From the NCBI RefSeq assembly GCF_023101665.1, contig NZ_CP082161.1:7192001-7256000 (forward strand): 64,000 nt of DNA, read 5' to 3'. The position numbers were made by a program, and so were the translations under genes. Under the pieces are notes generated by a model, which ran no database searches, was not told where the DNA came from, and saw nothing but the letters and a program-made list of their open reading frames with translations. Each line of letters opens with the position of its first letter. Position 1 is the first letter of the stretch. Of the stretch, positions 1 to 64,000 are shown piece by piece. Origin of the DNA: Bradyrhizobium sp. 195 (lineage in GTDB: Bacteria > Pseudomonadota > Alphaproteobacteria > Rhizobiales > Xanthobacteraceae).

Positions 1-519
1 CGCCCTGGGCGCGCAGCGGACGTAGACCATGTTGCCGTAGCGGGTGGCGGCGTCCTTGTCGATGAAGCGGGTGATCAGGACGCGGCCGTCGAAAGAGATG
101 ATTTCGCGGTCCTGGTCGCCGGGGGTCGGCCCCGCCGGTCCGATGTAGTTCTTGCCGCTCGGCGAGCCCTTCAGCCGCAGCTCCTGGGGCGTTGCCTGGT
201 CGGCCAGGTGCATGATCACGCCGCCGGAGGAGCCGGCGGTGATCACATAGGGATTCTTGCACTGGGCCCGCGCGGCCGCCTCGGTGCGGGCGCGGTCGGC
301 CGGGTTCTGGAACGAGGCCAGACCCCAGCGGCCGACGATCTCGTCGCCGCGAATGGTCGCAGGCATTTCCGGGGCTACTCCCGGCTCGGCTTCGGGCGGC
401 GGCGAGGACGACGAGAAGGACGGCAGGCTCATGCCGCCGCCGCATGCGCCCAGCAGCAGCGCCAGACAAGAGGCGGCCGCCAGATTGGCAACCGTGCGCG
501 CGTGAGCTGAACTGATCAT
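1..519 (-). CDS. Exported lipoprotein of unknown function (3' end outside window)
   Basis: The reading frame opens with ATG at 519 and runs without a stop to the window edge, giving 173 codons. The N-terminus is a lipoprotein signal: a hydrophobic stretch ends in the lipobox LLGAC, with the lipidated Cys at residue 26. A Ser/Pro-rich linker follows. The globular part has two cysteines, one in ARAQC and one in VRCAP near the edge, which could pair. An ATG at 524 hits a stop after two codons, so 519 is the start. I do not recognise the family. It diverges from groESL and is probably an envelope protein. Confidence 0.7.
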   Translation of the reverse strand, partial: MISSAHARTVANLAAASCLALLLGACGGGMSLPSFSSSSPPPEAEPGVAPEMPATIRGDEIVGRWGLASFQNPADRARTEAAARAQCKNPYVITAGSSGGVIMHLADQATPQELRLKGSPSGKNYIGPAGPTPGDQDREIISFDGRVLITRFIDKDAATRYGNMVYVRCAPRA

Positions 520-675
520 GGCATTCCCCCGGACAAAACCATGGCCGCACCCCTCCCGCAGCCAAGCGCAAAACCGCTGCCGGGGCAATGACGTCCTTTG
601 ATACGTCGGCGCCCCGAACAAGTTTCCAATGCCACCATGCTATATCCGCCTCACCAATCGCTTAACCACCTTTGC

Positions 676-704
676 TTGACAGGATCGCGGCCAAGCCATA
701 TTTC
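676..704 (+). promoter_or_regulatory. Putative sigma-70 promoter of groESL
   Basis: A perfect -35 TTGACA (676-681) is followed after 17 bp by a poor -10 TATTTC (699-704). A start near 711 would place the CIRCE dyad at the beginning of the transcript, where HrcA normally acts. Confidence 0.55.
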
Positions 705-715
705 CGGGCCCACTA

Positions 716-742
716 TTAGCACTCGGAAAGCCCGATTGCTAA
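716..742. promoter_or_regulatory. CIRCE element (HrcA operator)
   Basis: The sequence is TTAGCACTC, nine bases, then GATTGCTAA. This is the CIRCE consensus (TTAGCACTC-N9-GAGTGCTAA) with one mismatch in the right arm. It lies about 90 bp upstream of groES and just downstream of the putative promoter. By established knowledge, HrcA binds CIRCE and represses groESL until heat stress. Confidence 0.9.
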
Positions 743-835
743 GCGCGCCGTTCGATCCTCGGGATAGGGGGTGGACGGAAGCGCCGCCCCACCCACTTCC
801 ACTACTTCCGAAGCGAGCCTCCAAAGGGAAACGTC

Positions 836-1132
836 ATGGCTAAATCCAAATTTCGTCCGCTGCATGACCGTGTCGTGGTCAAACGTATCGACGCCGAGGA
901 AAAGACCAAGGGCGGCATCATCATTCCGGACACCGCCAAGGAAAAGCCATCCCAGGGCGAGGTTGTCGCCGTCGGCCCCGGTGGCCGCGACGAGGCCGGC
1001 AAGCTGACCCCGATCGACCTCAAGGTCGGCGACCGCGTGCTGTTCGGCAAGTGGTCGGGCACCGAGGTCAAGATCGACAACGAAGATCTCCTGATCATGA
1101 AGGAGTCGGACATCATGGGCGTTCTGGCCTAA
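836..1132 (+). CDS. groES: Co-chaperonin GroES (Hsp10)
   Basis: The 98-residue product has the usual GroES length. It starts with [12 protein letters not shown], contains the mobile loop [17 protein letters not shown] (about residues 20-36), and ends in [17 protein letters not shown]. GroES forms the heptameric lid of the GroEL folding chamber in the cytoplasm. The ATG at 836 follows an AAAGGGAA ribosome binding site. It is the first gene of a groES-groEL operon and is controlled by CIRCE. groEL follows after 150 bp. Confidence 0.98.
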
Positions 1133-1162
1133 GGCCGTCAGCCTGAACAGCCGCTGAATGTC

Positions 1163-1189
1163 ATGCCCGGGTCGCCGAGATCCGGGCAT
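1163..1189. repeat. Hairpin between groES and groEL
   Basis: ATGCCCGG and CCGGGCAT form an 8-bp stem around an 11-base loop. The sequence resembles one arm of the GTCATGCCCGG palindromes seen elsewhere in the window (31.9 kb, 63.7 kb). It could act as an mRNA processing or stability structure within the operon. Confidence 0.55.
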
Positions 1190-1231
1190 CCATCATTCCA
1201 CCGGGTTCGACCTGCGGACCCCCGGACATGA

Positions 1232-2914
<1,683 letters not shown>

Positions 2915-2940
2915 GCCGATCCTTTCATTACAATGTTGCG

Positions 2941-2970
2941 AAGGCCGCCTCCGGGCGGCCTTCTTTTTTG
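2941..2970 (+). terminator. Rho-independent terminator of groESL
   Basis: AAGGCCGCC pairs with GGCGGCCTT around a four-base loop and is followed by CTTTTTT. It lies 26 bp after the groEL stop. Confidence 0.9.
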
Positions 2971-3056
2971 CAGACCCTGCCTTCAGCTTTCCGATTCAAC
3001 CGACGGCCAAAACCCACTACGGTGGCGCGCCGATTCGATTGCGCGAGGTTTCATCG

Positions 3057-4268
3057 ATGCGTGCGCTTCTGGTTTGTTCGACAGCCCTGTTGGCGGTTCT
3101 GCTCGCAGCTTCGCCGGAGGTCGCCTCCGCCCAGATGAAGCTGTCACCCAAGGCCACGGCGCCCGGGGGCGTGGAGACACGCTATTTCACCTCGATCGAC
3201 GGGCTCATGGACGGCAATGCCGATGTGATCCTCAAGGAGACGCGTCAGGGCAAGACGGTCACGGCGGCCGTGCTCGACGTCTGCTATCCCGTCGCAAAGA
3301 ATTCCGACCGCAAGGACCGCTTCGTCGTCAATCTCCAGGTTGCCGGCCAAACGCTGACGGGCACCACGCAGAGCATGAGCGAGAAGGCTCCTGTCAGCGT
3401 CAAGCTGCTGCGCAAGCAGGCCGGGGATAGCTTCGAATTCCGCGGCCAGATCAGCATTGGCCAGGTGGTGACCGAGGTGACCTCACCCGACAATTCCGAC
3501 CTCAGCGAGAAGGAATTTCAGGACAACCAGACCTCCGACGACGGCATCATGCCGCAGCCGAAGGATTTCACCGACGTCTCGCCGGAGGCGATCGCGGTCA
3601 AGGTCAAGCTCGATGCGGCGACCGACTTCCTGAAGAGCCTGAGGGGCCAGGAGGTCGAGGTGACGCTGGCGAGCCTCAACGTCGGCTGCGATGCGCTGCG
3701 CGCCGGCGAGCAGACCATCAACATGTCGGTCGATCCCGAGCGCGCCGGCGCGCTGCTGGCGAAATTCAAGGCGATGCCGGGCGTCACCGCCGCAGGCTGG
3801 ACCGCGGGCATGACCGAAATGGACCGCACCATCCGCTTCGCCGCGGCCGACTGGCGCGAGGGCGACAAGATCAGCCGCAACAAGCTCGCGGCCGCCGTCT
3901 CGAACGTTTTGAGCCGAACATTGGCGGCAAAGCCGGTCTCGCAAAGCTTCAATCCCGCCACGGGCAAGCTGAAGCTGGTCTTCAAGCGGCCGAACCAGGA
4001 TTTCCCCGCGCTCGAGCTCACCGACACGATCGAGGTCGCAGGGCTCGTCTCGCCCGACAAGCCCGGCACGACCGACAAGCTCATGCTCTGGATCGGCAGC
4101 CCCGCGACGACGACTGCCGACGAGAGCAGCGGCGCCAAGCTCAATCTCTCCGATGACGCATCCGTCGACGAGGAAGGCGAGCAGCCCGACGACAACGGTT
4201 CGATCGAGGCGCTCACCAAGGAGCTTAGGGGTCAGCGCTGGGATGCCGACAAGTCGGTGTGGAAGTGA
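3057..4268 (+). CDS. Exported protein of unknown function
   Basis: The 403-residue product begins with a clear Sec signal peptide (MRALLVCSTALLAVLLAA, cleavage near ASAQ at residues 23-26). The mature part is soluble, mixed alpha/beta, and ends in an acidic, low-complexity stretch (about residues 345-385). I see no catalytic motif. ATG 3057 directly precedes the signal peptide, with GAGG upstream. It sits behind the groESL terminator and is probably transcribed separately. It is likely periplasmic, but the function is unknown. Confidence 0.75.
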   Translation: MRALLVCSTALLAVLLAASPEVASAQMKLSPKATAPGGVETRYFTSIDGLMDGNADVILKETRQGKTVTAAVLDVCYPVAKNSDRKDRFVVNLQVAGQTLTGTTQSMSEKAPVSVKLLRKQAGDSFEFRGQISIGQVVTEVTSPDNSDLSEKEFQDNQTSDDGIMPQPKDFTDVSPEAIAVKVKLDAATDFLKSLRGQEVEVTLASLNVGCDALRAGEQTINMSVDPERAGALLAKFKAMPGVTAAGWTAGMTEMDRTIRFAAADWREGDKISRNKLAAAVSNVLSRTLAAKPVSQSFNPATGKLKLVFKRPNQDFPALELTDTIEVAGLVSPDKPGTTDKLMLWIGSPATTTADESSGAKLNLSDDASVDEEGEQPDDNGSIEALTKELRGQRWDADKSVWK

Positions 4269-4273
4269 CGTAG

Positions 4274-4363
4274 TCATTCCGGGGCGACGCGTCAGCGTCG
4301 AACCCGGAATCTCGCGCTACAATTTCGAGATTCCGGGTTCGCGCATCGCGCGCCCCGGAATGA
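4274..4363. repeat. Nested palindromic repeat
   Basis: The outer arms TCATTCCGGGGCG (4274-4286) and CGCCCCGGAATGA (4351-4363) are perfectly complementary. The inner arms GAACCCGGAATCTCG (4300-4314) and CGAGATTCCGGGTTC (4326-4340) are too. The element fills the gap between two convergent genes and would fold into a cruciform or serve as a bidirectional terminator. It resembles dispersed bradyrhizobial intergenic palindromes. Confidence 0.75.
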
Positions 4364-4371
4364 CCTAATGG

Positions 4372-4770
4372 TCAATTCCCCGTCGTGCGAAAGCGCAGCG
4401 ACTTCGGGCCGATCAGCGTCAGCACGTCGCCCTGGCGCTTCCAGGTCTCGACGCTGCCGAGCGCGGCCACGAGCTCGTCGTCGGCCTGCGCCCTCGCCGG
4501 CGGACAGGAACGATCCTGGATGTGACCGGGAACGAAGATCACGGTGTTGCCGGCGACGGAGAACTGGCCCTTGCCGCCCTTGCACCAGAGCTCGAGCACG
4601 ACCTCGCCATGGTCGCCGATCTCGATGTTCGGAATCCGCTTGGAGCCGGGCTGCGGCAGTGCTTCCAGCGTCATCTCGGTGCCGAACGGAAAACCGTCCT
4701 CGGCACGCGCGAGCGTGGACATCGCGAGCATTGCAACCGCCGCACACACCAACCGCTTGAGCGAAACCAT
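4372..4770 (-). CDS. Small exported protein of unknown function
   Basis: The 132-residue product has a Sec signal peptide (MVSLKRLVCAAVAMLAMSTLARA). The mature domain has two cysteines, in LWCKGG and DRSCPP, that could form a disulfide. The ATG at 4770 has GAGAGG upstream; an in-frame start 120 bases earlier would lack a signal peptide. The compact beta-type sequence faintly recalls META/HslJ-like periplasmic proteins, but I cannot assign it. It is convergent with the preceding exported protein. Confidence 0.65.
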   Translation of the reverse strand: MVSLKRLVCAAVAMLAMSTLARAEDGFPFGTEMTLEALPQPGSKRIPNIEIGDHGEVVLELWCKGGKGQFSVAGNTVIFVPGHIQDRSCPPARAQADDELVAALGSVETWKRQGDVLTLIGPKSLRFRTTGN

Positions 4771-4851
4771 GAGACCTCTCGACCGACCTGATTTGCCGCA
4801 CCTTTTTATAAGACGGCGGCGCCATTGAGAAGGTTCGCTCACATCGGATGC

Positions 4852-4886
4852 AAAAATCCCCGCGAGGGCGAACCTCGCGGGGATTT
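4852..4886 (-). terminator. Terminator of the lactate/glycolate permease gene
   Basis: A 14-bp perfect stem (AAATCCCCGCGAGG with its complement) around a five-base loop is followed on the minus strand by TTTTT. It lies 23 bp beyond the permease stop. Confidence 0.9.
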
Positions 4887-4909
4887 GCACCGAAGCCGGG
4901 CGTGGCCTG

Positions 4910-6574
<1,665 letters not shown>

Positions 6575-6889
6575 GATCTTCCTCCCCCACGCATATTTGC
6601 GGCAGACGGCCCGCGTGGAGAGCCGATCCTGCTTGACGCTGGAAGCGATAAGCCCCGGGTTGGACGCGAATGCCTCGCGATTGCAGCGGTTCCCGTCCGC
6701 TCACAAGCTCGCGAAATCCCGGAGCACCCCCACCCCGCGCCGTCGAACGCCATGCTAGGGTTGCAGGGTGCGACAAGACAACGCAAATTACAGAACTTGC
6801 GACTTTAGTCTAAGCGCGCCGCTTTCCGCCATGGCTTCAAGTTCTTGGCTAAGGGCATTTATGCACATTTCCCGAGGAGACTCTGCTCT
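6575..6889. other. Divergent intergenic region, no gene seen
   Basis: This 315-bp gap separates the divergent permease and ABC exporter genes and must hold both promoters. I see no convincing promoter hexamers, strong dyad or coding frame. An in-frame TTG at 6845 has no ribosome binding site and was not used as a start. Confidence 0.5.
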
Positions 6890-8647
6890 GTGAAGAATAT
6901 TAGCGCCACGCTCGCGATCGTTTGGCGAATCGCCGCCCCCTATTTCCGGTCGGAGGACAAATGGGTCGGCCGCGGCCTGCTCGCCGTCGTCGTCGCGATG
7001 GAGCTGGTGCTGGTCGCGATCAATGTGCTCCTCAATCAATGGCAGAACCGGTTCTACAGCGCGCTGCAGGCCTACGATCTGCCCGAGTTCGTCAAGGAGG
7101 TCTGGATCTTCCTTGGCCTTGCCTTCACCTTCGTCGCACTGGCCGTCTACAAGCTCTATCTGAACCAATGGCTCCAGATCCGCTGGCGGCAATGGCTGAC
7201 GCAACATTATCTCGGCGAATGGCTCGAAGGCGCCACGCATTACCGCATGCAGCTCAAGGGCGACGCCGCGGACAATCCGGACCAGCGCATCACCGAGGAC
7301 GTCAAGAATTTCGTCGAACAGACGCTGACCATCGGCCTTGGCCTTTTGTCGTCCATCGTGACGCTGGCCTCGTTCGTCGTCATCCTCTGGGGTCTGTCCT
7401 ACAAGGCCCCCTTGTACATCTACGGCACCGATATCCTCATCCCCGGTTTTCTGGTCTGGTGCGCGCTGGTCTACGCGATCCTGGGGACCGGGCTGACGCA
7501 CTGGATCGGCGCCCCGCTCATCAATCTCAATTTCGAGCAGCAACGCTTTGAGGCCGACTTCCGCTTCAACCTGATCCGCGTGCGCGAAAATTCCGAGCAG
7601 ATCGCCCTATTGAAAGGTGAGAACGCGGAGCGAGGATATCTCCTGCGGCGCTTCGGCTTCGTCATCGGCAATTGGTATGAGATCATGAGCCGGACCAAGC
7701 GCCTGACCGCGTTCACGGCAAGCTACGGTCAGGCTGCAACGATCTTTCCCTATGTGGTGGTGGCGCCGGCCTACTTCGCCAAGCGCATCCAGCTCGGCGA
7801 CATGATGCAGACCGGCTCGGCGTTCGGCAGCGTGCAGGATGCGCTGTCCTTCTTCGTCACCGCCTATCGTTCGCTCGCCGAGTGGCGCGCTGTGATCGCC
7901 CGCCTCGATGGCTTCGAGATGTCGGTCAGTTCCGCCCACGGCGCGGCGCTCGAACCGACCATCGACGTCACACCGTCGAACGGCAAGGCCATCGCGCTCG
8001 AGCAATTGCTGGTCAGACTGCCGAACGGCGAGCCTCTGGTCGCGGCCGATGCCTTCACGATCCAGCCGTCGGAGCGGGTGCTTGTGACCGGCCCGTCGGG
8101 CTCGGGCAAGTCGACACTGTTCCGGGCCATTGCGGGCGTCTGGCCGTTCGGCACCGGCACGGTCGCCATTCCCGAGAAGTCGAAGCTGATGATGCTGCCG
8201 CAGCGGCCGTATTTCCCAATCGGCCCGCTGGCCGACGCCGTCATCTACCCGGCCGAGCACGGCTCCATCCCGCCCGAGAAGATTCGCGACGCCTTGATTG
8301 CAGTCGGCATGAAGCGGCTGGCGGACCGGCTCGGCGAGCACGGTCACTGGAACCGGACATTGTCGCTTGGCGAACAGCAACGCCTTGGACTTGCTCGTGC
8401 CCTGCTGCACGGGCCCGACCATCTATTCCTCGACGAAGCGACCGCCTCGCTGGACGAGCCGTCCGAGGACCGGCTCTATCGGCTGCTGACGGAGAAGCTG
8501 CCACAGGCCACCATCGTCTCGATCGGCCACCGCTCGACGCTGGATGCCTTCCATACCCGCAAGGTGGCGTTGGTGGAGGACGGCGAGATCCACGTCCTCG
8601 GCAAAACCGGCGAGCCGGCCCGGGTGGAGCCGACCGCGGCGCGCTGA
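6890..8647 (+). CDS. YddA/BacA-type ABC transporter, fused permease and ATPase
   Basis: The 585-residue half-transporter has an N-terminal membrane domain with about six helices (roughly residues 15-330), of the SbmA/BacA-like ABC_membrane_2 type. A C-terminal ATPase follows, with Walker A GPSGSGKST (401-409), signature LSLGEQQ (491-497) and Walker B LFLDEA (512-517). Such proteins act as homodimers; relatives move vitamin B12, peptides or very-long-chain acyl compounds. The start is GTG 6890, with GAGGAGA ten bases upstream. It stands alone, so the substrate is unknown. Confidence 0.9.
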   Translation: MKNISATLAIVWRIAAPYFRSEDKWVGRGLLAVVVAMELVLVAINVLLNQWQNRFYSALQAYDLPEFVKEVWIFLGLAFTFVALAVYKLYLNQWLQIRWRQWLTQHYLGEWLEGATHYRMQLKGDAADNPDQRITEDVKNFVEQTLTIGLGLLSSIVTLASFVVILWGLSYKAPLYIYGTDILIPGFLVWCALVYAILGTGLTHWIGAPLINLNFEQQRFEADFRFNLIRVRENSEQIALLKGENAERGYLLRRFGFVIGNWYEIMSRTKRLTAFTASYGQAATIFPYVVVAPAYFAKRIQLGDMMQTGSAFGSVQDALSFFVTAYRSLAEWRAVIARLDGFEMSVSSAHGAALEPTIDVTPSNGKAIALEQLLVRLPNGEPLVAADAFTIQPSERVLVTGPSGSGKSTLFRAIAGVWPFGTGTVAIPEKSKLMMLPQRPYFPIGPLADAVIYPAEHGSIPPEKIRDALIAVGMKRLADRLGEHGHWNRTLSLGEQQRLGLARALLHGPDHLFLDEATASLDEPSEDRLYRLLTEKLPQATIVSIGHRSTLDAFHTRKVALVEDGEIHVLGKTGEPARVEPTAAR

Positions 8648-8701
8648 GAGGCAGGCGGGCGTCTCGAGCCCACGATGGCCGAGCACTCGCGCCCCCCAAG
8701 C

Positions 8702-8729
8702 AAAAGGGCGGCAGATTGCTCTGCCGCCC
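8702..8729 (-). terminator. Terminator of the porin-like gene
   Basis: GGGCGGCAGA pairs with TCTGCCGCCC around a four-base loop. On the minus strand TTTT follows. It lies 24 bp beyond the stop of the outer membrane protein gene. Confidence 0.85.
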
Positions 8730-8752
8730 TCGTAGATGTCTCGGGAGGAAAC

Positions 8753-9769
8753 TTACTTCAGGTTGGTCATCGCCGTCAGGTCGAAAGAGAGCTTGGCGAT
8801 GCCGGCCGCGCCGCACCAGTTGGAGCCGACGCCGGTCGGATTGATGTTGCTGAAGCTGCCGTTGGCGACTGCCGTGTAGTCGCTGGTGAACGCGTTGCAG
8901 TTCGCCTTCGACAGGTCGGTGTCGGAGTAACGCAGGTCGAGCGTGAAGACCTTGTAGGTGAAGCCGACGCCGATATTCCAGGTGTTGTAGTCGGCGTACT
9001 TGATGCCGTTCGGGAACGGACCGGCGAAGCCCGGCGCGGCGATGCCCGTGCCGTAGAACGAGTCGGACGTGCCCAGGAACTGGCGGCCGAATTCGCCCGA
9101 GACGTACATGCCGACGCCGCTCGCACCGAACGTCGTGCTGGGTGCCGTCCACTTGGCGGTGATCGAGACGTAATCGCCCCACGCACCGGAGTTCAGGAAG
9201 CTCGGCGTGTAGTACTCGTTGAGGCCAACGCTCCAATTGTCGTTGATGGTGTAATTCACCTTGCCGTAGACTTCGAAGAAGCTGACGTCCTTCTTCATCA
9301 CGTTGCCGTTGAGCAGGGCGTTCGCGGCGCACTGCGCGCTGAGCGGGTTGCCGGCGGTGTCGATCGGGGCGCCGTAATAGCAGGTCCCACCCGGATACAG
9401 ATAACCCCAGACGCCGATGTCGAAGGCGAACGCACCGAAGGTCGGGCGGATACCGCCGTAGATGTCGATCTCGGCGGCGGCACGGTTCGGGAAGGAGATG
9501 CTCTCACCGGCGACGCCGACATAGAGCTGGAGGTCCTTGGTGACGTTGTAGCGCGGCTCGAAATAGGCCGAGACCGACGGCTTGTGGTTCGACTGGGTGA
9601 TGCCGCGGAAGATGTAGTCGCTCATGACCGCGCCGCCGAAGGCGATATCCCAGGGATCGAAGGCCGCCGGCGGCGGGGCCTTCAATGCCTTCACGCGCAA
9701 GTCTGCCGCGAAAGCCGAACCCGTCGTCACGATTGCCAGCGCCGTTGCCAACAAAGCCACTTTTTTCAT
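8753..9769 (-). CDS. TorF-like outer membrane beta-barrel protein (putative porin)
   Basis: The 338-residue product has a signal peptide (MKKVALLATALAIVTTGSAFA, cleavage before ADL). A beta-barrel pattern follows, with alternating aromatic strands. The segment VMSDYIFRGITQSNHKPSV is typical of the TorF/gcw_chp family of putative porins. Four mature cysteines (in GGTCYYG, SAQCAAN, KANCNAF, NWCGAA) could form loop disulfides. ATG 9769 precedes the signal peptide, with GGGGATCG upstream. It ends with its own terminator. Transport specificity is not known. Confidence 0.85.
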   Translation of the reverse strand: MKKVALLATALAIVTTGSAFAADLRVKALKAPPPAAFDPWDIAFGGAVMSDYIFRGITQSNHKPSVSAYFEPRYNVTKDLQLYVGVAGESISFPNRAAAEIDIYGGIRPTFGAFAFDIGVWGYLYPGGTCYYGAPIDTAGNPLSAQCAANALLNGNVMKKDVSFFEVYGKVNYTINDNWSVGLNEYYTPSFLNSGAWGDYVSITAKWTAPSTTFGASGVGMYVSGEFGRQFLGTSDSFYGTGIAAPGFAGPFPNGIKYADYNTWNIGVGFTYKVFTLDLRYSDTDLSKANCNAFTSDYTAVANGSFSNINPTGVGSNWCGAAGIAKLSFDLTAMTNLK

Positions 9770-10095
9770 TTCGATCCCCATCGCCAAGCTCTTACCAGTC
9801 GGATCCCGGAAGCCCCCCGGGCGAACGACCTGCGTGCAAAATTGCGTTACTGCGACAATCTGGATTGAGGGATGTGGGCCGTGAAGCAAAAATCACGGGC
9901 ATCTGCCGACTTTTTGGGCGTTTTGACAATTCCAAGAAAGGTTGTCAGCCTGTGTGTCTTCTCGATCACATTATTTGTATTCCAAAGTGCACGGAGGGAC
10001 CGTGCAAGTACGGGGTCGGCGGGCCGCGTGGCGGCCGGGCTACGAATCAGACAGGGGCGGGAAAGGGACCGCTTCCGGCGGGACTTGAGCGATGC
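9770..10095. other. Intergenic region upstream of the porin-like gene
   Basis: About 330 bp without a convincing gene; short frames here lack ribosome binding sites. It should contain the promoter of the porin-like gene. One weak dyad is visible, TGACAA-N12-TTGTCA at about 9924-9947. Confidence 0.45.
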
Positions 10096-10126
10096 AAAAA
10101 GGCCGCAGCGTCACCGCAGCGGCCTT
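10096..10126 (-). terminator. Terminator of the histone H1-like gene
   Basis: AAGGCCGC and GCGGCCTT form a stem with a GC-rich apical part, followed on the minus strand by TTTTT. It lies 32 bp beyond the stop codon. Confidence 0.85.
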
Positions 10127-10157
10127 CCTGTTGTCGATCGCGGACGCCGGGTAGGAC

Positions 10158-10544
10158 CTAGCTTTGCCCCTCAGCCGGTGCCGCTTCCGCAGAAGACGAA
10201 GGCATCGCCCAACTTGTCTCGGCTGCCGGCTCGGGGGCCGGAGCTGCCGCCGGTGCTGATGGCTTCGGCGCGGGAGCTGCCTTCGCCTTCTTCGGTGCCG
10301 CCTTCTTCGCGGCCTTCTTCGGTGCAGCCTTCTTGGCCGTTGCCTTCACGGCCTTCTTGGCGGCCTTTTTCGGCGCGGCCTTTTTCGAAGCTTTCTTGGC
10401 CGACTTCTTGGCCGATTTTTTCGCAGACTTCTTCGCGGACTTCTTCGCGGACTTCTTGGCTGCCTTCTTGGCGGATTTCTTCGCCGCTACAGCCTTCTTC
10501 GCCTTTTTGGCCTTCTTGCTTTTCTTCTTTTTCGCTTTCGCCAT
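10158..10544 (-). CDS. Histone H1-like Lys/Ala-rich nucleoid protein
   Basis: The 128-residue product holds 44 lysines. Residues 1-95 consist of KKSA, KKAA and KKAAP repeats resembling eukaryotic H1 tails. A Pro/Ala-rich, mildly acidic tail follows. Such proteins bind DNA electrostatically in several proteobacteria. The repetitive codons make this tract prone to length change. ATG 10544 has a perfect AGGAGG ten bases upstream. It is a monocistronic gene with its own terminator, just downstream of glcF. Confidence 0.85.
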   Translation of the reverse strand: MAKAKKKKSKKAKKAKKAVAAKKSAKKAAKKSAKKSAKKSAKKSAKKSAKKASKKAAPKKAAKKAVKATAKKAAPKKAAKKAAPKKAKAAPAPKPSAPAAAPAPEPAAETSWAMPSSSAEAAPAEGQS

Positions 10545-10630
10545 CGTGGTCCTCCTGTTGCCGCCAAACAATGGTCGATCGGGCGTTCGTTCTGCCGTCA
10601 CCTCCGGACAAAAGCTTGGCCTTCGAAAGC

Positions 10631-11953
10631 TCAAACTTGCGCGTTCAATGCCGGCCGCGACCCGCCCGTAGCCCAATCGAGAAGCTCAATCGTGTGTACG
10701 ACCGGAACTGACGTGCCACTGGCAATCTGCACCATGCAGCCGATATTGCCCGCGGCAATCATGTCCGGCTTGACGCTCGCGATGTTGGCGACCTTGCGAT
10801 CGCGCAACCGGCCCGCAAGCTCGGGCTGGAGAATGTTGTAGGTCCCCGCCGAACCGCAACACAAATGGCTCTCCGGCACATCTTTCACCACGAATCCATT
10901 CTTGGAAAGCAATTCTTTCGGAAGGGTCGTGATTTTCTGTCCGTGCTGCAACGAACATGCTGAGTGATAGGCGACGACGATGTTGTCCTGCCGCGCGGTC
11001 GGTTCGAGTCCGAGGCCGGCGATGTATTCGGTGATGTCCTTGGCGAGCGCGGACATCTTCGCCGCGTCGGCGGCGAACGCAGCATCCTCGCGCAGCAAAT
11101 AGCCATAGTCCTTGATCACCGTGCCGCAGCCGGATGTGGTCACGAGGATAGCGTCGAGCCCCTCGCCGGCCACTTCCTTCCGCCAGGCCGCGACATTGGC
11201 CCGCGCCCGCGCCAATGCATCCTGGTCGTTGCCGAGGTGATGGGTCAGCGCGCCGCAGCACTGCTCGTCCCGGACCAGGACAACCTCGATGCCGTGGCGG
11301 GTGAGAAGACTGATGGCAGCCTGGTTGATGCGCGGCGCCAGCACCTGCTGGGCGCAGCCCTGCAGCAGCGCGACCCGGCCGCGCTTCTTGCCCAGCGCCG
11401 CGAACACGCTGCCGCCGGCGGGGCCCGGCGATGGCAGCCGGTGTGGGGCCAGCGCGAGCATCGCCTTGAGGCGCTGGATCAGGCCCGGCGTGGCCGAGGG
11501 ACGAGGCGTCGGCAGGAACACGGCAAGCGGGCGGGCCAGCCGCGCCAGGACCATGCTCACGCGAAAACGCTGCGGGTCCGGCAGCACGAAGGCCAGCACC
11601 TGGCGCAGCAGCCGCTCGGTGAGCGGCCGCTGATAGCGCTGCTCGATCCTGACCCGGGCCTGGTCGACGAGATGCATGTAGTTCACCCCCGAGGGGCAGG
11701 TCGTCATACAGGCCAGGCACGACAGGCAGCGGTCGATATGCTTGACCACCTCGGCCGTCGGCGCCTGGTCTTTCTCCAGCATCTCCTTGATCAGATAGAT
11801 GCGGCCGCGCGGGCTATCGAGTTCGTCGCCGAGCAGCACATAGGTCGGACAGGTTGCGGTGCAGAAGCCGCAATGGACGCAGGCGCGCAGGATCTTGTCG
11901 GCTTCCGCGACATCGGGGTCGGCGAGCTGCGCCAGTGAGAATTCGGTCTTCAT
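10631..11953 (-). CDS. glcF: Glycolate oxidase iron-sulfur subunit GlcF
   Basis: The 440-residue protein has two 4Fe-4S binding clusters: C25-x2-C28-x2-C31-x3-C35 and C76-x2-C79-x2-C82-x3-C86. Two CCG-type cysteine-rich domains follow (EQCCGAL and HLCCGSAG). It passes electrons from the flavin subunits of glycolate dehydrogenase (glycolate to glyoxylate) to the membrane quinone pool. Its ATG overlaps the glcE stop as ATGA, a sign of translational coupling. It is the last gene of glcDEF. Confidence 0.95.
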   Translation of the reverse strand: MKTEFSLAQLADPDVAEADKILRACVHCGFCTATCPTYVLLGDELDSPRGRIYLIKEMLEKDQAPTAEVVKHIDRCLSCLACMTTCPSGVNYMHLVDQARVRIEQRYQRPLTERLLRQVLAFVLPDPQRFRVSMVLARLARPLAVFLPTPRPSATPGLIQRLKAMLALAPHRLPSPGPAGGSVFAALGKKRGRVALLQGCAQQVLAPRINQAAISLLTRHGIEVVLVRDEQCCGALTHHLGNDQDALARARANVAAWRKEVAGEGLDAILVTTSGCGTVIKDYGYLLREDAAFAADAAKMSALAKDITEYIAGLGLEPTARQDNIVVAYHSACSLQHGQKITTLPKELLSKNGFVVKDVPESHLCCGSAGTYNILQPELAGRLRDRKVANIASVKPDMIAAGNIGCMVQIASGTSVPVVHTIELLDWATGGSRPALNAQV

Positions 11954-13188
11954 GCCCCAGCGCCCCGCCTCAAACGTCCGCGGTTGAGAATGGTCTTTGG
12001 ATCGAAACTGGCGCGCACCCGCTCGCTCAGTGCTGCAATACCTGGCGCCTGCGGATGAAATACGTCGACATCCCGCCTGACATCCTCGGCCGCCCGGATC
12101 AGCGTGGCGTGCCCTCCGACCGCGTTCGCACGCGCGCGCACGGCCGGGGCATGCGCGTCAGACTTCGGCGGTAGCGCCGCCCAGATCAGGCCGCCGCCCC
12201 AATCGTAGATCACATCGCCCCCCGTCTCGCGTGCCAATTGCTCGCCGAGCGTGCCGCCCGAGGCCGGCGGGCAGACGATGCGCCAGACCGGCCAGGCGCC
12301 GAGCGCGCCGCTGGCCGCGAACGGCAGCACGTCACGTATCGTCGCCCACAGCGCCGCAGAGGCCACGTCCTCGACCAGCGTCGCGTTTCCGAACGGCGCC
12401 AGCAATTCGCGCAGCGATCCGGCGCGGTGGGCGGCGGAAGCGGTAATGCCCTCGAGCCGCAGCACGGTCAGCGCCTCGCCCTCCGCTTCGAGATCGCCAA
12501 ACCCCTCGGTCTTGGCCCGGAACGCCGATTTCGGCAGATGCGCCGCACCGGAGACGTCGAAGGGCGAGCCGAGCGCCGCGGTCATGGCCTTGTTGGCGGC
12601 GGCATCATCTAACCCGCGCAGCAGCAGCGTCCGCTCGGCCTCAGGCTTGGGCATCACCTTCAGCGTGACCTCGGTCATGACAGACAGCGTGCCCCAGGAC
12701 CCCGCGAGAAGCTTGCAGAGGTCGTAGCCGGTGACATTCTTCACCACCTTGCCGCCGGTCTTGAAGCTGTCGCCGAAACCGGAGACCGCATGCGCCCCGA
12801 GCAGGTGATCGCGCGCCCCGCCCGCCCTGATGCGCCGCGGGCCGGCGAGCCCGGCCGCGATCATGCCGCCGATGGTGCCAAGCGCGGGCGTGCCGAGCAG
12901 CGGCGCGGTGTTGACAGGCTCGAAGGCGAATTGCTGGTTCTTGGCATCGATCAGCGACAGCACGTCGTGCAGCGGCGCACCGGCCTGCAGCGTGACGATC
13001 AGCTCGTTCGGCTCGTAGGAGGTGACGGAATTGAGCGCGGAGAGGTCGAGCACGGCATTGGTCGCCATGGCATGGCCGATGCCGCGCTTGGAGCCATGAC
13101 CGATGATCTCGAGCGGCTGCTCATTGGCAATCGCCGCGCGCACCACCTCTTCGACGTCTTTGGCGTCTCTGACTTTGAGCGTATCCAC
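11950..13188 (-). CDS. glcE: Glycolate oxidase FAD-binding subunit GlcE
   Basis: This FAD_binding_4 protein has the PP-loop region IIGHGSKRGIG near the N-terminus and the motif GGKVVKNVTGYDLCKLLAGSWG, typical of GlcE. It is the smaller flavin subunit of the GlcDEF complex. I chose GTG 13188 (VDTLKVRDAKD, 412 residues) because family proteins begin about there. An upstream in-frame TTG at 13224 would add 12 residues, and neither start has a good ribosome binding site. It lies 72 bp after glcD and overlaps glcF by four bases. Confidence 0.92.
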   Translation of the reverse strand: MDTLKVRDAKDVEEVVRAAIANEQPLEIIGHGSKRGIGHAMATNAVLDLSALNSVTSYEPNELIVTLQAGAPLHDVLSLIDAKNQQFAFEPVNTAPLLGTPALGTIGGMIAAGLAGPRRIRAGGARDHLLGAHAVSGFGDSFKTGGKVVKNVTGYDLCKLLAGSWGTLSVMTEVTLKVMPKPEAERTLLLRGLDDAAANKAMTAALGSPFDVSGAAHLPKSAFRAKTEGFGDLEAEGEALTVLRLEGITASAAHRAGSLRELLAPFGNATLVEDVASAALWATIRDVLPFAASGALGAWPVWRIVCPPASGGTLGEQLARETGGDVIYDWGGGLIWAALPPKSDAHAPAVRARANAVGGHATLIRAAEDVRRDVDVFHPQAPGIAALSERVRASFDPKTILNRGRLRRGAGA

Positions 13189-13260
13189 GAGTGAGCCGGT
13201 ATCCAAGTTTACAAGGGAAAGCAAATTTGGCGCATTGCAGTGAAGGCACAGCGACTGACG

Positions 13261-14754
13261 CTAGAACCGCGGGATGTCAGGGAACGCCAGCTTGCCCGCA
13301 TGGACATGCATGCGGCCGAGCTCGGCGCAGCGGTGCAAGGTCGGAAATACCTTTCCGGGATTGAGCAGGCCCTGCGCGTCGAAGGCGCACTTCAAACGCT
13401 GCTGCTGGTTGAGGTCGATTTCGCTGAACATCTCCGGCATGAGGTCGCGCTTCTCGATGCCGACGCCGTGCTCGCCGGTGAGCACGCCGCCGAACTCGAC
13501 GCAGGCGCGCAGGATGTCGGCGCCGAAGGCCTCGGCGCGCTCGATCTCGCCGGGCTTGTTGGCATCGTAGAGGATCAGCGGGTGCAGATTGCCATCGCCG
13601 GCGTGGAACACGTTGGCGCAGCCGAGCTGGTATTTTTCGCCGAGCTCGCGGATGCGCGCCAGCGCCTTCGGCAGCGCGCCGCGGGGAATCGTGCCGTCCA
13701 TGCAGAGATAATCGGGCGAGATCCGGCCGACGGCCGGGAATGCAGCTTTGCGGCCGGCCCAGAACAGATTGCGCTCAGCCTCCGAGGTCGAGATCTGGCA
13801 GGTGGTCGAACCGCAGCCATTGGCGATTGCCTCGACGCGCGTGATCAGCTCGTCGACCTCGATCTTGGGACCGTCGAGCTCGATGATGAGCAGCGCCTCC
13901 ACATCGAGCGGATAGCCGGCGTGGACGAAGGCCTCCGCGGCGTGGATCGCGGGCTTGTCCATCATCTCCATGCCGCCGGGGATGATGCCGGCGCCGATGA
14001 TGCGCGCCACGCATTCGCCGGCGGCCTCGACTTGCGCGAATCCAACCATCAGCGCGCGCGCCGTCTCCGGCTTCTGCAGGATGCGCACCGTGATCTCGGT
14101 GATGACGCCGAGCAGGCCTTCGGAGCCGGTGATGACGCCCATCAGGTCGTAGCCCGCGTTCTCGCATCCCTTGCCGCCAATGCGCAGGATTTCGCCGCTC
14201 ATCAGCACGATCTCGCAACCGAGCACGTTGTTGGTGGTCATGCCGTATTTGAGGCAGTGCACGCCGCCGGAATTTTCCGCGACATTGCCGCCGATCGAGC
14301 AGGCAATCTGGGAGGACGGATCGGGCGCATAGTAGAAGCCGGCATGGGCAACCGCCTGGCTGATCGCCAGATTGGTGACGCCGGGCTCGGTGACGACGAC
14401 GCGGTTGTCGAAATCGATCTCGCGGATGCGCTTGAACTTGCCGAGGCCGAGCAGCACGCCGTCTTCGAGCGGCAGTGCCCCGCCTGACAGCGATGTGCCG
14501 GAGCCGCGCGGCACCACTTTGATGCCTTGCTCTGAACAATATTTCAGGATGAGCGAGACCTGCTCGGTCGTATCCGGCAGCACCACGACCATCGGCGGCT
14601 GCCGATAGGCGGTCAGGCCGTCGGATTCATAGGCCCGCATCTCGGCGGGCGTATCGATCACGCCCTCGCCGGGCACGATTGCGCGCAACGCAGCAATGAT
14701 CCCCGCGCGGCGTGCAAGCACCGCCTGGTCGCTCGCAGGCATCATGATGGCCAT
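13261..14754 (-). CDS. glcD: Glycolate oxidase catalytic subunit GlcD
   Basis: The 497-residue FAD-linked oxidase has the flavin motif RGSGTSLSGG at residues 83-92. The C-terminal oxidase domain has NVFHAGDGNLHPLI and the end signature GEHGVGIEKRDLMPEMFS. With GlcE and GlcF it oxidises glycolate to glyoxylate. ATG 14754 has AAGGA seven bases upstream. It is the first gene of the operon; an extended dyad about 40 bp upstream may be the operator. The operon diverges from a cytochrome c gene. Confidence 0.96.
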   Translation of the reverse strand: MAIMMPASDQAVLARRAGIIAALRAIVPGEGVIDTPAEMRAYESDGLTAYRQPPMVVVLPDTTEQVSLILKYCSEQGIKVVPRGSGTSLSGGALPLEDGVLLGLGKFKRIREIDFDNRVVVTEPGVTNLAISQAVAHAGFYYAPDPSSQIACSIGGNVAENSGGVHCLKYGMTTNNVLGCEIVLMSGEILRIGGKGCENAGYDLMGVITGSEGLLGVITEITVRILQKPETARALMVGFAQVEAAGECVARIIGAGIIPGGMEMMDKPAIHAAEAFVHAGYPLDVEALLIIELDGPKIEVDELITRVEAIANGCGSTTCQISTSEAERNLFWAGRKAAFPAVGRISPDYLCMDGTIPRGALPKALARIRELGEKYQLGCANVFHAGDGNLHPLILYDANKPGEIERAEAFGADILRACVEFGGVLTGEHGVGIEKRDLMPEMFSEIDLNQQQRLKCAFDAQGLLNPGKVFPTLHRCAELGRMHVHAGKLAFPDIPRF

Positions 14755-14794
14755 GTCGAATCCTTCATGATCTATCTTTCCGGCTCATAGCCCA

Positions 14795-14822
14795 TGATCA
14801 ATTTGTCTCGGCAAATCAATCA
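14795..14822. promoter_or_regulatory. Candidate operator upstream of glcDEF
   Basis: The sequence reads TGAT-CA-ATTTG-TCTCGG-CAAAT-CA-ATCA, a dyad with nine of eleven bases matched per arm. It is AT-rich within a GC-rich genome and lies 41 bp upstream of the glcD start. The regulator is unknown. Confidence 0.5.
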
Positions 14823-14887
14823 CGTCCGCGCCTGTTTGGGTAGGCTATCCGAAAGTCGGATCGACGATCTCAAGCGAGTTCGCTCTG

Positions 14888-14944
14888 GGACAAGTAGGAA
14901 ATCATGAAACCTGTCATGGTTTGGTGACTTGTCCAGGCCGCGCA
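14888..14944 (+). promoter_or_regulatory. Long imperfect hairpin upstream of cytochrome c
   Basis: The outer arms GGACAAGT (14888-14895) and ACTTGTCC (14937-14944) enclose imperfect inner arms (TCATGAAACC against GGTTTGGTGA). More GC-rich stems follow to about 14995. This could be a structured 5' leader or a terminator-like element. Confidence 0.4.
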
Positions 14945-15034
14945 GGCCTGCCAAAACCGGCAGGTTGGGCGATTTGCCGATCAGGCAAGAGACTGACCAG
15001 CCAGACCCACCAGGGAAGAGACGAAGAGCAACCG

Positions 15035-15430
15035 ATGACAAAATTGACTTTTGGCGCACTGACGATCCTCACCGTGATTGCCACCGCACCCGCCGTGATG
15101 GCGCAGGATGTCGCGGCCGGCAAGACATCGTTCAACAAATGCCTGGCCTGCCACGCGATCGGCGAAGGCGCCAAGAACAAGGTCGGTCCCGAGCTCAACG
15201 GTCTCAACGGTCGCAAGTCGGGCACCGCCGAGGGCTACAATTATTCGGACGCGAACAAGAATTCCGGCATCACCTGGGACGAGGCCACGTTCAAGGAATA
15301 CATCAAGGATCCCAAGGCCAAGATTCCCGGCACCAAGATGGCGTTCGCCGGCGTCAAGAACGAGACCGAGATCAACAATCTCTGGTCCTTCGTCGCCCAG
15401 TTCGACAAGGACGGGAAGATCAAGCAGTAA
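15035..15430 (+). CDS. Soluble c2-type cytochrome c
   Basis: The 131-residue periplasmic protein has a signal peptide (cleavage after PAVMA, residue 23), the haem motif CLACH (36-40) and the axial methionine in GTKMAF (Met102). It carries electrons between the bc1 complex or dehydrogenases and terminal oxidases or other acceptors. The layout matches the small c550/c2 cytochromes of bradyrhizobia, possibly CycA, but I cannot tell paralogues apart. The frame is fixed by the signal peptide. A long structured leader and a strong terminator flank it. Confidence 0.9.
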   Translation: MTKLTFGALTILTVIATAPAVMAQDVAAGKTSFNKCLACHAIGEGAKNKVGPELNGLNGRKSGTAEGYNYSDANKNSGITWDEATFKEYIKDPKAKIPGTKMAFAGVKNETEINNLWSFVAQFDKDGKIKQ

Positions 15431-15447
15431 GCGCGCACAAGGCAATC

Positions 15448-15496
15448 GCTGCAGCTTCGGTTCTGATCGAATCAGGACCGAAGCTGCAGCCTTTTG
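15448..15496 (+). terminator. Terminator of the cytochrome c gene
   Basis: A long stem (GCTGCAGCTTCGGT paired with ACCGAAGCTGCAGC, extended towards a small loop) is followed by CTTTTG. It starts 18 bp after the stop codon. Confidence 0.85.
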
Positions 15497-15518
15497 TTTC
15501 GGCACTCTCTCTCCACGG

Positions 15519-15595
15519 CGTCATTGCGAGGAGCTCTTGCGACGAAGCAATCCAGAATCTTTCCGCGGAGGGGTTCTGCTGCGCTCGCAATGACG
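15519..15595. repeat. Palindromic repeat, GTCATTGCGAG type
   Basis: Perfect 12-bp terminal inverted repeats, CGTCATTGCGAG and CTCGCAATGACG, enclose 53 bp that includes GAAGCAATCCAGAATC. I associate this sequence with a widespread family of dispersed intergenic palindromes in alphaproteobacteria. No coding capacity. Confidence 0.75.
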
Positions 15596-15631
15596 GCGTA
15601 TGAGGCAACGCCGTCATCCTCCAAGTACCGC

Positions 15632-15734
15632 TGTCATTCCCCGCGAAGGCGGGGAATCCAGTACGCCGCGGCTTCTCGGTTCAATCACTGCCGTCTCTGG
15701 AATACTGGATCGCCCGCCTTCGCGGGCGATGACA
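15632..15734. repeat. Four-armed palindromic repeat, copy 1
   Basis: The ends TGTCATTCCCCGC... and ...GCGGGCGATGACA are inverted, and each half is also self-complementary around GCGAAGGC. The central words ATCCAGTACGC and TCTCTGGAATACTGGATCG recur at 63691-63793, where the arm sequence differs but still pairs. Confidence 0.8.
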
Positions 15735-15742
15735 GTGCGTGT

Positions 15743-16340
15743 GTGGTTACGGACATGCCTCTTCAGCCTCGCGGCTGGTTTCGCCCGAGCTTTGCTTGGT
15801 CGCTCCACCCTCTTGAGCCAAGAGAGTGCAGGGAAGGCCGGGTGCCAGCTCGCACCCGCGGTCTGCTGCGCGAAAAGCACGCGCAGAAAAACCGCACAGC
15901 AGCATACAGGTGGTGCCGAACACTCGGCCGTCCCTGCGCGATGGTCGGACGGCTTATGCCGTGATCTCCCGGGAGCCGAACTTTCCTTCTGGCCTCCCTC
16001 GCCCCGCGAATTGGATGATGCAGTCTGCCCGGTTGGGCTCGCTCGCATCTTCGAAGGGCTTGACCGTAGCAACGACGGCCAGGACCACACGGTTTTGCCG
16101 TACGCACGGCCCGCCATGTCGCCGCAGTTTTTCCAGCCCTGTCGACGGAGCTGCGAAACTTACAGGCGAGACGAACCTGGCAGCGCCGCTCGTCCGCACG
16201 CGGGTTGCGGGCTCACAGGGACTACCCGCCCTGCCCGCACCTCTCGTGCCGACGCTGCCGCGTCCACCGCAAGCCCGGCTCGCGATGCGTGACGACACAA
16301 GATCGCCCCTCTTGGATGAGCCGGGATGAGCGACACATAC
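15743..16340. repeat. Large non-coding dispersed element (putative)
   Basis: About 600 bp without plausible coding sequence: the longest frames on both strands have poor codon usage and no ribosome binding sites. The text around 15870-15965 (GCAGCATACAGGTGGTGCCG and nearby words) matches my memory of a long repeat scattered through Bradyrhizobium genomes and often mis-annotated as small hypothetical proteins. It sits between shorter palindromes. Whether it is transcribed as a structured RNA is unknown. The boundaries are approximate. Confidence 0.5.
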
Positions 16341-16415
16341 GCCGAAACCGAATTTCGGTAAAGTGGAATATTTTTGCGGCGGAGGATTGACAGCGGCGCG
16401 ACACAGCAAGGTGCC

Positions 16416-16538
16416 GTAGGGTGGGCAAAGCGACTTGTCCGCCGTAGCTCGAAGAGCGAAGGCGGAAGCGTGCCCACGACTTTCGCCGTCATCGAGAGAT
16501 CGTGGGCACGGCGCAAGTGCGCCTTTGCCCACCCTACG
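16416..16538. repeat. REP pair of the GTAGGGTGGGCAAAG family
   Basis: GTAGGGTGGGCAAAG at 16416-16430 and its inverted copy CTTTGCCCACCCTAC at the right end face each other. Between them lie two further CGTGCCCAC/GTGGGCACG blocks. It belongs to the same family as the REP sequences flanking the RAYT gene at 28-29 kb. It sits just past the 3' end of the hydrolase gene. Confidence 0.8.
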
Positions 16539-16554
16539 AGAGCTCGAAGACGCT

Positions 16555-17589
16555 CTAATCGGCGGCCGCTTGTGCCGGGACGATTCTCCCGATCATCGTC
16601 TCGATCTCCGTCTTCACCAGATCCGGCACGGCGTTCTGCACCATGTGGCCGAGATCGGGCAGCACGATCAGCTTTGCATTCGGCACCATGGCCGCGAACG
16701 GGCGGGCGTGGATGCTGGTCCTGACCGTCTTGTCGGGCTCGCCGGCGATGACCGTGACCGGGGCTTTGATCTCGCCGTAGCGCGCGACCTGCGCCGCCAC
16801 CGCTTCCTTCAGCGTCACCAGATCATAGGCATTGGCGATGAACTCGCGCGGACGCAACAACAGCGGCGTCGCGGAATCCTGCACGAAACCGTCAGGCATC
16901 GTCTGCGGCAGGAACACGCTGCGCGCGCCGGCTTCGGCAACGAAGTAACCGAGCGGCAGCGTGACGGTGTAGGCGAGCAGCGGGCCGATCACCGGCGTTG
17001 CAATGATCTCGTTGTAACGGCCGACGCCGCCACGCCAGGGATGGGTGACGGGCGCGAGCATAACGAGGCCCGCGACGCGGCCGGGATGATCGAGCGCAAT
17101 CCGGGCGCCGAGCGCGCCGCTCCAGGAATGCACGACGAAGACGGCACGCTCGATCCCGAGCTTATGAAGCGCATCATCGATCATCTGCGCCTGGATCTGC
17201 GGCGTTGAATCCTGGCGCCGCGCCCGCGTGCTCCAGCCATGGCCGGGACGGTCGACCAGGATGACGCGATGGTCTTTGGCGAGGAGGTCGCCGAGCGGGC
17301 GCCGCATCGCTTCGAGATTGGAGCTCGCGCCGTGCAGCATCACGATCGGCACCCCTGCGTCGCGCGGGCCGATGTCGACGACGTGAAGCGTCGCGCCGTC
17401 GACTTCGACCATCCTGCCTTGCTGCGGAAAGGCGCGCTGCACGGCGACGATTCCGGCCTGCGTGACCAGCGCCAGCAGAACCAGCGCCGTCACGACTGAC
17501 ATCACGATCATTGAGAGAATCCGGGAGATGCTGGGCACAGGGGAGTTACGGGTTTTGTGGGCGGCAGTTTCGCTGCACCGGCTTTCCAT
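16555..17589 (-). CDS. Membrane-anchored alpha/beta hydrolase
   Basis: The 344-residue protein has one N-terminal transmembrane segment (about residues 25-50) and an alpha/beta hydrolase fold: oxyanion region MLHGASSN, nucleophile Ser155 in VHSWSG, acid Asp286 in GEPDKT, and base His315 in LGHMV. The first Gly of the usual GxSxG elbow is Val and the last is Ser, an atypical elbow. It probably faces the periplasm. Substrate unknown. It is monocistronic, with a REP pair just after its stop. Confidence 0.85.
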   Translation of the reverse strand: MESRCSETAAHKTRNSPVPSISRILSMIVMSVVTALVLLALVTQAGIVAVQRAFPQQGRMVEVDGATLHVVDIGPRDAGVPIVMLHGASSNLEAMRRPLGDLLAKDHRVILVDRPGHGWSTRARRQDSTPQIQAQMIDDALHKLGIERAVFVVHSWSGALGARIALDHPGRVAGLVMLAPVTHPWRGGVGRYNEIIATPVIGPLLAYTVTLPLGYFVAEAGARSVFLPQTMPDGFVQDSATPLLLRPREFIANAYDLVTLKEAVAAQVARYGEIKAPVTVIAGEPDKTVRTSIHARPFAAMVPNAKLIVLPDLGHMVQNAVPDLVKTEIETMIGRIVPAQAAAD

Positions 17590-17842
17590 GCTTCCACCAA
17601 AACTGCCGGGGCTGTGGATATGTGCATAATTGAGGAACGTAAAAACTCAATGGAATCAACAATATTCCGAGAGGACACGCAAGCCTCGGAACAGCTTCAT
17701 GCGGCCGTCATCGCGGCTTCCATATAATCGCCATGGTCGGTTCCGCCATCTAGGCGCGGGTGGGCGCCGATCCTCCTCGCAGGCCCCAGGGGATGTGGGA
17801 AAGACCGGCAGAATTGTCCTGGTTTGAACCGGAGGATTTTCG

Positions 17843-18025
17843 ATGAGCTTCAGATCGAACGACACTGCAATCGACGAGATCGTCGCGAGCTGCAACGGCG
17901 ACCTGCGCGGTGCCGTGCGGGCGCTGCTCCTGATCAACGAGCATCTCGAGACGGAGCTTGCAAAGGCTTACGCCGCAGCCGCCGATCACAGCCTCGCCGA
18001 GCGCGGCGGCAGCGTCCTGCACTAA
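17843..18025 (+). CDS. Small conserved-looking protein of unknown function
   Basis: This 60-residue product (MSFRSNDTAIDEIV...) is acidic and mostly helical, with a short segment like the start of a UBA-type helix (NGDLRGAVRALLLINEHLE). A good ribosome binding site (CCGGAGGA) lies before ATG 17843. A 26-bp perfect palindrome overlaps the stop and probably ends the transcript. The site quality argues that this is a real gene. Its role is unknown. Confidence 0.7.
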   Translation: MSFRSNDTAIDEIVASCNGDLRGAVRALLLINEHLETELAKAYAAAADHSLAERGGSVLH

Positions 18026-18047
18026 AGTGCGATCGATCGCACTTTAG
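18022..18047. terminator. Perfect 26-bp palindrome overlapping a stop codon
   Basis: CTAAAGTGCGATC is followed immediately by its complement; the gene's TAA lies inside the left arm. CTCTCTTTT follows, so it probably acts as a terminator. Confidence 0.6.
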
Positions 18048-18057
18048 GCTCTCTTTT

Positions 18058-18127
18058 GAGCATGAGCTTGTCGGAAAACCGCTGCACACTTTTCGCGAAC
18101 GCGGCCCTTCGGGTCCGGATCGTGCTT
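18058..18127. repeat. Dispersed repeat of the GAGCATGA...CGGAAAACCG type
   Basis: GAGCATGAGCTTGTCGGAAAACC and the closing TCCGGATCGTGCT resemble a common rhizobial intergenic element with imperfect inverted ends. A lone half-copy (TCCGGATCATGCTC) occurs near 26007. No coding capacity. Confidence 0.5.
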
Positions 18128-18137
18128 GGAATGCAGG

Positions 18138-18398
18138 CTAGTTCGCGCCGTCCTCGTCTTTTTCCTCGTCGGGCGTGAGCCCGGGACAGGCGCGGATCGT
18201 CGAACGGGCAAGCTTGGCATCGGCCCTGGACTTGTAGGGACCGTCGCCGAACCAGATGTCGCCGATGATGACCGGATTGCTGGTCACGATATTGCATTTT
18301 CCAGTGGCGCGGTTGCCGACCACCCAGAACAGTCCGTCGGCGAAGCTCAACGTCCCCGACGCGATCAGCAAGCACCCTGCAAAGATCAAACGCTTCAT
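18138..18398 (-). CDS. Small exported protein of unknown function
   Basis: The 86-residue product has a signal peptide (MKRLIFAGCLLIASGTLSFA, cleavage before DGLF). The mature part has cysteines in GKCNIV and RACPGL that could pair, and an acidic tail. ATG 18398 has GGAG about eight bases upstream; a longer frame would put six residues before the signal. It is probably periplasmic. Confidence 0.7.
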   Translation of the reverse strand: MKRLIFAGCLLIASGTLSFADGLFWVVGNRATGKCNIVTSNPVIIGDIWFGDGPYKSRADAKLARSTIRACPGLTPDEEKDEDGAN

Positions 18399-18523
18399 GG
18401 CTTTCGCTCCTGCCATGCAGGTAGGCCTGCGGCAGGCCCAGCAATAGTCCTCACGATGCCGCGCTTCCGGTCGTGGTTAATCTGAAGACGCCACGTTCCC
18501 TCAAGAAATGATCGAGTTGTCGG

Positions 18524-19156
18524 CTAGATGTCGCGACCTTCGACCTTCTCGGTCAGCGCCTTGACCTGATCGGGGATCTTTTCGAGATGCGGATTGACGG
18601 CGAGCGCCTTGCGATAGGCCTCGAGCGCGCGCTTCTCGTCACCGACCTCCTGCATAATCATGCCGAGGCCTGCGAGCGCGCCGAAATGGCGCGGCTCCCG
18701 GACCAGCACTTGTTGGATATCCCCGAGCGAACGGCCATAATCGTTCTGCATGTAATAGAGCGTGGCGCGCCGGTTCCAGGCCTCGATATAGTCGGGCCTG
18801 AGCTTGATGACCGAATCCAGCAGCTTGATCGCGACCTCGATCTTCTTGGCGTCGACCGCGGTCTTGGCGCGCGCCATCAACAGCGCCGCGGTGTCGCTCG
18901 GGGTCTGGAGCCAGATCGCCCAGATCCGCGCCTCGACATGCTTGGCGCTGGCCTCGTCGGGCGCCGCCTTCAACGCGCCGAACAGGAAATCGAGATTCTT
19001 GGTGCGATCGACCTTGGGCAGCTTGGCCGGCGCTTCGGGGAGCTTCTTCTGCTTGCCGGGTGGATCAACCTGCTGCGCCAGAGCTGGAGCGAGGCCAGCG
19101 GTTCCCAGCACAAGTGCCAGACACAGGGTGCGCGGAAAAAGGAATCTCAAAGCCAT
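18524..19156 (-). CDS. Exported TPR-repeat protein
   Basis: The 210-residue product has a signal peptide (MALRFLFPRTLCLALVLGTAGLAPALA), a Pro/Lys-rich linker, and tetratricopeptide repeats covering about residues 85-205. Repeat signatures include AWNRRATLYYMQNDYGRS and ALAGLGMIMQEVGDEKRALEAYRKAL. TPR proteins mediate protein-protein contacts; this one is likely periplasmic. ATG 19156 directly precedes the signal peptide. Single-gene unit; partner unknown. Confidence 0.85.
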   Translation of the reverse strand: MALRFLFPRTLCLALVLGTAGLAPALAQQVDPPGKQKKLPEAPAKLPKVDRTKNLDFLFGALKAAPDEASAKHVEARIWAIWLQTPSDTAALLMARAKTAVDAKKIEVAIKLLDSVIKLRPDYIEAWNRRATLYYMQNDYGRSLGDIQQVLVREPRHFGALAGLGMIMQEVGDEKRALEAYRKALAVNPHLEKIPDQVKALTEKVEGRDI

Positions 19157-19274
19157 GGCCAAAGTCTAAACGCGCAAAGCCGCCCTTGCAAAGCAGGGCG
19201 GCGTCAAACTCGTGTGAGACCGTGGTCTTGCGGGAACGCGCGAGGCGACCGCGAGGGCGGGATCAGCCCTCAGA

Positions 19275-19400
19275 TCAGCCTTGGCGAGCCTTGAAGCGGC
19301 GCTGCACCTTGTTGATCACATAGACCCGGCCCTTGCGGCGGACCAGGCGGTTGGCGCGATGGCGACCGCGCAGCGATTTCAGCGAGTTACGGACCTTCAT
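19275..19400 (-). CDS. rpmJ: 50S ribosomal protein L36
   Basis: The 41-residue protein starts [10 protein letters not shown] and contains [14 protein letters not shown]. It is the zinc-free form of L36, without the Cys/His zinc ligands, common in alphaproteobacteria. It belongs to the large ribosomal subunit. ATG 19400 has CAGGATT upstream. It stands apart from other ribosomal genes, as usual for this paralogue. Confidence 0.95.
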
Positions 19401-19655
19401 GGCAGAATCCTGAACGTTCGAAAGGCCGTGTTCGGCACTACCGTTTCGGCACGCGCGAATGTGGCAAAATGAGATTTTTCCCGCTGGCGGACTGACCGCC
19501 CGGGACGGGGCGGTTCTTAAGGCATGGCGGGCGGGGCTGTCAATGTTAACTGCCGCCTTCCGAACCGGCAAATTCGCGAAAACAACCCCATGCACAGTAG
19601 AACGGGCCGGACCGGCCTGATTTATCGCAAAGGATCCGAAGCTTTCAAGGACGCC

Positions 19656-19681
19656 TTGCCAAATTCGTTATATCATATAAT
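19656..19681 (+). promoter_or_regulatory. Promoter with overlapping dyad for the amidohydrolase gene
   Basis: A perfect -10 hexamer TATAAT (19676-19681) is embedded in the dyad TTATAT-C-ATATAA (19668-19680). A TTGCCA at 19656 is a possible but too closely spaced -35. A repressor bound to the dyad would block the promoter. It lies 30 bp upstream of the gene. Confidence 0.45.
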
Positions 19682-19710
19682 CAATTCGGCAACCCGTCGG
19701 GAGGACACCC

Positions 19711-20595
19711 ATGCCGAAGCTGAAGCTGCCCAATATCGACGATGTCGTCGCCATCGACATCCACACCCATGCCGAGGAGCCCTGCGGCTGCCATGCCGAC
19801 GACGGCTATGACGACTTCCAGGCGCAGATGGCGGAATACTTCAAGTCGCCGAACAAGCATCCGCCGACCGTGCCGGAGACTGCGGCCTATTACCGCTCCA
19901 AGAACATCGCCGCGGTGATCTTCCCGGTCGATGCCGAGCGCGAGACCGGCTTCCGCCGCTACAACAATTACGAGATGATCGAGGCCGCCTCCGACCATCT
20001 CGACGTCCTCATCCCCTTCGTCTCGATCGACCCGCACAAGGGCAAGCTGGGCGCACGCGAGGCGCGCAAGCTGATCGAGGAATACGGCGTGCGCGGCTTC
20101 AAATTCCACCCGACCATGCAGGGCTTCTACGCCAACGACCGCATGGCCTATCCGCTCTATGAAGAGATCAACAATGGCGGCGCGGTCGCGCTATTCCATA
20201 CCGGACAGACCGGCGTCGGCTCGGGCATGCCGGGCGGCATGGGGATGCGGCTGAAATATTCCAACCCGATGTACATGGACGATGTTGCGGCGGATTTCCC
20301 CGACCTCAAGATCATCCTCGCGCACCCTTCCTTCCCCTGGCAGGAGGAGGCGCTGTCGGTCGCGACCCACAAGCCGAACGTCTACATCGACCTCTCGGGC
20401 TGGTCGCCGAAGTACTTCCCGCCGATCCTGGTGCGCTACATCAACTCGATTCTCCAGGACAAGATGCTGTTCGGCTCGGACTGGCCGGTGATCACGCCGG
20501 ACCGCTGGCTGTCGGACTTCGCCAAGATCGACATCCGCGACGAGATCCGGCCGAAGGTGCTCAAGGCCAACGCGCGGAAGCTGCTGGGGATCTAA
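19711..20595 (+). CDS. Amidohydrolase-2 family metal-dependent hydrolase or decarboxylase
   Basis: The 294-residue TIM-barrel protein shows the amidohydrolase-2 (ACMSD-like) metal ligands: DIHTH (His18, His20), His163 in LFHTGQ, His205 in LAHPSFPW and Asp257 in GSDWPV. Relatives decarboxylate or hydrolyse aromatic-ring cleavage acids. Substrate cannot be told from sequence. GGGAGG precedes the ATG at 19711. A promoter dyad lies upstream, and repeats follow its 3' end. Confidence 0.88.
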   Translation: MPKLKLPNIDDVVAIDIHTHAEEPCGCHADDGYDDFQAQMAEYFKSPNKHPPTVPETAAYYRSKNIAAVIFPVDAERETGFRRYNNYEMIEAASDHLDVLIPFVSIDPHKGKLGAREARKLIEEYGVRGFKFHPTMQGFYANDRMAYPLYEEINNGGAVALFHTGQTGVGSGMPGGMGMRLKYSNPMYMDDVAADFPDLKIILAHPSFPWQEEALSVATHKPNVYIDLSGWSPKYFPPILVRYINSILQDKMLFGSDWPVITPDRWLSDFAKIDIRDEIRPKVLKANARKLLGI

Positions 20596-20640
20596 AGCGC
20601 GATGGGCTTGGGTTGAATCAAGCGGCCAAGGGCTCGGTGC

Positions 20641-20758
20641 ACCTCTCCCGCCTGCGGGAGAGGTCGGCGCAACGCGCCGGGTGAGGGCTCTCTTCACTTG
20701 GGGGTTCTCGGTTGTGGAGATACCCTCTCCCCAACCCTCCCCCGCAAGCGGGGGAGGG
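20641..20758. repeat. Two GC-rich hairpins after the amidohydrolase gene
   Basis: ACCTCTCCCG-cctg-CGGGAGAGGT (20641-20664) is a perfect stem of ten pairs. CCCTCCCCCGC-aa-GCGGGGGAGGG (20735-20758) is a perfect stem of eleven. Both match widespread proteobacterial intergenic repeats. They lie between convergent genes and could serve as terminators. Confidence 0.7.
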
Positions 20759-20816
20759 AGCACATTTCAATTGGGGCGGCATTCGATCGAATGACCGAAG
20801 CCCTCACGCTCAAGAC

Positions 20817-21343
20817 TCAGACCTGCGCCAGGCCGCCGTCGACGAACACCTCGCCGCCGGTCATGAAGCTGCTGTCCGAGGACGCCAGGAACGCGGCCAC
20901 CGCACCCGTCTCGGAGGGGTCGCCCACGCGCCCGATGGGCGTCATGCTCCCAAGCGCATCAAACGCCTCCTCGCCGACGATCTCCAACGCCAGCTCGGTC
21001 TTGGTCGGTCCCGGCGACAGCACGTTGATGCGGATGCCGGTGCCGCGCAGGTCCAGCGCCCAGCTGCGCGCCAGATTGCGGATCGCGGCCTTGGTCGCGC
21101 TGTAGATACTGAACTGCGGCGTCCCCATCACCCCGGTGCTCGAACCGGTCAGGATGATCGACGAGCCTGCTCTCATCAGCGGCAGGGCCTTCTGCACGGT
21201 GAAGACCAGCCCTTTCACGTTGACGTCGAAGATATGATCGTAAAGACGAATGCGCCTTCGTCGATGAACCGTTTCGCGGCCCCAAATCCGATGCCGGTTC
21301 CACCGCCGGTCACCACCGCCGTCTTGCCTTGTAGTCTGCTCAT
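20817..21343 (-). pseudogene. Short-chain dehydrogenase gene broken by an internal deletion
   Basis: The start (MSRLQGKTAVVTGGGTGIG, the Rossmann NAD(P) motif) is intact from ATG 21343. At about 21242 the frame jumps from EGAFVF directly to DHIFDVNVKGLVFTVQ in another frame, so about 65-70 codons that normally follow are missing. The rest is well preserved, including YSATKAA (Tyr/Lys catalytic pair), down to a normal C-terminus GGEVFVDGGLAQV. The deletion removes the NNAG region and shifts the frame, so no active enzyme is expected. It diverges from an HxlR regulator gene that probably controlled it. Confidence 0.85.
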
Positions 21344-21399
21344 GATGTGCTCCTTCACTGAGGTTGCACTGAGCTGGCGGCGTACCCACCTATCGACAA

Positions 21400-21421
21400 G
21401 TATGCACCTTTTGGTAAGTAC
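21400..21421. promoter_or_regulatory. Candidate HxlR operator
   Basis: GTA-TGC-ACC-TTTT-GGT-AAG-TAC is a clean dyad (GTAnnnACC-N4-GGTnnnTAC). It lies between the broken SDR gene and the divergent HxlR gene and ends only six bases before the regulator's ATG. This suggests autoregulation, perhaps of a nearly leaderless mRNA. Confidence 0.6.
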
Positions 21422-21427
21422 CCAAAA

Positions 21428-21862
21428 ATGTCAGACCCAGCCTTTCCGCCGACGCCGTCGCCGCCAAACGTCCAGAGTTGCACGCAAAATTTGCCCGGCT
21501 TCACATGCGGCCTGGATGCGACCTTGCGGGTCATCGCCGGCAAGTGGAAGCCGCTGATCCTGTACTTCCTCGCCCAGGACGGCCCGACCCGCTACGGCGA
21601 ACTCCGGCGCGCCGTGCGCGACGTCAGCGACAAGATGCTGATCCAGCAGCTCAAGGAATTGGAGGCCGACGGCCTCGTGAAGCGGACCGACTACAAGGAG
21701 GTGCCGCCGCGAGTGGACTACAGCCTCACTCCCTTAGGCCACAGCCTTGCCCAAGCGCTCGTGCCGCTCTGCGCGTGGGGCACGGAGCACATGACGGAAG
21801 TCAGCCGCGTGTTCGCCGAACGGGCGACCTGGACGCGGCGAGAGCGTTCGCCAACCGTTTAG
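21428..21862 (+). CDS. HxlR-family transcriptional regulator
   Basis: The 144-residue winged-helix protein shows the HxlR pattern: conserved Cys in FTCGLDATL, then RVIAGKWKPLILYFL, RYGELRRAV, ISDKML-like DVSDKMLIQQLKELEADGLV and YSLTPLGHSL. HxlR regulators often sense aldehydes, quinones or oxidants, some through that cysteine. No ribosome binding site precedes ATG 21428 because the operator dyad lies there. It diverges from the SDR pseudogene, so its target may be lost. Confidence 0.9.
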   Translation: MSDPAFPPTPSPPNVQSCTQNLPGFTCGLDATLRVIAGKWKPLILYFLAQDGPTRYGELRRAVRDVSDKMLIQQLKELEADGLVKRTDYKEVPPRVDYSLTPLGHSLAQALVPLCAWGTEHMTEVSRVFAERATWTRRERSPTV

Positions 21863-21958
21863 CTAGCGCTGCTCTTCGTCCGAGATCTGCTTCGCCCCTG
21901 ATTGCAGCGGGCCACTCGCCCTGAGTTCGGCTTGGGCCGATAAGCGACGTCAGAGTGC

Positions 21959-22948
21959 CTACTCGATCACCACATCGGCCCGCGTCAGCAGGGCCGGTGG
22001 CATATTGATGCCGAGTGTTTTGGCAGTCTGGAGGTTTATTACAAGTTCGTACTTGGTCGGCCGTTCGACCGGCAGATCGCCAGGTTTCGTACCCTTGAGA
22101 ATCTTGTCGATGAGGGTCGCAGACCGGCGAAACTGATCTGGCAAGTCAGTTCCGTAGCTCAAGAGGAAGCCCGCTTCTGCGTATTCTCTCACCGCAGAGA
22201 TTGCAGGCAGCCCATGTCTGACGGCCATGACGCCAATCAGGCCGCGATGGTTGAACAGCACTCCATCGCTCAGCACGACGAGCACCTGCGCGCGTTCACT
22301 CACCATTGTCGCGAACGCTTGTTCAAGTATGTCCGAGCCGCGCGCCTCGGCCGGAACAAGCGTCAACCCCAGCGCTTTGGCAGCTTCCCGCAGCGACGCC
22401 AGCCGGTCCTGATTGGGCGCAAAGTCCGGATTCCATAGAATACCCACACGCGAGAGGTTCGGCAGAGTGTCCTTCAGAAATTCGAGCCGCTTGCCGTTGA
22501 TCTCATCGCCGGGCTCAGAGCTAAACCCAGTGATATTGCCACCCGGGCGCGCCAGACTGGCGACGAGTCCCGCACTGACCGGCTCGGCACTGTTGGCCAT
22601 CACGATCGGGATCGTCCGGGTCGCCTTCATGGCCGCAACCGTGGTCGCATTGGTTCCGGAAACGATAACGTCCACGCCGAGCCCCACCACCTCTGCGGCA
22701 AGCGCCGCCAGCCGCCCTATGTCTCCGTCGGCAAAGCGGTACTCGATGACGACATTCTCGCCGACGCGATAGCCAAGGCTCCGCAGGCCGACTTCGAAGG
22801 CTCTAACATTACGGAGTGTTTGCTCCCGCGACGCGCTCGCGAGATAACCTACCCTGTAGACCCATTTTGCTGGTTGCTGCGCACGCGCGCCGAGCGGCCA
22901 GGTTGCTGCCGCGCCGCCGATCAGCCCCATGAACTCGCGTCGTCTCAT
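21959..22948 (-). CDS. ABC-type substrate-binding protein (COG2984-like)
   Basis: The 329-residue product has a Tat-like signal (RRREFMGLIGGAAATWPLGARA). A two-lobed periplasmic binding fold follows, with the family phrases VGYLA, FEVGLRSLGYRVGENVVIEYRFADG, RTIPIVMANSAEPV and LVASLARPGGNITG. Such orphan binding proteins are common in bradyrhizobia, with unknown ligands. ATG 22948 directly precedes the twin-arginine region. No permease or ATPase gene is adjacent. Confidence 0.85.
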   Translation of the reverse strand: MRRREFMGLIGGAAATWPLGARAQQPAKWVYRVGYLASASREQTLRNVRAFEVGLRSLGYRVGENVVIEYRFADGDIGRLAALAAEVVGLGVDVIVSGTNATTVAAMKATRTIPIVMANSAEPVSAGLVASLARPGGNITGFSSEPGDEINGKRLEFLKDTLPNLSRVGILWNPDFAPNQDRLASLREAAKALGLTLVPAEARGSDILEQAFATMVSERAQVLVVLSDGVLFNHRGLIGVMAVRHGLPAISAVREYAEAGFLLSYGTDLPDQFRRSATLIDKILKGTKPGDLPVERPTKYELVINLQTAKTLGINMPPALLTRADVVIE

Positions 22949-23202
22949 TGAGCACCGCGGAGTAAACGCCGGTCGATGTCCAAAGCCTAGCACTTTGCGA
23001 TGAGACGGCCAGTGCGAATGGTGATTAATGGTATCCGAAACTGCGCTCAATGTCCGCTTCGTTCATCCGTGTCGGTTCGGCCACGTCACTCCCACGTCCG
23101 CTTCAGCAGCCTTGCCGTCAAGTCGGACCCCGGCTCGAAGTTTCGTTTGCCTGTTCTCTCCCGAGTTGGCCCCCCTTCGCAGAAACCAACAGCTGTTTAA
23201 CC

Positions 23203-23550
23203 TCGCTCGCTCGTCGTTACCGATTGGCCGTGATTTCCAATATCGACGATCGATTGCTCTCTCAAACGAGAGAACAATTTGCCGTGCAGTTTGACGTGTT
23301 GGTCACCTCGGAGCAGACTAAATCGTACAAGCCCAACCGCGCTATTTTTGACCGAGCCGTCGAGTTGATCGGCGAGCATCCCAGCAGGATCATCCATATA
23401 GCCGAGGGGCGCTGCGAAGCGACACCTGTGTGCGCGCTCGGGATGCAAAGCATCTGGGTCAATAGGTCTTCGCGATCAGACGATGGAAGCAACGCCCAAC
23501 CGGATGCCGTCGTTGCGAATTTGACCGAAATATGTGAAGCGATTTCGTAG
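23203..23550 (+). pseudogene. C-terminal fragment of a HAD-type haloacid dehalogenase
   Basis: Only the second half of a HAD-IA hydrolase is present: the ISN motif, the TSEQTKSYKPN lysine loop and a weak IHIAEG motif-IV region. The N-terminal DxDxT nucleophile half is missing; upstream sequence in this frame is unrelated. The ending (PDAVVANLTEI) is family-like. It differs from the intact haloacid dehalogenase gene downstream, so it is not simply a partial duplicate. Confidence 0.65.
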
Positions 23551-23679
23551 TCGGCCTTGGGTCACAGGCCGCTAATCACACTTGCAGTGGCGGACCTCCG
23601 CCGTACTTTGGTAAGCTGATGCTTATGCGCACTCCCCAAGCGGAGTTCTTGTGACCACACTTTCCTGGAAGGACAGCCG

Positions 23680-24417
23680 ATGAGCATCAAAGCGGTCGTC
23701 TTCGACGCCTATGGAACGCTCTACGACATCCAGTCGGTCGCAGAGGTCACCGAGGATGCGTTTCCGGGCTATGGCGAGATCATCACGCAGGTCTGGCGCA
23801 TCAAGCAGCTCGAATACAGCTGGATGCGCTCGCTGATGAGGCGCTACCAGGATTTTGCCGCGGTCACGCGCGACTCCCTCTCCTATACGCTGCGGGTGCT
23901 CGGGCTCGCCTATGAGAGCGAGGCGTTCGAGCTCGTGATCGAGAAATATCTGCACCTCGACCCCTATCCCGATGCGGCCGCCGCGCTTGCGGCCCTGAAG
24001 CCGCGCAAGCTCGCGATCCTCTCCAATGGCAGCCCGGACATGCTGAACGCGCTCGTGCGCAACTCCGGCTTCGACCACCTGCTCGATGCCACCATCAGCG
24101 TCGATGCCAAGAAGATCTTCAAGCCGAGCCCAGAGGCCTATGAGCTGATCGGCGAGGTGCTGGGTACGGCGCCGAACGAGGTCCTGTTCGTGTCCTCCAA
24201 TCCCTGGGACGTGGCGGGCGCGAAGTCGTTCGGGCTCAACGTCGCCTGGATCGAGCGGGTGACGCCGGAAGCGATGGCGCTGGCTTGCGTCGAGAACGAA
24301 CTCGTGGCACCGCTCACCATGTTCAGGGCGATCCGCACCCAGATGGACGAGCTCGGCTTTGCGCCGGACCACCGCGTCCGTTCGCTCTCCGAGTTGCCAG
24401 GGATCATCAAGAGATGA
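23680..24417 (+). CDS. L-2-haloacid dehalogenase (HAD type II)
   Basis: The 245-residue enzyme carries the full catalytic set of L-2-haloacid dehalogenases: Asp9 in VFDAYGTLYD, Arg40, Ser115-Asn116 in LSNGS, Lys148 in KPSPEAY, and Ser173/Asn174/Asp177 in VSSNPWD. It would hydrolyse (S)-2-haloacids to (R)-2-hydroxyacids in the cytoplasm. GGAAGGACAGCCG precedes ATG 23680. The last codons and stop lie in the first unit of a 22-bp tandem repeat. Confidence 0.9.
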   Translation: MSIKAVVFDAYGTLYDIQSVAEVTEDAFPGYGEIITQVWRIKQLEYSWMRSLMRRYQDFAAVTRDSLSYTLRVLGLAYESEAFELVIEKYLHLDPYPDAAAALAALKPRKLAILSNGSPDMLNALVRNSGFDHLLDATISVDAKKIFKPSPEAYELIGEVLGTAPNEVLFVSSNPWDVAGAKSFGLNVAWIERVTPEAMALACVENELVAPLTMFRAIRTQMDELGFAPDHRVRSLSELPGIIKR

Positions 24418-24462
24418 CCCAGGGATCATCAAGAGATGACCCAGGGATCATCAAGGGATGAC
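24397..24462 (+). repeat. Three tandem copies of a 22-bp unit at a gene's 3' end
   Basis: The unit CCAGGGATCATCAAGAGATGA plus one C is repeated at 24397, 24419 and 24441; the third copy has AGGGATGA instead of AGAGATGA. The first copy encodes the last residues (PGIIKR) and stop of the haloacid dehalogenase; the others lie beyond the stop. Confidence 0.9.
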
Positions 24463-24509
24463 CCAGCGATCGCTTAGCATCGCCGCAAGTCTGGAATGAG
24501 CTGACTGGA

Positions 24510-24977
24510 ATGAGCCTGGAATCCGTTCGTGCCTTCTTCGCCGAGAAAGCCCCCGACATCTCCGTCATCGAATCCCCGATCAGTTCGGCAACCGTGCCGC
24601 TGGCCGCCGAGGCCTATGGCGTCGAACCCGGAATGATTGCCAAGACGCTGTCCTTGCGCGTCGGCGAACGCGTGATCCTGATCGTGGCCGCCGGCACCTC
24701 CCGGATGGACAACAAGAAGGTCAAGGCGCAGTTCGGCGGCAAGCCGAAGATGCTGGGTCTGGAGGAGGTCGCCGAGATCACCGGCCACGAGGTCGGCGGT
24801 GTCTGCCCGTTCGGGCTGAAATCGCCGCTGCCGGTCTATTGCGACGTGTCGCTGAAGGCGTTCGACGTCGTGGTGCCGGCCGCGGGCTCGACCCACAGCG
24901 CGGTGCGGATCACGCCGGAACGGATGGCTGAGCTCACCGCCGCCGAATGGATCGATGTCTGCGAGGTCAGGCCGTAA
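24510..24977 (+). CDS. YbaK/EbsC-type aminoacyl-tRNA deacylase
   Basis: The 155-residue protein is a stand-alone YbaK/ProX domain. It has the invariant lysine in MIAKTLSLRV, the glycine region VAAGTSRMDNKKVK, and GGVCPFGLKSPLPVYCDVSL. Relatives hydrolyse mischarged tRNAs such as Ala- or Cys-tRNA(Pro). Which tRNA is edited cannot be read from the sequence. It follows the haloacid dehalogenase gene by 92 bp and could share its transcript. Confidence 0.88.
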   Translation: MSLESVRAFFAEKAPDISVIESPISSATVPLAAEAYGVEPGMIAKTLSLRVGERVILIVAAGTSRMDNKKVKAQFGGKPKMLGLEEVAEITGHEVGGVCPFGLKSPLPVYCDVSLKAFDVVVPAAGSTHSAVRITPERMAELTAAEWIDVCEVRP

Positions 24978-25133
24978 GCCTGATACAGCTCCAGCGGCCG
25001 GACATAAGAACCATAAGGGCAGCGTTTTGTTGCGCCGCTGTGACGGCAGGCGCCACAACCGGTCGTTGACCCCGGCGGCACAGGATTACGATGCCTGATG
25101 CATTTGCCGGTCAGGCACGCTAGCATAGCGACG

Positions 25134-25961
25134 ATGACCGACGACAAGGTGAAACGACGACTGACCACCGTGCTGTGCGCCGACGTGTACGGCTATTCTC
25201 GGCTCATGGAAGCAGACGAGACCGGAACGTTGGAGACGCTCCGCCGCTACCGCACGGCCATTGCGCGGTTGGTCGAGCGTCATGACGGCCGCATCGTGAA
25301 TACCTGGGGCGATGCCGTGATCGCCGAGTTCGCCAGCGTCGTCGAGGCCGTGCAGTGCGCGGTCGAGATTCAGCAGGAAATCTCCAACCAGGCTTCGGAC
25401 GCGTCCCAGGCAAGCCCAATGCAGTTTCGCATCGGCATCAACCTCGGCGACGTGATGGTGGACGGCTCCGACATCTATGGCGACGGGGTCAATATCGCAT
25501 CGCGCCTGCAAGAGCTTGCTGAGCCCGGCGGCGTCGTGATCTCGAGCTCCGTCTACGATCAGGTGCACAACAAATTATCCGTTGGCTTCGACTGCCTCGG
25601 CCAGCGCCCGATGAAGAACATTGCTCCCCTGACCAGCTATCGGTTGACCCTGGGTCAGGCCGCCGCGCCGGGGAGCTTCGCGATCGAGGACAGCACAAAT
25701 CCCTCGGAGAGGGCGCGTACTCCGCGAGTGAACGACAGGCGCGCGCCAGCTTCGGCGACGAATGTCGTCTCGGAGTGGCTCACAAAGCTGCCCCGCCCGG
25801 TCGCAGCGGCCCTCACAGTGTCGGCCTTTCTGATTGTGATCAATCTTTTCACCAGCCACAGGATCTGGTTCCATTGGCCGGTCGCAGCCATTCTCTTCGG
25901 TGTGGCCCTGCGAATGGTGCTCGGAAACCGCCCTGAATCGGACAGCAGGACAGAGCGCTGA
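25134..25961 (+). CDS. Class III adenylate/guanylate cyclase with C-terminal membrane anchor
   Basis: The 275-residue protein starts with a class III cyclase domain (about residues 5-165): metal-binding Asp17 in CADVYGYSRLME and Asp60 in TWGDAVIAEF, then INLGDVMVD, DIYGDGVNIASRL and EPGGVVISSSV. Two hydrophobic segments (about 205-225 and 232-252) anchor the C-terminus. It probably makes cAMP. ATG 25134 fits the family start; an in-frame ATG 36 bases upstream is an alternative. No sensor domain is seen. Confidence 0.88.
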   Translation: MTDDKVKRRLTTVLCADVYGYSRLMEADETGTLETLRRYRTAIARLVERHDGRIVNTWGDAVIAEFASVVEAVQCAVEIQQEISNQASDASQASPMQFRIGINLGDVMVDGSDIYGDGVNIASRLQELAEPGGVVISSSVYDQVHNKLSVGFDCLGQRPMKNIAPLTSYRLTLGQAAAPGSFAIEDSTNPSERARTPRVNDRRAPASATNVVSEWLTKLPRPVAAALTVSAFLIVINLFTSHRIWFHWPVAAILFGVALRMVLGNRPESDSRTER

Positions 25962-26030
25962 ACGAGCCGACACGACCGAACCTTCGCGCCTACGGCGGCG
26001 CGCAGTTCCGGATCATGCTCTCGTCAGAGC

Positions 26031-26381
26031 CTAATCGTCGTAGTCGTCATAGGGACGCGGTGGCGGCGGCGGCGGCAGCGCATTGTTATAGCGCGGCGGC
26101 GGTGCGACGCGATTGCGCGGAACCTGTTGCTGCGGCGGCATCTGGTTGTTGGATTGGAACACGGCGCGGCAGCCGCTTGAGAGCTGCGGCGTGTTCTGTT
26201 GCAAGCAAGCCGTAATGCGACTCACATCCGGAATCTGGTCGCTGCACAGGCGCCACACATCCGGTGTGCAGGCCATCTGCTGTTCCATGGTTCCGCGATA
26301 TTCCTGGGCGAATGCTGCGCCCTGCGCGACGATGCCGCCGATTGCGAGCGCCATACCCAGCGCAATCCGCTCTGTTCGCAT
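26031..26381 (-). CDS. Small exported Cys-rich, proline-tailed protein
   Basis: The 116-residue product has a signal peptide (MRTERIALGMALAIGGIVAQGAAFA). The domain (CTPDVWRLCSDQIPD...ACLQQ...SSGCRAVF) has spacing like the cysteine-rich repeat of Golgi/FGFR-binding proteins. It then has a Gln/Pro-rich tail ending PPPPRPYDDYDD. Four cysteines could form two disulfides in the periplasm. GAAGGA precedes ATG 26381. Function unknown. Confidence 0.75.
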   Translation of the reverse strand: MRTERIALGMALAIGGIVAQGAAFAQEYRGTMEQQMACTPDVWRLCSDQIPDVSRITACLQQNTPQLSSGCRAVFQSNNQMPPQQQVPRNRVAPPPRYNNALPPPPPPRPYDDYDD

Positions 26382-26477
26382 GTCCCGGTCCTTCTCGATT
26401 TCCTGCGAATTCTCATCAATCAATGAGGCGGCAGCCGGTTCTGGACCAACAAAAAAATGTGAAATCGGGACTGGAAC

Positions 26478-27464
26478 CTACTCCACCTTGCCGATCTTCT
26501 TCACCGCCGCGATCAGCCGCCTGCTGTCCACCGCGACGAATTCGGCGAAAGCCGGCGCGTCCTGATAGGCGACGAGACTGCCCGAGGTCTCAAAAGCCTT
26601 GAGCACGTCGGGGCTCGTCATCACCTGCGCCATCGCCTCGCGCAGGCGGGTCGCCACCGGCGCAGGAAGAGAGCTCTGTGCGAACAGCCCGGCCCAGATG
26701 TACATCTCGACATCCCTGTAGCCGAGCTCCTGGAAGGTCGGCACGTCAGGGAAGCTCGCGATGCGCTGTGCGCCGCAATTGCCGAGCACGCGCAACTTGC
26801 CGTCGTCGACCTGCGGCTTCAGCGTGCCAGGTGCGGCGGCGATCGCCTGCACGGTGCCACCGAGGATCGCGGTCAGCGCCGGACCTGCACCGCGGAACGG
26901 CACATGCAGCAGCTTGATGCCGGCACTGCTTGCGAACATCTCCATCGCCACATGCAGCGTGCCGTAGGGCCCCGACGAGCCATAGGTGATCTGACCCGGA
27001 CGCTTCTTCGCATCCTCGACGAAATCCTGCGCCGTTTTCCAAGGCGCGGAGGCCGGCACTGCCAATAGCGTGGGATCGGCGAGCACGCGCGCGATCGGCA
27101 TGAACTGCGAGACCTCGTAGGCGGCGGGACGGTCGAACAGACGGTCGGCCTCGGGGAGCACCGCGAGCGAGGACAGCGTCATCAGCAGCGTGTAGCCGTC
27201 GGGCTCGGCGCGTGCCGCCGCGGCATTGCCGACCGAGCCGCCGCCGCCTCCGGCCCTGTTGTCGACGATCACGGGCTTGCCGAGAATCCGCTCCAGCGCC
27301 ATGGCGACGGGCCGTGCCGCGAGGTCGGCCTGGCCTCCGGCCGGAAACGGCACGATCAGAGTGATGTTGCGCACGGGATAGGCTTGCGCGAAGGCCGGCT
27401 CTGGTGCTGCAACCCGCAACAACGGCAATGCCGCAGCGGCGCGCAAGAGATCGCGTCGATCCAT
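26478..27464 (-). CDS. Bug-family tripartite tricarboxylate transporter binding protein
   Basis: The 328-residue protein has a signal sequence (MDRRDLLRAAAALPLLRVAAPEPAFA) and the Bug/TctC fold: YPVRNITLIVPFPAGGQADLAAR, KPVIVDNRAGGGGGSVGN and PFRGAGPALTAILGG. Bug proteins bind carboxylates or amides for TctAB permeases, but most bradyrhizobial copies are orphans, as here. GGGAGGG lies before ATG 27464. Ligand unknown. Confidence 0.9.
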   Translation of the reverse strand: MDRRDLLRAAAALPLLRVAAPEPAFAQAYPVRNITLIVPFPAGGQADLAARPVAMALERILGKPVIVDNRAGGGGGSVGNAAAARAEPDGYTLLMTLSSLAVLPEADRLFDRPAAYEVSQFMPIARVLADPTLLAVPASAPWKTAQDFVEDAKKRPGQITYGSSGPYGTLHVAMEMFASSAGIKLLHVPFRGAGPALTAILGGTVQAIAAAPGTLKPQVDDGKLRVLGNCGAQRIASFPDVPTFQELGYRDVEMYIWAGLFAQSSLPAPVATRLREAMAQVMTSPDVLKAFETSGSLVAYQDAPAFAEFVAVDSRRLIAAVKKIGKVE

Positions 27465-27610
27465 GATGGTGCCCTCCCCCGATTTTTCTTATTTCGCTGC
27501 CAGCCTAGCGCGCCAGGCGGCAAGAACAAGACGTTTACGAAGCGTTAGCCATGTCCGGCTCCGCCAGGAACGCATGTCTGGACCCGCTGTTGCCCTCTCA
27601 GGGAGAGTGG

Positions 27611-27871
27611 ATGATGCGAAATCTGGCGACCATCGACGTTGCGCTGGACGAGATGCTGGTGAATCTCGCAGCGATCGTGTTGCGGCTTTCAAAGCCCGAA
27701 TTGACGCGGACGCCGGAAGCGCGGCGCGCATTGGCGCAATCGGTCCATCAATATGCAGTCTGTGCGAAGCGTTCGAACGACCCCCGCGTTCACGAATTGA
27801 AGTCGCAGCTGGAAGAAACGCTGAAGCCAAGCCTGCGCATCGTCGCGATCGACGGCGTGAAGGTGGCTTAG
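27611..27871 (+). CDS. Small protein of unknown function
   Basis: This 86-residue, probably helical cytoplasmic protein (MMRNLATIDVALDEML...) has no recognisable motif. A ribosome binding site GGGAGAG lies just before ATG 27611; an upstream in-frame start at 27551 lacks one. The REP/RAYT cluster begins nine bases after its stop. Confidence 0.6.
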   Translation: MMRNLATIDVALDEMLVNLAAIVLRLSKPELTRTPEARRALAQSVHQYAVCAKRSNDPRVHELKSQLEETLKPSLRIVAIDGVKVA

Positions 27872-27978
27872 TCCAAGATGGTGGGCACGCTGCGCTTTGC
27901 CCACCCTACGATAGCTTGCGCAAATGATCGGTGCCGTAGGGTGGGCAAAGGCGCGCTCTTCGCGCGCCGTGCCCACGG

Positions 27979-28101
27979 TCACTCGCCGAAGTGCCCCGCG
28001 ATGTCCCGCATATCCGCCCAATCCAATGGAAGAGTGCCCTGCTACATAGAGCGATAAACCGGAAGGAGAGCATCCTGCTGCGTGCGCCGATATCGAGGCA
28101 C
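27979..28101 (-). pseudogene. Miniature RAYT derivative, unit 1 (stop inside)
   Basis: Read from GTG 28101, the frame gives VPRYRRTQQD..., matching the RAYT N-terminus, then jumps to QGTLPLDWADMRDIAGHFGE, matching its C-terminus. A TAG stop at codon 20 breaks it. The HUH and tyrosine regions are absent. It appears identical to the unit at 28491-28613. Confidence 0.8.
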
Positions 28102-28231
28102 TTGTAATCTTCTCAGGCAAAGACGTGGGCACGCTTCGCTTTGTCCACCCTACAAGAGTCTTTCCGGAGCATCGACGGGCGAGATCTCGTAGGGTGGGCA
28201 AAGGCGCGCTCTTCGCGCGCCGTGCCCACGG

Positions 28232-28360
28232 TCACTCTCCGAATTTCCCCGCGATGTCCCGCATATCCCCTCCCCAGTCGAGGGGAAGGCTGCCCTGCTC
28301 CATAGAGCGATAGACCGTAAGGAAAAACATCCTGCCTTGCGTGCGCCGATATCGAGGCAC
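28232..28360 (-). pseudogene. Miniature RAYT derivative, unit 2 (open 42-codon frame)
   Basis: From GTG 28360 an uninterrupted 42-residue frame joins residues 1-16 of the RAYT (VPRYRRTQGRMFFLTV) to residues 148-173 (YRSMEQGSLPLDWGG...FGE) with the frame kept. About 131 internal codons, including the catalytic HLH and tyrosine motifs, are gone. It is flanked by REP pairs and cannot be an active transposase; whether the peptide is made is unknown. Confidence 0.8.
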
Positions 28361-28490
28361 TTGTAATCTTCTCAGGCAAAGACGTGGGCACGCTTCACTT
28401 TGTCCACCCTACAAGAGTCTTTCCGGAGCATCGACGGGCGAGATCTCGTAGGGTGGGCAAAGGCGCGCTCTTCGCGCGCCGTGCCCACGG

Positions 28491-28613
28491 TCACTCGCCG
28501 AAGTGCCCCGCGATGTCCCGCATATCCGCCCAATCCAATGGAAGAGTGCCCTGCTACATAGAGCGATAAACCGGAAGGAGAGCATCCTGCTGCGTGCGCC
28601 GATATCGAGGCAC
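28491..28613 (-). pseudogene. Miniature RAYT derivative, unit 3 (copy of unit 1)
   Basis: It lies exactly 512 bp from unit 1 with no difference seen by eye, including the same TAG at codon 20. This implies recent duplication of a two-unit block. Confidence 0.8.
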
Positions 28614-28743
28614 TTGTAATCTTCTCAGGCAAAGACGTGGGCACGCTTCGCTTTGTCCACCCTACAAGAGTCTTTCCGGAGCATCGACGGGCGAGATCTC
28701 GTAGGGTGGGCAAAGGCGCGCTCTTCGCGCGCCGTGCCCACGG

Positions 28744-29265
28744 TCACTCTCCGAAATGACCTGGGTTGTCCCGCATATCCCCTCCCCAGTCGAGGGGAAG
28801 GCTGCCCTGCTCAACATAGCGATGGAAGCTGCTGAGCGACCAATCGCGCACACGCGGAACGAGGCCGTGTTTGACGGGATTGAAATGGATGTAATCAACG
28901 TGGCGCTCCAAGTCTCCGTCGTCGCGAATTGTGTGCTCCCAGAAACGCCGTTGCCAGAGGCCCTTCTCGCGTTTCTTCAATTTGCTCATTGGAGGCGGCG
29001 CAGCCTCCAAGCCTCGCGAAAATCCGCCTTTGATGAGATTCCAGCGCGACGAGAAATCAACGTCGCCCTCCGGCAGCGTCCAAATCGCGTGGAGGTGGTC
29101 GGGCAAAATACAGATTGCGACGGTCTCGAATGGGCGGCGTTGCTGGACAGTTCGGTAAATTTGCCTCAGGCGATCGGCTTGTTCGACGAGCAACGTGCTC
29201 GACCGATCTGCGAGCACGACGGTGAAGAAGAACGTGCTGCCGTGTGCGCGCCGATATCGAGACAC
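28744..29265 (-). CDS. REP-associated tyrosine transposase (RAYT)
   Basis: The 173-residue Y1-transposase has the HUH-type metal motif H57-L-H59 in PDHLHAIW, the motif WQRRFWEHTIRD, and the catalytic Tyr125 in HVDYIHFNPVKHG. All catalytic features look intact. RAYTs are thought to excise and insert REP sequences as single strands. It starts at GTG 29265 and is flanked by inverted REP pairs at 28701 and 29289. Three deleted relatives lie just downstream. Confidence 0.93.
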   Translation of the reverse strand: MSRYRRAHGSTFFFTVVLADRSSTLLVEQADRLRQIYRTVQQRRPFETVAICILPDHLHAIWTLPEGDVDFSSRWNLIKGGFSRGLEAAPPPMSKLKKREKGLWQRRFWEHTIRDDGDLERHVDYIHFNPVKHGLVPRVRDWSLSSFHRYVEQGSLPLDWGGDMRDNPGHFGE

Positions 29266-29393
29266 TTGTGATCCCCTCAGGCGAAGCCGTGGGCACGCTT
29301 CGCTTTGCCCACCCTACGATCGCCGGTTGCAGGAGAGACTAGCGAGGTCTTGCAGGGTGGGCAAAGCGAAGCGTGCCCACCAAAAAGTTATTA

Positions 29394-30326
29394 TCAGGCT
29401 TTGCCACCCTTCTTTGTCCGCCGCTTGCACGTGCCCGGCAGCTTGGCCGCGAGAAAATCGCCGAGCGCTTCGACGCGGGCGGGGCGCGGGCCGCCGGGCG
29501 GCGTCACCAGATGCACGGCGCCTTCGGCCTGCTTCCAGTCCTTCAGGATGACTTCGACCTCGCCCGACGAAATCGCTTCACCCACAATGAACTCGGGCAA
29601 TTCGGCGATGCCGAGCCCTGCAATCAGAGCCGGCATCAACGCCTCGCCGTTGTTGACGCGGAGCTGTCCGCCCGGGCGCACGCTGGCCTGCTCGCCGGCC
29701 GAGTTGGTGTAGTGCCAGACGTTGGGCGTGGAGAGATAGGCGTAGCTGAAGCATTTGTGCTCGGCCAAATGCATCGGATGCGTCGGCCGGCCGTGTTGCT
29801 TCAGGTAGGACGGCGCGGCCACGGTGTAGCGCGGCATGGTGAAGAGCTGCCGCGCGATCAGTGAGGAATCCGGCAGGCGCGCGATCCGCACTGCCATGTC
29901 GAAGCCTTCGCCGATCAGATCGACGGTCGCATCGCTCAAATGCAGATCGACCGAGACTTCCGGATAGGCCTCGAAAAACTCCGGCAGCAGCGGCGCCACC
30001 GCCTTGATCCCGAACGTCATGGGGACGGCAAGCCGCACCAGGCCGCGCGGCGCCACCGACTGCGCCAGCGCCTCGTTCTCCGCCGCCTCGCCGTCGGCCA
30101 ACAGGCGCGTAGCGCGGTCGGCGAGCTTGTGGCCGGCATCAGTCAGCGCGAGCCGGCGCGAGGTGCGGTTGAACAGGCGGGCCCCTAGCCGCTCCTCCAG
30201 CCGGGTCACGGCCTTCGAGACCGTCGCCTTGGACATCGCGAGTTCGCTCGCGGCCCCGGCAAACGACCGTAATTCCACGACTTTTGCGAAAACCGCGAGC
30301 GCCTCGAAGTCGGGGAGTTTTGCCAT
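29394..30326 (-). CDS. LysR-family transcriptional regulator
   Basis: The 310-residue protein has an N-terminal winged helix-turn-helix (residues 5-62: FAKVVELRSFAGAASELAMSKATVSKAV) and a LysR effector domain (about 90-295). It ends in a basic tail (CKRRTKKGGKA). It diverges from the SDR-pirin-wrbA genes across 117 bp that contain a GAAACA-N3-TGTTTC dyad, and is probably their regulator. The REP cluster follows its 3' end after 13 bp. Confidence 0.92.
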   Translation of the reverse strand: MAKLPDFEALAVFAKVVELRSFAGAASELAMSKATVSKAVTRLEERLGARLFNRTSRRLALTDAGHKLADRATRLLADGEAAENEALAQSVAPRGLVRLAVPMTFGIKAVAPLLPEFFEAYPEVSVDLHLSDATVDLIGEGFDMAVRIARLPDSSLIARQLFTMPRYTVAAPSYLKQHGRPTHPMHLAEHKCFSYAYLSTPNVWHYTNSAGEQASVRPGGQLRVNNGEALMPALIAGLGIAELPEFIVGEAISSGEVEVILKDWKQAEGAVHLVTPPGGPRPARVEALGDFLAAKLPGTCKRRTKKGGKA

Positions 30327-30353
30327 GGGAACTGGTCCGATCGGAATTTTTAG

Positions 30354-30368
30354 GAAACAATGTGTTTC
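30354..30368. promoter_or_regulatory. Candidate LysR operator
   Basis: GAAACA-ATG-TGTTTC is a perfect dyad in the 117-bp divergent region. A further half-site GTTTC lies at 30373-30377 and an AT-rich TATATA just after it. This fits regulation of both the LysR gene and the SDR operon. Confidence 0.55.
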
Positions 30369-30443
30369 GATAGTTTCTATTTATATACCACAGGCGGAGG
30401 CTTATCCAAGGGTCATCAGAAATTCAGGAAATGGAGAAATCCA

Positions 30444-31196
30444 ATGACCAAGAAGCTCTCAGGCAAGGTTGCCCTCGTCACCGGCGGCTCGCGCGGCATC
30501 GGCGCGGCCTCTGCCCGCGCACTCGCCGACGAAGGCGCAGATGTCGCCATCAGCTATGTCGCCTCGCCGGACAAGGCGGAAGCCGTCGTCGCCGACCTTA
30601 AGGCGAAGGGCGTCAGGGCGCGTGCCTTCAAGGCCGACCAGGCTTCCGCGAAGGACGTCACCCAACTGGTCAACGACGTCGCCAAGGAATTCGGCAAGCT
30701 CGACATTCTCGTCAACAATGCCGGCGTCGCCGCCGGCGGTGCGATCGACGATGCCAATGCCGACACTGAAGCCTTCGCCCGTCAGGACCAGGTCAACGTG
30801 CATGGCGTGATCGCGGCGATCCGTGCCGCTTCGCAATTGATGGGTGAAGGCGGCCGCATCGTCACCGTCGGCTCCATGCTGGCCGACCGCGCCTCGTTCC
30901 CGGGCCTTGCCGACTACGTCGCCACCAAGGCAGCCGTGGTTGGCTACACCAAGGGCGCGGCACGCGACCTCGGCCCGCGCGGCATCACGGTGAACGTGGT
31001 GCAGCCCGGCTCGATCGACACCGACATGAACCCGAAGGATGGCGGCGAGTTCGCCGAGACCCAGCGCAAGCAGCACGCGCTGCAACGCTTCGGGCGCCCC
31101 GAAGAAGTCGCCGCCGGAATCGTCTTCTTGGCAAGCCCGGAAGCCTCCTTCGTGACCGGCACGGTGCTCAACGTCGACGGCGGCTTCGGCGCCTGA
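30444..31196 (+). CDS. Short-chain dehydrogenase/reductase
   Basis: The 250-residue classical SDR has the cofactor motif TGGSRGIG (residues 13-20), NNAG (91-94), and the catalytic Ser144, Tyr158 and Lys162 (YVATK). The ending SFVTGTVLNVDGGFGA is typical of FabG-like reductases. It probably reduces a carbonyl with NAD(P)H. ATG 30444 follows an AATGGAGAAA site. It is the first gene of the cluster with pirin and wrbA, which points to a quinone or electrophile response. Confidence 0.9.
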   Translation: MTKKLSGKVALVTGGSRGIGAASARALADEGADVAISYVASPDKAEAVVADLKAKGVRARAFKADQASAKDVTQLVNDVAKEFGKLDILVNNAGVAAGGAIDDANADTEAFARQDQVNVHGVIAAIRAASQLMGEGGRIVTVGSMLADRASFPGLADYVATKAAVVGYTKGAARDLGPRGITVNVVQPGSIDTDMNPKDGGEFAETQRKQHALQRFGRPEEVAAGIVFLASPEASFVTGTVLNVDGGFGA

Positions 31197-31232
31197 TCCG
31201 AGCCGCCACTCTTCAAGTCAAGGAATACGCAG

Positions 31233-31931
31233 ATGATCGAACTCAGACCTTTCGCAAAGCTCGGCGGCGCCGACCATGGCTGGCTCAAGGCCAAGCATCA
31301 TTTCTCCTTCGCCAGCCACTATGACCCGAACAACATGGGTCACGGCGCCTTGCGGGTGTGGAACGACGACGAGATCGCGCCTAACACCGGCTTTCCCGCC
31401 CATCCCCACGCCAACATGGAAATCATCACCTATGTGCGCGAGGGCGCGATCACCCATCAGGACAGTCTCGGCAACGAGGGCCGCACTGAAGCGGGCGACG
31501 TGCAGGTGATGAGCGCCGGCAGCGGCATCCGCCACTCCGAGTACAATCTCGAGCCGACCAGAACGCGGATATTCCAGATCTGGATCGAGCCGACGGCGCG
31601 CGGGGGACAGCCGACGTGGGGATCCAAGCCGTTCCCGAAGGCGGACCGCTCCGGCAAGCTCGTGACGATCGCGAGCGGGATCGAAGGTGATACCGACGCG
31701 CTGCCGATTCGCGCCGATGCGAGGGTGCTCGCCACCACGCTGAGGGCGGGCGAGAGCGCGGAGTACGCGCCGCAGACGTCGCGGCATCTCTACCTCGTGC
31801 CCGCGGCAGGCGCCGTCGAGATCAACGGCGTCCGCGTCAACGCCCGCGACGGCGCCGCGATCCGCGACGAGGACCGGCTGACGATCACCGCGCTGGAAGA
31901 TTCGGAGATCGTGCTCGTCGACGCAGCGTAG
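31233..31931 (+). CDS. Pirin family bicupin protein
   Basis: The 232-residue protein has the metal ligands His57, His59, His101 and Glu103 in PAHPHANMEI and GSGIRHSEYN. Pirins bind Fe or Ni; bacterial relatives act as quercetinase-like dioxygenases or redox sensors. It follows the SDR gene by 36 bp, probably in the same operon, and is separated from wrbA by a palindromic repeat. Confidence 0.92.
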   Translation: MIELRPFAKLGGADHGWLKAKHHFSFASHYDPNNMGHGALRVWNDDEIAPNTGFPAHPHANMEIITYVREGAITHQDSLGNEGRTEAGDVQVMSAGSGIRHSEYNLEPTRTRIFQIWIEPTARGGQPTWGSKPFPKADRSGKLVTIASGIEGDTDALPIRADARVLATTLRAGESAEYAPQTSRHLYLVPAAGAVEINGVRVNARDGAAIRDEDRLTITALEDSEIVLVDAA

Positions 31932-31941
31932 CAACGCTCTC

Positions 31942-32047
31942 CGTCATGCCAGGCTTGTCCCGGCCACCCACGCCTTCCTGCAAGCAAACAAGAACGTGGA
32001 TGCCCGGGACATCTAGCGCGAAGACGCGCTTCTGGCCGGGCATGACG
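31942..32047. repeat. Palindromic repeat with GTCATGCC/GGCATGAC ends
   Basis: CGTCATGCC at the left and GGGCATGACG at the right form inverted ends. The interior holds GGATGCCCGGGACA and the self-complementary GCGCGAAGACGCGC. It is placed inside the putative pirin-wrbA operon and could modulate downstream expression. Confidence 0.7.
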
Positions 32048-32090
32048 ATCCCAACAACCACCAATCAAGTCATCCCAACGGAGACCCACC

Positions 32091-32690
32091 ATGACCAAAG
32101 TTCTCGTCCTCTATTATTCCGCCTACGGCCATATCGAGGCGATGGCCAACGCCGTCGCCGAGGGCGCACGCGAGACCGGCGCCACCGTCGACATCAAGCG
32201 CGTGCCGGAGCTGGTGCCGGCCGAGGTCGCCAAAGCCTCCTATTACAAGGTTGATCAGGCCGCTCCCATCGCCAAGGTCGAGGACCTCACGAATTACGAC
32301 GCAATCATCGTCGGCACCGGCACCCGCTTCGGCCGCATGGCCTCGCAGATGGCGAACTTCCTCGACCAGGCCGGCGGCCTCTGGGCCAAGGGCGCGCTGC
32401 ACGGCAAGGTTGGCGGCGCCTTCACTTCGACCGCGACCCAGCATGGCGGCCAGGAGACGACGTTGTTCTCGATCATCACCAACCTCCTGCATTTCGGCAT
32501 GGTCGTCGTCGGCATGAACTACGCCTTCGCCGGTCAGATGAAGCTCGACGAAGTCACGGGCGGCGCGCCCTACGGCGCCACCACGATCACCGGCGGCGAC
32601 GGCAGCCGCCAGCCCAGCGCCAACGAGCTCGCCGGCGCGCGCTATCAGGGACGCCAGATCGCGGAAACCGCCAGGAAACTCCATGGCTGA
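32091..32690 (+). CDS. wrbA: NAD(P)H:quinone oxidoreductase WrbA
   Basis: The 199-residue flavodoxin-like protein begins [16 protein letters not shown], with the FMN phosphate loop at residues 9-15. It has the WrbA loop [24 protein letters not shown] and [18 protein letters not shown]. It reduces quinones by two electrons, avoiding semiquinones. It forms a small stress cluster with the SDR and pirin genes and is followed by a hairpin terminator. Confidence 0.96.
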
Positions 32691-32713
32691 GCGGCACGGC
32701 TGATGCGATCGCT

Positions 32714-32743
32714 GCATTCCCGTTCGGGAATGCCGCCCCTTTT
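32714..32743 (+). terminator. Putative terminator after wrbA
   Basis: GCATTCCC-gttc-GGGAATGC is a perfect stem of eight pairs, followed by CGCCCCTTTT. The T tract is short and separated by GC, so efficiency is uncertain. Confidence 0.6.
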
Positions 32744-32754
32744 GGCGCGACGGC

Positions 32755-33231
32755 TCAGGCCCGTTCGGTCTTCTTCTTGACGAGCTCGCGACCGATCGGC
32801 CGCACCGGCTCGCTCCGCAGCACCAGCGAGGTCGTGACGGCGCCAAATCCGGCAATGCGATCCACGATCGTCTCGAGGTCCTCAGGAGCGGGAACGAGCA
32901 CTTTGAGCACGAAGCAGTCATCGCCGGTGACGCGATGGACTTCGATGATGTGGGGAATCTCTGCGAACCTCTTGAGGCAGGTCTTGATGTGCTCGTGCGT
33001 GGTCCGCAGGCGCACCAGCGCCATCAGGCCGAGCCCGAGTGCGCGCGGATTGATGCGGGCGCCGTAGCCTTCGATGATCCCGGCTTCCTCGAGCCGTCTG
33101 ACGCGCTCGGACACTGCGGGCTGGGACAACCCTACGGAACGGCCAAGCTCGGACAGCGGCACGCGCGCGTTGACCTGCAGCGCCTCCAGGATCTTCAAGT
33201 CCTTGGCATCGATGCTCCCGAAGCGATCCAA
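32755..33231 (-). CDS. Lrp/AsnC-family transcriptional regulator
   Basis: The 158-residue protein has an N-terminal helix-turn-helix (about residues 20-45: PLSELGRSVGLSQPAVSERVRRLEEAG) and a RAM/AsnC ligand domain. I chose the TTG at 33231 (LDRFGSIDAKDLKIL) because GGAG lies upstream and the length fits the family. The in-frame ATG at 33294 would add 21 unusual basic residues and lacks a site. It diverges from the RBBP9-type hydrolase gene, a likely target. Confidence 0.88.
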   Translation of the reverse strand: MDRFGSIDAKDLKILEALQVNARVPLSELGRSVGLSQPAVSERVRRLEEAGIIEGYGARINPRALGLGLMALVRLRTTHEHIKTCLKRFAEIPHIIEVHRVTGDDCFVLKVLVPAPEDLETIVDRIAGFGAVTTSLVLRSEPVRPIGRELVKKKTERA

Positions 33232-33353
33232 CCGAATTCTCCATTTCACCTTGAGATCATCGGCAAACAGCCGATTGCGCCGATGACTTGCCATGTGATG
33301 CAGGACCGGGATCGGTCACACTGCGGCCTCATCTCAGATATCACGGGACGATC

Positions 33354-33893
33354 ATGCACGACATCATCACATTGCCCGGCCTCGGCGGCTCGGGAGATAC
33401 CCATTGGCAGACGCAATGGGAACGCTCCGAGCCGCGCTTCACGCGCTTTCAGCCGGCGAGCTGGGACAGGCCGGAGCTCGACGACTGGGAGCAATCGCTG
33501 GAGCGAGCGATCGAGCGCTGCCCGAAGCCGCCTGTCCTGGTTGCCCATAGCCTCGCCTGCCTGCTGGTGGCGCATTGGGCCGCTCGCTTCCCAACCGCGA
33601 TTGCCGGCGCATGTCTGGTCGCCGTCCCCGATCCCGACGGTGCCAATTTTCCTGCGGAAGCCGCCGCGTTCAAGCCTGTGCCGGAACGCGCCTTGCGCTT
33701 TCCGTCGCTGATCATCGCGAGCACGAATGATCCCTATGGCGCGATCGAGGTCACGCAGCGACGAGCCCGCAGCTGGCAGTCCGGCCTGGTCGTGCTCGGC
33801 GCACTCGGCCACATCAATGCGTCGAGCGGGCTCGGCGACTGGCCGCAGGGGCGCGCGCTGCTGGACGCTTTTCGTGCGGGCCTTCCAAGATGA
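33354..33893 (+). CDS. RBBP9/YdeN-family serine hydrolase
   Basis: The 179-residue alpha/beta hydrolase has the oxyanion stretch LPGLGGSG, nucleophile Ser66 in VAHSLACLL, Asp126 in ASTNDPY and His153 in LGHIN. Family members are small serine hydrolases of uncertain substrate. ATG 33354 has GGGACG upstream. It diverges from an Lrp/AsnC gene and converges with the acyltransferase gene of the polysaccharide cluster. Confidence 0.88.
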   Translation: MHDIITLPGLGGSGDTHWQTQWERSEPRFTRFQPASWDRPELDDWEQSLERAIERCPKPPVLVAHSLACLLVAHWAARFPTAIAGACLVAVPDPDGANFPAEAAAFKPVPERALRFPSLIIASTNDPYGAIEVTQRRARSWQSGLVVLGALGHINASSGLGDWPQGRALLDAFRAGLPR

Positions 33894-33914
33894 CACGCGC
33901 AAAGCTCGCCCGTG

Positions 33915-35165
33915 TCAGCGTGTCCCCTTGCCCATGGCCCGCGCCGCGAGGGCAGCGAGCCTGGGGTGGCGGCGCAGTCCTTGCGCGGCGTGGTCGCGCC
34001 ATGCGTAGGGCAGACCGCGCCAGGACAGCGCGACGCTGACATCGGTCAGCGGCACCCGCGCGGCGCCGAAGCGCCGCTTGTAATCTTGGTTGCCGATGCT
34101 GAGGTCGAAACGGCGCACGCCCTCTGCATGCAGCGCCGCCAGGGTGCGCTCGGCGACGAGCAGCCCCGGCGAGCAGCTCGACCATGAATCGCCGCCATGG
34201 CTGATGCGCAGAAGGTAATAGGTCGCACCGTGCCTGACGCCGAGCGCGGTGGCGACGATACCCTCGTCGCACACCAGCGCCGAGACAACGGCATAGCCCT
34301 CCGCAATGCCTTGGCGGACCACCTCGCGATAGAATCGCGCATGGCTCTTGTCGTTGAGGACGAAGGGCGAGCCGAGCTTTTGCATGCGCGCCTGCTGCTG
34401 GACGTCCATCACGTCCATCAGTTCATGCGCGCGCGCGACATCCTTGGCGATCTCGAACCGCGCGCCGGCATGACGGCTGAAGACGCGCCAGCAGCGCGGC
34501 ATCTGCATGCGCTTGATCGAAGCCTGATACGCTCGATAGTCGTCGCCCATTAGCACGAGATTGCCGTTGAGCGAGGAGGATCCGATCCGCCCCATCGACA
34601 CCAGCGGGTTCGGCTTGCCGCTGACCTCGACCGGCATCTTCCTTAGGCGCAGCAGATCGAAGCCGTCGGGCAAGGCGCGCAACGCCTCGACCAGCGCCTT
34701 GCCGATCGCATTCGTCGCCACCGCATCCGACGCGGCATCGCGGGCCAGGATCGGCGCGTTGTTGTCGGAGACGCCGAGATCGGCGAATTCGGCGATGCGG
34801 ATGCCGCGCCTGATATGGCTGATCATCGGCACCATCGCGATGTCCTTACCGGTGGCGGCATCGGAGATCACGGCAATCAACGGCGCGACGTCATCGAACG
34901 CCTGGTACCAGGCTCCCAGCCAGCAGCCATGCTGGAAAGCGGTGCGATGCCCGGCATTCAAGCGCGCTGCGGCCTGGCCCCAGTCACGCACGAAATCGAT
35001 CGCGATTCCCGGCGTGCTGGACACAAGACCATCTGGTTGCTCGACGCCGACGAACGACATCGGCGGGGCATACGATTCCTGAGTGTTTCCGGATAGATCA
35101 TGTTTTGTCGCAGACCGGCTTATCGTTAAGCTATTGCCACTGCTGACAGATGCCAAAGCTCTCAT
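33915..35165 (-). CDS. FemAB-like GNAT acyltransferase of the polysaccharide cluster
   Basis: The 416-residue protein resembles the Acetyltransf_6/FemAB-like (CelD/BcsL) family found in exopolysaccharide loci, with C-terminal phrases GIVATALGVRHGATYYLLRI and RRFDLSIGNQDYKRRFG. It may acylate a sugar or lipid carrier. I chose ATG 35165 because it overlaps the upstream gene's stop as ATGA, which suggests coupling; MSFVGVEQ at 35060 is a shorter alternative. It is the last of three co-directional genes 37702-33915. Confidence 0.8.
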   Translation of the reverse strand: MRALASVSSGNSLTISRSATKHDLSGNTQESYAPPMSFVGVEQPDGLVSSTPGIAIDFVRDWGQAAARLNAGHRTAFQHGCWLGAWYQAFDDVAPLIAVISDAATGKDIAMVPMISHIRRGIRIAEFADLGVSDNNAPILARDAASDAVATNAIGKALVEALRALPDGFDLLRLRKMPVEVSGKPNPLVSMGRIGSSSLNGNLVLMGDDYRAYQASIKRMQMPRCWRVFSRHAGARFEIAKDVARAHELMDVMDVQQQARMQKLGSPFVLNDKSHARFYREVVRQGIAEGYAVVSALVCDEGIVATALGVRHGATYYLLRISHGGDSWSSCSPGLLVAERTLAALHAEGVRRFDLSIGNQDYKRRFGAARVPLTDVSVALSWRGLPYAWRDHAAQGLRRHPRLAALAARAMGKGTR

Positions 35166-36526
35166 TGCGCCGGTTCCGTCTCCGCGACGCATTGGAACCT
35201 CGCCAGGAAGTGCAGGCCGGCCACGGCCAGAGCGAACATGAACCAGATCGGATTCTGCCGTTCGAGCAGGAACGTCTCGGTCGCTCCGTAATACAGGCCG
35301 AACAGCCACACAGTCAGGAACAGCTTTGCCAGCGCGCCACTGCGGCTGTGAGCCTGGGCTGACTGGAAATTGCCGAGCGGCGCAAGCACGAAGACTGGGA
35401 TCACGAGCAGCAGCCCCGGCAGGCCGATGGTGACCGCGAGATCGAGATAGCTGTTGTGGCTGTGCGCCGCCGACGTCGCCCATTCAGCGCCCTGGGCGGT
35501 CTGCCGTGCCGTGACGTCGTCCCAGAAAGCCGCATAGCCGTGACCGATGATCGGCTTTTCGGCGAGGGCCGCGAGCGCGAACTCCCAGATGGCGGAACGG
35601 CCCGTGAAGGTGGGATCGAGCGGAAGCAGCCGCGTCATGGCCCCGAGCGCGGGGCTCGAGACACTGCCGACCGTCAGCAGGTTCATCACGATCAGCGGTA
35701 CGAAGCAGATGATCCGCTTTAGCCACAGGCCTGGCGTGACATAGACCAGCGATGCGAGCACGTAGATCGCAAGGCACAGCACCGACGACGTCTTGCCGCC
35801 GGTGAAGATCAGGAAGATGCCGGCGAGCGCCGCGATCGCCGGTCCCATCACGAACGAGCCCACGGCGGACAGATAGATGCCGACATAGACCAGGATCGTC
35901 ATCACGGGTGAGGCGACGTTCTTATGGCCAAAACTGCCACGCCAGTCGCCGGCGAGCTGCGGCTCGGCAATATCGAGCGCGGTGTGGATCGAATATTGCG
36001 GCGCGAGGAAGACGCCGAGATAGCAGAGCGCAAGCAGCACCAACGCGGTGGCACCCAGGCACAAATTGAAGCTGCGTTGCGTCGGCGGCAGCAATGGCAG
36101 CAGGACGGCGAGCGACGTCACGCTTGCGAGAAGCACGAACCGCTGGATCGACACACCGCGGCTCTCGGAAAGGACAATGTTGATCAGCAGCCAGCCCACA
36201 AGACAGAGATGAAGCGGCGTCACCAGGCTCTTCAGCGCCGGCCCATCCGTCGCGGCGACGAACATCACCGCGACCGCAGCCAAGAGTCCCCAGGACACAT
36301 AGGCCAGCGCCATTCGCCCGCCGACGACATTGGTGACATCGGGATTGCTCAGGTCCGGGAAGGGATCGAGCGTCACCAGCACCAGCAGCAGTGACGCGAT
36401 GGCGACGAGACAACGCGCAGCCTGCACGGCATTGAGCTGCGCCAGGCCATCGCGCAGGACACGGCCCAACGATCGGGCCTCGAGCTCAGTGATGTCGGCG
36501 GCGCTGCGGTCCATGCTGCGATCCAT
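35162..36526 (-). CDS. O-antigen ligase/polymerase family membrane protein
   Basis: The 454-residue protein has about 11-12 transmembrane helices and the Wzy_C/O-antigen ligase signature GSFGHKN in a periplasmic loop, plus AEKPIIGHGYAAFW and AHSHNSYLDLAVTIGLPG. Such proteins polymerise repeat units or ligate glycan to an acceptor on the periplasmic face. It lies three bases after the glycosyltransferase gene and overlaps the acyltransferase gene by four. Confidence 0.9.
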   Translation of the reverse strand: MDRSMDRSAADITELEARSLGRVLRDGLAQLNAVQAARCLVAIASLLLVLVTLDPFPDLSNPDVTNVVGGRMALAYVSWGLLAAVAVMFVAATDGPALKSLVTPLHLCLVGWLLINIVLSESRGVSIQRFVLLASVTSLAVLLPLLPPTQRSFNLCLGATALVLLALCYLGVFLAPQYSIHTALDIAEPQLAGDWRGSFGHKNVASPVMTILVYVGIYLSAVGSFVMGPAIAALAGIFLIFTGGKTSSVLCLAIYVLASLVYVTPGLWLKRIICFVPLIVMNLLTVGSVSSPALGAMTRLLPLDPTFTGRSAIWEFALAALAEKPIIGHGYAAFWDDVTARQTAQGAEWATSAAHSHNSYLDLAVTIGLPGLLLVIPVFVLAPLGNFQSAQAHSRSGALAKLFLTVWLFGLYYGATETFLLERQNPIWFMFALAVAGLHFLARFQCVAETEPAQ

Positions 36527-36529
36527 GGC

Positions 36530-37702
36530 TCAAGACATTTGGTGGCGCCGGTGAAGCTCCAGGTCCTGGCTCAACCCTGCTGAGCGTCCGTCAATAGGCG
36601 TGGCGGACGTCTGCGCCGCCGGCTGCCGCACGATGCTCCGCGCAATCTCGTAATATTGCAGGGCCCGTTGCTCGAGCGTGAGACTGTCCAGGATAAAACC
36701 GCGCGGATCGAACATGCCCGCGGCACAGCCGGCCCAGAAGTTCTCCCAGCCCGCCTCGAACCCCGCGAGGTCGACGAACCTGGCCCCGCAGCGCTCGTCC
36801 CAATACGGCACCGAGGACACCGGCGCGAACTGCACGCGGTGCGGATAGTAGTCGGGGTCTCGCCACGGCCCGCCCGGATCCCAGGCGAAAACAGGCACGC
36901 CGCAAGACAGAGCCTGCTGATAGGCGATGCCCTGGCTTTCGTTCTGGCAGAGGAAGATCATCGCGCGCGAGTTCGCCAGCGCGGCCTGATAGTCTTCCTC
37001 CTTGTAGCTGCCGTAGCGCAGCTCCGTGAACGAGCGCCCCTCTTGTCGCAGACGGGCGCGGACAAGTTCGATCAGCTCCGACGCATAGCGCTCGCGGTCC
37101 CAGTGGACCTTGTCGTAGATCAGCACGTCGACTGTCTTCTGCGAGCCGCGTGTCGGTGCCCAGAGGTCGGTGTCGATGCCGACCGGCCATGCCTCAGTCT
37201 CGGGCCAGTACGGCCGGTACATGTCGACGTACCACGGGCCGGGCACCACGACCTTCTTCACGGGGAGACGCTTGAACAGATCAGGATCGTCGAGCGGATG
37301 ATTGTGGGCGGCGACGCCGAGCAGGATCGGGTTCTTCCACGCGAACTTGTCGAGCAGGAAGGTGCGGCCGATGATGCAGGCGAGCTCGTCGGGATGCTGC
37401 GCGATGTAGCCGTAATCGTTGACCCGGTAGCGGATACCGAGCCGATCGAGCCCGGCACAGAGATTGAGGAACACGCGAAGCTGGCCGCTCATGCGCGGTT
37501 CGCCGAGCAGCAGGCGGCGAGCCATGCGCCGCAGATGCCGGTCGCCGGGAAACCAGCGGTCGTCCTTGTCCTCATAAAAGAGGTTGAGGATCATCGCATC
37601 GGGGTCGTGTTCGAATGTCTTTGCGGGCACTGGGTCCATCCGCGGCAGCCGGATGCGCATTCTCGCATGGGACCGGCTGTCGCTCTCCTCCAAATCTGCC
37701 AC
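36530..37702 (-). CDS. GT-B type glycosyltransferase
   Basis: The 390-residue protein has no signal or membrane segment. The C-terminal half resembles a GT-B nucleotide-sugar domain: VDVLIYDKVHWDRE, SRAMIFLCQNESQGIAYQQALSCGVPVFAWDPGG (the EX7E-like acceptor loop). The N-terminal half contains GQLRVFLNLCAGLDRLGIRY. Donor and acceptor unknown. It is the first gene of the minus-strand polysaccharide operon. Confidence 0.8.
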   Translation of the reverse strand: MADLEESDSRSHARMRIRLPRMDPVPAKTFEHDPDAMILNLFYEDKDDRWFPGDRHLRRMARRLLLGEPRMSGQLRVFLNLCAGLDRLGIRYRVNDYGYIAQHPDELACIIGRTFLLDKFAWKNPILLGVAAHNHPLDDPDLFKRLPVKKVVVPGPWYVDMYRPYWPETEAWPVGIDTDLWAPTRGSQKTVDVLIYDKVHWDRERYASELIELVRARLRQEGRSFTELRYGSYKEEDYQAALANSRAMIFLCQNESQGIAYQQALSCGVPVFAWDPGGPWRDPDYYPHRVQFAPVSSVPYWDERCGARFVDLAGFEAGWENFWAGCAAGMFDPRGFILDSLTLEQRALQYYEIARSIVRQPAAQTSATPIDGRSAGLSQDLELHRRHQMS

Positions 37703-37849
37703 AGGCTTAATGCCAGTGGCTTAACGCTAATTGACGAAACCACGCCGACACACGCCTTCGCGGCAACGATCGGGCCGCAATCCGAGTATCATTTGCAAAC
37801 AGCCAAGGCTGCGAATGATCGCATCGTTCATTCAGCAGCCGCGTCCTGG

Positions 37850-37864
37850 TTAACAGACTCTTAA
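37850..37864. promoter_or_regulatory. CtrA-like box, TTAA-N7-TTAA
   Basis: TTAA at 37850-37853 and TTAA at 37861-37864 are separated by exactly seven bases, the full consensus of the alphaproteobacterial cell-cycle regulator CtrA. It lies nine bases before the GTG of the glycosyltransferase gene. The match is unlikely by chance in such GC-rich DNA, but binding is untested. Confidence 0.5.
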
Positions 37865-37873
37865 AGGCGAGCC

Positions 37874-38866
37874 GTGGCTCAGATCACTGCCGAACACGTT
37901 CTCGATTTGCCGGCTACGACACGCATCGTTCCGGCGGTGCGCCAGCCGCTGACGTCGAGTCCGACCACGTCGGTGTCCGTCATCATCCCCGCCAAGAACG
38001 TTGCGGCCTATATCGGCGAAACTCTCGCCAGCGCACTGGCGCAGGGTGAGATCGGCGAAGTGATCGTCGTGGACGATGGTTCCACTGACAACACCATCGC
38101 GATCGTCCGTGCCATTCGCGACCCGCGACTGCGCCTGATGACGAATGATTCCGCCGGCGTGTCGGCTGCGCGCAATCTCGGCGCACGTCATGCAAGCGGC
38201 GAATGGCTGCTCTTCCTCGATGCCGACGACCGCCTTCGCCCCGGCGCGGTGGCTGCGCTGCTCGCGGCAGCACGCGGCGCGCCTCGCGCCGTTGTCGTCT
38301 ACGGCGACTACAATACGATCGACAGCGAGGGACGCCAGATCGGGCGGCGCGACCTGTTGAAGAGACGTCGCAAGCCATCCGGCGACGTGCTGACGCGGCT
38401 TGCGGCCGGCAATTTCATCGTCAATGGCGGTATCGCTCTCGCGCGCGCGGAGGCGTTCCGCGCCATCGGCGGCTTCGATACGTCGCTCAGATATTGCGAG
38501 GACTGGCATTGCTGGTGCCGTCTCGCTGCGATCGGCGAGTTCGAATTCGCGCCAAAGCTGCTGCTCGATTATCGCCTGCACACAGCCAACACCATGAACG
38601 CCGCGGTCCGGACACCGAAGGACTTCTTCCCGGCCATCGCGCGGGTGTTCGACGACGGTTTGATCCTGGCGAGATTGCCCGTAGGCACCGCGTCCGGGCT
38701 GCGCCTTGCCGCCGAACTTCATCTCATCACCTATGCGGCGATGCAGGCCGTCCGATTCGGGCGATATCGCCAAGCCCTAGGCTATCTCGGAATGGTCGGC
38801 CGGCGCTCGCTCAAGGCGTTGCCGCGCGCCGCGGCAAGGACCGCCCTCGCCCGCTTCGGCATCTAA
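37874..38866 (+). CDS. Family 2 glycosyltransferase
   Basis: The 330-residue GT-A protein has SVIIPAKNVAAYIGETLASAL, VIVVDDGSTDNT, and the DxD-type metal motif in FLDADDRL (about residues 115-122). The acceptor region ends with CEDWHCWCRLA. It probably adds a sugar to an undecaprenyl-linked intermediate. The start is GTG 37874 with AAAGGCGAG upstream. A CtrA-like box overlaps its upstream region. It converges with the next glycosyltransferase gene. Confidence 0.88.
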   Translation: MAQITAEHVLDLPATTRIVPAVRQPLTSSPTTSVSVIIPAKNVAAYIGETLASALAQGEIGEVIVVDDGSTDNTIAIVRAIRDPRLRLMTNDSAGVSAARNLGARHASGEWLLFLDADDRLRPGAVAALLAAARGAPRAVVVYGDYNTIDSEGRQIGRRDLLKRRRKPSGDVLTRLAAGNFIVNGGIALARAEAFRAIGGFDTSLRYCEDWHCWCRLAAIGEFEFAPKLLLDYRLHTANTMNAAVRTPKDFFPAIARVFDDGLILARLPVGTASGLRLAAELHLITYAAMQAVRFGRYRQALGYLGMVGRRSLKALPRAAARTALARFGI

Positions 38867-38869
38867 CCG

Positions 38870-39898
38870 TCACGACACGATTTTGGAGGCCTCATAGGGC
38901 TTCGGCGCGAAGCCGAACGCCGCAAGCATGGAGCCGAGCGCCACCAGCGCCGGATGCATGGCGACGACGGCTTTCGACGTCGCCAGCATGCGAGCGGACC
39001 GGACCAGCGACAGCGGCAGCCGTCCGAGCATCTGAGCGAACACCCATGCGCGCGCGCTTGCGCTTTGAGCGGCCTTGTATTGCACACGATAATTGATCGC
39101 GCCGATGCGCAGGCCACGCTTTGCGATCCAGCCGAGACTGGTGCGGCTCTGCGGCACGGTTTCGGTGATGACCGCTTCCGCCGTCCAATGGAATATCATG
39201 CCGGCATCGCGGCACCGCACGAAGAAGTCGCAATCGCCGCCGCCGAGGAAATTGAAACGCAGGTCGAAGGCGGGACGCTCGAACCGCTCGAAGGCCGCGC
39301 GCGTAATAAGGCAATTGCCGCAGCCATAGATCAGCGGCACCGCGCCGGAATAGTCGTAGGCGGGACAGAAGGCGGGATGGCGCGACAGCCAGGGTTTGCT
39401 GTCGTCTTCGAACACCGGCAACACCGGCCCGCCGACCACGTCGGCGCCGGTCGCCTCCGCGGTGCGAACCATCAGCTCGAGCCAGTCGGGTGACGCGATC
39501 TCGTCGTCGTCGATCATCAGGAAGCGGGTCGCGGCGGGAAATAGCGCCTGCGCCGTCTCGAACGCAGCATTGATCGCCTGGCAATTGCCCTGACGCGTCT
39601 CGACGAGGCAGACGCCCTGCAGCCTGCCGGCAGCCAGAAACTCCGCAGCAACCGGCGCGCTTTCGCGCTGCGCGGCATCGTTCTCGACCATGACGACGGC
39701 AAAGGAACGTGGGGTACGCTGGTTCACCAGCGAGTCCAGCGTCAGCCGCAGGTGCTGCGGACGACGGAAGCAGGGGATGCAGACGACGATGCCGACTGAG
39801 AGGTCGATGACCCCAGAGCTCGCCACGATCTCCCGGTTGGGATCGCGCACGGCATCCGAGATACGCATGGTGGACAGGTCTGTCGGGATCAAGGTCAT
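38870..39898 (-). CDS. Family 2 glycosyltransferase (ExoM-like)
   Basis: The 342-residue protein has IVVCIPCFRRPQHLRLTLDSL, the ETRQGNCQAINAAF region and FLMIDDDEIASPDWLE as the DxD-type motif. The downstream phrase FNFLGGGDCDFFVRCRDAG is typical of ExoM/SuccinoglycanGT-like enzymes. A weakly hydrophobic C-terminus may touch the membrane. It is the only gene of its strand here and is divergent from the methyltransferase gene. Confidence 0.87.
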   Translation of the reverse strand: MTLIPTDLSTMRISDAVRDPNREIVASSGVIDLSVGIVVCIPCFRRPQHLRLTLDSLVNQRTPRSFAVVMVENDAAQRESAPVAAEFLAAGRLQGVCLVETRQGNCQAINAAFETAQALFPAATRFLMIDDDEIASPDWLELMVRTAEATGADVVGGPVLPVFEDDSKPWLSRHPAFCPAYDYSGAVPLIYGCGNCLITRAAFERFERPAFDLRFNFLGGGDCDFFVRCRDAGMIFHWTAEAVITETVPQSRTSLGWIAKRGLRIGAINYRVQYKAAQSASARAWVFAQMLGRLPLSLVRSARMLATSKAVVAMHPALVALGSMLAAFGFAPKPYEASKIVS

Positions 39899-40292
39899 GA
39901 CGTTCTAGATGTCCGAGATATGTTGAAAAAGCCCTGCTTTAATCCCGCGTCCCGCGACGGCACATCGCCGCGGGGCAGATCCGTCCCAAAACGGACGGCC
40001 GGTCGAAAGCGCAAGCCCACCTCGCCCGCCGATCTCCCGCTCGTCCCAAGGCAATACCACGCGTTTAACCGCTTTCGCTCGTTTCTCCCGCGAAATCATG
40101 CGCGCGTGATACTGCAATTCGCGGTCCATGCGCCGACGACGACCCAACATGAACAATGCCGTAGTTAATGCGTATGCGGATTAACCCGACCGTAAGCACT
40201 GCGACCGGTGAGACGACGCGGCATCAGATTTGCTCTTCGGGCCTGCGAGATTTTTCCTGTAAATTTGAATAGAACAAGCGCGGTCAAAAAAC
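39899..40292. promoter_or_regulatory. Divergent regulatory region with dyad and CtrA-like box
   Basis: No gene is seen in these 394 bp. A dyad GTTAAT-N10-ATTAAC lies at 40164-40185. Overlapping it is TTAA-N7-GTAA (40181-40195), one mismatch from the CtrA consensus. These lie about 100 bp upstream of the methyltransferase gene and are the likeliest control elements. Confidence 0.45.
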
Positions 40293-41093
40293 ATGAACAA
40301 GCCAGCCACGATCGATTTTGCGACAGCCACGGCGATCCATATCCCCGCGGTCACGGCATATACCCAGGCGCTCCACGATCTCGTCCCCGGCGAAGCCCGC
40401 GACAGCCTGCTCGCCGTTCACGACGTGCTGCGCCGCGAACTGCCGAAAGGCCAACTCGCCATCTACGAAGCCGGCGGCGGTTCATGCAGCGTCCTGCCAC
40501 CGGAAATGCTTGACCGCAGCAAGGTCACCGTCGTCGATATCGACGAGGACCAGGTCCGCAACAACACCTACGCGGACGAGGCGATCCTCGGCGACGTCCA
40601 AGCCTACCGTTTTACCCGCGAGACCTTCGATCTCGTGATCTGCTACAACGTGATCGAGCATCTGCCCCATGTCGATGCTGCGCTCTTGAATTTCCGCGAT
40701 GCGCTCAAGCGCGGCGGCATGATCCTGATCGGGGCGCCCAATCCGCGCTCGCTGTCCGGCGTCGTCACCAAATACTCGCCGCACTGGTTTCACGTCTGGT
40801 TCTATCGGCACGTCCGCGGCATCAAGGACGCCGGTCTGCCTGGCGAGCCGCCATTCCCGACCTTCTTTCATCCGCTGGTGACGCTGCCCCGGCTCGAGGC
40901 ATTCGCTGCCGCCAACGGCCTCGAGATGATCTACCGCCGTGAGGTCGAGAGCCCGCGCTATCCCGAGATGCGTCGGCGCAAGCCGCTGTTCGCAGCTCTC
41001 GTGGACGCCGGCGCCGCCCTCCTGAATACCATGCTGTCGCGCGGCACCGACGTTCGCCGCGGCGACTATCACGTCATCCTGCGGAAAAGCTGA
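40293..41093 (+). CDS. SAM-dependent methyltransferase
   Basis: The 266-residue class I methyltransferase has motif I in EAGGGSCSVL (59-68), the acidic loop VVDIDEDQV, and LVICYNVIEHLPHVDAALLNF as motif IV. Its position suggests it methylates a sugar or glycan terminus, which in other systems caps chains; that is inference. The ATG lies after a long AT-rich upstream region with a dyad. Confidence 0.85.
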   Translation: MNKPATIDFATATAIHIPAVTAYTQALHDLVPGEARDSLLAVHDVLRRELPKGQLAIYEAGGGSCSVLPPEMLDRSKVTVVDIDEDQVRNNTYADEAILGDVQAYRFTRETFDLVICYNVIEHLPHVDAALLNFRDALKRGGMILIGAPNPRSLSGVVTKYSPHWFHVWFYRHVRGIKDAGLPGEPPFPTFFHPLVTLPRLEAFAAANGLEMIYRREVESPRYPEMRRRKPLFAALVDAGAALLNTMLSRGTDVRRGDYHVILRKS

Positions 41094-41156
41094 CCATCAT
41101 GGCGCGCTCGCGGCTCATCACAGGACATGCGGAGACCCGCAGCCGAGCCGTGCGCG

Positions 41157-41171
41157 GTAACGAACCGTTAA
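41157..41171. promoter_or_regulatory. CtrA-like box with one mismatch
   Basis: GTAA-CGAACCG-TTAA keeps the seven-base spacing of the CtrA consensus with one mismatch. It lies about 210 bp upstream of the co-polymerase gene, in a 288-bp gap without genes. Confidence 0.35.
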
Positions 41172-41381
41172 TCTCCGGCGAGCCGCCGCATAGCCGGCGT
41201 CACGCGGACGCAGCGCGGATTGGCATGCGCTTAAACGCTTTGTTTGCCATTTCGGTGAATAGTCCCACAATGAGTATGGTTAATTTTCCCTGTTGCGTTG
41301 ATTGGGCCCCTACATCCCGGGGGCATGGCGAGCGAAGAGTAGCCCCTCGGCCTACGGCAATTGGAATGAAAGCTGGGGATC

Positions 41382-43751
41382 ATGCTTGACTATAACCAGC
41401 CGATCGATCGGGCGAGACCCGAGCCCCCACAACAGAAGACTGAGGCCGGCTTCAACGTTCTCGAGCTCGCCAATCTGCTCTGGCGGCGCAAGATCGCGAT
41501 TGCCGCGGCCGCGCTGCTCGGCGCAACGCTTGCCGTCACCATCGGCAAGAGCCTGACGCCCCGCTACACCGCCACCGCCCAGCTCTATGTCGATCCGCGC
41601 GAACTTCAGCTCGTCGATCGTGAGCTTACGCCGCGCGCGCAGGATGTCTCCGGCATGTCCATGGTGGTGGAGAGCCAGGCGCGCCTGATCACCTCCAACA
41701 GCGTCCTGCTCAAGGTGATCCAGCAGGCTGGTCTCGACAAGGACCCGGAATTCGGCGGCGGCGACGGCAGGAGCCTGATGTCGTCGCTGCTCGGCCTGAT
41801 CGGCCTGCAGCCCCGCGCGCCCTCCGCTGCTGACAACAAGGAAGTCCAGCTTGCGGCGCTCGAGGCGCTGAACCGGCACATTACGATCCGCAAAACCGAG
41901 AAGAGCTTCATCGTCGACATCGAAGTCTGGTCGACCGATCCGGCGAAGGCGGCGATGCTCGCCAACACCCTGACCAGCGCCTATCTCGCCGAATCCCGCA
42001 GCTCGCAGGCTTCGGCCGCACGGCGCGCCACCAACGATCTCTCCGGCCGCCTCAAGGAGCTGCGCGAGCGGCTGCGCAGCGCCGAGACCGCGCTCGCCAC
42101 CTACAAGGCCCAGAACAATTTTGTCGGCACCCAGGACGCGCTGATCAGCGACCAGCAGCTCTCCGCCAGCAACCAGCGGCTTTCCGCGGCCCGCGCGGCG
42201 ACGATGGACGCGCAGGCGCGGCTCGATCAGATCGAGGCCAGCCGCCGCACGGCGGCCGATGCCGGCGCGAATTCGGAAGCGCTGCAATCGCCGACCATCG
42301 CGAACCTGCGCGCGCAATATGCCGATGCGCGCAAGAAGTATGCGGAGCAGGCCGGCGAGCTCGGGCCGCGCCATCCGGCGCTGCGCCAGACCGAAAAGCA
42401 GGTCGAGGATCTCAAGCGCACCATCAACGAAGAGATCGACCGCTTCGCGCAGTCCGCCAAGAACGATCTGACGCGCGCCCGCGACTTCGAAGCCTCGCTC
42501 AACCGGGCGCTGGAAGCGCAGAAGCGGCAGAGCGTGCAGCTCAGCCAGGCCGCCGTACGCCTGCGCGAGCTCGAGCGCGAGGCCGACGCCAGCCGCGACG
42601 TCTATCAATCCTTCCTGAAGCGCTCGCGCGAGACCGAGGAGCAGGAGACGCTCAACACCTCGGCGGCTCGCGTCATCGGTGAGGCGACCGTGCCGCAGCG
42701 GCGCTCGTTCCCGCCGGCGATGAGCATGTTCGCCATGATCGGCTTCATCTTCGGTGCGCTCGCAGCGTCGGGCTGGTTCGTCGCGGCCGAACTCCTGTTT
42801 GCCGGCGCAGCCGCACCGGCACCCGCGCCAGCCCGCCGCGAGCGCAAGCCGATGCCGGAGAAAGCGCGCACTCCCGAGCTCCTGCAGGCCTCGGAAGCTC
42901 CACGACCCCAGCAGGTCTCGCAAGTTCCGGAAGCGGCGCCGGCCCTGCCCGAACTTGCCGCGCCTTCGCTTCAGCCCGCGATGGTCGAAAAGCCCCTGAT
43001 GGAAAAGCCGCTGATCGCGCGCCTCCAGGAGGCCGACGTCATTCATACGCTCGGCGCCATACTCGCCACCGGCAGCGGCGTCGACCTCACCCGGCTGGGC
43101 TGGCCGACATTGCGGCCCGGCTTTCCCCTGACGAGGCTGCTCAATGCCTGGCGCGACATGCGCATCGCCGTGGCCCGGCGTGCCGGCGGCAAGGCGATGC
43201 CCGTCATCGCGCTCGTCGGCGGCGGCGAGACCGGGCGCAGCGTGAGCGCGCTGAATTTCGCACTCGCGGCTGCGCGCGATGGCGTCCGCGTGCTGATGAT
43301 CGACGCCGACCATCAGCTCCACCCGCTCTCGAACAGGGTCAGCCGCCCCGGCAAGAGCGAGCCGAGCAGGCTCGGCTGGCTCTCGATCGGCAGCAAGGCC
43401 GCACGCGAGATCAAGACGGTCAACGGCATTTCGGTGCTGCCGGCCAGCGAGGGCGATGCCGGCAAGGCTGCCGACGCGATCCGCAAGGCGATTGCGCAGG
43501 CGCGCGCCGCCGGCGGCTATGACCTCGTGATCCTCGACGGCCCTGCGATGCCGCTCTCGGCCGCCGGCCGCAAGCTGCTCGACGACACCGACGCGCTGGT
43601 GGCGGTGCTGCCGACCAGCCTCGACATCAACGACAGCCTGGAAGAGATCCTGACCGCGCTCGGCCGCGCCGAGCGCAAGCTCGTCGGCGTCGTGCTCGAC
43701 GAACTCACCCCTGCAATTGAAACGCGCCAGCGAGGCAGACAATATGCTTGA
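41382..43751 (+). CDS. Wzz/ExoP-type polysaccharide co-polymerase with degenerate kinase domain
   Basis: The 789-residue protein has a first membrane segment (about 36-55), a long periplasmic coiled-coil part (heptad-rich 200-420), and a second membrane segment (447-472) with the Pro-rich motif before it. A linker and a cytoplasmic BY-kinase-like domain (about 600-780) follow. The Walker A is GGGETGRS (613-620), with Arg619 in place of the essential Lys; Walker A' VLMIDAD (637-643) and LVILDG remain. No tyrosine cluster is at the end. It likely controls chain length and export. Confidence 0.88.
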   Translation: MLDYNQPIDRARPEPPQQKTEAGFNVLELANLLWRRKIAIAAAALLGATLAVTIGKSLTPRYTATAQLYVDPRELQLVDRELTPRAQDVSGMSMVVESQARLITSNSVLLKVIQQAGLDKDPEFGGGDGRSLMSSLLGLIGLQPRAPSAADNKEVQLAALEALNRHITIRKTEKSFIVDIEVWSTDPAKAAMLANTLTSAYLAESRSSQASAARRATNDLSGRLKELRERLRSAETALATYKAQNNFVGTQDALISDQQLSASNQRLSAARAATMDAQARLDQIEASRRTAADAGANSEALQSPTIANLRAQYADARKKYAEQAGELGPRHPALRQTEKQVEDLKRTINEEIDRFAQSAKNDLTRARDFEASLNRALEAQKRQSVQLSQAAVRLRELEREADASRDVYQSFLKRSRETEEQETLNTSAARVIGEATVPQRRSFPPAMSMFAMIGFIFGALAASGWFVAAELLFAGAAAPAPAPARRERKPMPEKARTPELLQASEAPRPQQVSQVPEAAPALPELAAPSLQPAMVEKPLMEKPLIARLQEADVIHTLGAILATGSGVDLTRLGWPTLRPGFPLTRLLNAWRDMRIAVARRAGGKAMPVIALVGGGETGRSVSALNFALAAARDGVRVLMIDADHQLHPLSNRVSRPGKSEPSRLGWLSIGSKAAREIKTVNGISVLPASEGDAGKAADAIRKAIAQARAAGGYDLVILDGPAMPLSAAGRKLLDDTDALVAVLPTSLDINDSLEEILTALGRAERKLVGVVLDELTPAIETRQRGRQYA

Positions 43752-44547
43752 GCGCCGCGTCAACCTCGACGGACGGGCAGCGACTGCCGACGTGCCGCGA
43801 ATTACCGTCGGCGGGCTTCGCATGGCCGCGCTCGACCTGGAAGCCACCGCCGATTTCATGATCGAGGCGACCGATCCAAATCATCGCATCGGCCGTCCCC
43901 TGTTCCTGACCTCGGCCAATGGCGAGGTCCTGGCGCGCTGCTCGACCGAGCCGCAGACCGAGCGCCTGTTCCGCGCTGCCGACCTGATCAACGCCGACGG
44001 CCAGCCGCTGGTGGCGGCCTCGAAGCTGCAATCCTGGTTTCCGCTGCCCGAGCGCGTCGCGACCACGGATTTGTTCCACGTCGTCGCGCGCAAGGCGGAA
44101 GCGGTCGGCCGCACCTTCTACATGTTCGGCGCCAGCGAGGCCGAGAACATCGTGGCGGTCGAGAACGTCCAGAAGATGTATCCGAATCTCAAGATCGTCG
44201 GGCACAGCCACGGCTATCTGCGAGGCGACGCGCTACGTGCGAAGATCGAGGAGATCAACGCGCTTGCGCCTGATTATCTGTGGGTCGCGCTCGGCGTGCC
44301 CAACGAGCAGGCATTCGTTGAGGAATTCACGCCGCATCTCACCAATGTAGGCGTTATCAAGACATCCGGCGGCCTGTTCAATTTCTTGTCCGGCAGCCGC
44401 GCGCGCGCGCCGCAATGGATGCAGAAGATGGGGCTCGAATGGGTCTGGCGCACCTGGCTCGAGCCACGCCGCCTGTTCTGGCGCTATTTGACCACCAACC
44501 CCCGCGCGCTCTATCTTCTCTTCGGCCGCAACCGACCCCTCCGCTAA
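43744..44547 (+). CDS. WecG/TagA/CpsF family glycosyltransferase
   Basis: The 267-residue GT26 enzyme has LTSANGEVL, LINADGQPLV with the conserved Asp, TFYMFGA, HSHGYL and WVALGVPNEQAFVEE. It transfers a sugar such as N-acetylmannosamine or glucuronic acid to a lipid-linked acceptor. ATG 43744 lies inside the end of the co-polymerase gene, overlapping by eight bases, with GAGG upstream. It is part of an operon with galE. Confidence 0.92.
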   Translation: MLERRVNLDGRAATADVPRITVGGLRMAALDLEATADFMIEATDPNHRIGRPLFLTSANGEVLARCSTEPQTERLFRAADLINADGQPLVAASKLQSWFPLPERVATTDLFHVVARKAEAVGRTFYMFGASEAENIVAVENVQKMYPNLKIVGHSHGYLRGDALRAKIEEINALAPDYLWVALGVPNEQAFVEEFTPHLTNVGVIKTSGGLFNFLSGSRARAPQWMQKMGLEWVWRTWLEPRRLFWRYLTTNPRALYLLFGRNRPLR

Positions 44548-44566
44548 GAGAAGAGCAGAAGACGAC

Positions 44567-45559
44567 ATGACCGACCGACCGACCGTCCTCGTCACAGGGG
44601 GCGCGGGCTATATTGGCTCGCATGCCTGCCGCGCATTGACCGCTGCCGGCTATCAGCCCATCGTTTATGACAATCTCTCGACAGGCCATCGCAGCTTCGT
44701 GACCGGCCCCCTGGTGACCGGCGATCTGCTCGACGGCACGGCGCTGGCCCGCGCCTTCGCCGACCACAAGATCACGGCGGTGATGCATTTCGCGGCGGCG
44801 AGCCTCGTCGGCGAATCCATGACCGATCCGCAGAAATATTACGTCAACAATGTGCAGGGAACGCTGTCGCTGTTCCAGGCGATGCGCAACGCCGGCTGCC
44901 ATCGCATCGTGTTCTCCTCGACCGGCGCCGTCTACGGCAACGCCGACTCCAAGGAGCTGCCGGAAGACTTTCCCTGCGCACCGATCAACCCGTACGGCGC
45001 ATCGAAATGGATGATCGAGCGGATGCTTGCTGATTACCGCTCAGCCTATGGCTTCGGCGCGTTCTGCCTGCGTTATTTCAACGCCAGCGGCGCCGATCCC
45101 TCAGGCGGCATTGGCGAGCTGCGCGACAACGAAACCCACCTGATTCCCCGCGCCATGATGGCGCTGCAGGGCCATGTCGACTTCGCGGTGTTCGGCGACG
45201 ACTACGACACGCCCGATGGAACCGCGATCCGCGACTACATCCACGTCACCGACCTTGCAGCGGCGCATGTCGCGGCACTGAAGCTTCTCGAAGACGGGCA
45301 TGCCGGCGGCAGCTTCAATCTCGGCACCGGTTCGGGTTTTTCCGTGCGCGAGATCCTCAACGCCATCAGGCAGGAGACCGGGCGCGAGGTGCCCCACACC
45401 GTCAAGCCGCGCCGCGCGGGCGATCCCACTTATCTGGTCGCCGATCCCTCCGCGGCACGGAAGGTGCTGAACTTCGTGCCGCGTCACTCCGACCTGCCTA
45501 CGGTCATCCGCACCGCCTGGGCCTGGCACCAGAAGGCGCATCCGTTCAGGCCGCGTTAG
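44567..45559 (+). CDS. galE: UDP-glucose 4-epimerase
   Basis: The 330-residue extended SDR has the NAD motif GGAGYIGSH (11-19), the catalytic region SSTGAVYG with Thr/Ser, and NPYGASKWMIE with the Tyr/Lys pair. The C-terminus has the GalE-type RRAGDPTYLVAD substrate region. It interconverts UDP-glucose and UDP-galactose (or GlcNAc forms), supplying precursors for the cluster. It follows the GT26 gene by 19 bp. Confidence 0.95.
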   Translation: MTDRPTVLVTGGAGYIGSHACRALTAAGYQPIVYDNLSTGHRSFVTGPLVTGDLLDGTALARAFADHKITAVMHFAAASLVGESMTDPQKYYVNNVQGTLSLFQAMRNAGCHRIVFSSTGAVYGNADSKELPEDFPCAPINPYGASKWMIERMLADYRSAYGFGAFCLRYFNASGADPSGGIGELRDNETHLIPRAMMALQGHVDFAVFGDDYDTPDGTAIRDYIHVTDLAAAHVAALKLLEDGHAGGSFNLGTGSGFSVREILNAIRQETGREVPHTVKPRRAGDPTYLVADPSAARKVLNFVPRHSDLPTVIRTAWAWHQKAHPFRPR

Positions 45560-45788
45560 GCAATCGGCGCACCCGCAGCTTGCCTGCCGTGCCTCGACAC
45601 GGCTAGAATGCATATTCGTTGCCGCCGCCAGCGCATTGCTGACCGCCGCATCCTTTCGCATAGCCGACGACGATGTCGGCTTGCATGGCCGCGCTCATTG
45701 GCGCGAGCCGATTTTTCCGAACGAAGACCACTATCACATCCGCCCGTCGGCCCGTCCATCGGGCGTGGATTTAGGGAGTATCGACCGC

Positions 45789-46130
45789 ATGCATCAGGCT
45801 GCACGCCTGGAGTTCGAGCGCGTGATGGAAGAATTCGCCCGCTGGCAGGTCGTGCCCGCGGACGAGCGCTCGCCCGCGCCTGCCTGGTGGTGGGGTCCTG
45901 CGATGGCGGTGTTTGACGACAATGAGCCGATGGGTTGCGCATGGTGCGCCGAGCTCGGCTTGAACGACGGGTCGAGCTTCGCCGAGGGCGCGCGCACGAT
46001 TCTCGCGCTGTTCGTCGAGCAGACCTCGCTGACCGGACCTCAGGACTTTCCGAGCAAGCTCGAGGGCGGCGAACAAGACGTCCGCGAGCTGCATCCTCAG
46101 CCGTCAGACGACAGCGCGTTTCAGCCGTGA
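45789..46130 (+). CDS. Small protein of unknown function
   Basis: The 113-residue product starts MHQAARLEFERV, contains APAWWWGPAMAVFDD and is acidic, with a CxxC-like pair in GCAWCAEL. I chose ATG 45789, with AGGGAG upstream; an in-frame start at 45636 would add 51 residues without a site. Its 3' end overlaps the convergent cyclic-di-GMP gene by 27 bp. No family recognised. Confidence 0.6.
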   Translation: MHQAARLEFERVMEEFARWQVVPADERSPAPAWWWGPAMAVFDDNEPMGCAWCAELGLNDGSSFAEGARTILALFVEQTSLTGPQDFPSKLEGGEQDVRELHPQPSDDSAFQP

Positions 46131-49100
46131 CGCCGCAGCTTCCGTGACTGCAGCGTCCGGCTCCGGCTGGAGCGGCGGCGCGACAGGCAGAACCATGGGC
46201 CGAAGCAGCTCGGCCATCTGCCGCGCCGGCAAGGGCTTGGAGATGAGGAAGCCCTGCATCTCATCGCAGCCATGGCTGCGCAGGAACGCCTCCTGCTCGA
46301 CGTTCTCGACGCCTTCGGCGACGACGGTCATGCCGAGCGCCTTGCCCATGCTGATGATCGCTTGCGCGATTGCCTGGTCTTCCGAATCCTGCGGCAGGTC
46401 CCGCACGAAGGAGCGGTCGATCTTGATGGTGTCGATCGGGAAATGCTTCATCAGCGACATCGACGAATAGCCGGTACCGAAATCGTCGATGGCAAGACGA
46501 ATGCCGCGGCTCTGGATGGCGTCGAGCACCTTGAGCGCGCGGCCGACATTGCGCATCATCATGCTCTCGGTGACCTCGAGCTGGAGCAGCGCCGGCGACA
46601 TGCCGCTGGCGGCCAGCGCCTCGTCGACGTCCTGCAACAGATGCTCGTCGGCGAACTGACGCGGCGATAGGTTGACCGCCATCGACAGCGGCAACAGGCC
46701 GCGGCGCTGCCAGGCCATGGCCTGGGCGCAGGCCTCGTTGAGGACCCAGCGGCCGATCGGCACGATCAGCCCGGTTTCCTCCGCAAGCGGAATGAACTGC
46801 GCCGGCGAGACGCTGCCGAGGTCAGGATGCGTCCAGCGCAGCAACGCTTCCACGCCGGTGATCTGGCCGGTCTCCATCTCCACCTTGGGCTGGTAGTTCA
46901 AGGAGAACTGCCCGCGCTCCAGCGCCCGGCGCAGCGCGCTCTCCAGCGAGAGCCGTTCGATCGATTGCGTCTTCACTTCCTTGGAGAAGAAGCGGCAGCC
47001 GTTCTTGCCGTCTTCCTTGGCAAGATACATCGCCATGTCGGCGTTCTTTGTCAGCGTCTGCGCATCGGAACCGTTGGCCGGATACATCGCGATGCCGATC
47101 GAAGCCGTGGTGTGGCACTCGTGCCCGGCCAGCTCCATGGGCTCGGCCAGTGCCGTCAGGAGCCCGGTCGCGATCCGCTGGACGTCATCGATCTCGCCGC
47201 ATTGATCGAGGATCACCACGAACTCGTCGCCTCCGAGCCGCGCCACCACGTCGCTGGTCCGCAACGCGCCGCGCAAGCGGTTCGCCACTTCGAGCAAGAG
47301 CAGGTCGCCGGCCTCATGCCCCAGCGAATCGTTGATGACCTTGAAACGGTCGAGGTCGATGAACAGCACCGCAAAGCGGTGGTCGTGATGCTCGGCCACG
47401 TCGATCGCCTTGCGCAAAAGCCCGTTGAAGGTTTCGCGGTTCGGAAGGTCCGTCAGGCTGTCATGCGAGGCGAGGTACTCGATCCGCTCGTCCGCCTCGT
47501 TCTTCTCGTCCGCGCGATCGAAATTCTCCATCGCGAAGGCGACGTTGTCGGCGAGGCGCTGCAACAGCTCGACGAACTCAGTCGTGAAGGTATCCTTTTC
47601 GGTCGACATGTAGATCATGACGCCGACGGCCATGTCGTGAACAATGAGCGGGATCGCCGCGCCCGAGCGCGCACCATCGCCCCGAACGACGGCGTGGAAG
47701 GCACTCACGCGCTGGTCGGTGAGATAGTCGTTGCTGATGCAGGGCTGGCGCGTGCGGAACGCCGTGCCGGCCATCCCCCGACCTTCGGGGCGCTCGGGAT
47801 CGATGGAGAGACGGACGTTGCGTGTCGTGTCGGCGGACGGACCGGCGGCGGCCACGATCTCGAGCTGGTCGGTGCCGGCCCTGGCCAGCGCGATCGTGGT
47901 CGAGGTGAACTTGGCGCCGTTCGACGCCGCAAGGCACACGAGGTCGAACAGCTCGGCGCGCGACTTCGCCCGCATGATCGCCTCGTTGGTCGCGCTCAAG
48001 GCCGCGAACATGCGCGTCAGCCGCTCCTTCTGCGCCTCGGTGCGGGCCTTTTCTTCAGCGCGATCGAAATTGTCGAGCGCAAACGAGACGTTTTCCGCGA
48101 GACGGGCCAGCAGCTCGACCAGATCGGGCGTGAATGTGTCTTCCTCCGGAGCAAGAAACAGGAGGATGCCGATCGGCTCCAGGCCGGCGCGCAAAAGCGG
48201 GAAGCTTGCAGCGGCACGGGTCCCGTCCTCGACTGCCTTGGAGTGCCAGTGTGCCGAGCGGGGATCGTGCATATAGTCGTTGATGACACTGGGCCGACGC
48301 GTCCGCACCGAGATTCCGATGATTCCCTGGCCCTCGGGGTGATCCGGGGAAATCGCACAGCTGCGTCCGACCATTCGCTCCTGGAGACGCCCCTTCACGG
48401 CGACGACCCGGACCAGATCACATGTCTCGTCGATGATTCCAATCGTCGCCGAGGCGAACATACCGCCGAGCACGGCCGCCTGACATGCGACGTCGAACAG
48501 CTCCTCGCGAGTCTCGGCGCGCATGATGGCTTCGTTGGTGGCGCTCAACGCTTCAAACATGCCGCTCAGCCGGTCTCGCTGCTTGTCGGCCTTCGCCTTC
48601 TCCTCGGAGCGGTCGAGATTTGCGATCGCAAACGACACGTTGCGCGCAAGACGTTCCAGCAGTTCGACCAACTCGGGCGTGAACGTGCCGATCTCGAGGG
48701 AATTGAACAGGAACACGCCTTCGGCACGATCGCCGTTGAGCAACGGCAACGCAGCGGAGGACTTGATGCCGGTCCGGCGCGCGCTGTCGTGCCACGGCTT
48801 GAGGCGGTCATCGGACAGCAGGTCGTTGGTCAGGCAGGGCTTTCTGGTGCGGAAACACGTGCCGGTCAGGCCTCGCCCTTCCGGCACCGTGTCCGTCGTT
48901 GCAAATTTGAGCCTGCGCACTTCGTCGGAGTTCGGTCCTGCGGAAGCGACGACGCGCAGCATTTCGGAGGCAGGCTCGGCGAGCGCGATCGTCGCAGAGC
49001 CGAACTTGCCGCCCTGGAACGAAGCTTCGCATACGAGATCGAACAGCTCGGCACGCGACGTCGCCCGGATGATCGCCTCGTTGGTAGCGCTGAGCGCCGC

Positions 49101-50220
49101 ATACATGCGCGCCAGCCGTTCCTCTTCCGCGGCGATTCTGGCCTTTTCGGACTCCCGGTCGAAGTTCTCGATTGCGAACGAGACGTTCTCCGCCATGCGC
49201 ATCAGGAGCGCGACGACTTCCTCGTCCTTGGCCCAGGACTTGCTGATGAAGAACAGAATAATGCCGACGCTCTTGCCATATTTGATCAACGGAGCCGCGA
49301 CGAGGGCTGCGACGCCCGTATTGATATTGGCTTGCTCCCACAGCGTTCCCTTGGTGCGGCTGACGAGGTCGTCCTCGACGAGGGGCTTTTTGGCTGCGAA
49401 AGACCGTGCCGGAGATTCCACGGCCATAGGGATTGGCGGCATCGACGGAATATTGGGTCTGGGCAACGAGCTCCAGATTCTGGCCCGTGCCGGCGACGGG
49501 TTTCAGCCAGTGGGATTCCTGCTCCTTCAGCAGGACGACCGTTGCGAGCGACTTGCCGCCATGGACGGACGCGTCGCATACGAGCTGGTACAGCTCCTGC
49601 TCGGTCTTGGCACTCAGGATTGCTTCGTTGGTGGCGCTGAGGGCGCCGAACATGCGGTTGAGCCGCCGCGCCGTCCGTTCGCTGGCCTGCTGCGCGGTCT
49701 CGCGCGCGAAATTATCCAGCGCATAGGAAATGTTGGCCGACATGCGCTCGAACAGCGAGACCATCGGGTCGTTGAACGAATTGGCCTCGCGACGGGTCAC
49801 CAACAACACGCCGACGCTTTTGCCGTTGCAGAGCAGCGGCAGCGCCGCAGCCGCGCCGATGGCGGCCGAAGCCGCGCCCGCGCGCCATGCCAGCGAGCGC
49901 GGGTCGTTCAGATAATCGTTGCTGACGCACAGCTTCTGATCGCGAAACGCCTCGCCACCGACACCCGAGCCTTCAGGTGTACCGGCTTCCGTCGTGATCA
50001 CGAGGGAGCGCAGCCGTGGAATGTCGTCGCCGCGACCGGCCGCAAAGCACAGCCGCCGCCCATCCGGTCCCACCAGGAACACGGCGACCGCCAAAAAATC
50101 CCCGCTCGAAAACCCGGCGTCGCAGACCTTCTGGTACAGCTCGTCCGGCGATTTCGCGTAGAGGATCGCTTCGTTAATGGCGCTCAACGCCGCAAAGGTG
50201 CGCGCGAGTGTCGTCGGCAC
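46104..50220 (-). pseudogene. Five-GAF, GGDEF and EAL cyclic-di-GMP protein with a one-base frameshift
   Basis: From GTG 50220 to the stop at 46104 the protein would be 1371 residues if one extra base in the run at 49382-49391 (AAAAAGCCCC on the coding strand) is removed; the frame shifts between FRSQK and PLVEDDL. Five consecutive GAF domains of about 170 residues are joined by linkers ALSATNEAI. A GGDEF domain follows with intact RTSD I-site and GGDEF, then an EAL domain (EALLRW, DDFGTGYSS, EGVEN). Without the shift it would be a signal-controlled cyclic-di-GMP enzyme. Sequencing error or mutation cannot be separated here. Confidence 0.85.
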
Positions 50221-50517
50221 GATCTCAGCTCCCGGGCATTTCTGCCTATTTCTCCCGGCTGCCCTTATGAAGCGCGATCGCCTAAGTGGTCGTTATTGCG
50301 CGCCGCAAACCGTCGATCAAAGTGAACGAGCTGCGAACGAGGGGCGCCAAACTGTCGAAAATACCGCCGCACCGGACGAATGTTCGACCAAAGGCGCGCT
50401 CTCTTTACGAATTTGCAGCCCTGTATTGGTTTACGGGAGATTGATATCGCGGCGGCGCTTTGAGACGATGGCAGCCAACAAGCAAGCCCGTTAAGGGCAC
50501 CAGGCCAAGGGAACGCC

Positions 50518-51570
50518 ATGCCGGTCGTCAGAGCCGATCGCCTCACGCGCATCAGCGCCGCCCTGCTCCGTGCTGCCGGAGCTTCCGAGGAAGAGGCCGA
50601 CGCGGTGGCGACCGGCTGCGTCAACGCCAATCTCGCCGGTCATGACTCGCACGGCGTGATCGCTGTTCCCACCTATATCGACCGGATCAAGGCCGGGCAC
50701 ATCGTCCCCGGCGCCGAATGGACCATCGTCCAGGAGTCGCCGACCACGACCGTGATCGACGGCCATTGGGGATTTGGCTTCCACGTCAACGCCAAAGCGA
50801 TGGCGCTGACGATCGAGAAGGCGAAGACGGCGAACGTCGCCGCCTGCACGGTGTTTCGGCAGAGCCATGTCGGCCGCCTCGCCGCCTATCCGCTGATGGC
50901 GATGCGCGCAGGGATGATCGGGATCGCGACCGCTGATTCCGGCCGCTCGCCGAAGCATGTGGCTCCGTTCGGGGGCAAGGAGGCGCGACTCGGCACCAAC
51001 CCGATCTCGATCGCGGTGCCGTCCGATCTCGATGCGCCGTTCTATCTCGACATGGCGACCTCGGCGGTCGCTGCCGGCAAGATCCAGCTTGCGGTCACGC
51101 GCGGTGAGGAGATTCCGACGGGCTGGATCATTGATGCCGAGGGACGTCACACCACCGACCCGGCCCAATACCGCAAGGGCGGCGCGCTGCTGCCGCTCGG
51201 CGGCACCGAGGGTTACAAGGGCAGCGGTCTTGCCGCCATGGTCGAGGTGCTGTGCGGCCTGCTCACCGGCCTCGGCTTCGGCGTCGAGCCCACGGGGCGA
51301 CACAACGACGGATGCTTCATGGCGGTGTTCAACGTCGCCGCATTCCGCCCGCTGAAGGACTTCAAGCGCGAGGTCGCCGAATTCGCGCGTTATCTGAAAT
51401 CGACACCGCCGTCCGAGGGCAGCAACGGCGTGTTCTATCCCGGCGAGATCGAGGGCCTGCGCGAACTGCAGCGCCTGCGCGACGGCATCGAGGTCGAGGA
51501 TGCGACTTGGGAAAAGCTGCGCGTGCTGGCGCGGGAGTACCGGCTCGAAACAGTGCTCGATCTGGCCTGA
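50518..51570 (+). CDS. Ldh/malate-type NAD(P)-dependent dehydrogenase
   Basis: The 350-residue protein belongs to the malate/L-lactate (Ldh_2, ureidoglycolate) dehydrogenase family: NLAGHDSHGV, FRQSHVGRLAAYP, APFGG and RLGTNPISIAVP. It oxidises a 2-hydroxy acid or reduces a 2-oxo acid with a nicotinamide cofactor. It is the first of three genes with gaps of 21 and 14 bp, so an operon is likely. Substrate unknown. Confidence 0.88.
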   Translation: MPVVRADRLTRISAALLRAAGASEEEADAVATGCVNANLAGHDSHGVIAVPTYIDRIKAGHIVPGAEWTIVQESPTTTVIDGHWGFGFHVNAKAMALTIEKAKTANVAACTVFRQSHVGRLAAYPLMAMRAGMIGIATADSGRSPKHVAPFGGKEARLGTNPISIAVPSDLDAPFYLDMATSAVAAGKIQLAVTRGEEIPTGWIIDAEGRHTTDPAQYRKGGALLPLGGTEGYKGSGLAAMVEVLCGLLTGLGFGVEPTGRHNDGCFMAVFNVAAFRPLKDFKREVAEFARYLKSTPPSEGSNGVFYPGEIEGLRELQRLRDGIEVEDATWEKLRVLAREYRLETVLDLA

Positions 51571-51591
51571 CGGAATTTGGAGAACAGCAGC

Positions 51592-52959
51592 ATGACGCGA
51601 CAGATGATCCTGGTTGGCTTCCTCCAGGCGCAGAACTGCACCAATTTGCCGAGCTCCTGGCGCCATCCGGACTCGCGCGACGATTCGATGTCGGCGGACT
51701 ATTATCAGGAGATCGCCAAGATCCTCGAAGCCGGCAAATTCCACATGGCCTTCTTCGACGATCGCCTGGCAATGCCGGACCGCTACGGCAACGAGCACGC
51801 CCACACGGTCGAATACGGCATCCGCTGCGTGAAGATGGATCCGCTGATCGTGCTGACCACGATGGGCATGGTCACCGAGAAGCTGGGCCTTGGCGCGACC
51901 TGCTCGACCACTTATTACGAGCCGTTCGACGTCGCCCGCCGCTTCGCAACGCTCGACCTGATGTCGGGCGGACGCGCGGGCTGGAACGTCGTCACCTCGC
52001 TCAATGACGGTGAAGCTCTCAACATGGGCCGGGATTCGCATCCCGAACACGATTCCCGCTATGACCGCGCCGACGAGTTCATGGAAGTGGTGCTCGGTCA
52101 CTGGGACACCTGGGAAGACGGCGCGCTCATCATGGACAAGCAAAGCGGCCGCTTTGCTGATCCGACCAAGGTGAAGCGGCTCGACCACAAGGGACCAGCC
52201 TTCAAGTCGCGCGGGCCATTCACCGTTCCGCGCTCGGATCAGGGCCATCCCGTGATCATCCAGGCCGGCGCATCCGGTCGCGGCCAGCGCTTTGCCGGGC
52301 GATGGGGCGAGGTGATCTTCACCGCCGCGCGCAATCTCACTGCCGCCAAGGAAGGCTATGCGTCCGTGCGTAACGAAGCCGCCAAGGCTGGCCGCGATCC
52401 CGACCAGATGTTCCTCTGCAATTTGACGACGCCGGTCTGCGCCGCGACCAAGGCCGAGGCCGAGGACAAGATGGCGCTGATCAACAAGCTGCCGCTGCAG
52501 ATCGACGCGCTGTCGCTGCTCGCCGAAGCGCTCAATTACGATTTCGCCTCCAAGGACCTCGACGAGCCGCTGACGACCGAAGAGCTGAAGAGTATGCAAG
52601 GCATTCTGGGCATCCGCGACGGCGTGCTGAAGGCTTCCGGCAAGAGCAATCCCAGTGCGCGCGACTTCGTCACCTTCTCCGGCCGCGGCCAGGTCCAGGA
52701 CGCGATGGTCGGCGGCCCCAAGGAGATCGCGGACAAATTCGAAGAAATGTTCGTCGAGCGCGGCTGCGACGGCTTTGTCATCGCCGCGACCTATGTGCCC
52801 GGCTCCTACGCCGATTTCGTTCGGCATGTCGTACCGGAGCTGCAGCGCCGCGGCCTGTTTCAGAAGGACTATCGCGGCAAGACCTTGCGGGAAAATCTCG
52901 GGCTCAAGCGACCGGCTGCCGGCGCCTGGAAGGCGCAGCCGCGCGATGCCGCGGAATAA
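51592..52959 (+). CDS. NtaA/SnaA/DszA-type flavin-dependent monooxygenase
   Basis: The 455-residue protein resembles two-component luciferase-like monooxygenases (LLM class, NtaA/DszA family): FFDDRLAMPDRYG, GLGATCSTTYYEPFDVARRFATLDLMSGGRAGWNVVTS, and SDQGHPVIIQAGAS. They use reduced FMN and oxygen to cleave chelators, sulfones or similar compounds. No flavin reductase gene is adjacent. GGAGA precedes ATG 51592. It lies between the dehydrogenase and hydrolase genes. Confidence 0.9.
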   Translation: MTRQMILVGFLQAQNCTNLPSSWRHPDSRDDSMSADYYQEIAKILEAGKFHMAFFDDRLAMPDRYGNEHAHTVEYGIRCVKMDPLIVLTTMGMVTEKLGLGATCSTTYYEPFDVARRFATLDLMSGGRAGWNVVTSLNDGEALNMGRDSHPEHDSRYDRADEFMEVVLGHWDTWEDGALIMDKQSGRFADPTKVKRLDHKGPAFKSRGPFTVPRSDQGHPVIIQAGASGRGQRFAGRWGEVIFTAARNLTAAKEGYASVRNEAAKAGRDPDQMFLCNLTTPVCAATKAEAEDKMALINKLPLQIDALSLLAEALNYDFASKDLDEPLTTEELKSMQGILGIRDGVLKASGKSNPSARDFVTFSGRGQVQDAMVGGPKEIADKFEEMFVERGCDGFVIAATYVPGSYADFVRHVVPELQRRGLFQKDYRGKTLRENLGLKRPAAGAWKAQPRDAAE

Positions 52960-52973
52960 CGACGAGGTACGAG

Positions 52974-53759
52974 ATGCGCTGGCTGAAATTCACCGCCTCG
53001 AGCAAGACGTCATGGGGAATCATCGAAGGCGACCGGGTGATCGCGGTCGACGGCGATCCCTTCGGCGAATGGCAGCGCAGCTCGCGCACGCATCCTCTGT
53101 CAGAGGTCAAGATCGAGCTGCCGCTGATCCCCCGCACCTTCTATTGCGTCGGTCTCAATTATCTCAAGCACTTGAAGGAAGCCGCCGACAAGGCTGGCAC
53201 CGTGCCGGCCGTGCCAGACCGTCCCGAGATCGGCTATCGCGCCCAGAACGCACTGATCGCGCATGACGAGGACGTGGTGATCCCGTCTTTTGCGACGGAG
53301 AAGATCCATTATGAAGGCGAGCTCGTCGTCGTCATCGGCAAGAAGGTGAAGCATCTCACCGAAGCGAACGCGATGGATTGCGTGTTCGGCTACACTGTCG
53401 GCAACGACGTCAGCGAACGAAGCTGGCAGAAGGTCGATCGCGGTCTGTGGAGATCAAAGAACGCCGACACGTTCAAGCCGATGGGACCGTGGATCGAGAC
53501 CGAGGCTGATCTCGACAAGATGGAAACGACCGTCCGGGTCAACGGCAAGGAAACCAACCGCTTCGCGACCAACGACATGATCTTCGGCGTGGTGCCGTTC
53601 CTGGTCGAGCTGACCAAATATTTCACGCTATGGCCCGGCGACGTGATCTGGATGGGCACCGACGGCGCCTCGCCGGATATCAAGCATGGTGACGTCGTGG
53701 AGATCGACATCAGCGGTGTCGGGACGTTGCGAAACAGGTTTGTGCGGGAGGGGCGGTGA
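52974..53759 (+). CDS. Fumarylacetoacetate hydrolase family protein
   Basis: The 261-residue protein has the FAH catalytic features: FYCVGLNYLKHLKEA, the metal ligands in HYEGELVVVIGK (Glu) and NDVSER, and DVIWMGTDGASPDI. Family enzymes hydrolyse or hydrate acylpyruvates. It ends the monooxygenase operon, consistent with breakdown of an oxidised ring or chain product. Confidence 0.9.
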   Translation: MRWLKFTASSKTSWGIIEGDRVIAVDGDPFGEWQRSSRTHPLSEVKIELPLIPRTFYCVGLNYLKHLKEAADKAGTVPAVPDRPEIGYRAQNALIAHDEDVVIPSFATEKIHYEGELVVVIGKKVKHLTEANAMDCVFGYTVGNDVSERSWQKVDRGLWRSKNADTFKPMGPWIETEADLDKMETTVRVNGKETNRFATNDMIFGVVPFLVELTKYFTLWPGDVIWMGTDGASPDIKHGDVVEIDISGVGTLRNRFVREGR

Positions 53760-53766
53760 TCTTGAC

Positions 53767-53855
53767 GTAGGATGGGTAGAGCGCAGCGAAACCCATCACG
53801 TCAGTTCGTCGCGGAAAGAGCGCGATGGGTTTCGCTATCGCTCTACCCATCCTAC
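53767..53855. repeat. REP-like palindrome, GTAGGATGGGTAGAGC family
   Basis: TAGGATGGGTAGAGC (53768-53782) and its complement GCTCTACCCATCCTA (53840-53854) form terminal inverted repeats around two GATGGGTTTCGC/GCGAAACCCATC blocks. The head GTAGGrTGGGyArAGC is shared with the REP of the RAYT locus. It lies between convergent genes. Confidence 0.75.
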
Positions 53856-53863
53856 AATCTCCT

Positions 53864-54319
53864 TCAAAACGGCAGCGCCACGCCGGTCTTGATCTCCTTC
53901 AGCACCACATTGCTGCGGACGTAACGGATGCCGGGGATGCGGAACATGAACTCGTCGAGGAAGCGGTTGTAGGCGGCCATGTCCTGCACGACGACGCGCA
54001 GATGATAATCAGCATCACCCGTGGTCGCAAAGCACTCCAGCACCTCGCGACGTTTGGTGACGCGGGACACAAACTCGTCGACGAATTTGGCATCGTGCCG
54101 CTCAAGTGAGACGTGGAGGATGGCCGACATCGCAAAGCCCGCCTGCTCGCGCGCGACCAATGCCGCGTAGCCCTGAATGACCCCGGCCTCCTCCAGCGCG
54201 CGTACCCTGCGCCAGCAGGCCGAGGTGGACATGCCGACCTCGTCCGCCAGTTGCTGGTTGGTGGCGCGGCCGTCCTTCTGGAGGTGCGCAAGAATCCGCG
54301 TGTCCTGCTCTTCAATCAT
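53864..54319 (-). CDS. Lrp/AsnC-family transcriptional regulator
   Basis: The 151-residue protein starts MIEEQDTRILAHLQ and has a helix-turn-helix (about 25-47: ADEVGMSTSACWRRVRALEEAG), then an AsnC effector domain. ATG 54319 is preceded by GGTGA; an upstream TTG start at 54361 is possible. It diverges from the indolepyruvate oxidoreductase gene across 147 bp with ACC-type half-sites, and probably regulates it in response to an amino acid. Confidence 0.9.
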   Translation of the reverse strand: MIEEQDTRILAHLQKDGRATNQQLADEVGMSTSACWRRVRALEEAGVIQGYAALVAREQAGFAMSAILHVSLERHDAKFVDEFVSRVTKRREVLECFATTGDADYHLRVVVQDMAAYNRFLDEFMFRIPGIRYVRSNVVLKEIKTGVALPF

Positions 54320-54335
54320 GGATTTCACCAAATCG

Positions 54336-54417
54336 GATCGTTCTACCGAATTATAGGACAAATCGGGAAAATCTACCAGAATGGCCAGCCTGTCAGGAAA
54401 GATAGGTAAGACCTACC
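54336..54417. promoter_or_regulatory. Possible Lrp-type binding half-sites
   Basis: TCTACC occurs twice and GGTA-N5-TACC once (54405-54417) between the divergent Lrp and oxidoreductase genes. The AT-rich spacing fits Lrp binding, but the motif is weak. Confidence 0.25.
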
Positions 54418-54466
54418 AGCCGCCCGGGCCTAACCTTCCCCCATGCAGGTGCCGCGGGAGGTCCGC

Positions 54467-57400
54467 ATGGACGCCATTCCGTCACTCGACCCCTATGAAC
54501 TGTCCGATCGCTACGATCGCGAGCACGGCCGTGTCTTTCTCACGGGGACGCAGGCCATCGTTCGCATCGCGCTCGATCAGGCGAGGCGCGACCGCGCGCG
54601 TGGGCTGAACACCGCCGGTTTCATCTCCGGCTATCGCGGCTCGCCGCTCGGCGGCATCGATCTCGAACTCTGGCGCATCCAGGAACGTTTGAAGCGGGAC
54701 CGCATCGAATTCCTCCCCGCCGTGAACGAGGACCTCGCCGCGACCGCGGTGCTCGGCTCGCAGCAGGTCGAAACGCAAGGCGACCGCGAGGTCGATGGCG
54801 TGTTCGGCCTCTGGTACGGCAAGGGCCCGGGCGTCGATCGCTCCGGCGACGCGCTCAAGCACGGCAATGCCTATGGTTCGTCGCCGCATGGCGGCGTGCT
54901 GGTGGTCGCCGGCGACGACCATGGCTGCGTCTCCTCCTCGATGCCGCACCAGTCCGACGTCGCCTTCATGAGCTGGTTCATGCCGACGCTGCATCCTGCA
55001 AGCGTCGGCGAATATCTCGAATTCGGCGAATACGGCTACGCGCTCAGCCGCTTCTCCGGCATGTGGGTCGGCTTCAAGGCGATCTCGGAGATCGTCGAAT
55101 CGGGCGCCTCCGTCGAGTTGGGCTCGCCCCGAAGCTTCCGCATGCCCGACTTCACGCCGCCGCCAGGCGGCCTGCACTATCGCTGGCCCGACCTGCCGGG
55201 CCCGCAGATCGAGGAGCGGCTGGAGGCGAAGAAGCACGCCGTCTATGCCTTCGCCAAGGCCAACCCGATCGATCGCCACATCTACGACATCCCGGACGCA
55301 ACCTACGGCATCGTCACGACAGGCAAGGCGCATCTCGATTTGATGGAAGCGCTGCGGCTGATGGGCCTCGATGAAGCCGCCTGCCGCAGCATCGGCATCG
55401 ACGTCTACAAGGTCGGCATGGTCTGGCCGCTGGCGTTGCATGACGCCATGGATTTCGTGAAGGGCAAGCGCGAGATCCTCGTGGTCGAGGAGAAACGCGG
55501 CATCATCGAGAGCCAGTTCAAGGAATATTTCTATGATTATCCCGGCAGCAAACCCGAACGCATGGTGGGCAAGCACGACGAGACCGGCGCGCGGCTGATT
55601 TCCTGGATCGGCGAATTGTCGCCGCGCGCGCTGGCGGGCGTGCTGGCGCGCCGGCTCGATCCGATGTTCCCGGGACTCAATCTCGCCGCGCGCGCAGCCG
55701 CGCTCCTGCCGGAGGCCGCACGCACCATCAATGTCTCAGGCGCAACGCGCACGCCCTATTTCTGCTCGGGTTGCCCGCACAACACCTCGACGAAAGTGCC
55801 AGAGGGATCGAAGGCACTGGCCGGCATCGGCTGCCATTTCATGGCAAGCTGGATGGACCGCGAGACCTCGTCTCTGATCCAGATGGGCGGTGAAGGCGTG
55901 AATTGGGCGGCTTCGTCGAGATTCACCGGCCACAAGCACATTTTCCAGAACCTCGGCGAAGGCACCTACTACCACTCCGGCTCGATGGCGATCCGGCAGG
56001 CGATCGCGGCCAAGGCCAATATCACCTACAAAATCCTGTTCAACGATGCCGTCGCCATGACCGGCGGCCAGCCGGTCGACGGTCCCGTCAGTGTCCAGGC
56101 GATCGCGCACAGCGTCCGCGCCGAAGGCGTGACGCGCATCGCGCTGGTCTCGGATGATCCCGCGCAGTTCTCGCCTGCCGACCTGCCAGCCGGCGTCACC
56201 ATCCATCCGCGCGAGGAGATGGATGCCGTGCAGCGTGAGTTGCGCGAGGTCTCCGGCGTCTCGGTCCTGATCTATCAGCAGACCTGCGCCACGGAGAAGC
56301 GACGCCGGCGCAAGCGCGGGCAGATGGCCGACCCCAAGCGTTTCGCCTATATCAACGATCTCGTCTGCGAAGGCTGCGGCGACTGCTCGGTGGAATCCAA
56401 CTGCCTCAGCGTCGAGCCGAAGGAGACAGCGTTCGGCCGCAAGCGCCAGATCAACCTCTCATCCTGCAACAAGGATTTTTCCTGCCTCAACGGCTTCTGC
56501 CCAAGCTTCGTCACCGTCGAAGGCGCGACGCGTCGGAAAAAGACTGCGAGCCAGATCGACGCGGTCGGCCACGCCGCAACGCTTCCTCTGCCCGCGACCG
56601 CAACGCTCGAGCGTCCCCACGATCTGCTGGTGACCGGCGTCGGCGGCACCGGCGTGATCACCGTCGGCGCGCTGATCGGCATGGCCGCCCACCTCGAAGG
56701 TCGCGGCGTCTCGGTGCTGGACTTCACCGGCTTTGCGCAGAAGTTCGGGCCTGTGCTGAGCTATATCCGGATTGCACCAAGTCCCGAGGCCCTGCACCAG
56801 GTGCGCATCGACCAGGGCGCGGCCGACGCGCTGATCGGCTGCGATCTCGTCGTCAGCTCTTCGCCAAAGGCGTCCGGCACCTTCCGGAAGGGCACGCGGG
56901 CCGCGGTCAATACTGCGGAAATGCCGACCGGCGACGTCGTCCGGTTTCGCGACGCCGACCTCGCCTCGCCCGCCCGCCTGCGCGCGATCGGCTGGGTCGT
57001 CGGTGAAGACAATCTCGGCACGATCAATGCCAACGCGCTGGCCGAGCGGCTGCTCGGCGATGCCGTCTATGCCAATATCATCATGCTCGGTTTTGCCTGG
57101 CAGCGTGGGCTGGTCCCGATTTCGCTAGAGGCGCTGCTGCGCGCGATCGAGCTCAACGGCGTCGCTGTCGAGCACAACAAGCAGGCCTTTGCCTGGGGCC
57201 GGATCGCGGCTTCCGATCCGGCCTTCCTGCCGAAGGTGAACGAAGCGCTCGCAGCCGAGACGCTCGACCAGATCATCGACCGTCGCGCCGACTTTCTCAC
57301 CGCCTATCAGGACAGCATCTATGCGGCACGCTACCGGACGACCCTCGCAAGGGTCCGCGGTGCCGAAGCTGTTCTGAACAGCGAGGCTCTGACCGAGGCA

Positions 57401-57916
57401 GTCGCACGCGCCCTGTTCAAGCTGATGGCCTATAAGGACGAATACGAGGTGGCGCGGCTGCACATGCAAGCCGGATTCCTTGATGAACTGAAACGCGAAT
57501 TCGAGGATGGCTTCAAAATCCAATATCACCTCGCCCCGCCGTTCCTGCCATCGCGGCGCGACGCCCGTGGACGCCCGCGCAAACGCGCCTTCAGTCAGTG
57601 GATCCAGACCCCTCTGACCATGCTCGCGCGCCTGAAGGTGCTGCGCGGAACGCCGTTCGATCCGTTCGGTTACACCGCGGAACGGCGCACCGAGCGCGAA
57701 CTGATCGCGTGGTATGAAGGCCTGATCGAACGAATGCTCGGCGCGCTCGATACGGCGCCTCTTCCAGATCTCATCGCCATTGCAAAGGCGCCGATGGAGA
57801 TCCGCGGCTACGGCCCCGTCAAGGACACCGCGATCGGGAAGGTGAAGACAGAGGTCGAGCGGCTGTTTAATGAACTCCACACGCCATCGCCGGCAAAGAT
57901 GCGCGCCACCGGTTGA
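54467..57916 (+). CDS. Indolepyruvate ferredoxin oxidoreductase, fused subunits
   Basis: The 1149-residue protein fuses thiamine-diphosphate alpha and gamma-type parts of 2-oxoacid:ferredoxin oxidoreductase. The TPP half contains CSGCPHNTST and a GGEGVNW-type motif. A ferredoxin-like cysteine stretch (CEGCGDCSVESNC) precedes the C-terminal gamma domain (LLVTGVGGTGVITV). It converts aryl or branched 2-oxoacids to acyl-CoA, reducing a ferredoxin-like acceptor. GGGAGG lies just before ATG 54467. Divergent Lrp fits amino acid control. Confidence 0.9.
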   Translation: MDAIPSLDPYELSDRYDREHGRVFLTGTQAIVRIALDQARRDRARGLNTAGFISGYRGSPLGGIDLELWRIQERLKRDRIEFLPAVNEDLAATAVLGSQQVETQGDREVDGVFGLWYGKGPGVDRSGDALKHGNAYGSSPHGGVLVVAGDDHGCVSSSMPHQSDVAFMSWFMPTLHPASVGEYLEFGEYGYALSRFSGMWVGFKAISEIVESGASVELGSPRSFRMPDFTPPPGGLHYRWPDLPGPQIEERLEAKKHAVYAFAKANPIDRHIYDIPDATYGIVTTGKAHLDLMEALRLMGLDEAACRSIGIDVYKVGMVWPLALHDAMDFVKGKREILVVEEKRGIIESQFKEYFYDYPGSKPERMVGKHDETGARLISWIGELSPRALAGVLARRLDPMFPGLNLAARAAALLPEAARTINVSGATRTPYFCSGCPHNTSTKVPEGSKALAGIGCHFMASWMDRETSSLIQMGGEGVNWAASSRFTGHKHIFQNLGEGTYYHSGSMAIRQAIAAKANITYKILFNDAVAMTGGQPVDGPVSVQAIAHSVRAEGVTRIALVSDDPAQFSPADLPAGVTIHPREEMDAVQRELREVSGVSVLIYQQTCATEKRRRRKRGQMADPKRFAYINDLVCEGCGDCSVESNCLSVEPKETAFGRKRQINLSSCNKDFSCLNGFCPSFVTVEGATRRKKTASQIDAVGHAATLPLPATATLERPHDLLVTGVGGTGVITVGALIGMAAHLEGRGVSVLDFTGFAQKFGPVLSYIRIAPSPEALHQVRIDQGAADALIGCDLVVSSSPKASGTFRKGTRAAVNTAEMPTGDVVRFRDADLASPARLRAIGWVVGEDNLGTINANALAERLLGDAVYANIIMLGFAWQRGLVPISLEALLRAIELNGVAVEHNKQAFAWGRIAASDPAFLPKVNEALAAETLDQIIDRRADFLTAYQDSIYAARYRTTLARVRGAEAVLNSEALTEAVARALFKLMAYKDEYEVARLHMQAGFLDELKREFEDGFKIQYHLAPPFLPSRRDARGRPRKRAFSQWIQTPLTMLARLKVLRGTPFDPFGYTAERRTERELIAWYEGLIERMLGALDTAPLPDLIAIAKAPMEIRGYGPVKDTAIGKVKTEVERLFNELHTPSPAKMRATG

Positions 57917-57949
57917 AGAACAGTGCGGGGGCGCGGGCTTTCAAAACGC

Positions 57950-59002
57950 CTATACGGCGGGACACGATGAAGATCGCGGCCCCGATCCCGATATTTCGAT
58001 CGGGGTGGGCGCACCTTCCTTGTCGCCGTCGAACACGATCAGGACTCGTAGTCCGGTTGACGTCTTGTCCAGCGGCAGGAGCCCCTCCGGCTTTCGCTTC
58101 GGATCAAACGGCAAGTCCTTCAACAGTTCGACAGACTCTGACGCGCCGTCCCAGGCGTAAACGGCATAGAACCCGGGTCCGTCCGCAGCCGGACCTGCCA
58201 GGACGAGGATGCGATCCCCGAATGGTGCGAGATCGCGCACGCCGCGGCCGTCGCCGAGCGGCAGCCGGTACAGGCGATGGTCCGGGCTTTTTCCATTGCC
58301 AAACAAGGAAGCCACCTCGACCGACAGAACGACGGCGCATTTACCGTTCAGCACGGGGCCCCGGAAACCTGCGAGCAGGGTCCGATCGTCCTTGATCGCC
58401 ACGCCTTCGATCGTCAGCCCGTTGGCCTCCAGCCGCATGTCCACGAAGGGGAGCAGAGCCGGTTCGCTCGCAATGACGTCTCTCAGTCTCGGCGTGCGCT
58501 CGAGGCCTGACGCGCTGCCGTCTTCACCGGTCGTGCGGAACCGGACGATCTGGCTGCTTGCGGCGATCTTCGCCTGAATCTTGTCGGCATCTTTCTTGGG
58601 ATCGAGCTTGTGGTCCTTGTCTCGCGGATGGCCATGCGAGCCGATGACGTAAAAGTACCCTCCGGAGAAGGCGACGCCCTCGCCATCGAGCTCGAGCGCT
58701 TTGTCCTTGAACGTGTTGTCGATCAACTTGACCGGGCTGCCGGCGACAAGCTTGCCCTCGGTCAATTCGACGTATTGGGCGCCCTGAAGATTGTCGTCGA
58801 TGACGAGGCACGAACGGGGAAACCCATCTGCGGTCGTGCAGGCGATACCACTGACATCCTTGGACTTGTCGCCGTCCTCACCGATCAGCCTTTTCTTGAC
58901 CGGCCACTCATCGTCGGCCGCGGCAAGAGAAGGTTGCACGCCGCCCGCTGCCATGAGGCCGAGCAGGAAAGCCGCAATCCATCCCGTTCTGGCGAGAATC
59001 AT
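57950..59002 (-). CDS. DUF3616 exported protein
   Basis: The 350-residue product has a signal peptide (MILARTGWIAAFLLGLMAAGGVQPSLA, cleavage before ADDE). The mature sequence matches the DUF3616 style: DVSGIACTTADGFPRSCLVIDD, LDGEGVAFSGGYFYVIGSHGH and NGLTIEGVAIKDDRTLLAGFRGPV, with beta-propeller-like blocks. Periplasmic; function unknown. It converges with the oxidoreductase gene, separated by 33 bp. Confidence 0.85.
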   Translation of the reverse strand: MILARTGWIAAFLLGLMAAGGVQPSLAAADDEWPVKKRLIGEDGDKSKDVSGIACTTADGFPRSCLVIDDNLQGAQYVELTEGKLVAGSPVKLIDNTFKDKALELDGEGVAFSGGYFYVIGSHGHPRDKDHKLDPKKDADKIQAKIAASSQIVRFRTTGEDGSASGLERTPRLRDVIASEPALLPFVDMRLEANGLTIEGVAIKDDRTLLAGFRGPVLNGKCAVVLSVEVASLFGNGKSPDHRLYRLPLGDGRGVRDLAPFGDRILVLAGPAADGPGFYAVYAWDGASESVELLKDLPFDPKRKPEGLLPLDKTSTGLRVLIVFDGDKEGAPTPIEISGSGPRSSSCPAV

Positions 59003-59330
59003 CGAAGCTCCCTTCAGCGGTTGTCGGTTCAGATATGGCCAAGCCGTCCAGCTTCACCGCAATATGATGCCGCCAAACCCTACGAAGTTCTCACGCAATC
59101 GAACGTCGATCTGCCTGCCGCCTGTCGATGCGTCAAACATGGAAAAGCAAGAGCTGGAGAAGCGGAGGCCGCAAAGCCGGCCTGAACGAAACGTCACATC
59201 GAAGAAACAGGATCGGGCCCGAACCACTTCGGTCCAAAATGGATCACTCATATCTTAGGTTGTATTGTTCCAAATACCCCGGCGATGTCAACTCACTTTG
59301 TGAGAGACATGGAGTCGCCGGCGAAAGTGC
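59003..59330. other. Intergenic region, no gene seen
   Basis: This 328-bp gap carries the promoter side of the DUF3616 gene and the 3' end of the LysR gene. Frames here are short, lack ribosome binding sites and show poor codon bias. AT-rich text at 59250-59280 is the only contrast. Confidence 0.5.
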
Positions 59331-60242
59331 TCATGAATACGGGTTGATCAGCTTCTGCTGCTCGGCGCTGTGGTGCACGAGCATGTCGATGAAGGTCCGG
59401 ACCTTCGCCGACAGATGATGCCGGTGCGGATAGACCGCGTTCATCGACATCTCGACCGGGCGATATTCGGGCAGCAGCCGAACGAGGTGCCCAGCGTCGA
59501 GATCGCCCTGTACAAGAAAGCCGGCCATCAGGCAGACGGCCGCGCCCTCCAGCGCCACCTTCCGCAACGCTTCGCCGCTGTTGGTGATGAAGCTGCCGGA
59601 AACGCGCACCGATGCCGGCGAGCCCTTGCGATCGAAGAAGCTCCAATCGTCGCCGAAGGGATAGTTCAGATGCCGAGCGCAATTGTGTGTTGCGAGCTCG
59701 TCGAGCTTCTGCACACGACCATGCCGTTCGAGATAGTCGTGCGAGCAGCACAGCACGTGGCGCCAGGTGGCGAGGCTACGAACGATCAGACTCGAGTCCG
59801 GCGGCGAGGTCATACGCAGAGCGACGTCATAGCCCTCCTCGATGAGGTCGACCTCAGCTTCGCCCATGCGCAGATCGATCTTGAGCTCCGGATAGGCCGA
59901 CAGGAGTTTTGCCGCAACGGGCGCGACGAAGGGTACCATGTGCGTGGCGACGTGGATGCGCAAAGTGCCGCGCGGCATCGATTGCAATTCGCTCGCGATG
60001 TCGTCGGCCTGTTCGAGATCGGCGAGGATCTGAGTCGAGCGGTCGTAATAGGCCTTGCCGATTTCGGTGAGGCTCACCTTCCGCGTGGTGCGGTTGAGCA
60101 GGCGCACGCCGAGCCGGTCCTCCAGCGCCTGGACGTGATTGCTCACCATGGTCGTCGACATGTTGAGCCGGCGGGCGGCGGCGGAAAAGCCGCCGTTTTC
60201 GACCACGTGAACGAAGGCGGTGAGGCTGGTGAAGCGATCCAT
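59331..60242 (-). CDS. LysR-family transcriptional regulator
   Basis: The 303-residue protein has an N-terminal helix-turn-helix (MDRFTSLTAFVHVVENGGFSAAARRLNMSTTMVSNHV start) and a LysR effector domain ending in a short tail. It diverges from emrA-emrB-CMD across 138 bp containing the dyad ATTATCC-N9-GGATAAT, so it very probably regulates that operon. ATG 60242 is the family start. Confidence 0.92.
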   Translation of the reverse strand: MDRFTSLTAFVHVVENGGFSAAARRLNMSTTMVSNHVQALEDRLGVRLLNRTTRKVSLTEIGKAYYDRSTQILADLEQADDIASELQSMPRGTLRIHVATHMVPFVAPVAAKLLSAYPELKIDLRMGEAEVDLIEEGYDVALRMTSPPDSSLIVRSLATWRHVLCCSHDYLERHGRVQKLDELATHNCARHLNYPFGDDWSFFDRKGSPASVRVSGSFITNSGEALRKVALEGAAVCLMAGFLVQGDLDAGHLVRLLPEYRPVEMSMNAVYPHRHHLSAKVRTFIDMLVHHSAEQQKLINPYS

Positions 60243-60256
60243 GGCAACAGGCTCAG

Positions 60257-60279
60257 ATTATCCGCTATTGCTGGATAAT
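60257..60279. promoter_or_regulatory. Candidate LysR operator upstream of emrAB
   Basis: ATTATCC-N9-GGATAAT is a perfect dyad only 15 bp from the LysR ATG. Another half-site ATTATC occurs at about 60298. It fits the usual LysR autoregulatory site. Confidence 0.6.
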
Positions 60280-60380
60280 GCTTCCACAAATTCCAAGATT
60301 ATCACAACGACCGGGACAGCGCATCTCAGGGGTTAACAGCGCACGATTCTGAGCGGGCGTCTGGGAAATCCGAGGATGCC

Positions 60381-61532
60381 ATGTCGAACGCTTCTTATAT
60401 CTCTGAAACTAATAACAAAATCGGTCTGTACCCATCCCGGCAGGCGATCAGACGAGCAGCGATCGGACTGGCGTTGGCGATCGGCATCGCGGTGGCCGGC
60501 GACTATGGCTACGATTACCTGAAAACGGGCCGCTACCTCGAATCCACCGACGATGCCTATGTGAAGGCCGACTCCACGATCATCGCACCAAAGGTGTCCG
60601 GTTACATCGCAAAGGTGCTGGTCGGCGACAACGAGACGGTTCGGGCAGGCCAGGCGCTGGCCAAGATCGACGACCGCGATTTCAAGGCTGCCCTCGACCA
60701 GGCACGCGCCGATGTCGCCGCCGGCGAAGCTTCGGTGCGCAATATCGATGCCCAGCTCGAACTGCAGCAGCCGATCATCGAGCAAAGCACGGCCGATGTC
60801 ACCGCTGCCGACGCCAATCTGAAATTCGCCCAGGAGGAGCGTGCCCGCTACGACGATCTGATGAAGTCGGGCTCCGGCACCATCCAGCGCGCGCAGCAGA
60901 CCGACGCGGCGCTGCGCGCCAGCAGCGCGCAATTGCAGCACGCGAAATTCGGCCTTCTGGCCGCACAGCGCAAGATCGACGTGCTCACCACCCAGCGCGC
61001 GCAGGCCACCGCTCAGCTCGAACGGGCCCGCGCGGTCGCGCAGCAGGCGGCGCTGAACCTGTCTTATACGGAGATCACCGCGCCGGTCGACGGCACGGTG
61101 GGCGCCCGGAGCTTGCGGGTCGGCCAATACGTGCAAGCCGGCACGCAATTGATGGCGGTCGTGCCGCTCGATGCGGTTTATGTCGTTGCGAACTTCAAGG
61201 AAACCCAGCTCACGCATGTGCGGCCGGGACAGCCGGTCGAACTGCACGTCGACAGCTTCCGCAACAAGACCCTGCGCGGCCACGTCGACAGCCTGTCGCC
61301 GGCGAGCGGGCTCGAATTCGCGCTGCTGCCGCCGGACAACGCCACCGGCAATTTCACCAAGATCGTGCAGCGCGTTCCAGTCAAGATCGTGCTCGACGAC
61401 CACAACCTCACCGGCCTGCTGCGCCCCGGCATGTCGGCGGTGCCGACCGTGAACACCAAGCAGGCGGTGCTGGCCGAGCGCGAGACGGCCAAGCGACTGG
61501 CCGACACCACGTCTCGCGCGAACGGCGGCTGA
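60381..61532 (+). CDS. emrA: EmrA-type membrane fusion protein (HlyD family)
   Basis: The 383-residue protein has one N-terminal membrane anchor (about 25-42) and a HlyD periplasmic adaptor: TDDAYVKADSTIIAPKVSGYI, a helical hairpin (about 95-200), LNLSYTEITAPVDGTVGARSLRVGQYVQ and VVANFKETQLTHVRPGQPVEL. It links the inner membrane pump to an outer membrane channel. emrB starts four bases after its stop. Confidence 0.92.
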   Translation: MSNASYISETNNKIGLYPSRQAIRRAAIGLALAIGIAVAGDYGYDYLKTGRYLESTDDAYVKADSTIIAPKVSGYIAKVLVGDNETVRAGQALAKIDDRDFKAALDQARADVAAGEASVRNIDAQLELQQPIIEQSTADVTAADANLKFAQEERARYDDLMKSGSGTIQRAQQTDAALRASSAQLQHAKFGLLAAQRKIDVLTTQRAQATAQLERARAVAQQAALNLSYTEITAPVDGTVGARSLRVGQYVQAGTQLMAVVPLDAVYVVANFKETQLTHVRPGQPVELHVDSFRNKTLRGHVDSLSPASGLEFALLPPDNATGNFTKIVQRVPVKIVLDDHNLTGLLRPGMSAVPTVNTKQAVLAERETAKRLADTTSRANGG

Positions 61533-61536
61533 ATCC

Positions 61537-63144
61537 ATGAGCACGCTGCAACCGACCGTCAACGCCACCGGTCTCTCCGCCTCCGCTGCGCCCGCCGCGC
61601 CGGCGGTGTCCGCAAAGACCTGGATTGCGGTGATCGGCGCCACGCTCGGCGCTTTCATGGCGGTGCTGAACATCCAGATTGTCAACGCCTCGCTCGCCGA
61701 CATTCAGGGCGCGATCGGCGCCGGCATCGACGACGGCGGCTGGATTTCCACCTCCTATCTGGTCGCCGAGATCGTGGTGATCCCGCTCTCCGGCTGGCTC
61801 GCCCAGGTGTTCTCGATCCGCATCTATCTGCTCACCAACGCGATCCTGTTCCTGGTCCTGTCGGCAGCGTGCGCGCTGGCGCAGGACCTGCCGCAGATGA
61901 TCGTGCTGCGCGCCGTGCAGGGGTTCACCGGCGGCGTTCTGATTCCGATGGCATTCACGCTGATCATCACGCTGCTACCGCGGGGAAAACAACCGGTCGG
62001 CCTTGCGTTGTTCGCGTTGTCGGCGACCTTCGCGCCCGCGATCGGTCCGACCATCGGGGGCTATCTCACCGAGAATTTCGGCTGGGAGTACATCTTTTAC
62101 GTCAACCTCGTTCCCGGCGCGATTATGGTCGGCATGCTCTGGTACGCGCTCGACGCAAAGCCCGTGAAGCTGTCGCTCCTGCGCGAGGGCGACTGGGCCG
62201 GTATCATCACCATGGCCATCGGGCTCTCGGCGCTCCAGACCGTGCTGGAGGAAGGCAACAAGGACGACTGGTTCGGCTCACCCTTCATCGTCAAGCTGTC
62301 AGTGATCGCAGCCGTTGCACTGACCGCCTTCCTGATCATCGAACTGACGGTGAAGCAGCCGCTGCTCAATCTGCGCCTGCTCGTCCGCCGCAACTTCGGC
62401 TTCGGCATGCTCGCAAATTTCCTGCTCGGTATCGCACTCTACGGCTCCGTGTTCATCCTGCCGCAATATCTGGCTCGCATTCAGGGCTACAATGCCGAGC
62501 AGATCGGCATGGTGCTGGCCTGGACCGGATTGCCGCAGCTCCTCCTGATCCCTCTCGTGCCGCGCCTGATGCAGCGGTTCGACGCGCGGATGATCATCGG
62601 CGTGGGCTTCGTGCTGTTCGCTGCTTCCAACTTCATGAACATCTATATGACCAACGACTATGCCGCCGACCAGCTGCTGTGGCCAAATGTCGTTCGCGCC
62701 ATCGGCCAAGCATTGGTGATGGCGCCGCTGTCGGCCGTCGCAACCGCAGGCATCGAGCCGGAGAACGCGGGTTCGGCCTCCGGCTTGTTCAACATGATGC
62801 GCAATCTCGGCGGCGCCGTCGGCATCGCACTGCTCCAGACCGTGCTGACGAAGCGCGAGCAGTATCACTCCAACGTGCTGATGCAGTCGGTCTCGGTGTT
62901 CGAGCAGGCCACCCGTACACGGCTGGAACAGCTCACTCAGTATTTCGTCAATCACGGCATCCTCGACCGTGCAGACGCCGCGCATCGTGCCTATGTCGCG
63001 ATTGGCCATATCGTGCAGAAGCAGGCTTATATCTTCGCGTTCAGCGACACATTCTACCTGCTCGGCATGGCGCTGATCGTGGCTTTGGCTGCCGTCCTTT
63101 TCCTGAAGAAGCCCGGCCAGACCTCGGCTGGCGGAGCCCACTGA
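61537..63144 (+). CDS. emrB: EmrB/QacA (DHA2) drug exporter
   Basis: The 535-residue MFS protein has about 14 transmembrane helices and the DHA2 signatures NIQIVNASLADIQ, GGWISTSYLVAEIVVIPL and RAVQGFTGGVLIP. With EmrA it would export hydrophobic drugs or phenolics in exchange for protons. It is tightly coupled to emrA and followed after 30 bp by the CMD gene. No outer membrane channel gene is adjacent. Confidence 0.94.
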   Translation: MSTLQPTVNATGLSASAAPAAPAVSAKTWIAVIGATLGAFMAVLNIQIVNASLADIQGAIGAGIDDGGWISTSYLVAEIVVIPLSGWLAQVFSIRIYLLTNAILFLVLSAACALAQDLPQMIVLRAVQGFTGGVLIPMAFTLIITLLPRGKQPVGLALFALSATFAPAIGPTIGGYLTENFGWEYIFYVNLVPGAIMVGMLWYALDAKPVKLSLLREGDWAGIITMAIGLSALQTVLEEGNKDDWFGSPFIVKLSVIAAVALTAFLIIELTVKQPLLNLRLLVRRNFGFGMLANFLLGIALYGSVFILPQYLARIQGYNAEQIGMVLAWTGLPQLLLIPLVPRLMQRFDARMIIGVGFVLFAASNFMNIYMTNDYAADQLLWPNVVRAIGQALVMAPLSAVATAGIEPENAGSASGLFNMMRNLGGAVGIALLQTVLTKREQYHSNVLMQSVSVFEQATRTRLEQLTQYFVNHGILDRADAAHRAYVAIGHIVQKQAYIFAFSDTFYLLGMALIVALAAVLFLKKPGQTSAGGAH

Positions 63145-63174
63145 CATCAACCGTAGGAAGCAAGGAGAACGACC

Positions 63175-63636
63175 ATGAAGCCCCGCATGAACTTCTACCA
63201 GGCCGCCCCTGATACGATGAAAGCACTGATGGCGCTGGAGGAGCAGATCCAGTCTACCGGACTGGAGAAATCACTGATCGAGCTCGTCAAGATCCGGGCG
63301 TCGCAGATCAACGGCTGCGCCTTCTGCATCAACATGCACACCGAAGACGCCCGCAAGCGCGGCGAGACCGAACAGCGCATCTATCTGCTCAACGCCTGGC
63401 GCGAGTCTCCGCTCTATTCCGACCGCGAGCGCGCGGCGCTGGCCTGGACCGAGTCGGTGACACTGATTTCGGAGACGCACGCGCCCGACGATGTCTATCA
63501 GCAGGTCCGCGCACAGTTCTCCGATGCCGAGACGGTGAACCTGACCATGCTGATCGGCGCGATAAACGCCTGGAACAGGATCGCGATCGCTTTCCGTGCG
63601 GTCCATCCAGTGAAGGTGAAAGCGTCGGTGGCGTGA
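63175..63636 (+). CDS. Carboxymuconolactone decarboxylase/AhpD-like protein
   Basis: The 153-residue protein has the AhpD-like core CAFCINMH with Cys48, Cys51 and His55 and an upstream Glu (ELVKIRASQING). Such proteins often reduce peroxides by a thiol mechanism; others are true decarboxylases. It shares an operon with emrAB, pointing to stress caused by exported compounds. AAGGAGA precedes the ATG. Confidence 0.9.
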   Translation: MKPRMNFYQAAPDTMKALMALEEQIQSTGLEKSLIELVKIRASQINGCAFCINMHTEDARKRGETEQRIYLLNAWRESPLYSDRERAALAWTESVTLISETHAPDDVYQQVRAQFSDAETVNLTMLIGAINAWNRIAIAFRAVHPVKVKASVA

Positions 63637-63690
63637 GCTGCGGCGCGCGCCTTGGGCGTGATGCGCACCGGACCGCGCCTCAATCTCAAC

Positions 63691-63793
63691 TGTCATGCCC
63701 CGGCTTGACCGGGGCATCCAGTACGCTGAGGCGGATCCGTATACGACTTCCGTCTCTGGAATACTGGATCGCTCGGTCAAGCCGGGCGATGAC
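63691..63793. repeat. Four-armed palindromic repeat, copy 2
   Basis: Same core words as at 15632-15734 (ATCCAGTACGC and TCTCTGGAATACTGGATCG), but all four arms read GGCTTGACC/GGTCAAGCC-like instead of GCGAAGGC-like, and still pair. It sits between the CMD and aminotransferase genes, which are convergent, so it may also end transcripts. Confidence 0.8.
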
Positions 63794-63807
63794 CGCGGAG
63801 TGCGCGG

Positions 63808-64000
63808 CTAAACCGCCGTCGCCTTGGCGAACTCCACGTAGATCTCGCGCAGGCGCGTGGCCATCGGGCCGGGCTTGCCGTCGCCGATCTTCTTGCCGTC
63901 GATCGCAACCACCGGCTGGACGAACAGCGACGCCGAGGTCGCAAAGGCCTCCTTGGCAGCCAGCGCCTCAGCGACCGTGAACGAGCGCTCCTCGACGCGA
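63808..64000 (-). CDS. D-amino-acid aminotransferase, C-terminal part (5' end outside window)
   Basis: The 63 codons before the stop at 63808 read RVEERSFTVAEALAAKEAF, then SASLFVQPVVAIDGKKIGDGKPGP and RLREIYVEF. This matches the C-terminus of class IV PLP aminotransferases of the D-alanine transaminase (Dat) type. It would interconvert D-amino acids and 2-oxoacids. The catalytic lysine lies outside the window, so the assignment is by C-terminus only. Confidence 0.8.
   Translation of the reverse strand, partial: RVEERSFTVAEALAAKEAFATSASLFVQPVVAIDGKKIGDGKPGPMATRLREIYVEFAKATAV

Follow-up and report, generated by a model that had tools for sequence, protein, structure and literature searches.

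What relation do the three short, REP-bounded units at this locus bear to the intact RAYT gene beside them? A preliminary description of the window (the whole stretch of DNA analysed, 64,000 nucleotides from Bradyrhizobium sp. 195) likened them to MITEs formed from a parent by repeated internal deletion, and proposed that the terminal coding sequence they retain may be needed for mobilisation. We consider it likely, instead, that the locus is a REPtron in which a vertically inherited RAYT sits within an inverted pair of its cognate REPs and has beside it, in tandem, a local series of its own copies with the interior deleted. The whole looks like recurrent local duplication and collapse of a RAYT gene, not like a travelling miniature transposon. 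The features on which this reading rests are as follows, listed in the direction of RAYT, with the strand given for the gene and the unit cores (U1 to U3):

29352..29380: further REP upstream of RAYT, between RAYT and the LysR gene, inverted relative to the REP at 29289..29317
29289..29317: REP at the 5' side of RAYT, tag outward, hairpin side toward the gene
28744..29265, minus strand: RAYT (TnpA-REP) gene, 173 aa, GTG start, HLH at 57-59, Tyr125
28701..28741: long-loop REP at the 3' side of RAYT, 2 nt past the stop codon
28666..28700: spacer between RAYT and U3, 35 nt, identical to the other two spacers
28637..28665: 5' REP of U3
28489..28636, minus strand: U3 core, 148 nt; leader, first ~16 codons and last ~26 codons, with a TAG and indels; same as U1
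28448..28488: 3' REP of U3
28413..28447: spacer between U3 and U2, 35 nt
28384..28412: 5' REP of U2
28230..28383, minus strand: U2 core, 154 nt; deletion joint as in U1 and U3; open over 42 codons (28232-28360)
28189..28229: 3' REP of U2
28154..28188: spacer between U2 and U1, 35 nt
28125..28153: 5' REP of U1
27977..28124, minus strand: U1 core, 148 nt; identical to U3
27936..27976: 3' REP of U1
27881..27909: outer REP ending the array, beside a conserved hypothetical gene (27551-27871)
27935..28243 (left) and 28447..28755 (right): exact tandem duplication of 309 nt at an offset of 512

The first description of an intact RAYT (HLH, Tyr125) beside three units that keep both gene ends between REP pairs is confirmed by the open reading frame and by matches in Pfam, NCBIfam and the PDB. 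The product matches Pfam Y1_Tnp; it scores 184.3 bits against NCBIfam REP_Tyr_transpos NF047646 (cut-off 80) and 22.6 bits against the IS200 model (below its cut-off of 55), so that the RAYT model fits and the bulk IS200 model does not; and PDB chain 4er8 (TnpArep) matches it at E 5.7e-45. A predicted HUH motif (HLH 57-59) and a single tyrosine (Y125, in HVDYIHFN) are those of the Y1 transposases. In its own genome (G000; 9.14 Mb over 3 contigs; the nearest relatives of this RAYT that bear a name are from Bradyrhizobium) the gene is the single close copy, other RAYTs being 50-52% identical, and a median pairwise dN/dS of 0.093 (274 pairs, 24 orthologues) indicates purifying selection. Cognate GTAG-tagged REPs both flank the gene and are dispersed in the genome. 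This RAYT is single copy and, by the synteny of its locus and its low dN/dS, vertically inherited and under purifying selection.

Two further RAYTs of the same genome (L032 and L033, at about 4.99 Mb and 4.16 Mb; 50-52% identical) are each bounded by a REP type of their own, GGCGGATTAGC and GGTGGATTAGC; since these REP types differ, at least three RAYT/REP systems coexist in the genome. In G119 (L070), G121 (L258), G111 (L257), G142 (L259) and G188 (L255) the RAYT orthologue at this locus seems damaged or cut short, with frame breaks, inner stops or missing ends.

Read in the direction of RAYT, the array begins after the LysR gene with two REPs, RAYT, a REP, a spacer and REP-U3-REP, and continues with a spacer, REP-U2-REP, a further spacer, REP-U1-REP, a last REP and the conserved hypothetical gene. 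The REP ahead of each block is of a 29-nt type (GTAGGGTGGGCAAAGCGAAGCGTGCCCAC before RAYT, with GGAC for GGGC before the units), and the REP behind each block is of a 41-nt long-loop type, with tags pointing outward. All three units share the orientation of RAYT, and each is enclosed by two REPs in inverse orientation.

Alignment to RAYT bears out that the units keep about the first 16 and the last 26 codons, the cores of 148, 154 and 148 nt being made up of these two ends and the RAYT leader. Aligned together with its REPs, U2 agrees with the RAYT region at 91% of positions over 111 nt (E 2.5e-38) and, in a second stretch, at 83% over 100 nt (E 1.1e-22), the REPs included in both. This similarity is, as aligned, far above chance, and derivation of the units from RAYT by internal deletion is clear. 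One deletion joint is common to U1, U2 and U3; because U1 and U3 are identical within the exact 309-nt repeat at an offset of 512, they are not independent. We had considered three independent deletions in the window, and rejected them on the single joint and the exact duplication. What stands here is a local, satellite-like tandem array of head-to-tail copies of the whole period, spacers included. An exact tract of 46 nt joins U2 to the 3' end of RAYT, against only 14 nt for U1, which suggests that sequence may have been exchanged between U2 and the RAYT 3' end, in either direction; we say no more than suggests because U2 also has an exact tract of 34 nt in common with the RAYT of a relative, G186 (21 nt for U1).

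The next question is whether such units occur elsewhere. The REP family gave 141 matches at up to 3 mismatches in the genome, a few of them at this locus, against 0 for a reversed-pattern control, and tag-outward REP pairs with 5-35-nt linkers gave 105 pattern matches (at least two places being counted on both strands), the control again giving 0; over the 95 distinct REP-pair strings the linkers measure 12-32 nt, with a median of 25. A whole-unit search of the same genome returned 34 matches at 1e-5 among the best 40 of 174 candidates, 5 of them at this locus and 29, all REP-sized, elsewhere. Exact REP-pair patterns, which allow no mismatch, found 0 pairs with 34-94-nt linkers in this genome; with 98-158-nt linkers (the patterns leave out 95-97 nt and lengths over 158 nt) they found U1, U3 and two ordinary REPINs in tandem, but not U2, one of whose REPs carries a substitution. 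Within the reach of these searches, the units appear confined to this locus in their own genome. They resemble REPINs in their two inverted REPs with tags outward, like the dispersed copies, but their cores of 148-154 nt stand against linkers of 12-32 nt, and neither the whole-unit nor the exact-pair search of this genome found them dispersed. The tandem pair of REPINs, near-identical to one another, lies at G000:C1:7556938-7557118 and has the linker of the REPIN at 305250.

We extended the comparison to the genus. The U2 core was matched in 34 of 265 Bradyrhizobium genomes at 1e-5, and some RAYT match at 1e-3 was present in 196 of the 265, 33 of these being at least 80% identical; the searches with unit cores scored 3 candidates per genome and alone cannot exclude dispersal. 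Weak matches from these searches, at about 80% over query positions 17-62 and in several cases close to where contig C1 starts, were set aside as unrelated conserved sequence. We examined 38 loci, chosen for matching the unit or RAYT. Both flanking genes (hypothetical and LysR) lie on the fetched stretch in 34 and one of the two in the other 4; in G075 the LysR side is on another contig. Probes for the two gene ends found both-ended mini-RAYTs at 8 of the 38 loci; the probes were drawn from RAYTs of the mini-bearing group and detect less in the other RAYT group, where several intact RAYTs gave no 5'-end match and G111 and G121 no match at all. The eight are:

G000: 3 minis, joint J1, downstream of RAYT
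G044: 1 mini, joint J1, downstream of RAYT
G244: 1 mini, joint J2, downstream of RAYT, near a run of N
G213: 1 mini, joint J3, no RAYT at the locus
G249: 1 mini, joint J4, upstream of RAYT; also a 5'-end stub
G124: 3 minis, joint J4, upstream of RAYT
G084: 1 mini, joint J4, no RAYT at the locus
G075: 4 minis, and at least 1 more on a neighbouring contig that begins beside LysR, joint J5, upstream of RAYT

There are thus five different joints over 8 genomes, on either side of RAYT, and the tandem units number from 1 to at least 5; at two loci (G213, G084) a mini stands without RAYT. Repeated both-ended deletion, as first proposed, holds in this comparison and not in the window, where one joint was multiplied by tandem duplication; a check on the constancy of the joint gave the same divided result, one joint within the window and five across the 8 genomes. 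A 5'-end stub also occurs in G198. Array-specific, near-identical spacers recur in G075 and G124, and the periods in two relatives are about 207 and 169 bp. In a self-comparison that left out G000, G084 and some later loci, the extra RAYT pieces of the clade came from gene nt 1-29 and 473-522 only.

The minis of G000 and G044 share leader substitutions absent from nine aligned RAYT leaders, and for this reason J1 in these two genomes probably goes back to a single event, either inherited or transferred. The G084 mini, possibly a hybrid with a RAYT leader, was left out of the count of separate events. In a LysR tree of 36 rows G249 is sister to G124 (100/99), as is G186 to G000 (100/96); the end probes found no mini in G186, so that a joint common to G000 and G044 requires loss or transfer. 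A RAYT tree of 35 rows, whose bootstrap had not settled (correlation 0.862), splits into 17 and 18 rows with support of 100/99: all six intact RAYTs of mini-bearing loci, together with that of G198, are among the 17, and none of the mini-bearing RAYTs is among the other 18. A REP map (31 rows, 29 genomes) has only single extra REPs in the RAYT group without minis; in G143 one REP pair, 396 nt apart, spans the hypothetical gene. The probes detected no minis at 30 of the 38 loci scanned, among them G186 and G132, and such loci would reflect local gain or loss. A REP and a short leader stub lie downstream of RAYT in G186 (L074) and G124 (L174), as if a second block had once been present and then lost. 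Past about position 6500 of the G075 locus (L082) the mini array meets other DNA before LysR, possibly an insertion element inside the array.

Recurrence at one locus invites the reading that selection maintains the array, whether for a host function such as a BIME-like site for gyrase or for termination between the two flanking genes, or because it donates sequence to the RAYT termini and so rewrites them. The common descent of the G000 and G044 minis and the 46-nt tract between U2 and its own RAYT fit this reading; yet minis went undetected at most of the loci scanned, the sister of G000 included, and joints, sides and copy numbers all vary, and we regard selection on the array as improbable.

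On mobility the preliminary description fails the check proposed with it. If the units were non-autonomous MITEs, moved by RAYT through their REPs and retained coding ends, the inverted REP ends, the survival of both gene ends, the adjoining cognate RAYT and the recurrent formation in several species would all be accounted for. Against this, no further copy was seen in their own genome (29 of the 34 matches among the best 40 of 174 candidates lie elsewhere and are REP-sized), exact REP pairs give 0 at 34-94 nt and only U1, U3 and the tandem REPIN pair at 98-158 nt, and the spacers are duplicated together with the units. A joined query gave 18 matches at E ≤ 0.001 in six other genomes, all at the locus (40 of 43-64 candidates), and the three unit matches in G124, from a five-genome search, are likewise all at the locus. 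That search, whose scored candidates numbered 24/24, 28/28, 24/24, 40/43 and 29/29, yielded unit matches at the locus only, besides four short off-locus matches (18-28 nt, E 0.03-0.09); its query gave no match in unit-bearing G249 and is hence insensitive there, the unit of that genome being found by the joined query. A candidate off-locus copy on contig C101 of G075 was rejected, since it lies beside LysR and is the other side of the same locus. In the genome of the window and in seven others, then, the units were found at the one homologous site and not at several non-homologous ones, and a search for copies, which had been put forward as a check, placed them at the RAYT locus only and hence argues against a mobile miniature. 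We hold this reading to be very unlikely.

Nor does the claim of in-frame miniatures survive whole. We translated ten unit cores in the parental frame. U2 is indeed open over 42 codons across the deletion (28232-28360, minus strand), as stated at the outset, and one other core is open, the 106-nt mini of G244 (26 codons; L068), making 2 of 10; in the window it is 1 of 3, U1 and U3 keeping the parental frame at both ends but carrying a TAG and small indels. The parental stop is in frame in 5 of the 10 cores (U1, U2, U3, G044 and G244; joints J1 and J2), a TAG interrupting the G044 core as well, and the cores of G249, G124, G084, G213 and G075 (J3, J4 and J5) are out of frame. Start and stop are both lost in the G075 units, and the stop in 2 of the 3 G124 units, the translated core among them. 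In-frame joints, at 2 of 5, do not exceed the chance rate of one in three, and we therefore take the units as mainly non-coding. Most of them look like non-coding remnants, a point of which we are less certain than of our others: the two in-frame joints and two open cores count against a purely non-coding view and lend a coding role a slight probability. The open frame of the G244 unit spans a joint different from that of U2. The idea that the two RAYT ends together encode a short protein, of 42 codons in U2 and 26 in G244, which acts as a truncated RAYT or a regulator, draws on those frames, open across the joint; but with 8 of 10 cores closed (by a TAG in U1, U3 and G044, and by frame in five), the start lost in G075, HLH and Tyr125 absent and U2 without a Pfam hit, we give it next to no credence.

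How, then, might RAYT blocks collapse into such units? RAYT sits where the dispersed REP pairs have their 12-32-nt linker, so that the REP-RAYT-REP block is laid out like a very large REPIN. In the predicted fold of a unit the REP-REP stem encloses the remnant (z -3.54), and for a composite REPIN built like the dispersed ones the prediction is a single long stem (z -7.95); since the REP-REP stem closes round the remnant, RAYT itself may be seen as the loop of a giant REPIN. Tandem duplication through the REPs or the spacer would then give a second REP-RAYT-REP block. The units show the outcome of the next step, in which one block would have lost about 75-90% of its coding sequence; the ends of the deletion fall some 23-80 nt into the gene, close to where the REP-REP stem has its base. 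The remnant would multiply in place with its spacer, of which the exact duplication at 512 bp here is the visible outcome, and sequence may be exchanged between a unit and RAYT, as suggested for U2 and the RAYT 3' end. A tandem two-RAYT intermediate was not seen among the 38 loci examined, which counts against our preferred explanation.

The deletion ends themselves are narrowly placed. About 23-80 nt of coding sequence are retained at either end (read by eye), and under a null of uniform single internal deletions, which uses these eye-read lengths and ignores stepwise decay, the least extreme of the five joints stands at P 0.059, while of 200,000 simulated sets of five 0 were as extreme. The cause would most likely be slippage across the stem between short repeats. 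By eye, J4 has a clear repeat (GGGCA, 5 nt), which fits such slippage; J1 and J3 have about 2-3 nt; J2 has a plausible repeat (GCAGGG), taken from the sequence of relatives rather than from its own RAYT; and J5 is unclear. Slippage at short repeats across the stem seems the best explanation of the deletion ends. In nearly precise excision of Tn10 and Tn5, short repeats close to the base of an inverted-repeat stem bound the interior that is lost, and the formation of the units may be likened to this by analogy. For the growth of the array, duplication of the spacers along with the units, by whole periods, speaks for unequal recombination or slippage rather than for separate, repeated insertions.

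If collapse can shorten a RAYT block to a remnant, it might found REPINs, a remnant of about 25 nt becoming a mobilisable REPIN. The outward-tag geometry is the same, the cores form a graded series (547 nt with RAYT, 154 to 65 nt in the minis, 12-32 nt in REPINs), and Bertels and Rainey proposed, in the text available to us, that REPINs go back to REPs at either side of an ancestral element (PMC3116915). The edges of the dispersed linkers also match those of the RAYT block above within-linker shuffles: over the outermost 10 nt, 4.6 of 10 against 2.5 (sd 0.15) on the right and 3.3 of 10 against 2.5 (sd 0.14) on the left. The linker end GAGAGAT[CG] resembles GAGTGATC at the RAYT stop in relatives, only the outermost bases being alike. 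This edge match may, however, be an extension of the REP palindrome, since the consensus is palindromic; no 34-94-nt linkers were found in the genome by exact patterns; and when the 95 linkers were compared with 60-nt windows of the RAYT block, the end windows matched no better than the internal ones. On that comparison we rejected the idea that the dispersed linkers are shrunken RAYT ends, and the proposed need for terminal coding sequence in mobilisation is left unsupported, dispersed REP pairs having 12-32-nt linkers that are no more like the RAYT ends than like its interior. Collapse as the founder of REPINs thus strikes us as unlikely, and its wider form, in which collapsed blocks link RAYT and REPIN, founding REPINs at about 25-nt cargo while also exchanging sequence with RAYT ends, as rather doubtful.

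Duplicated RAYT ends are found beyond this clade. We compared RAYT genes with their own flanks in 152 locus records, several per genome, and the extra pieces in other lineages were often one gene end beside a REP. The five inspected closely come from gammaproteobacterial, deltaproteobacterial and another bradyrhizobial record and are all one-ended:

L092: 3' end piece beside RAYT
L136: 3' end piece beside RAYT
L139: two 3' copies, as tandem REP, about 95 nt of 3' end, REP
L144: piece from nt 4 of the 5' end
L153: 5' end piece

The pieces at L109 (nt 34-134) and L113 (370-494) reach neither terminus, that at L155 looks like a REP, and that at L162 is 22 nt from the gene interior. On these records, duplicated RAYT ends beside the gene extend beyond Bradyrhizobium; among the loci looked at, both-ended collapse was seen in Bradyrhizobium only.

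Much of this setting is already published. In the accessible text, REPtrons, that is, a RAYT/TnpA-REP with flanking REPs (PMC3733652, PMC8266576), RAYT-adjacent REPIN clusters and the descent of REPINs from flanking REPs are all described (PMC3116915, PMC3733652, PMC6006769, PMC8266576, PMC2817692, PMC3686654), and pseudogenised RAYTs with deletions are mentioned (PMC3686654). The present RAYT is like a REPtron in being single copy, bounded by inverse GTAG-tagged REPs and attended by dispersed cognate REPs; it differs in its tandem blocks with internally deleted RAYT remnants, undescribed for REPtrons in the portions of the literature available. In P. fluorescens SBW25, according to the accessible text, REPIN clusters adjoin each RAYT, and in the ordered clusters the tandemly repeated segment takes in flanking sequence (PMC3116915); those repeats are described as REPINs, whereas the inner segment here is the two ends of a RAYT gene. 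'Double-foot' REPs, as far as the available text tells, arise when an inverted REP dimer loses its centre (PMC6006769), and thus also by a central deletion inside an inverted REP pair, but there the REPs fuse, and at the present locus the deletion falls in the cargo gene and leaves the REPs intact. With MITEs that arise by internal deletion of an IS the units share two kept ends, a lost interior and inverted terminal repeats; unlike them, they have neither dispersal seen nor empty sites, and their parent is apparently immobile. The accessible text of two papers likewise reports no evidence of mobility for RAYT genes (PMC8266576, PMC6006769). In our search of the open-licence literature, as far as its text was available, tandem RAYT blocks with internal deletions were nowhere described. 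What is new is the comparative point: both-ended mini-RAYTs at 8 of 38 loci, with five joints and none found dispersed.

The origin of REPINs and the persistence of RAYTs were named as open questions by Bertels and Rainey in 2011, in the text available (PMC3116915). The locus described here is orthologous over dozens of species, in which the RAYT block is found intact and alone, with collapsed and amplified copies, or collapsed without RAYT, and one can thereby trace how a RAYT block turns into a small REP-cargo-REP unit. It also carries a warning, that RAYT remnants beside a RAYT should not be read as mobile miniature elements.
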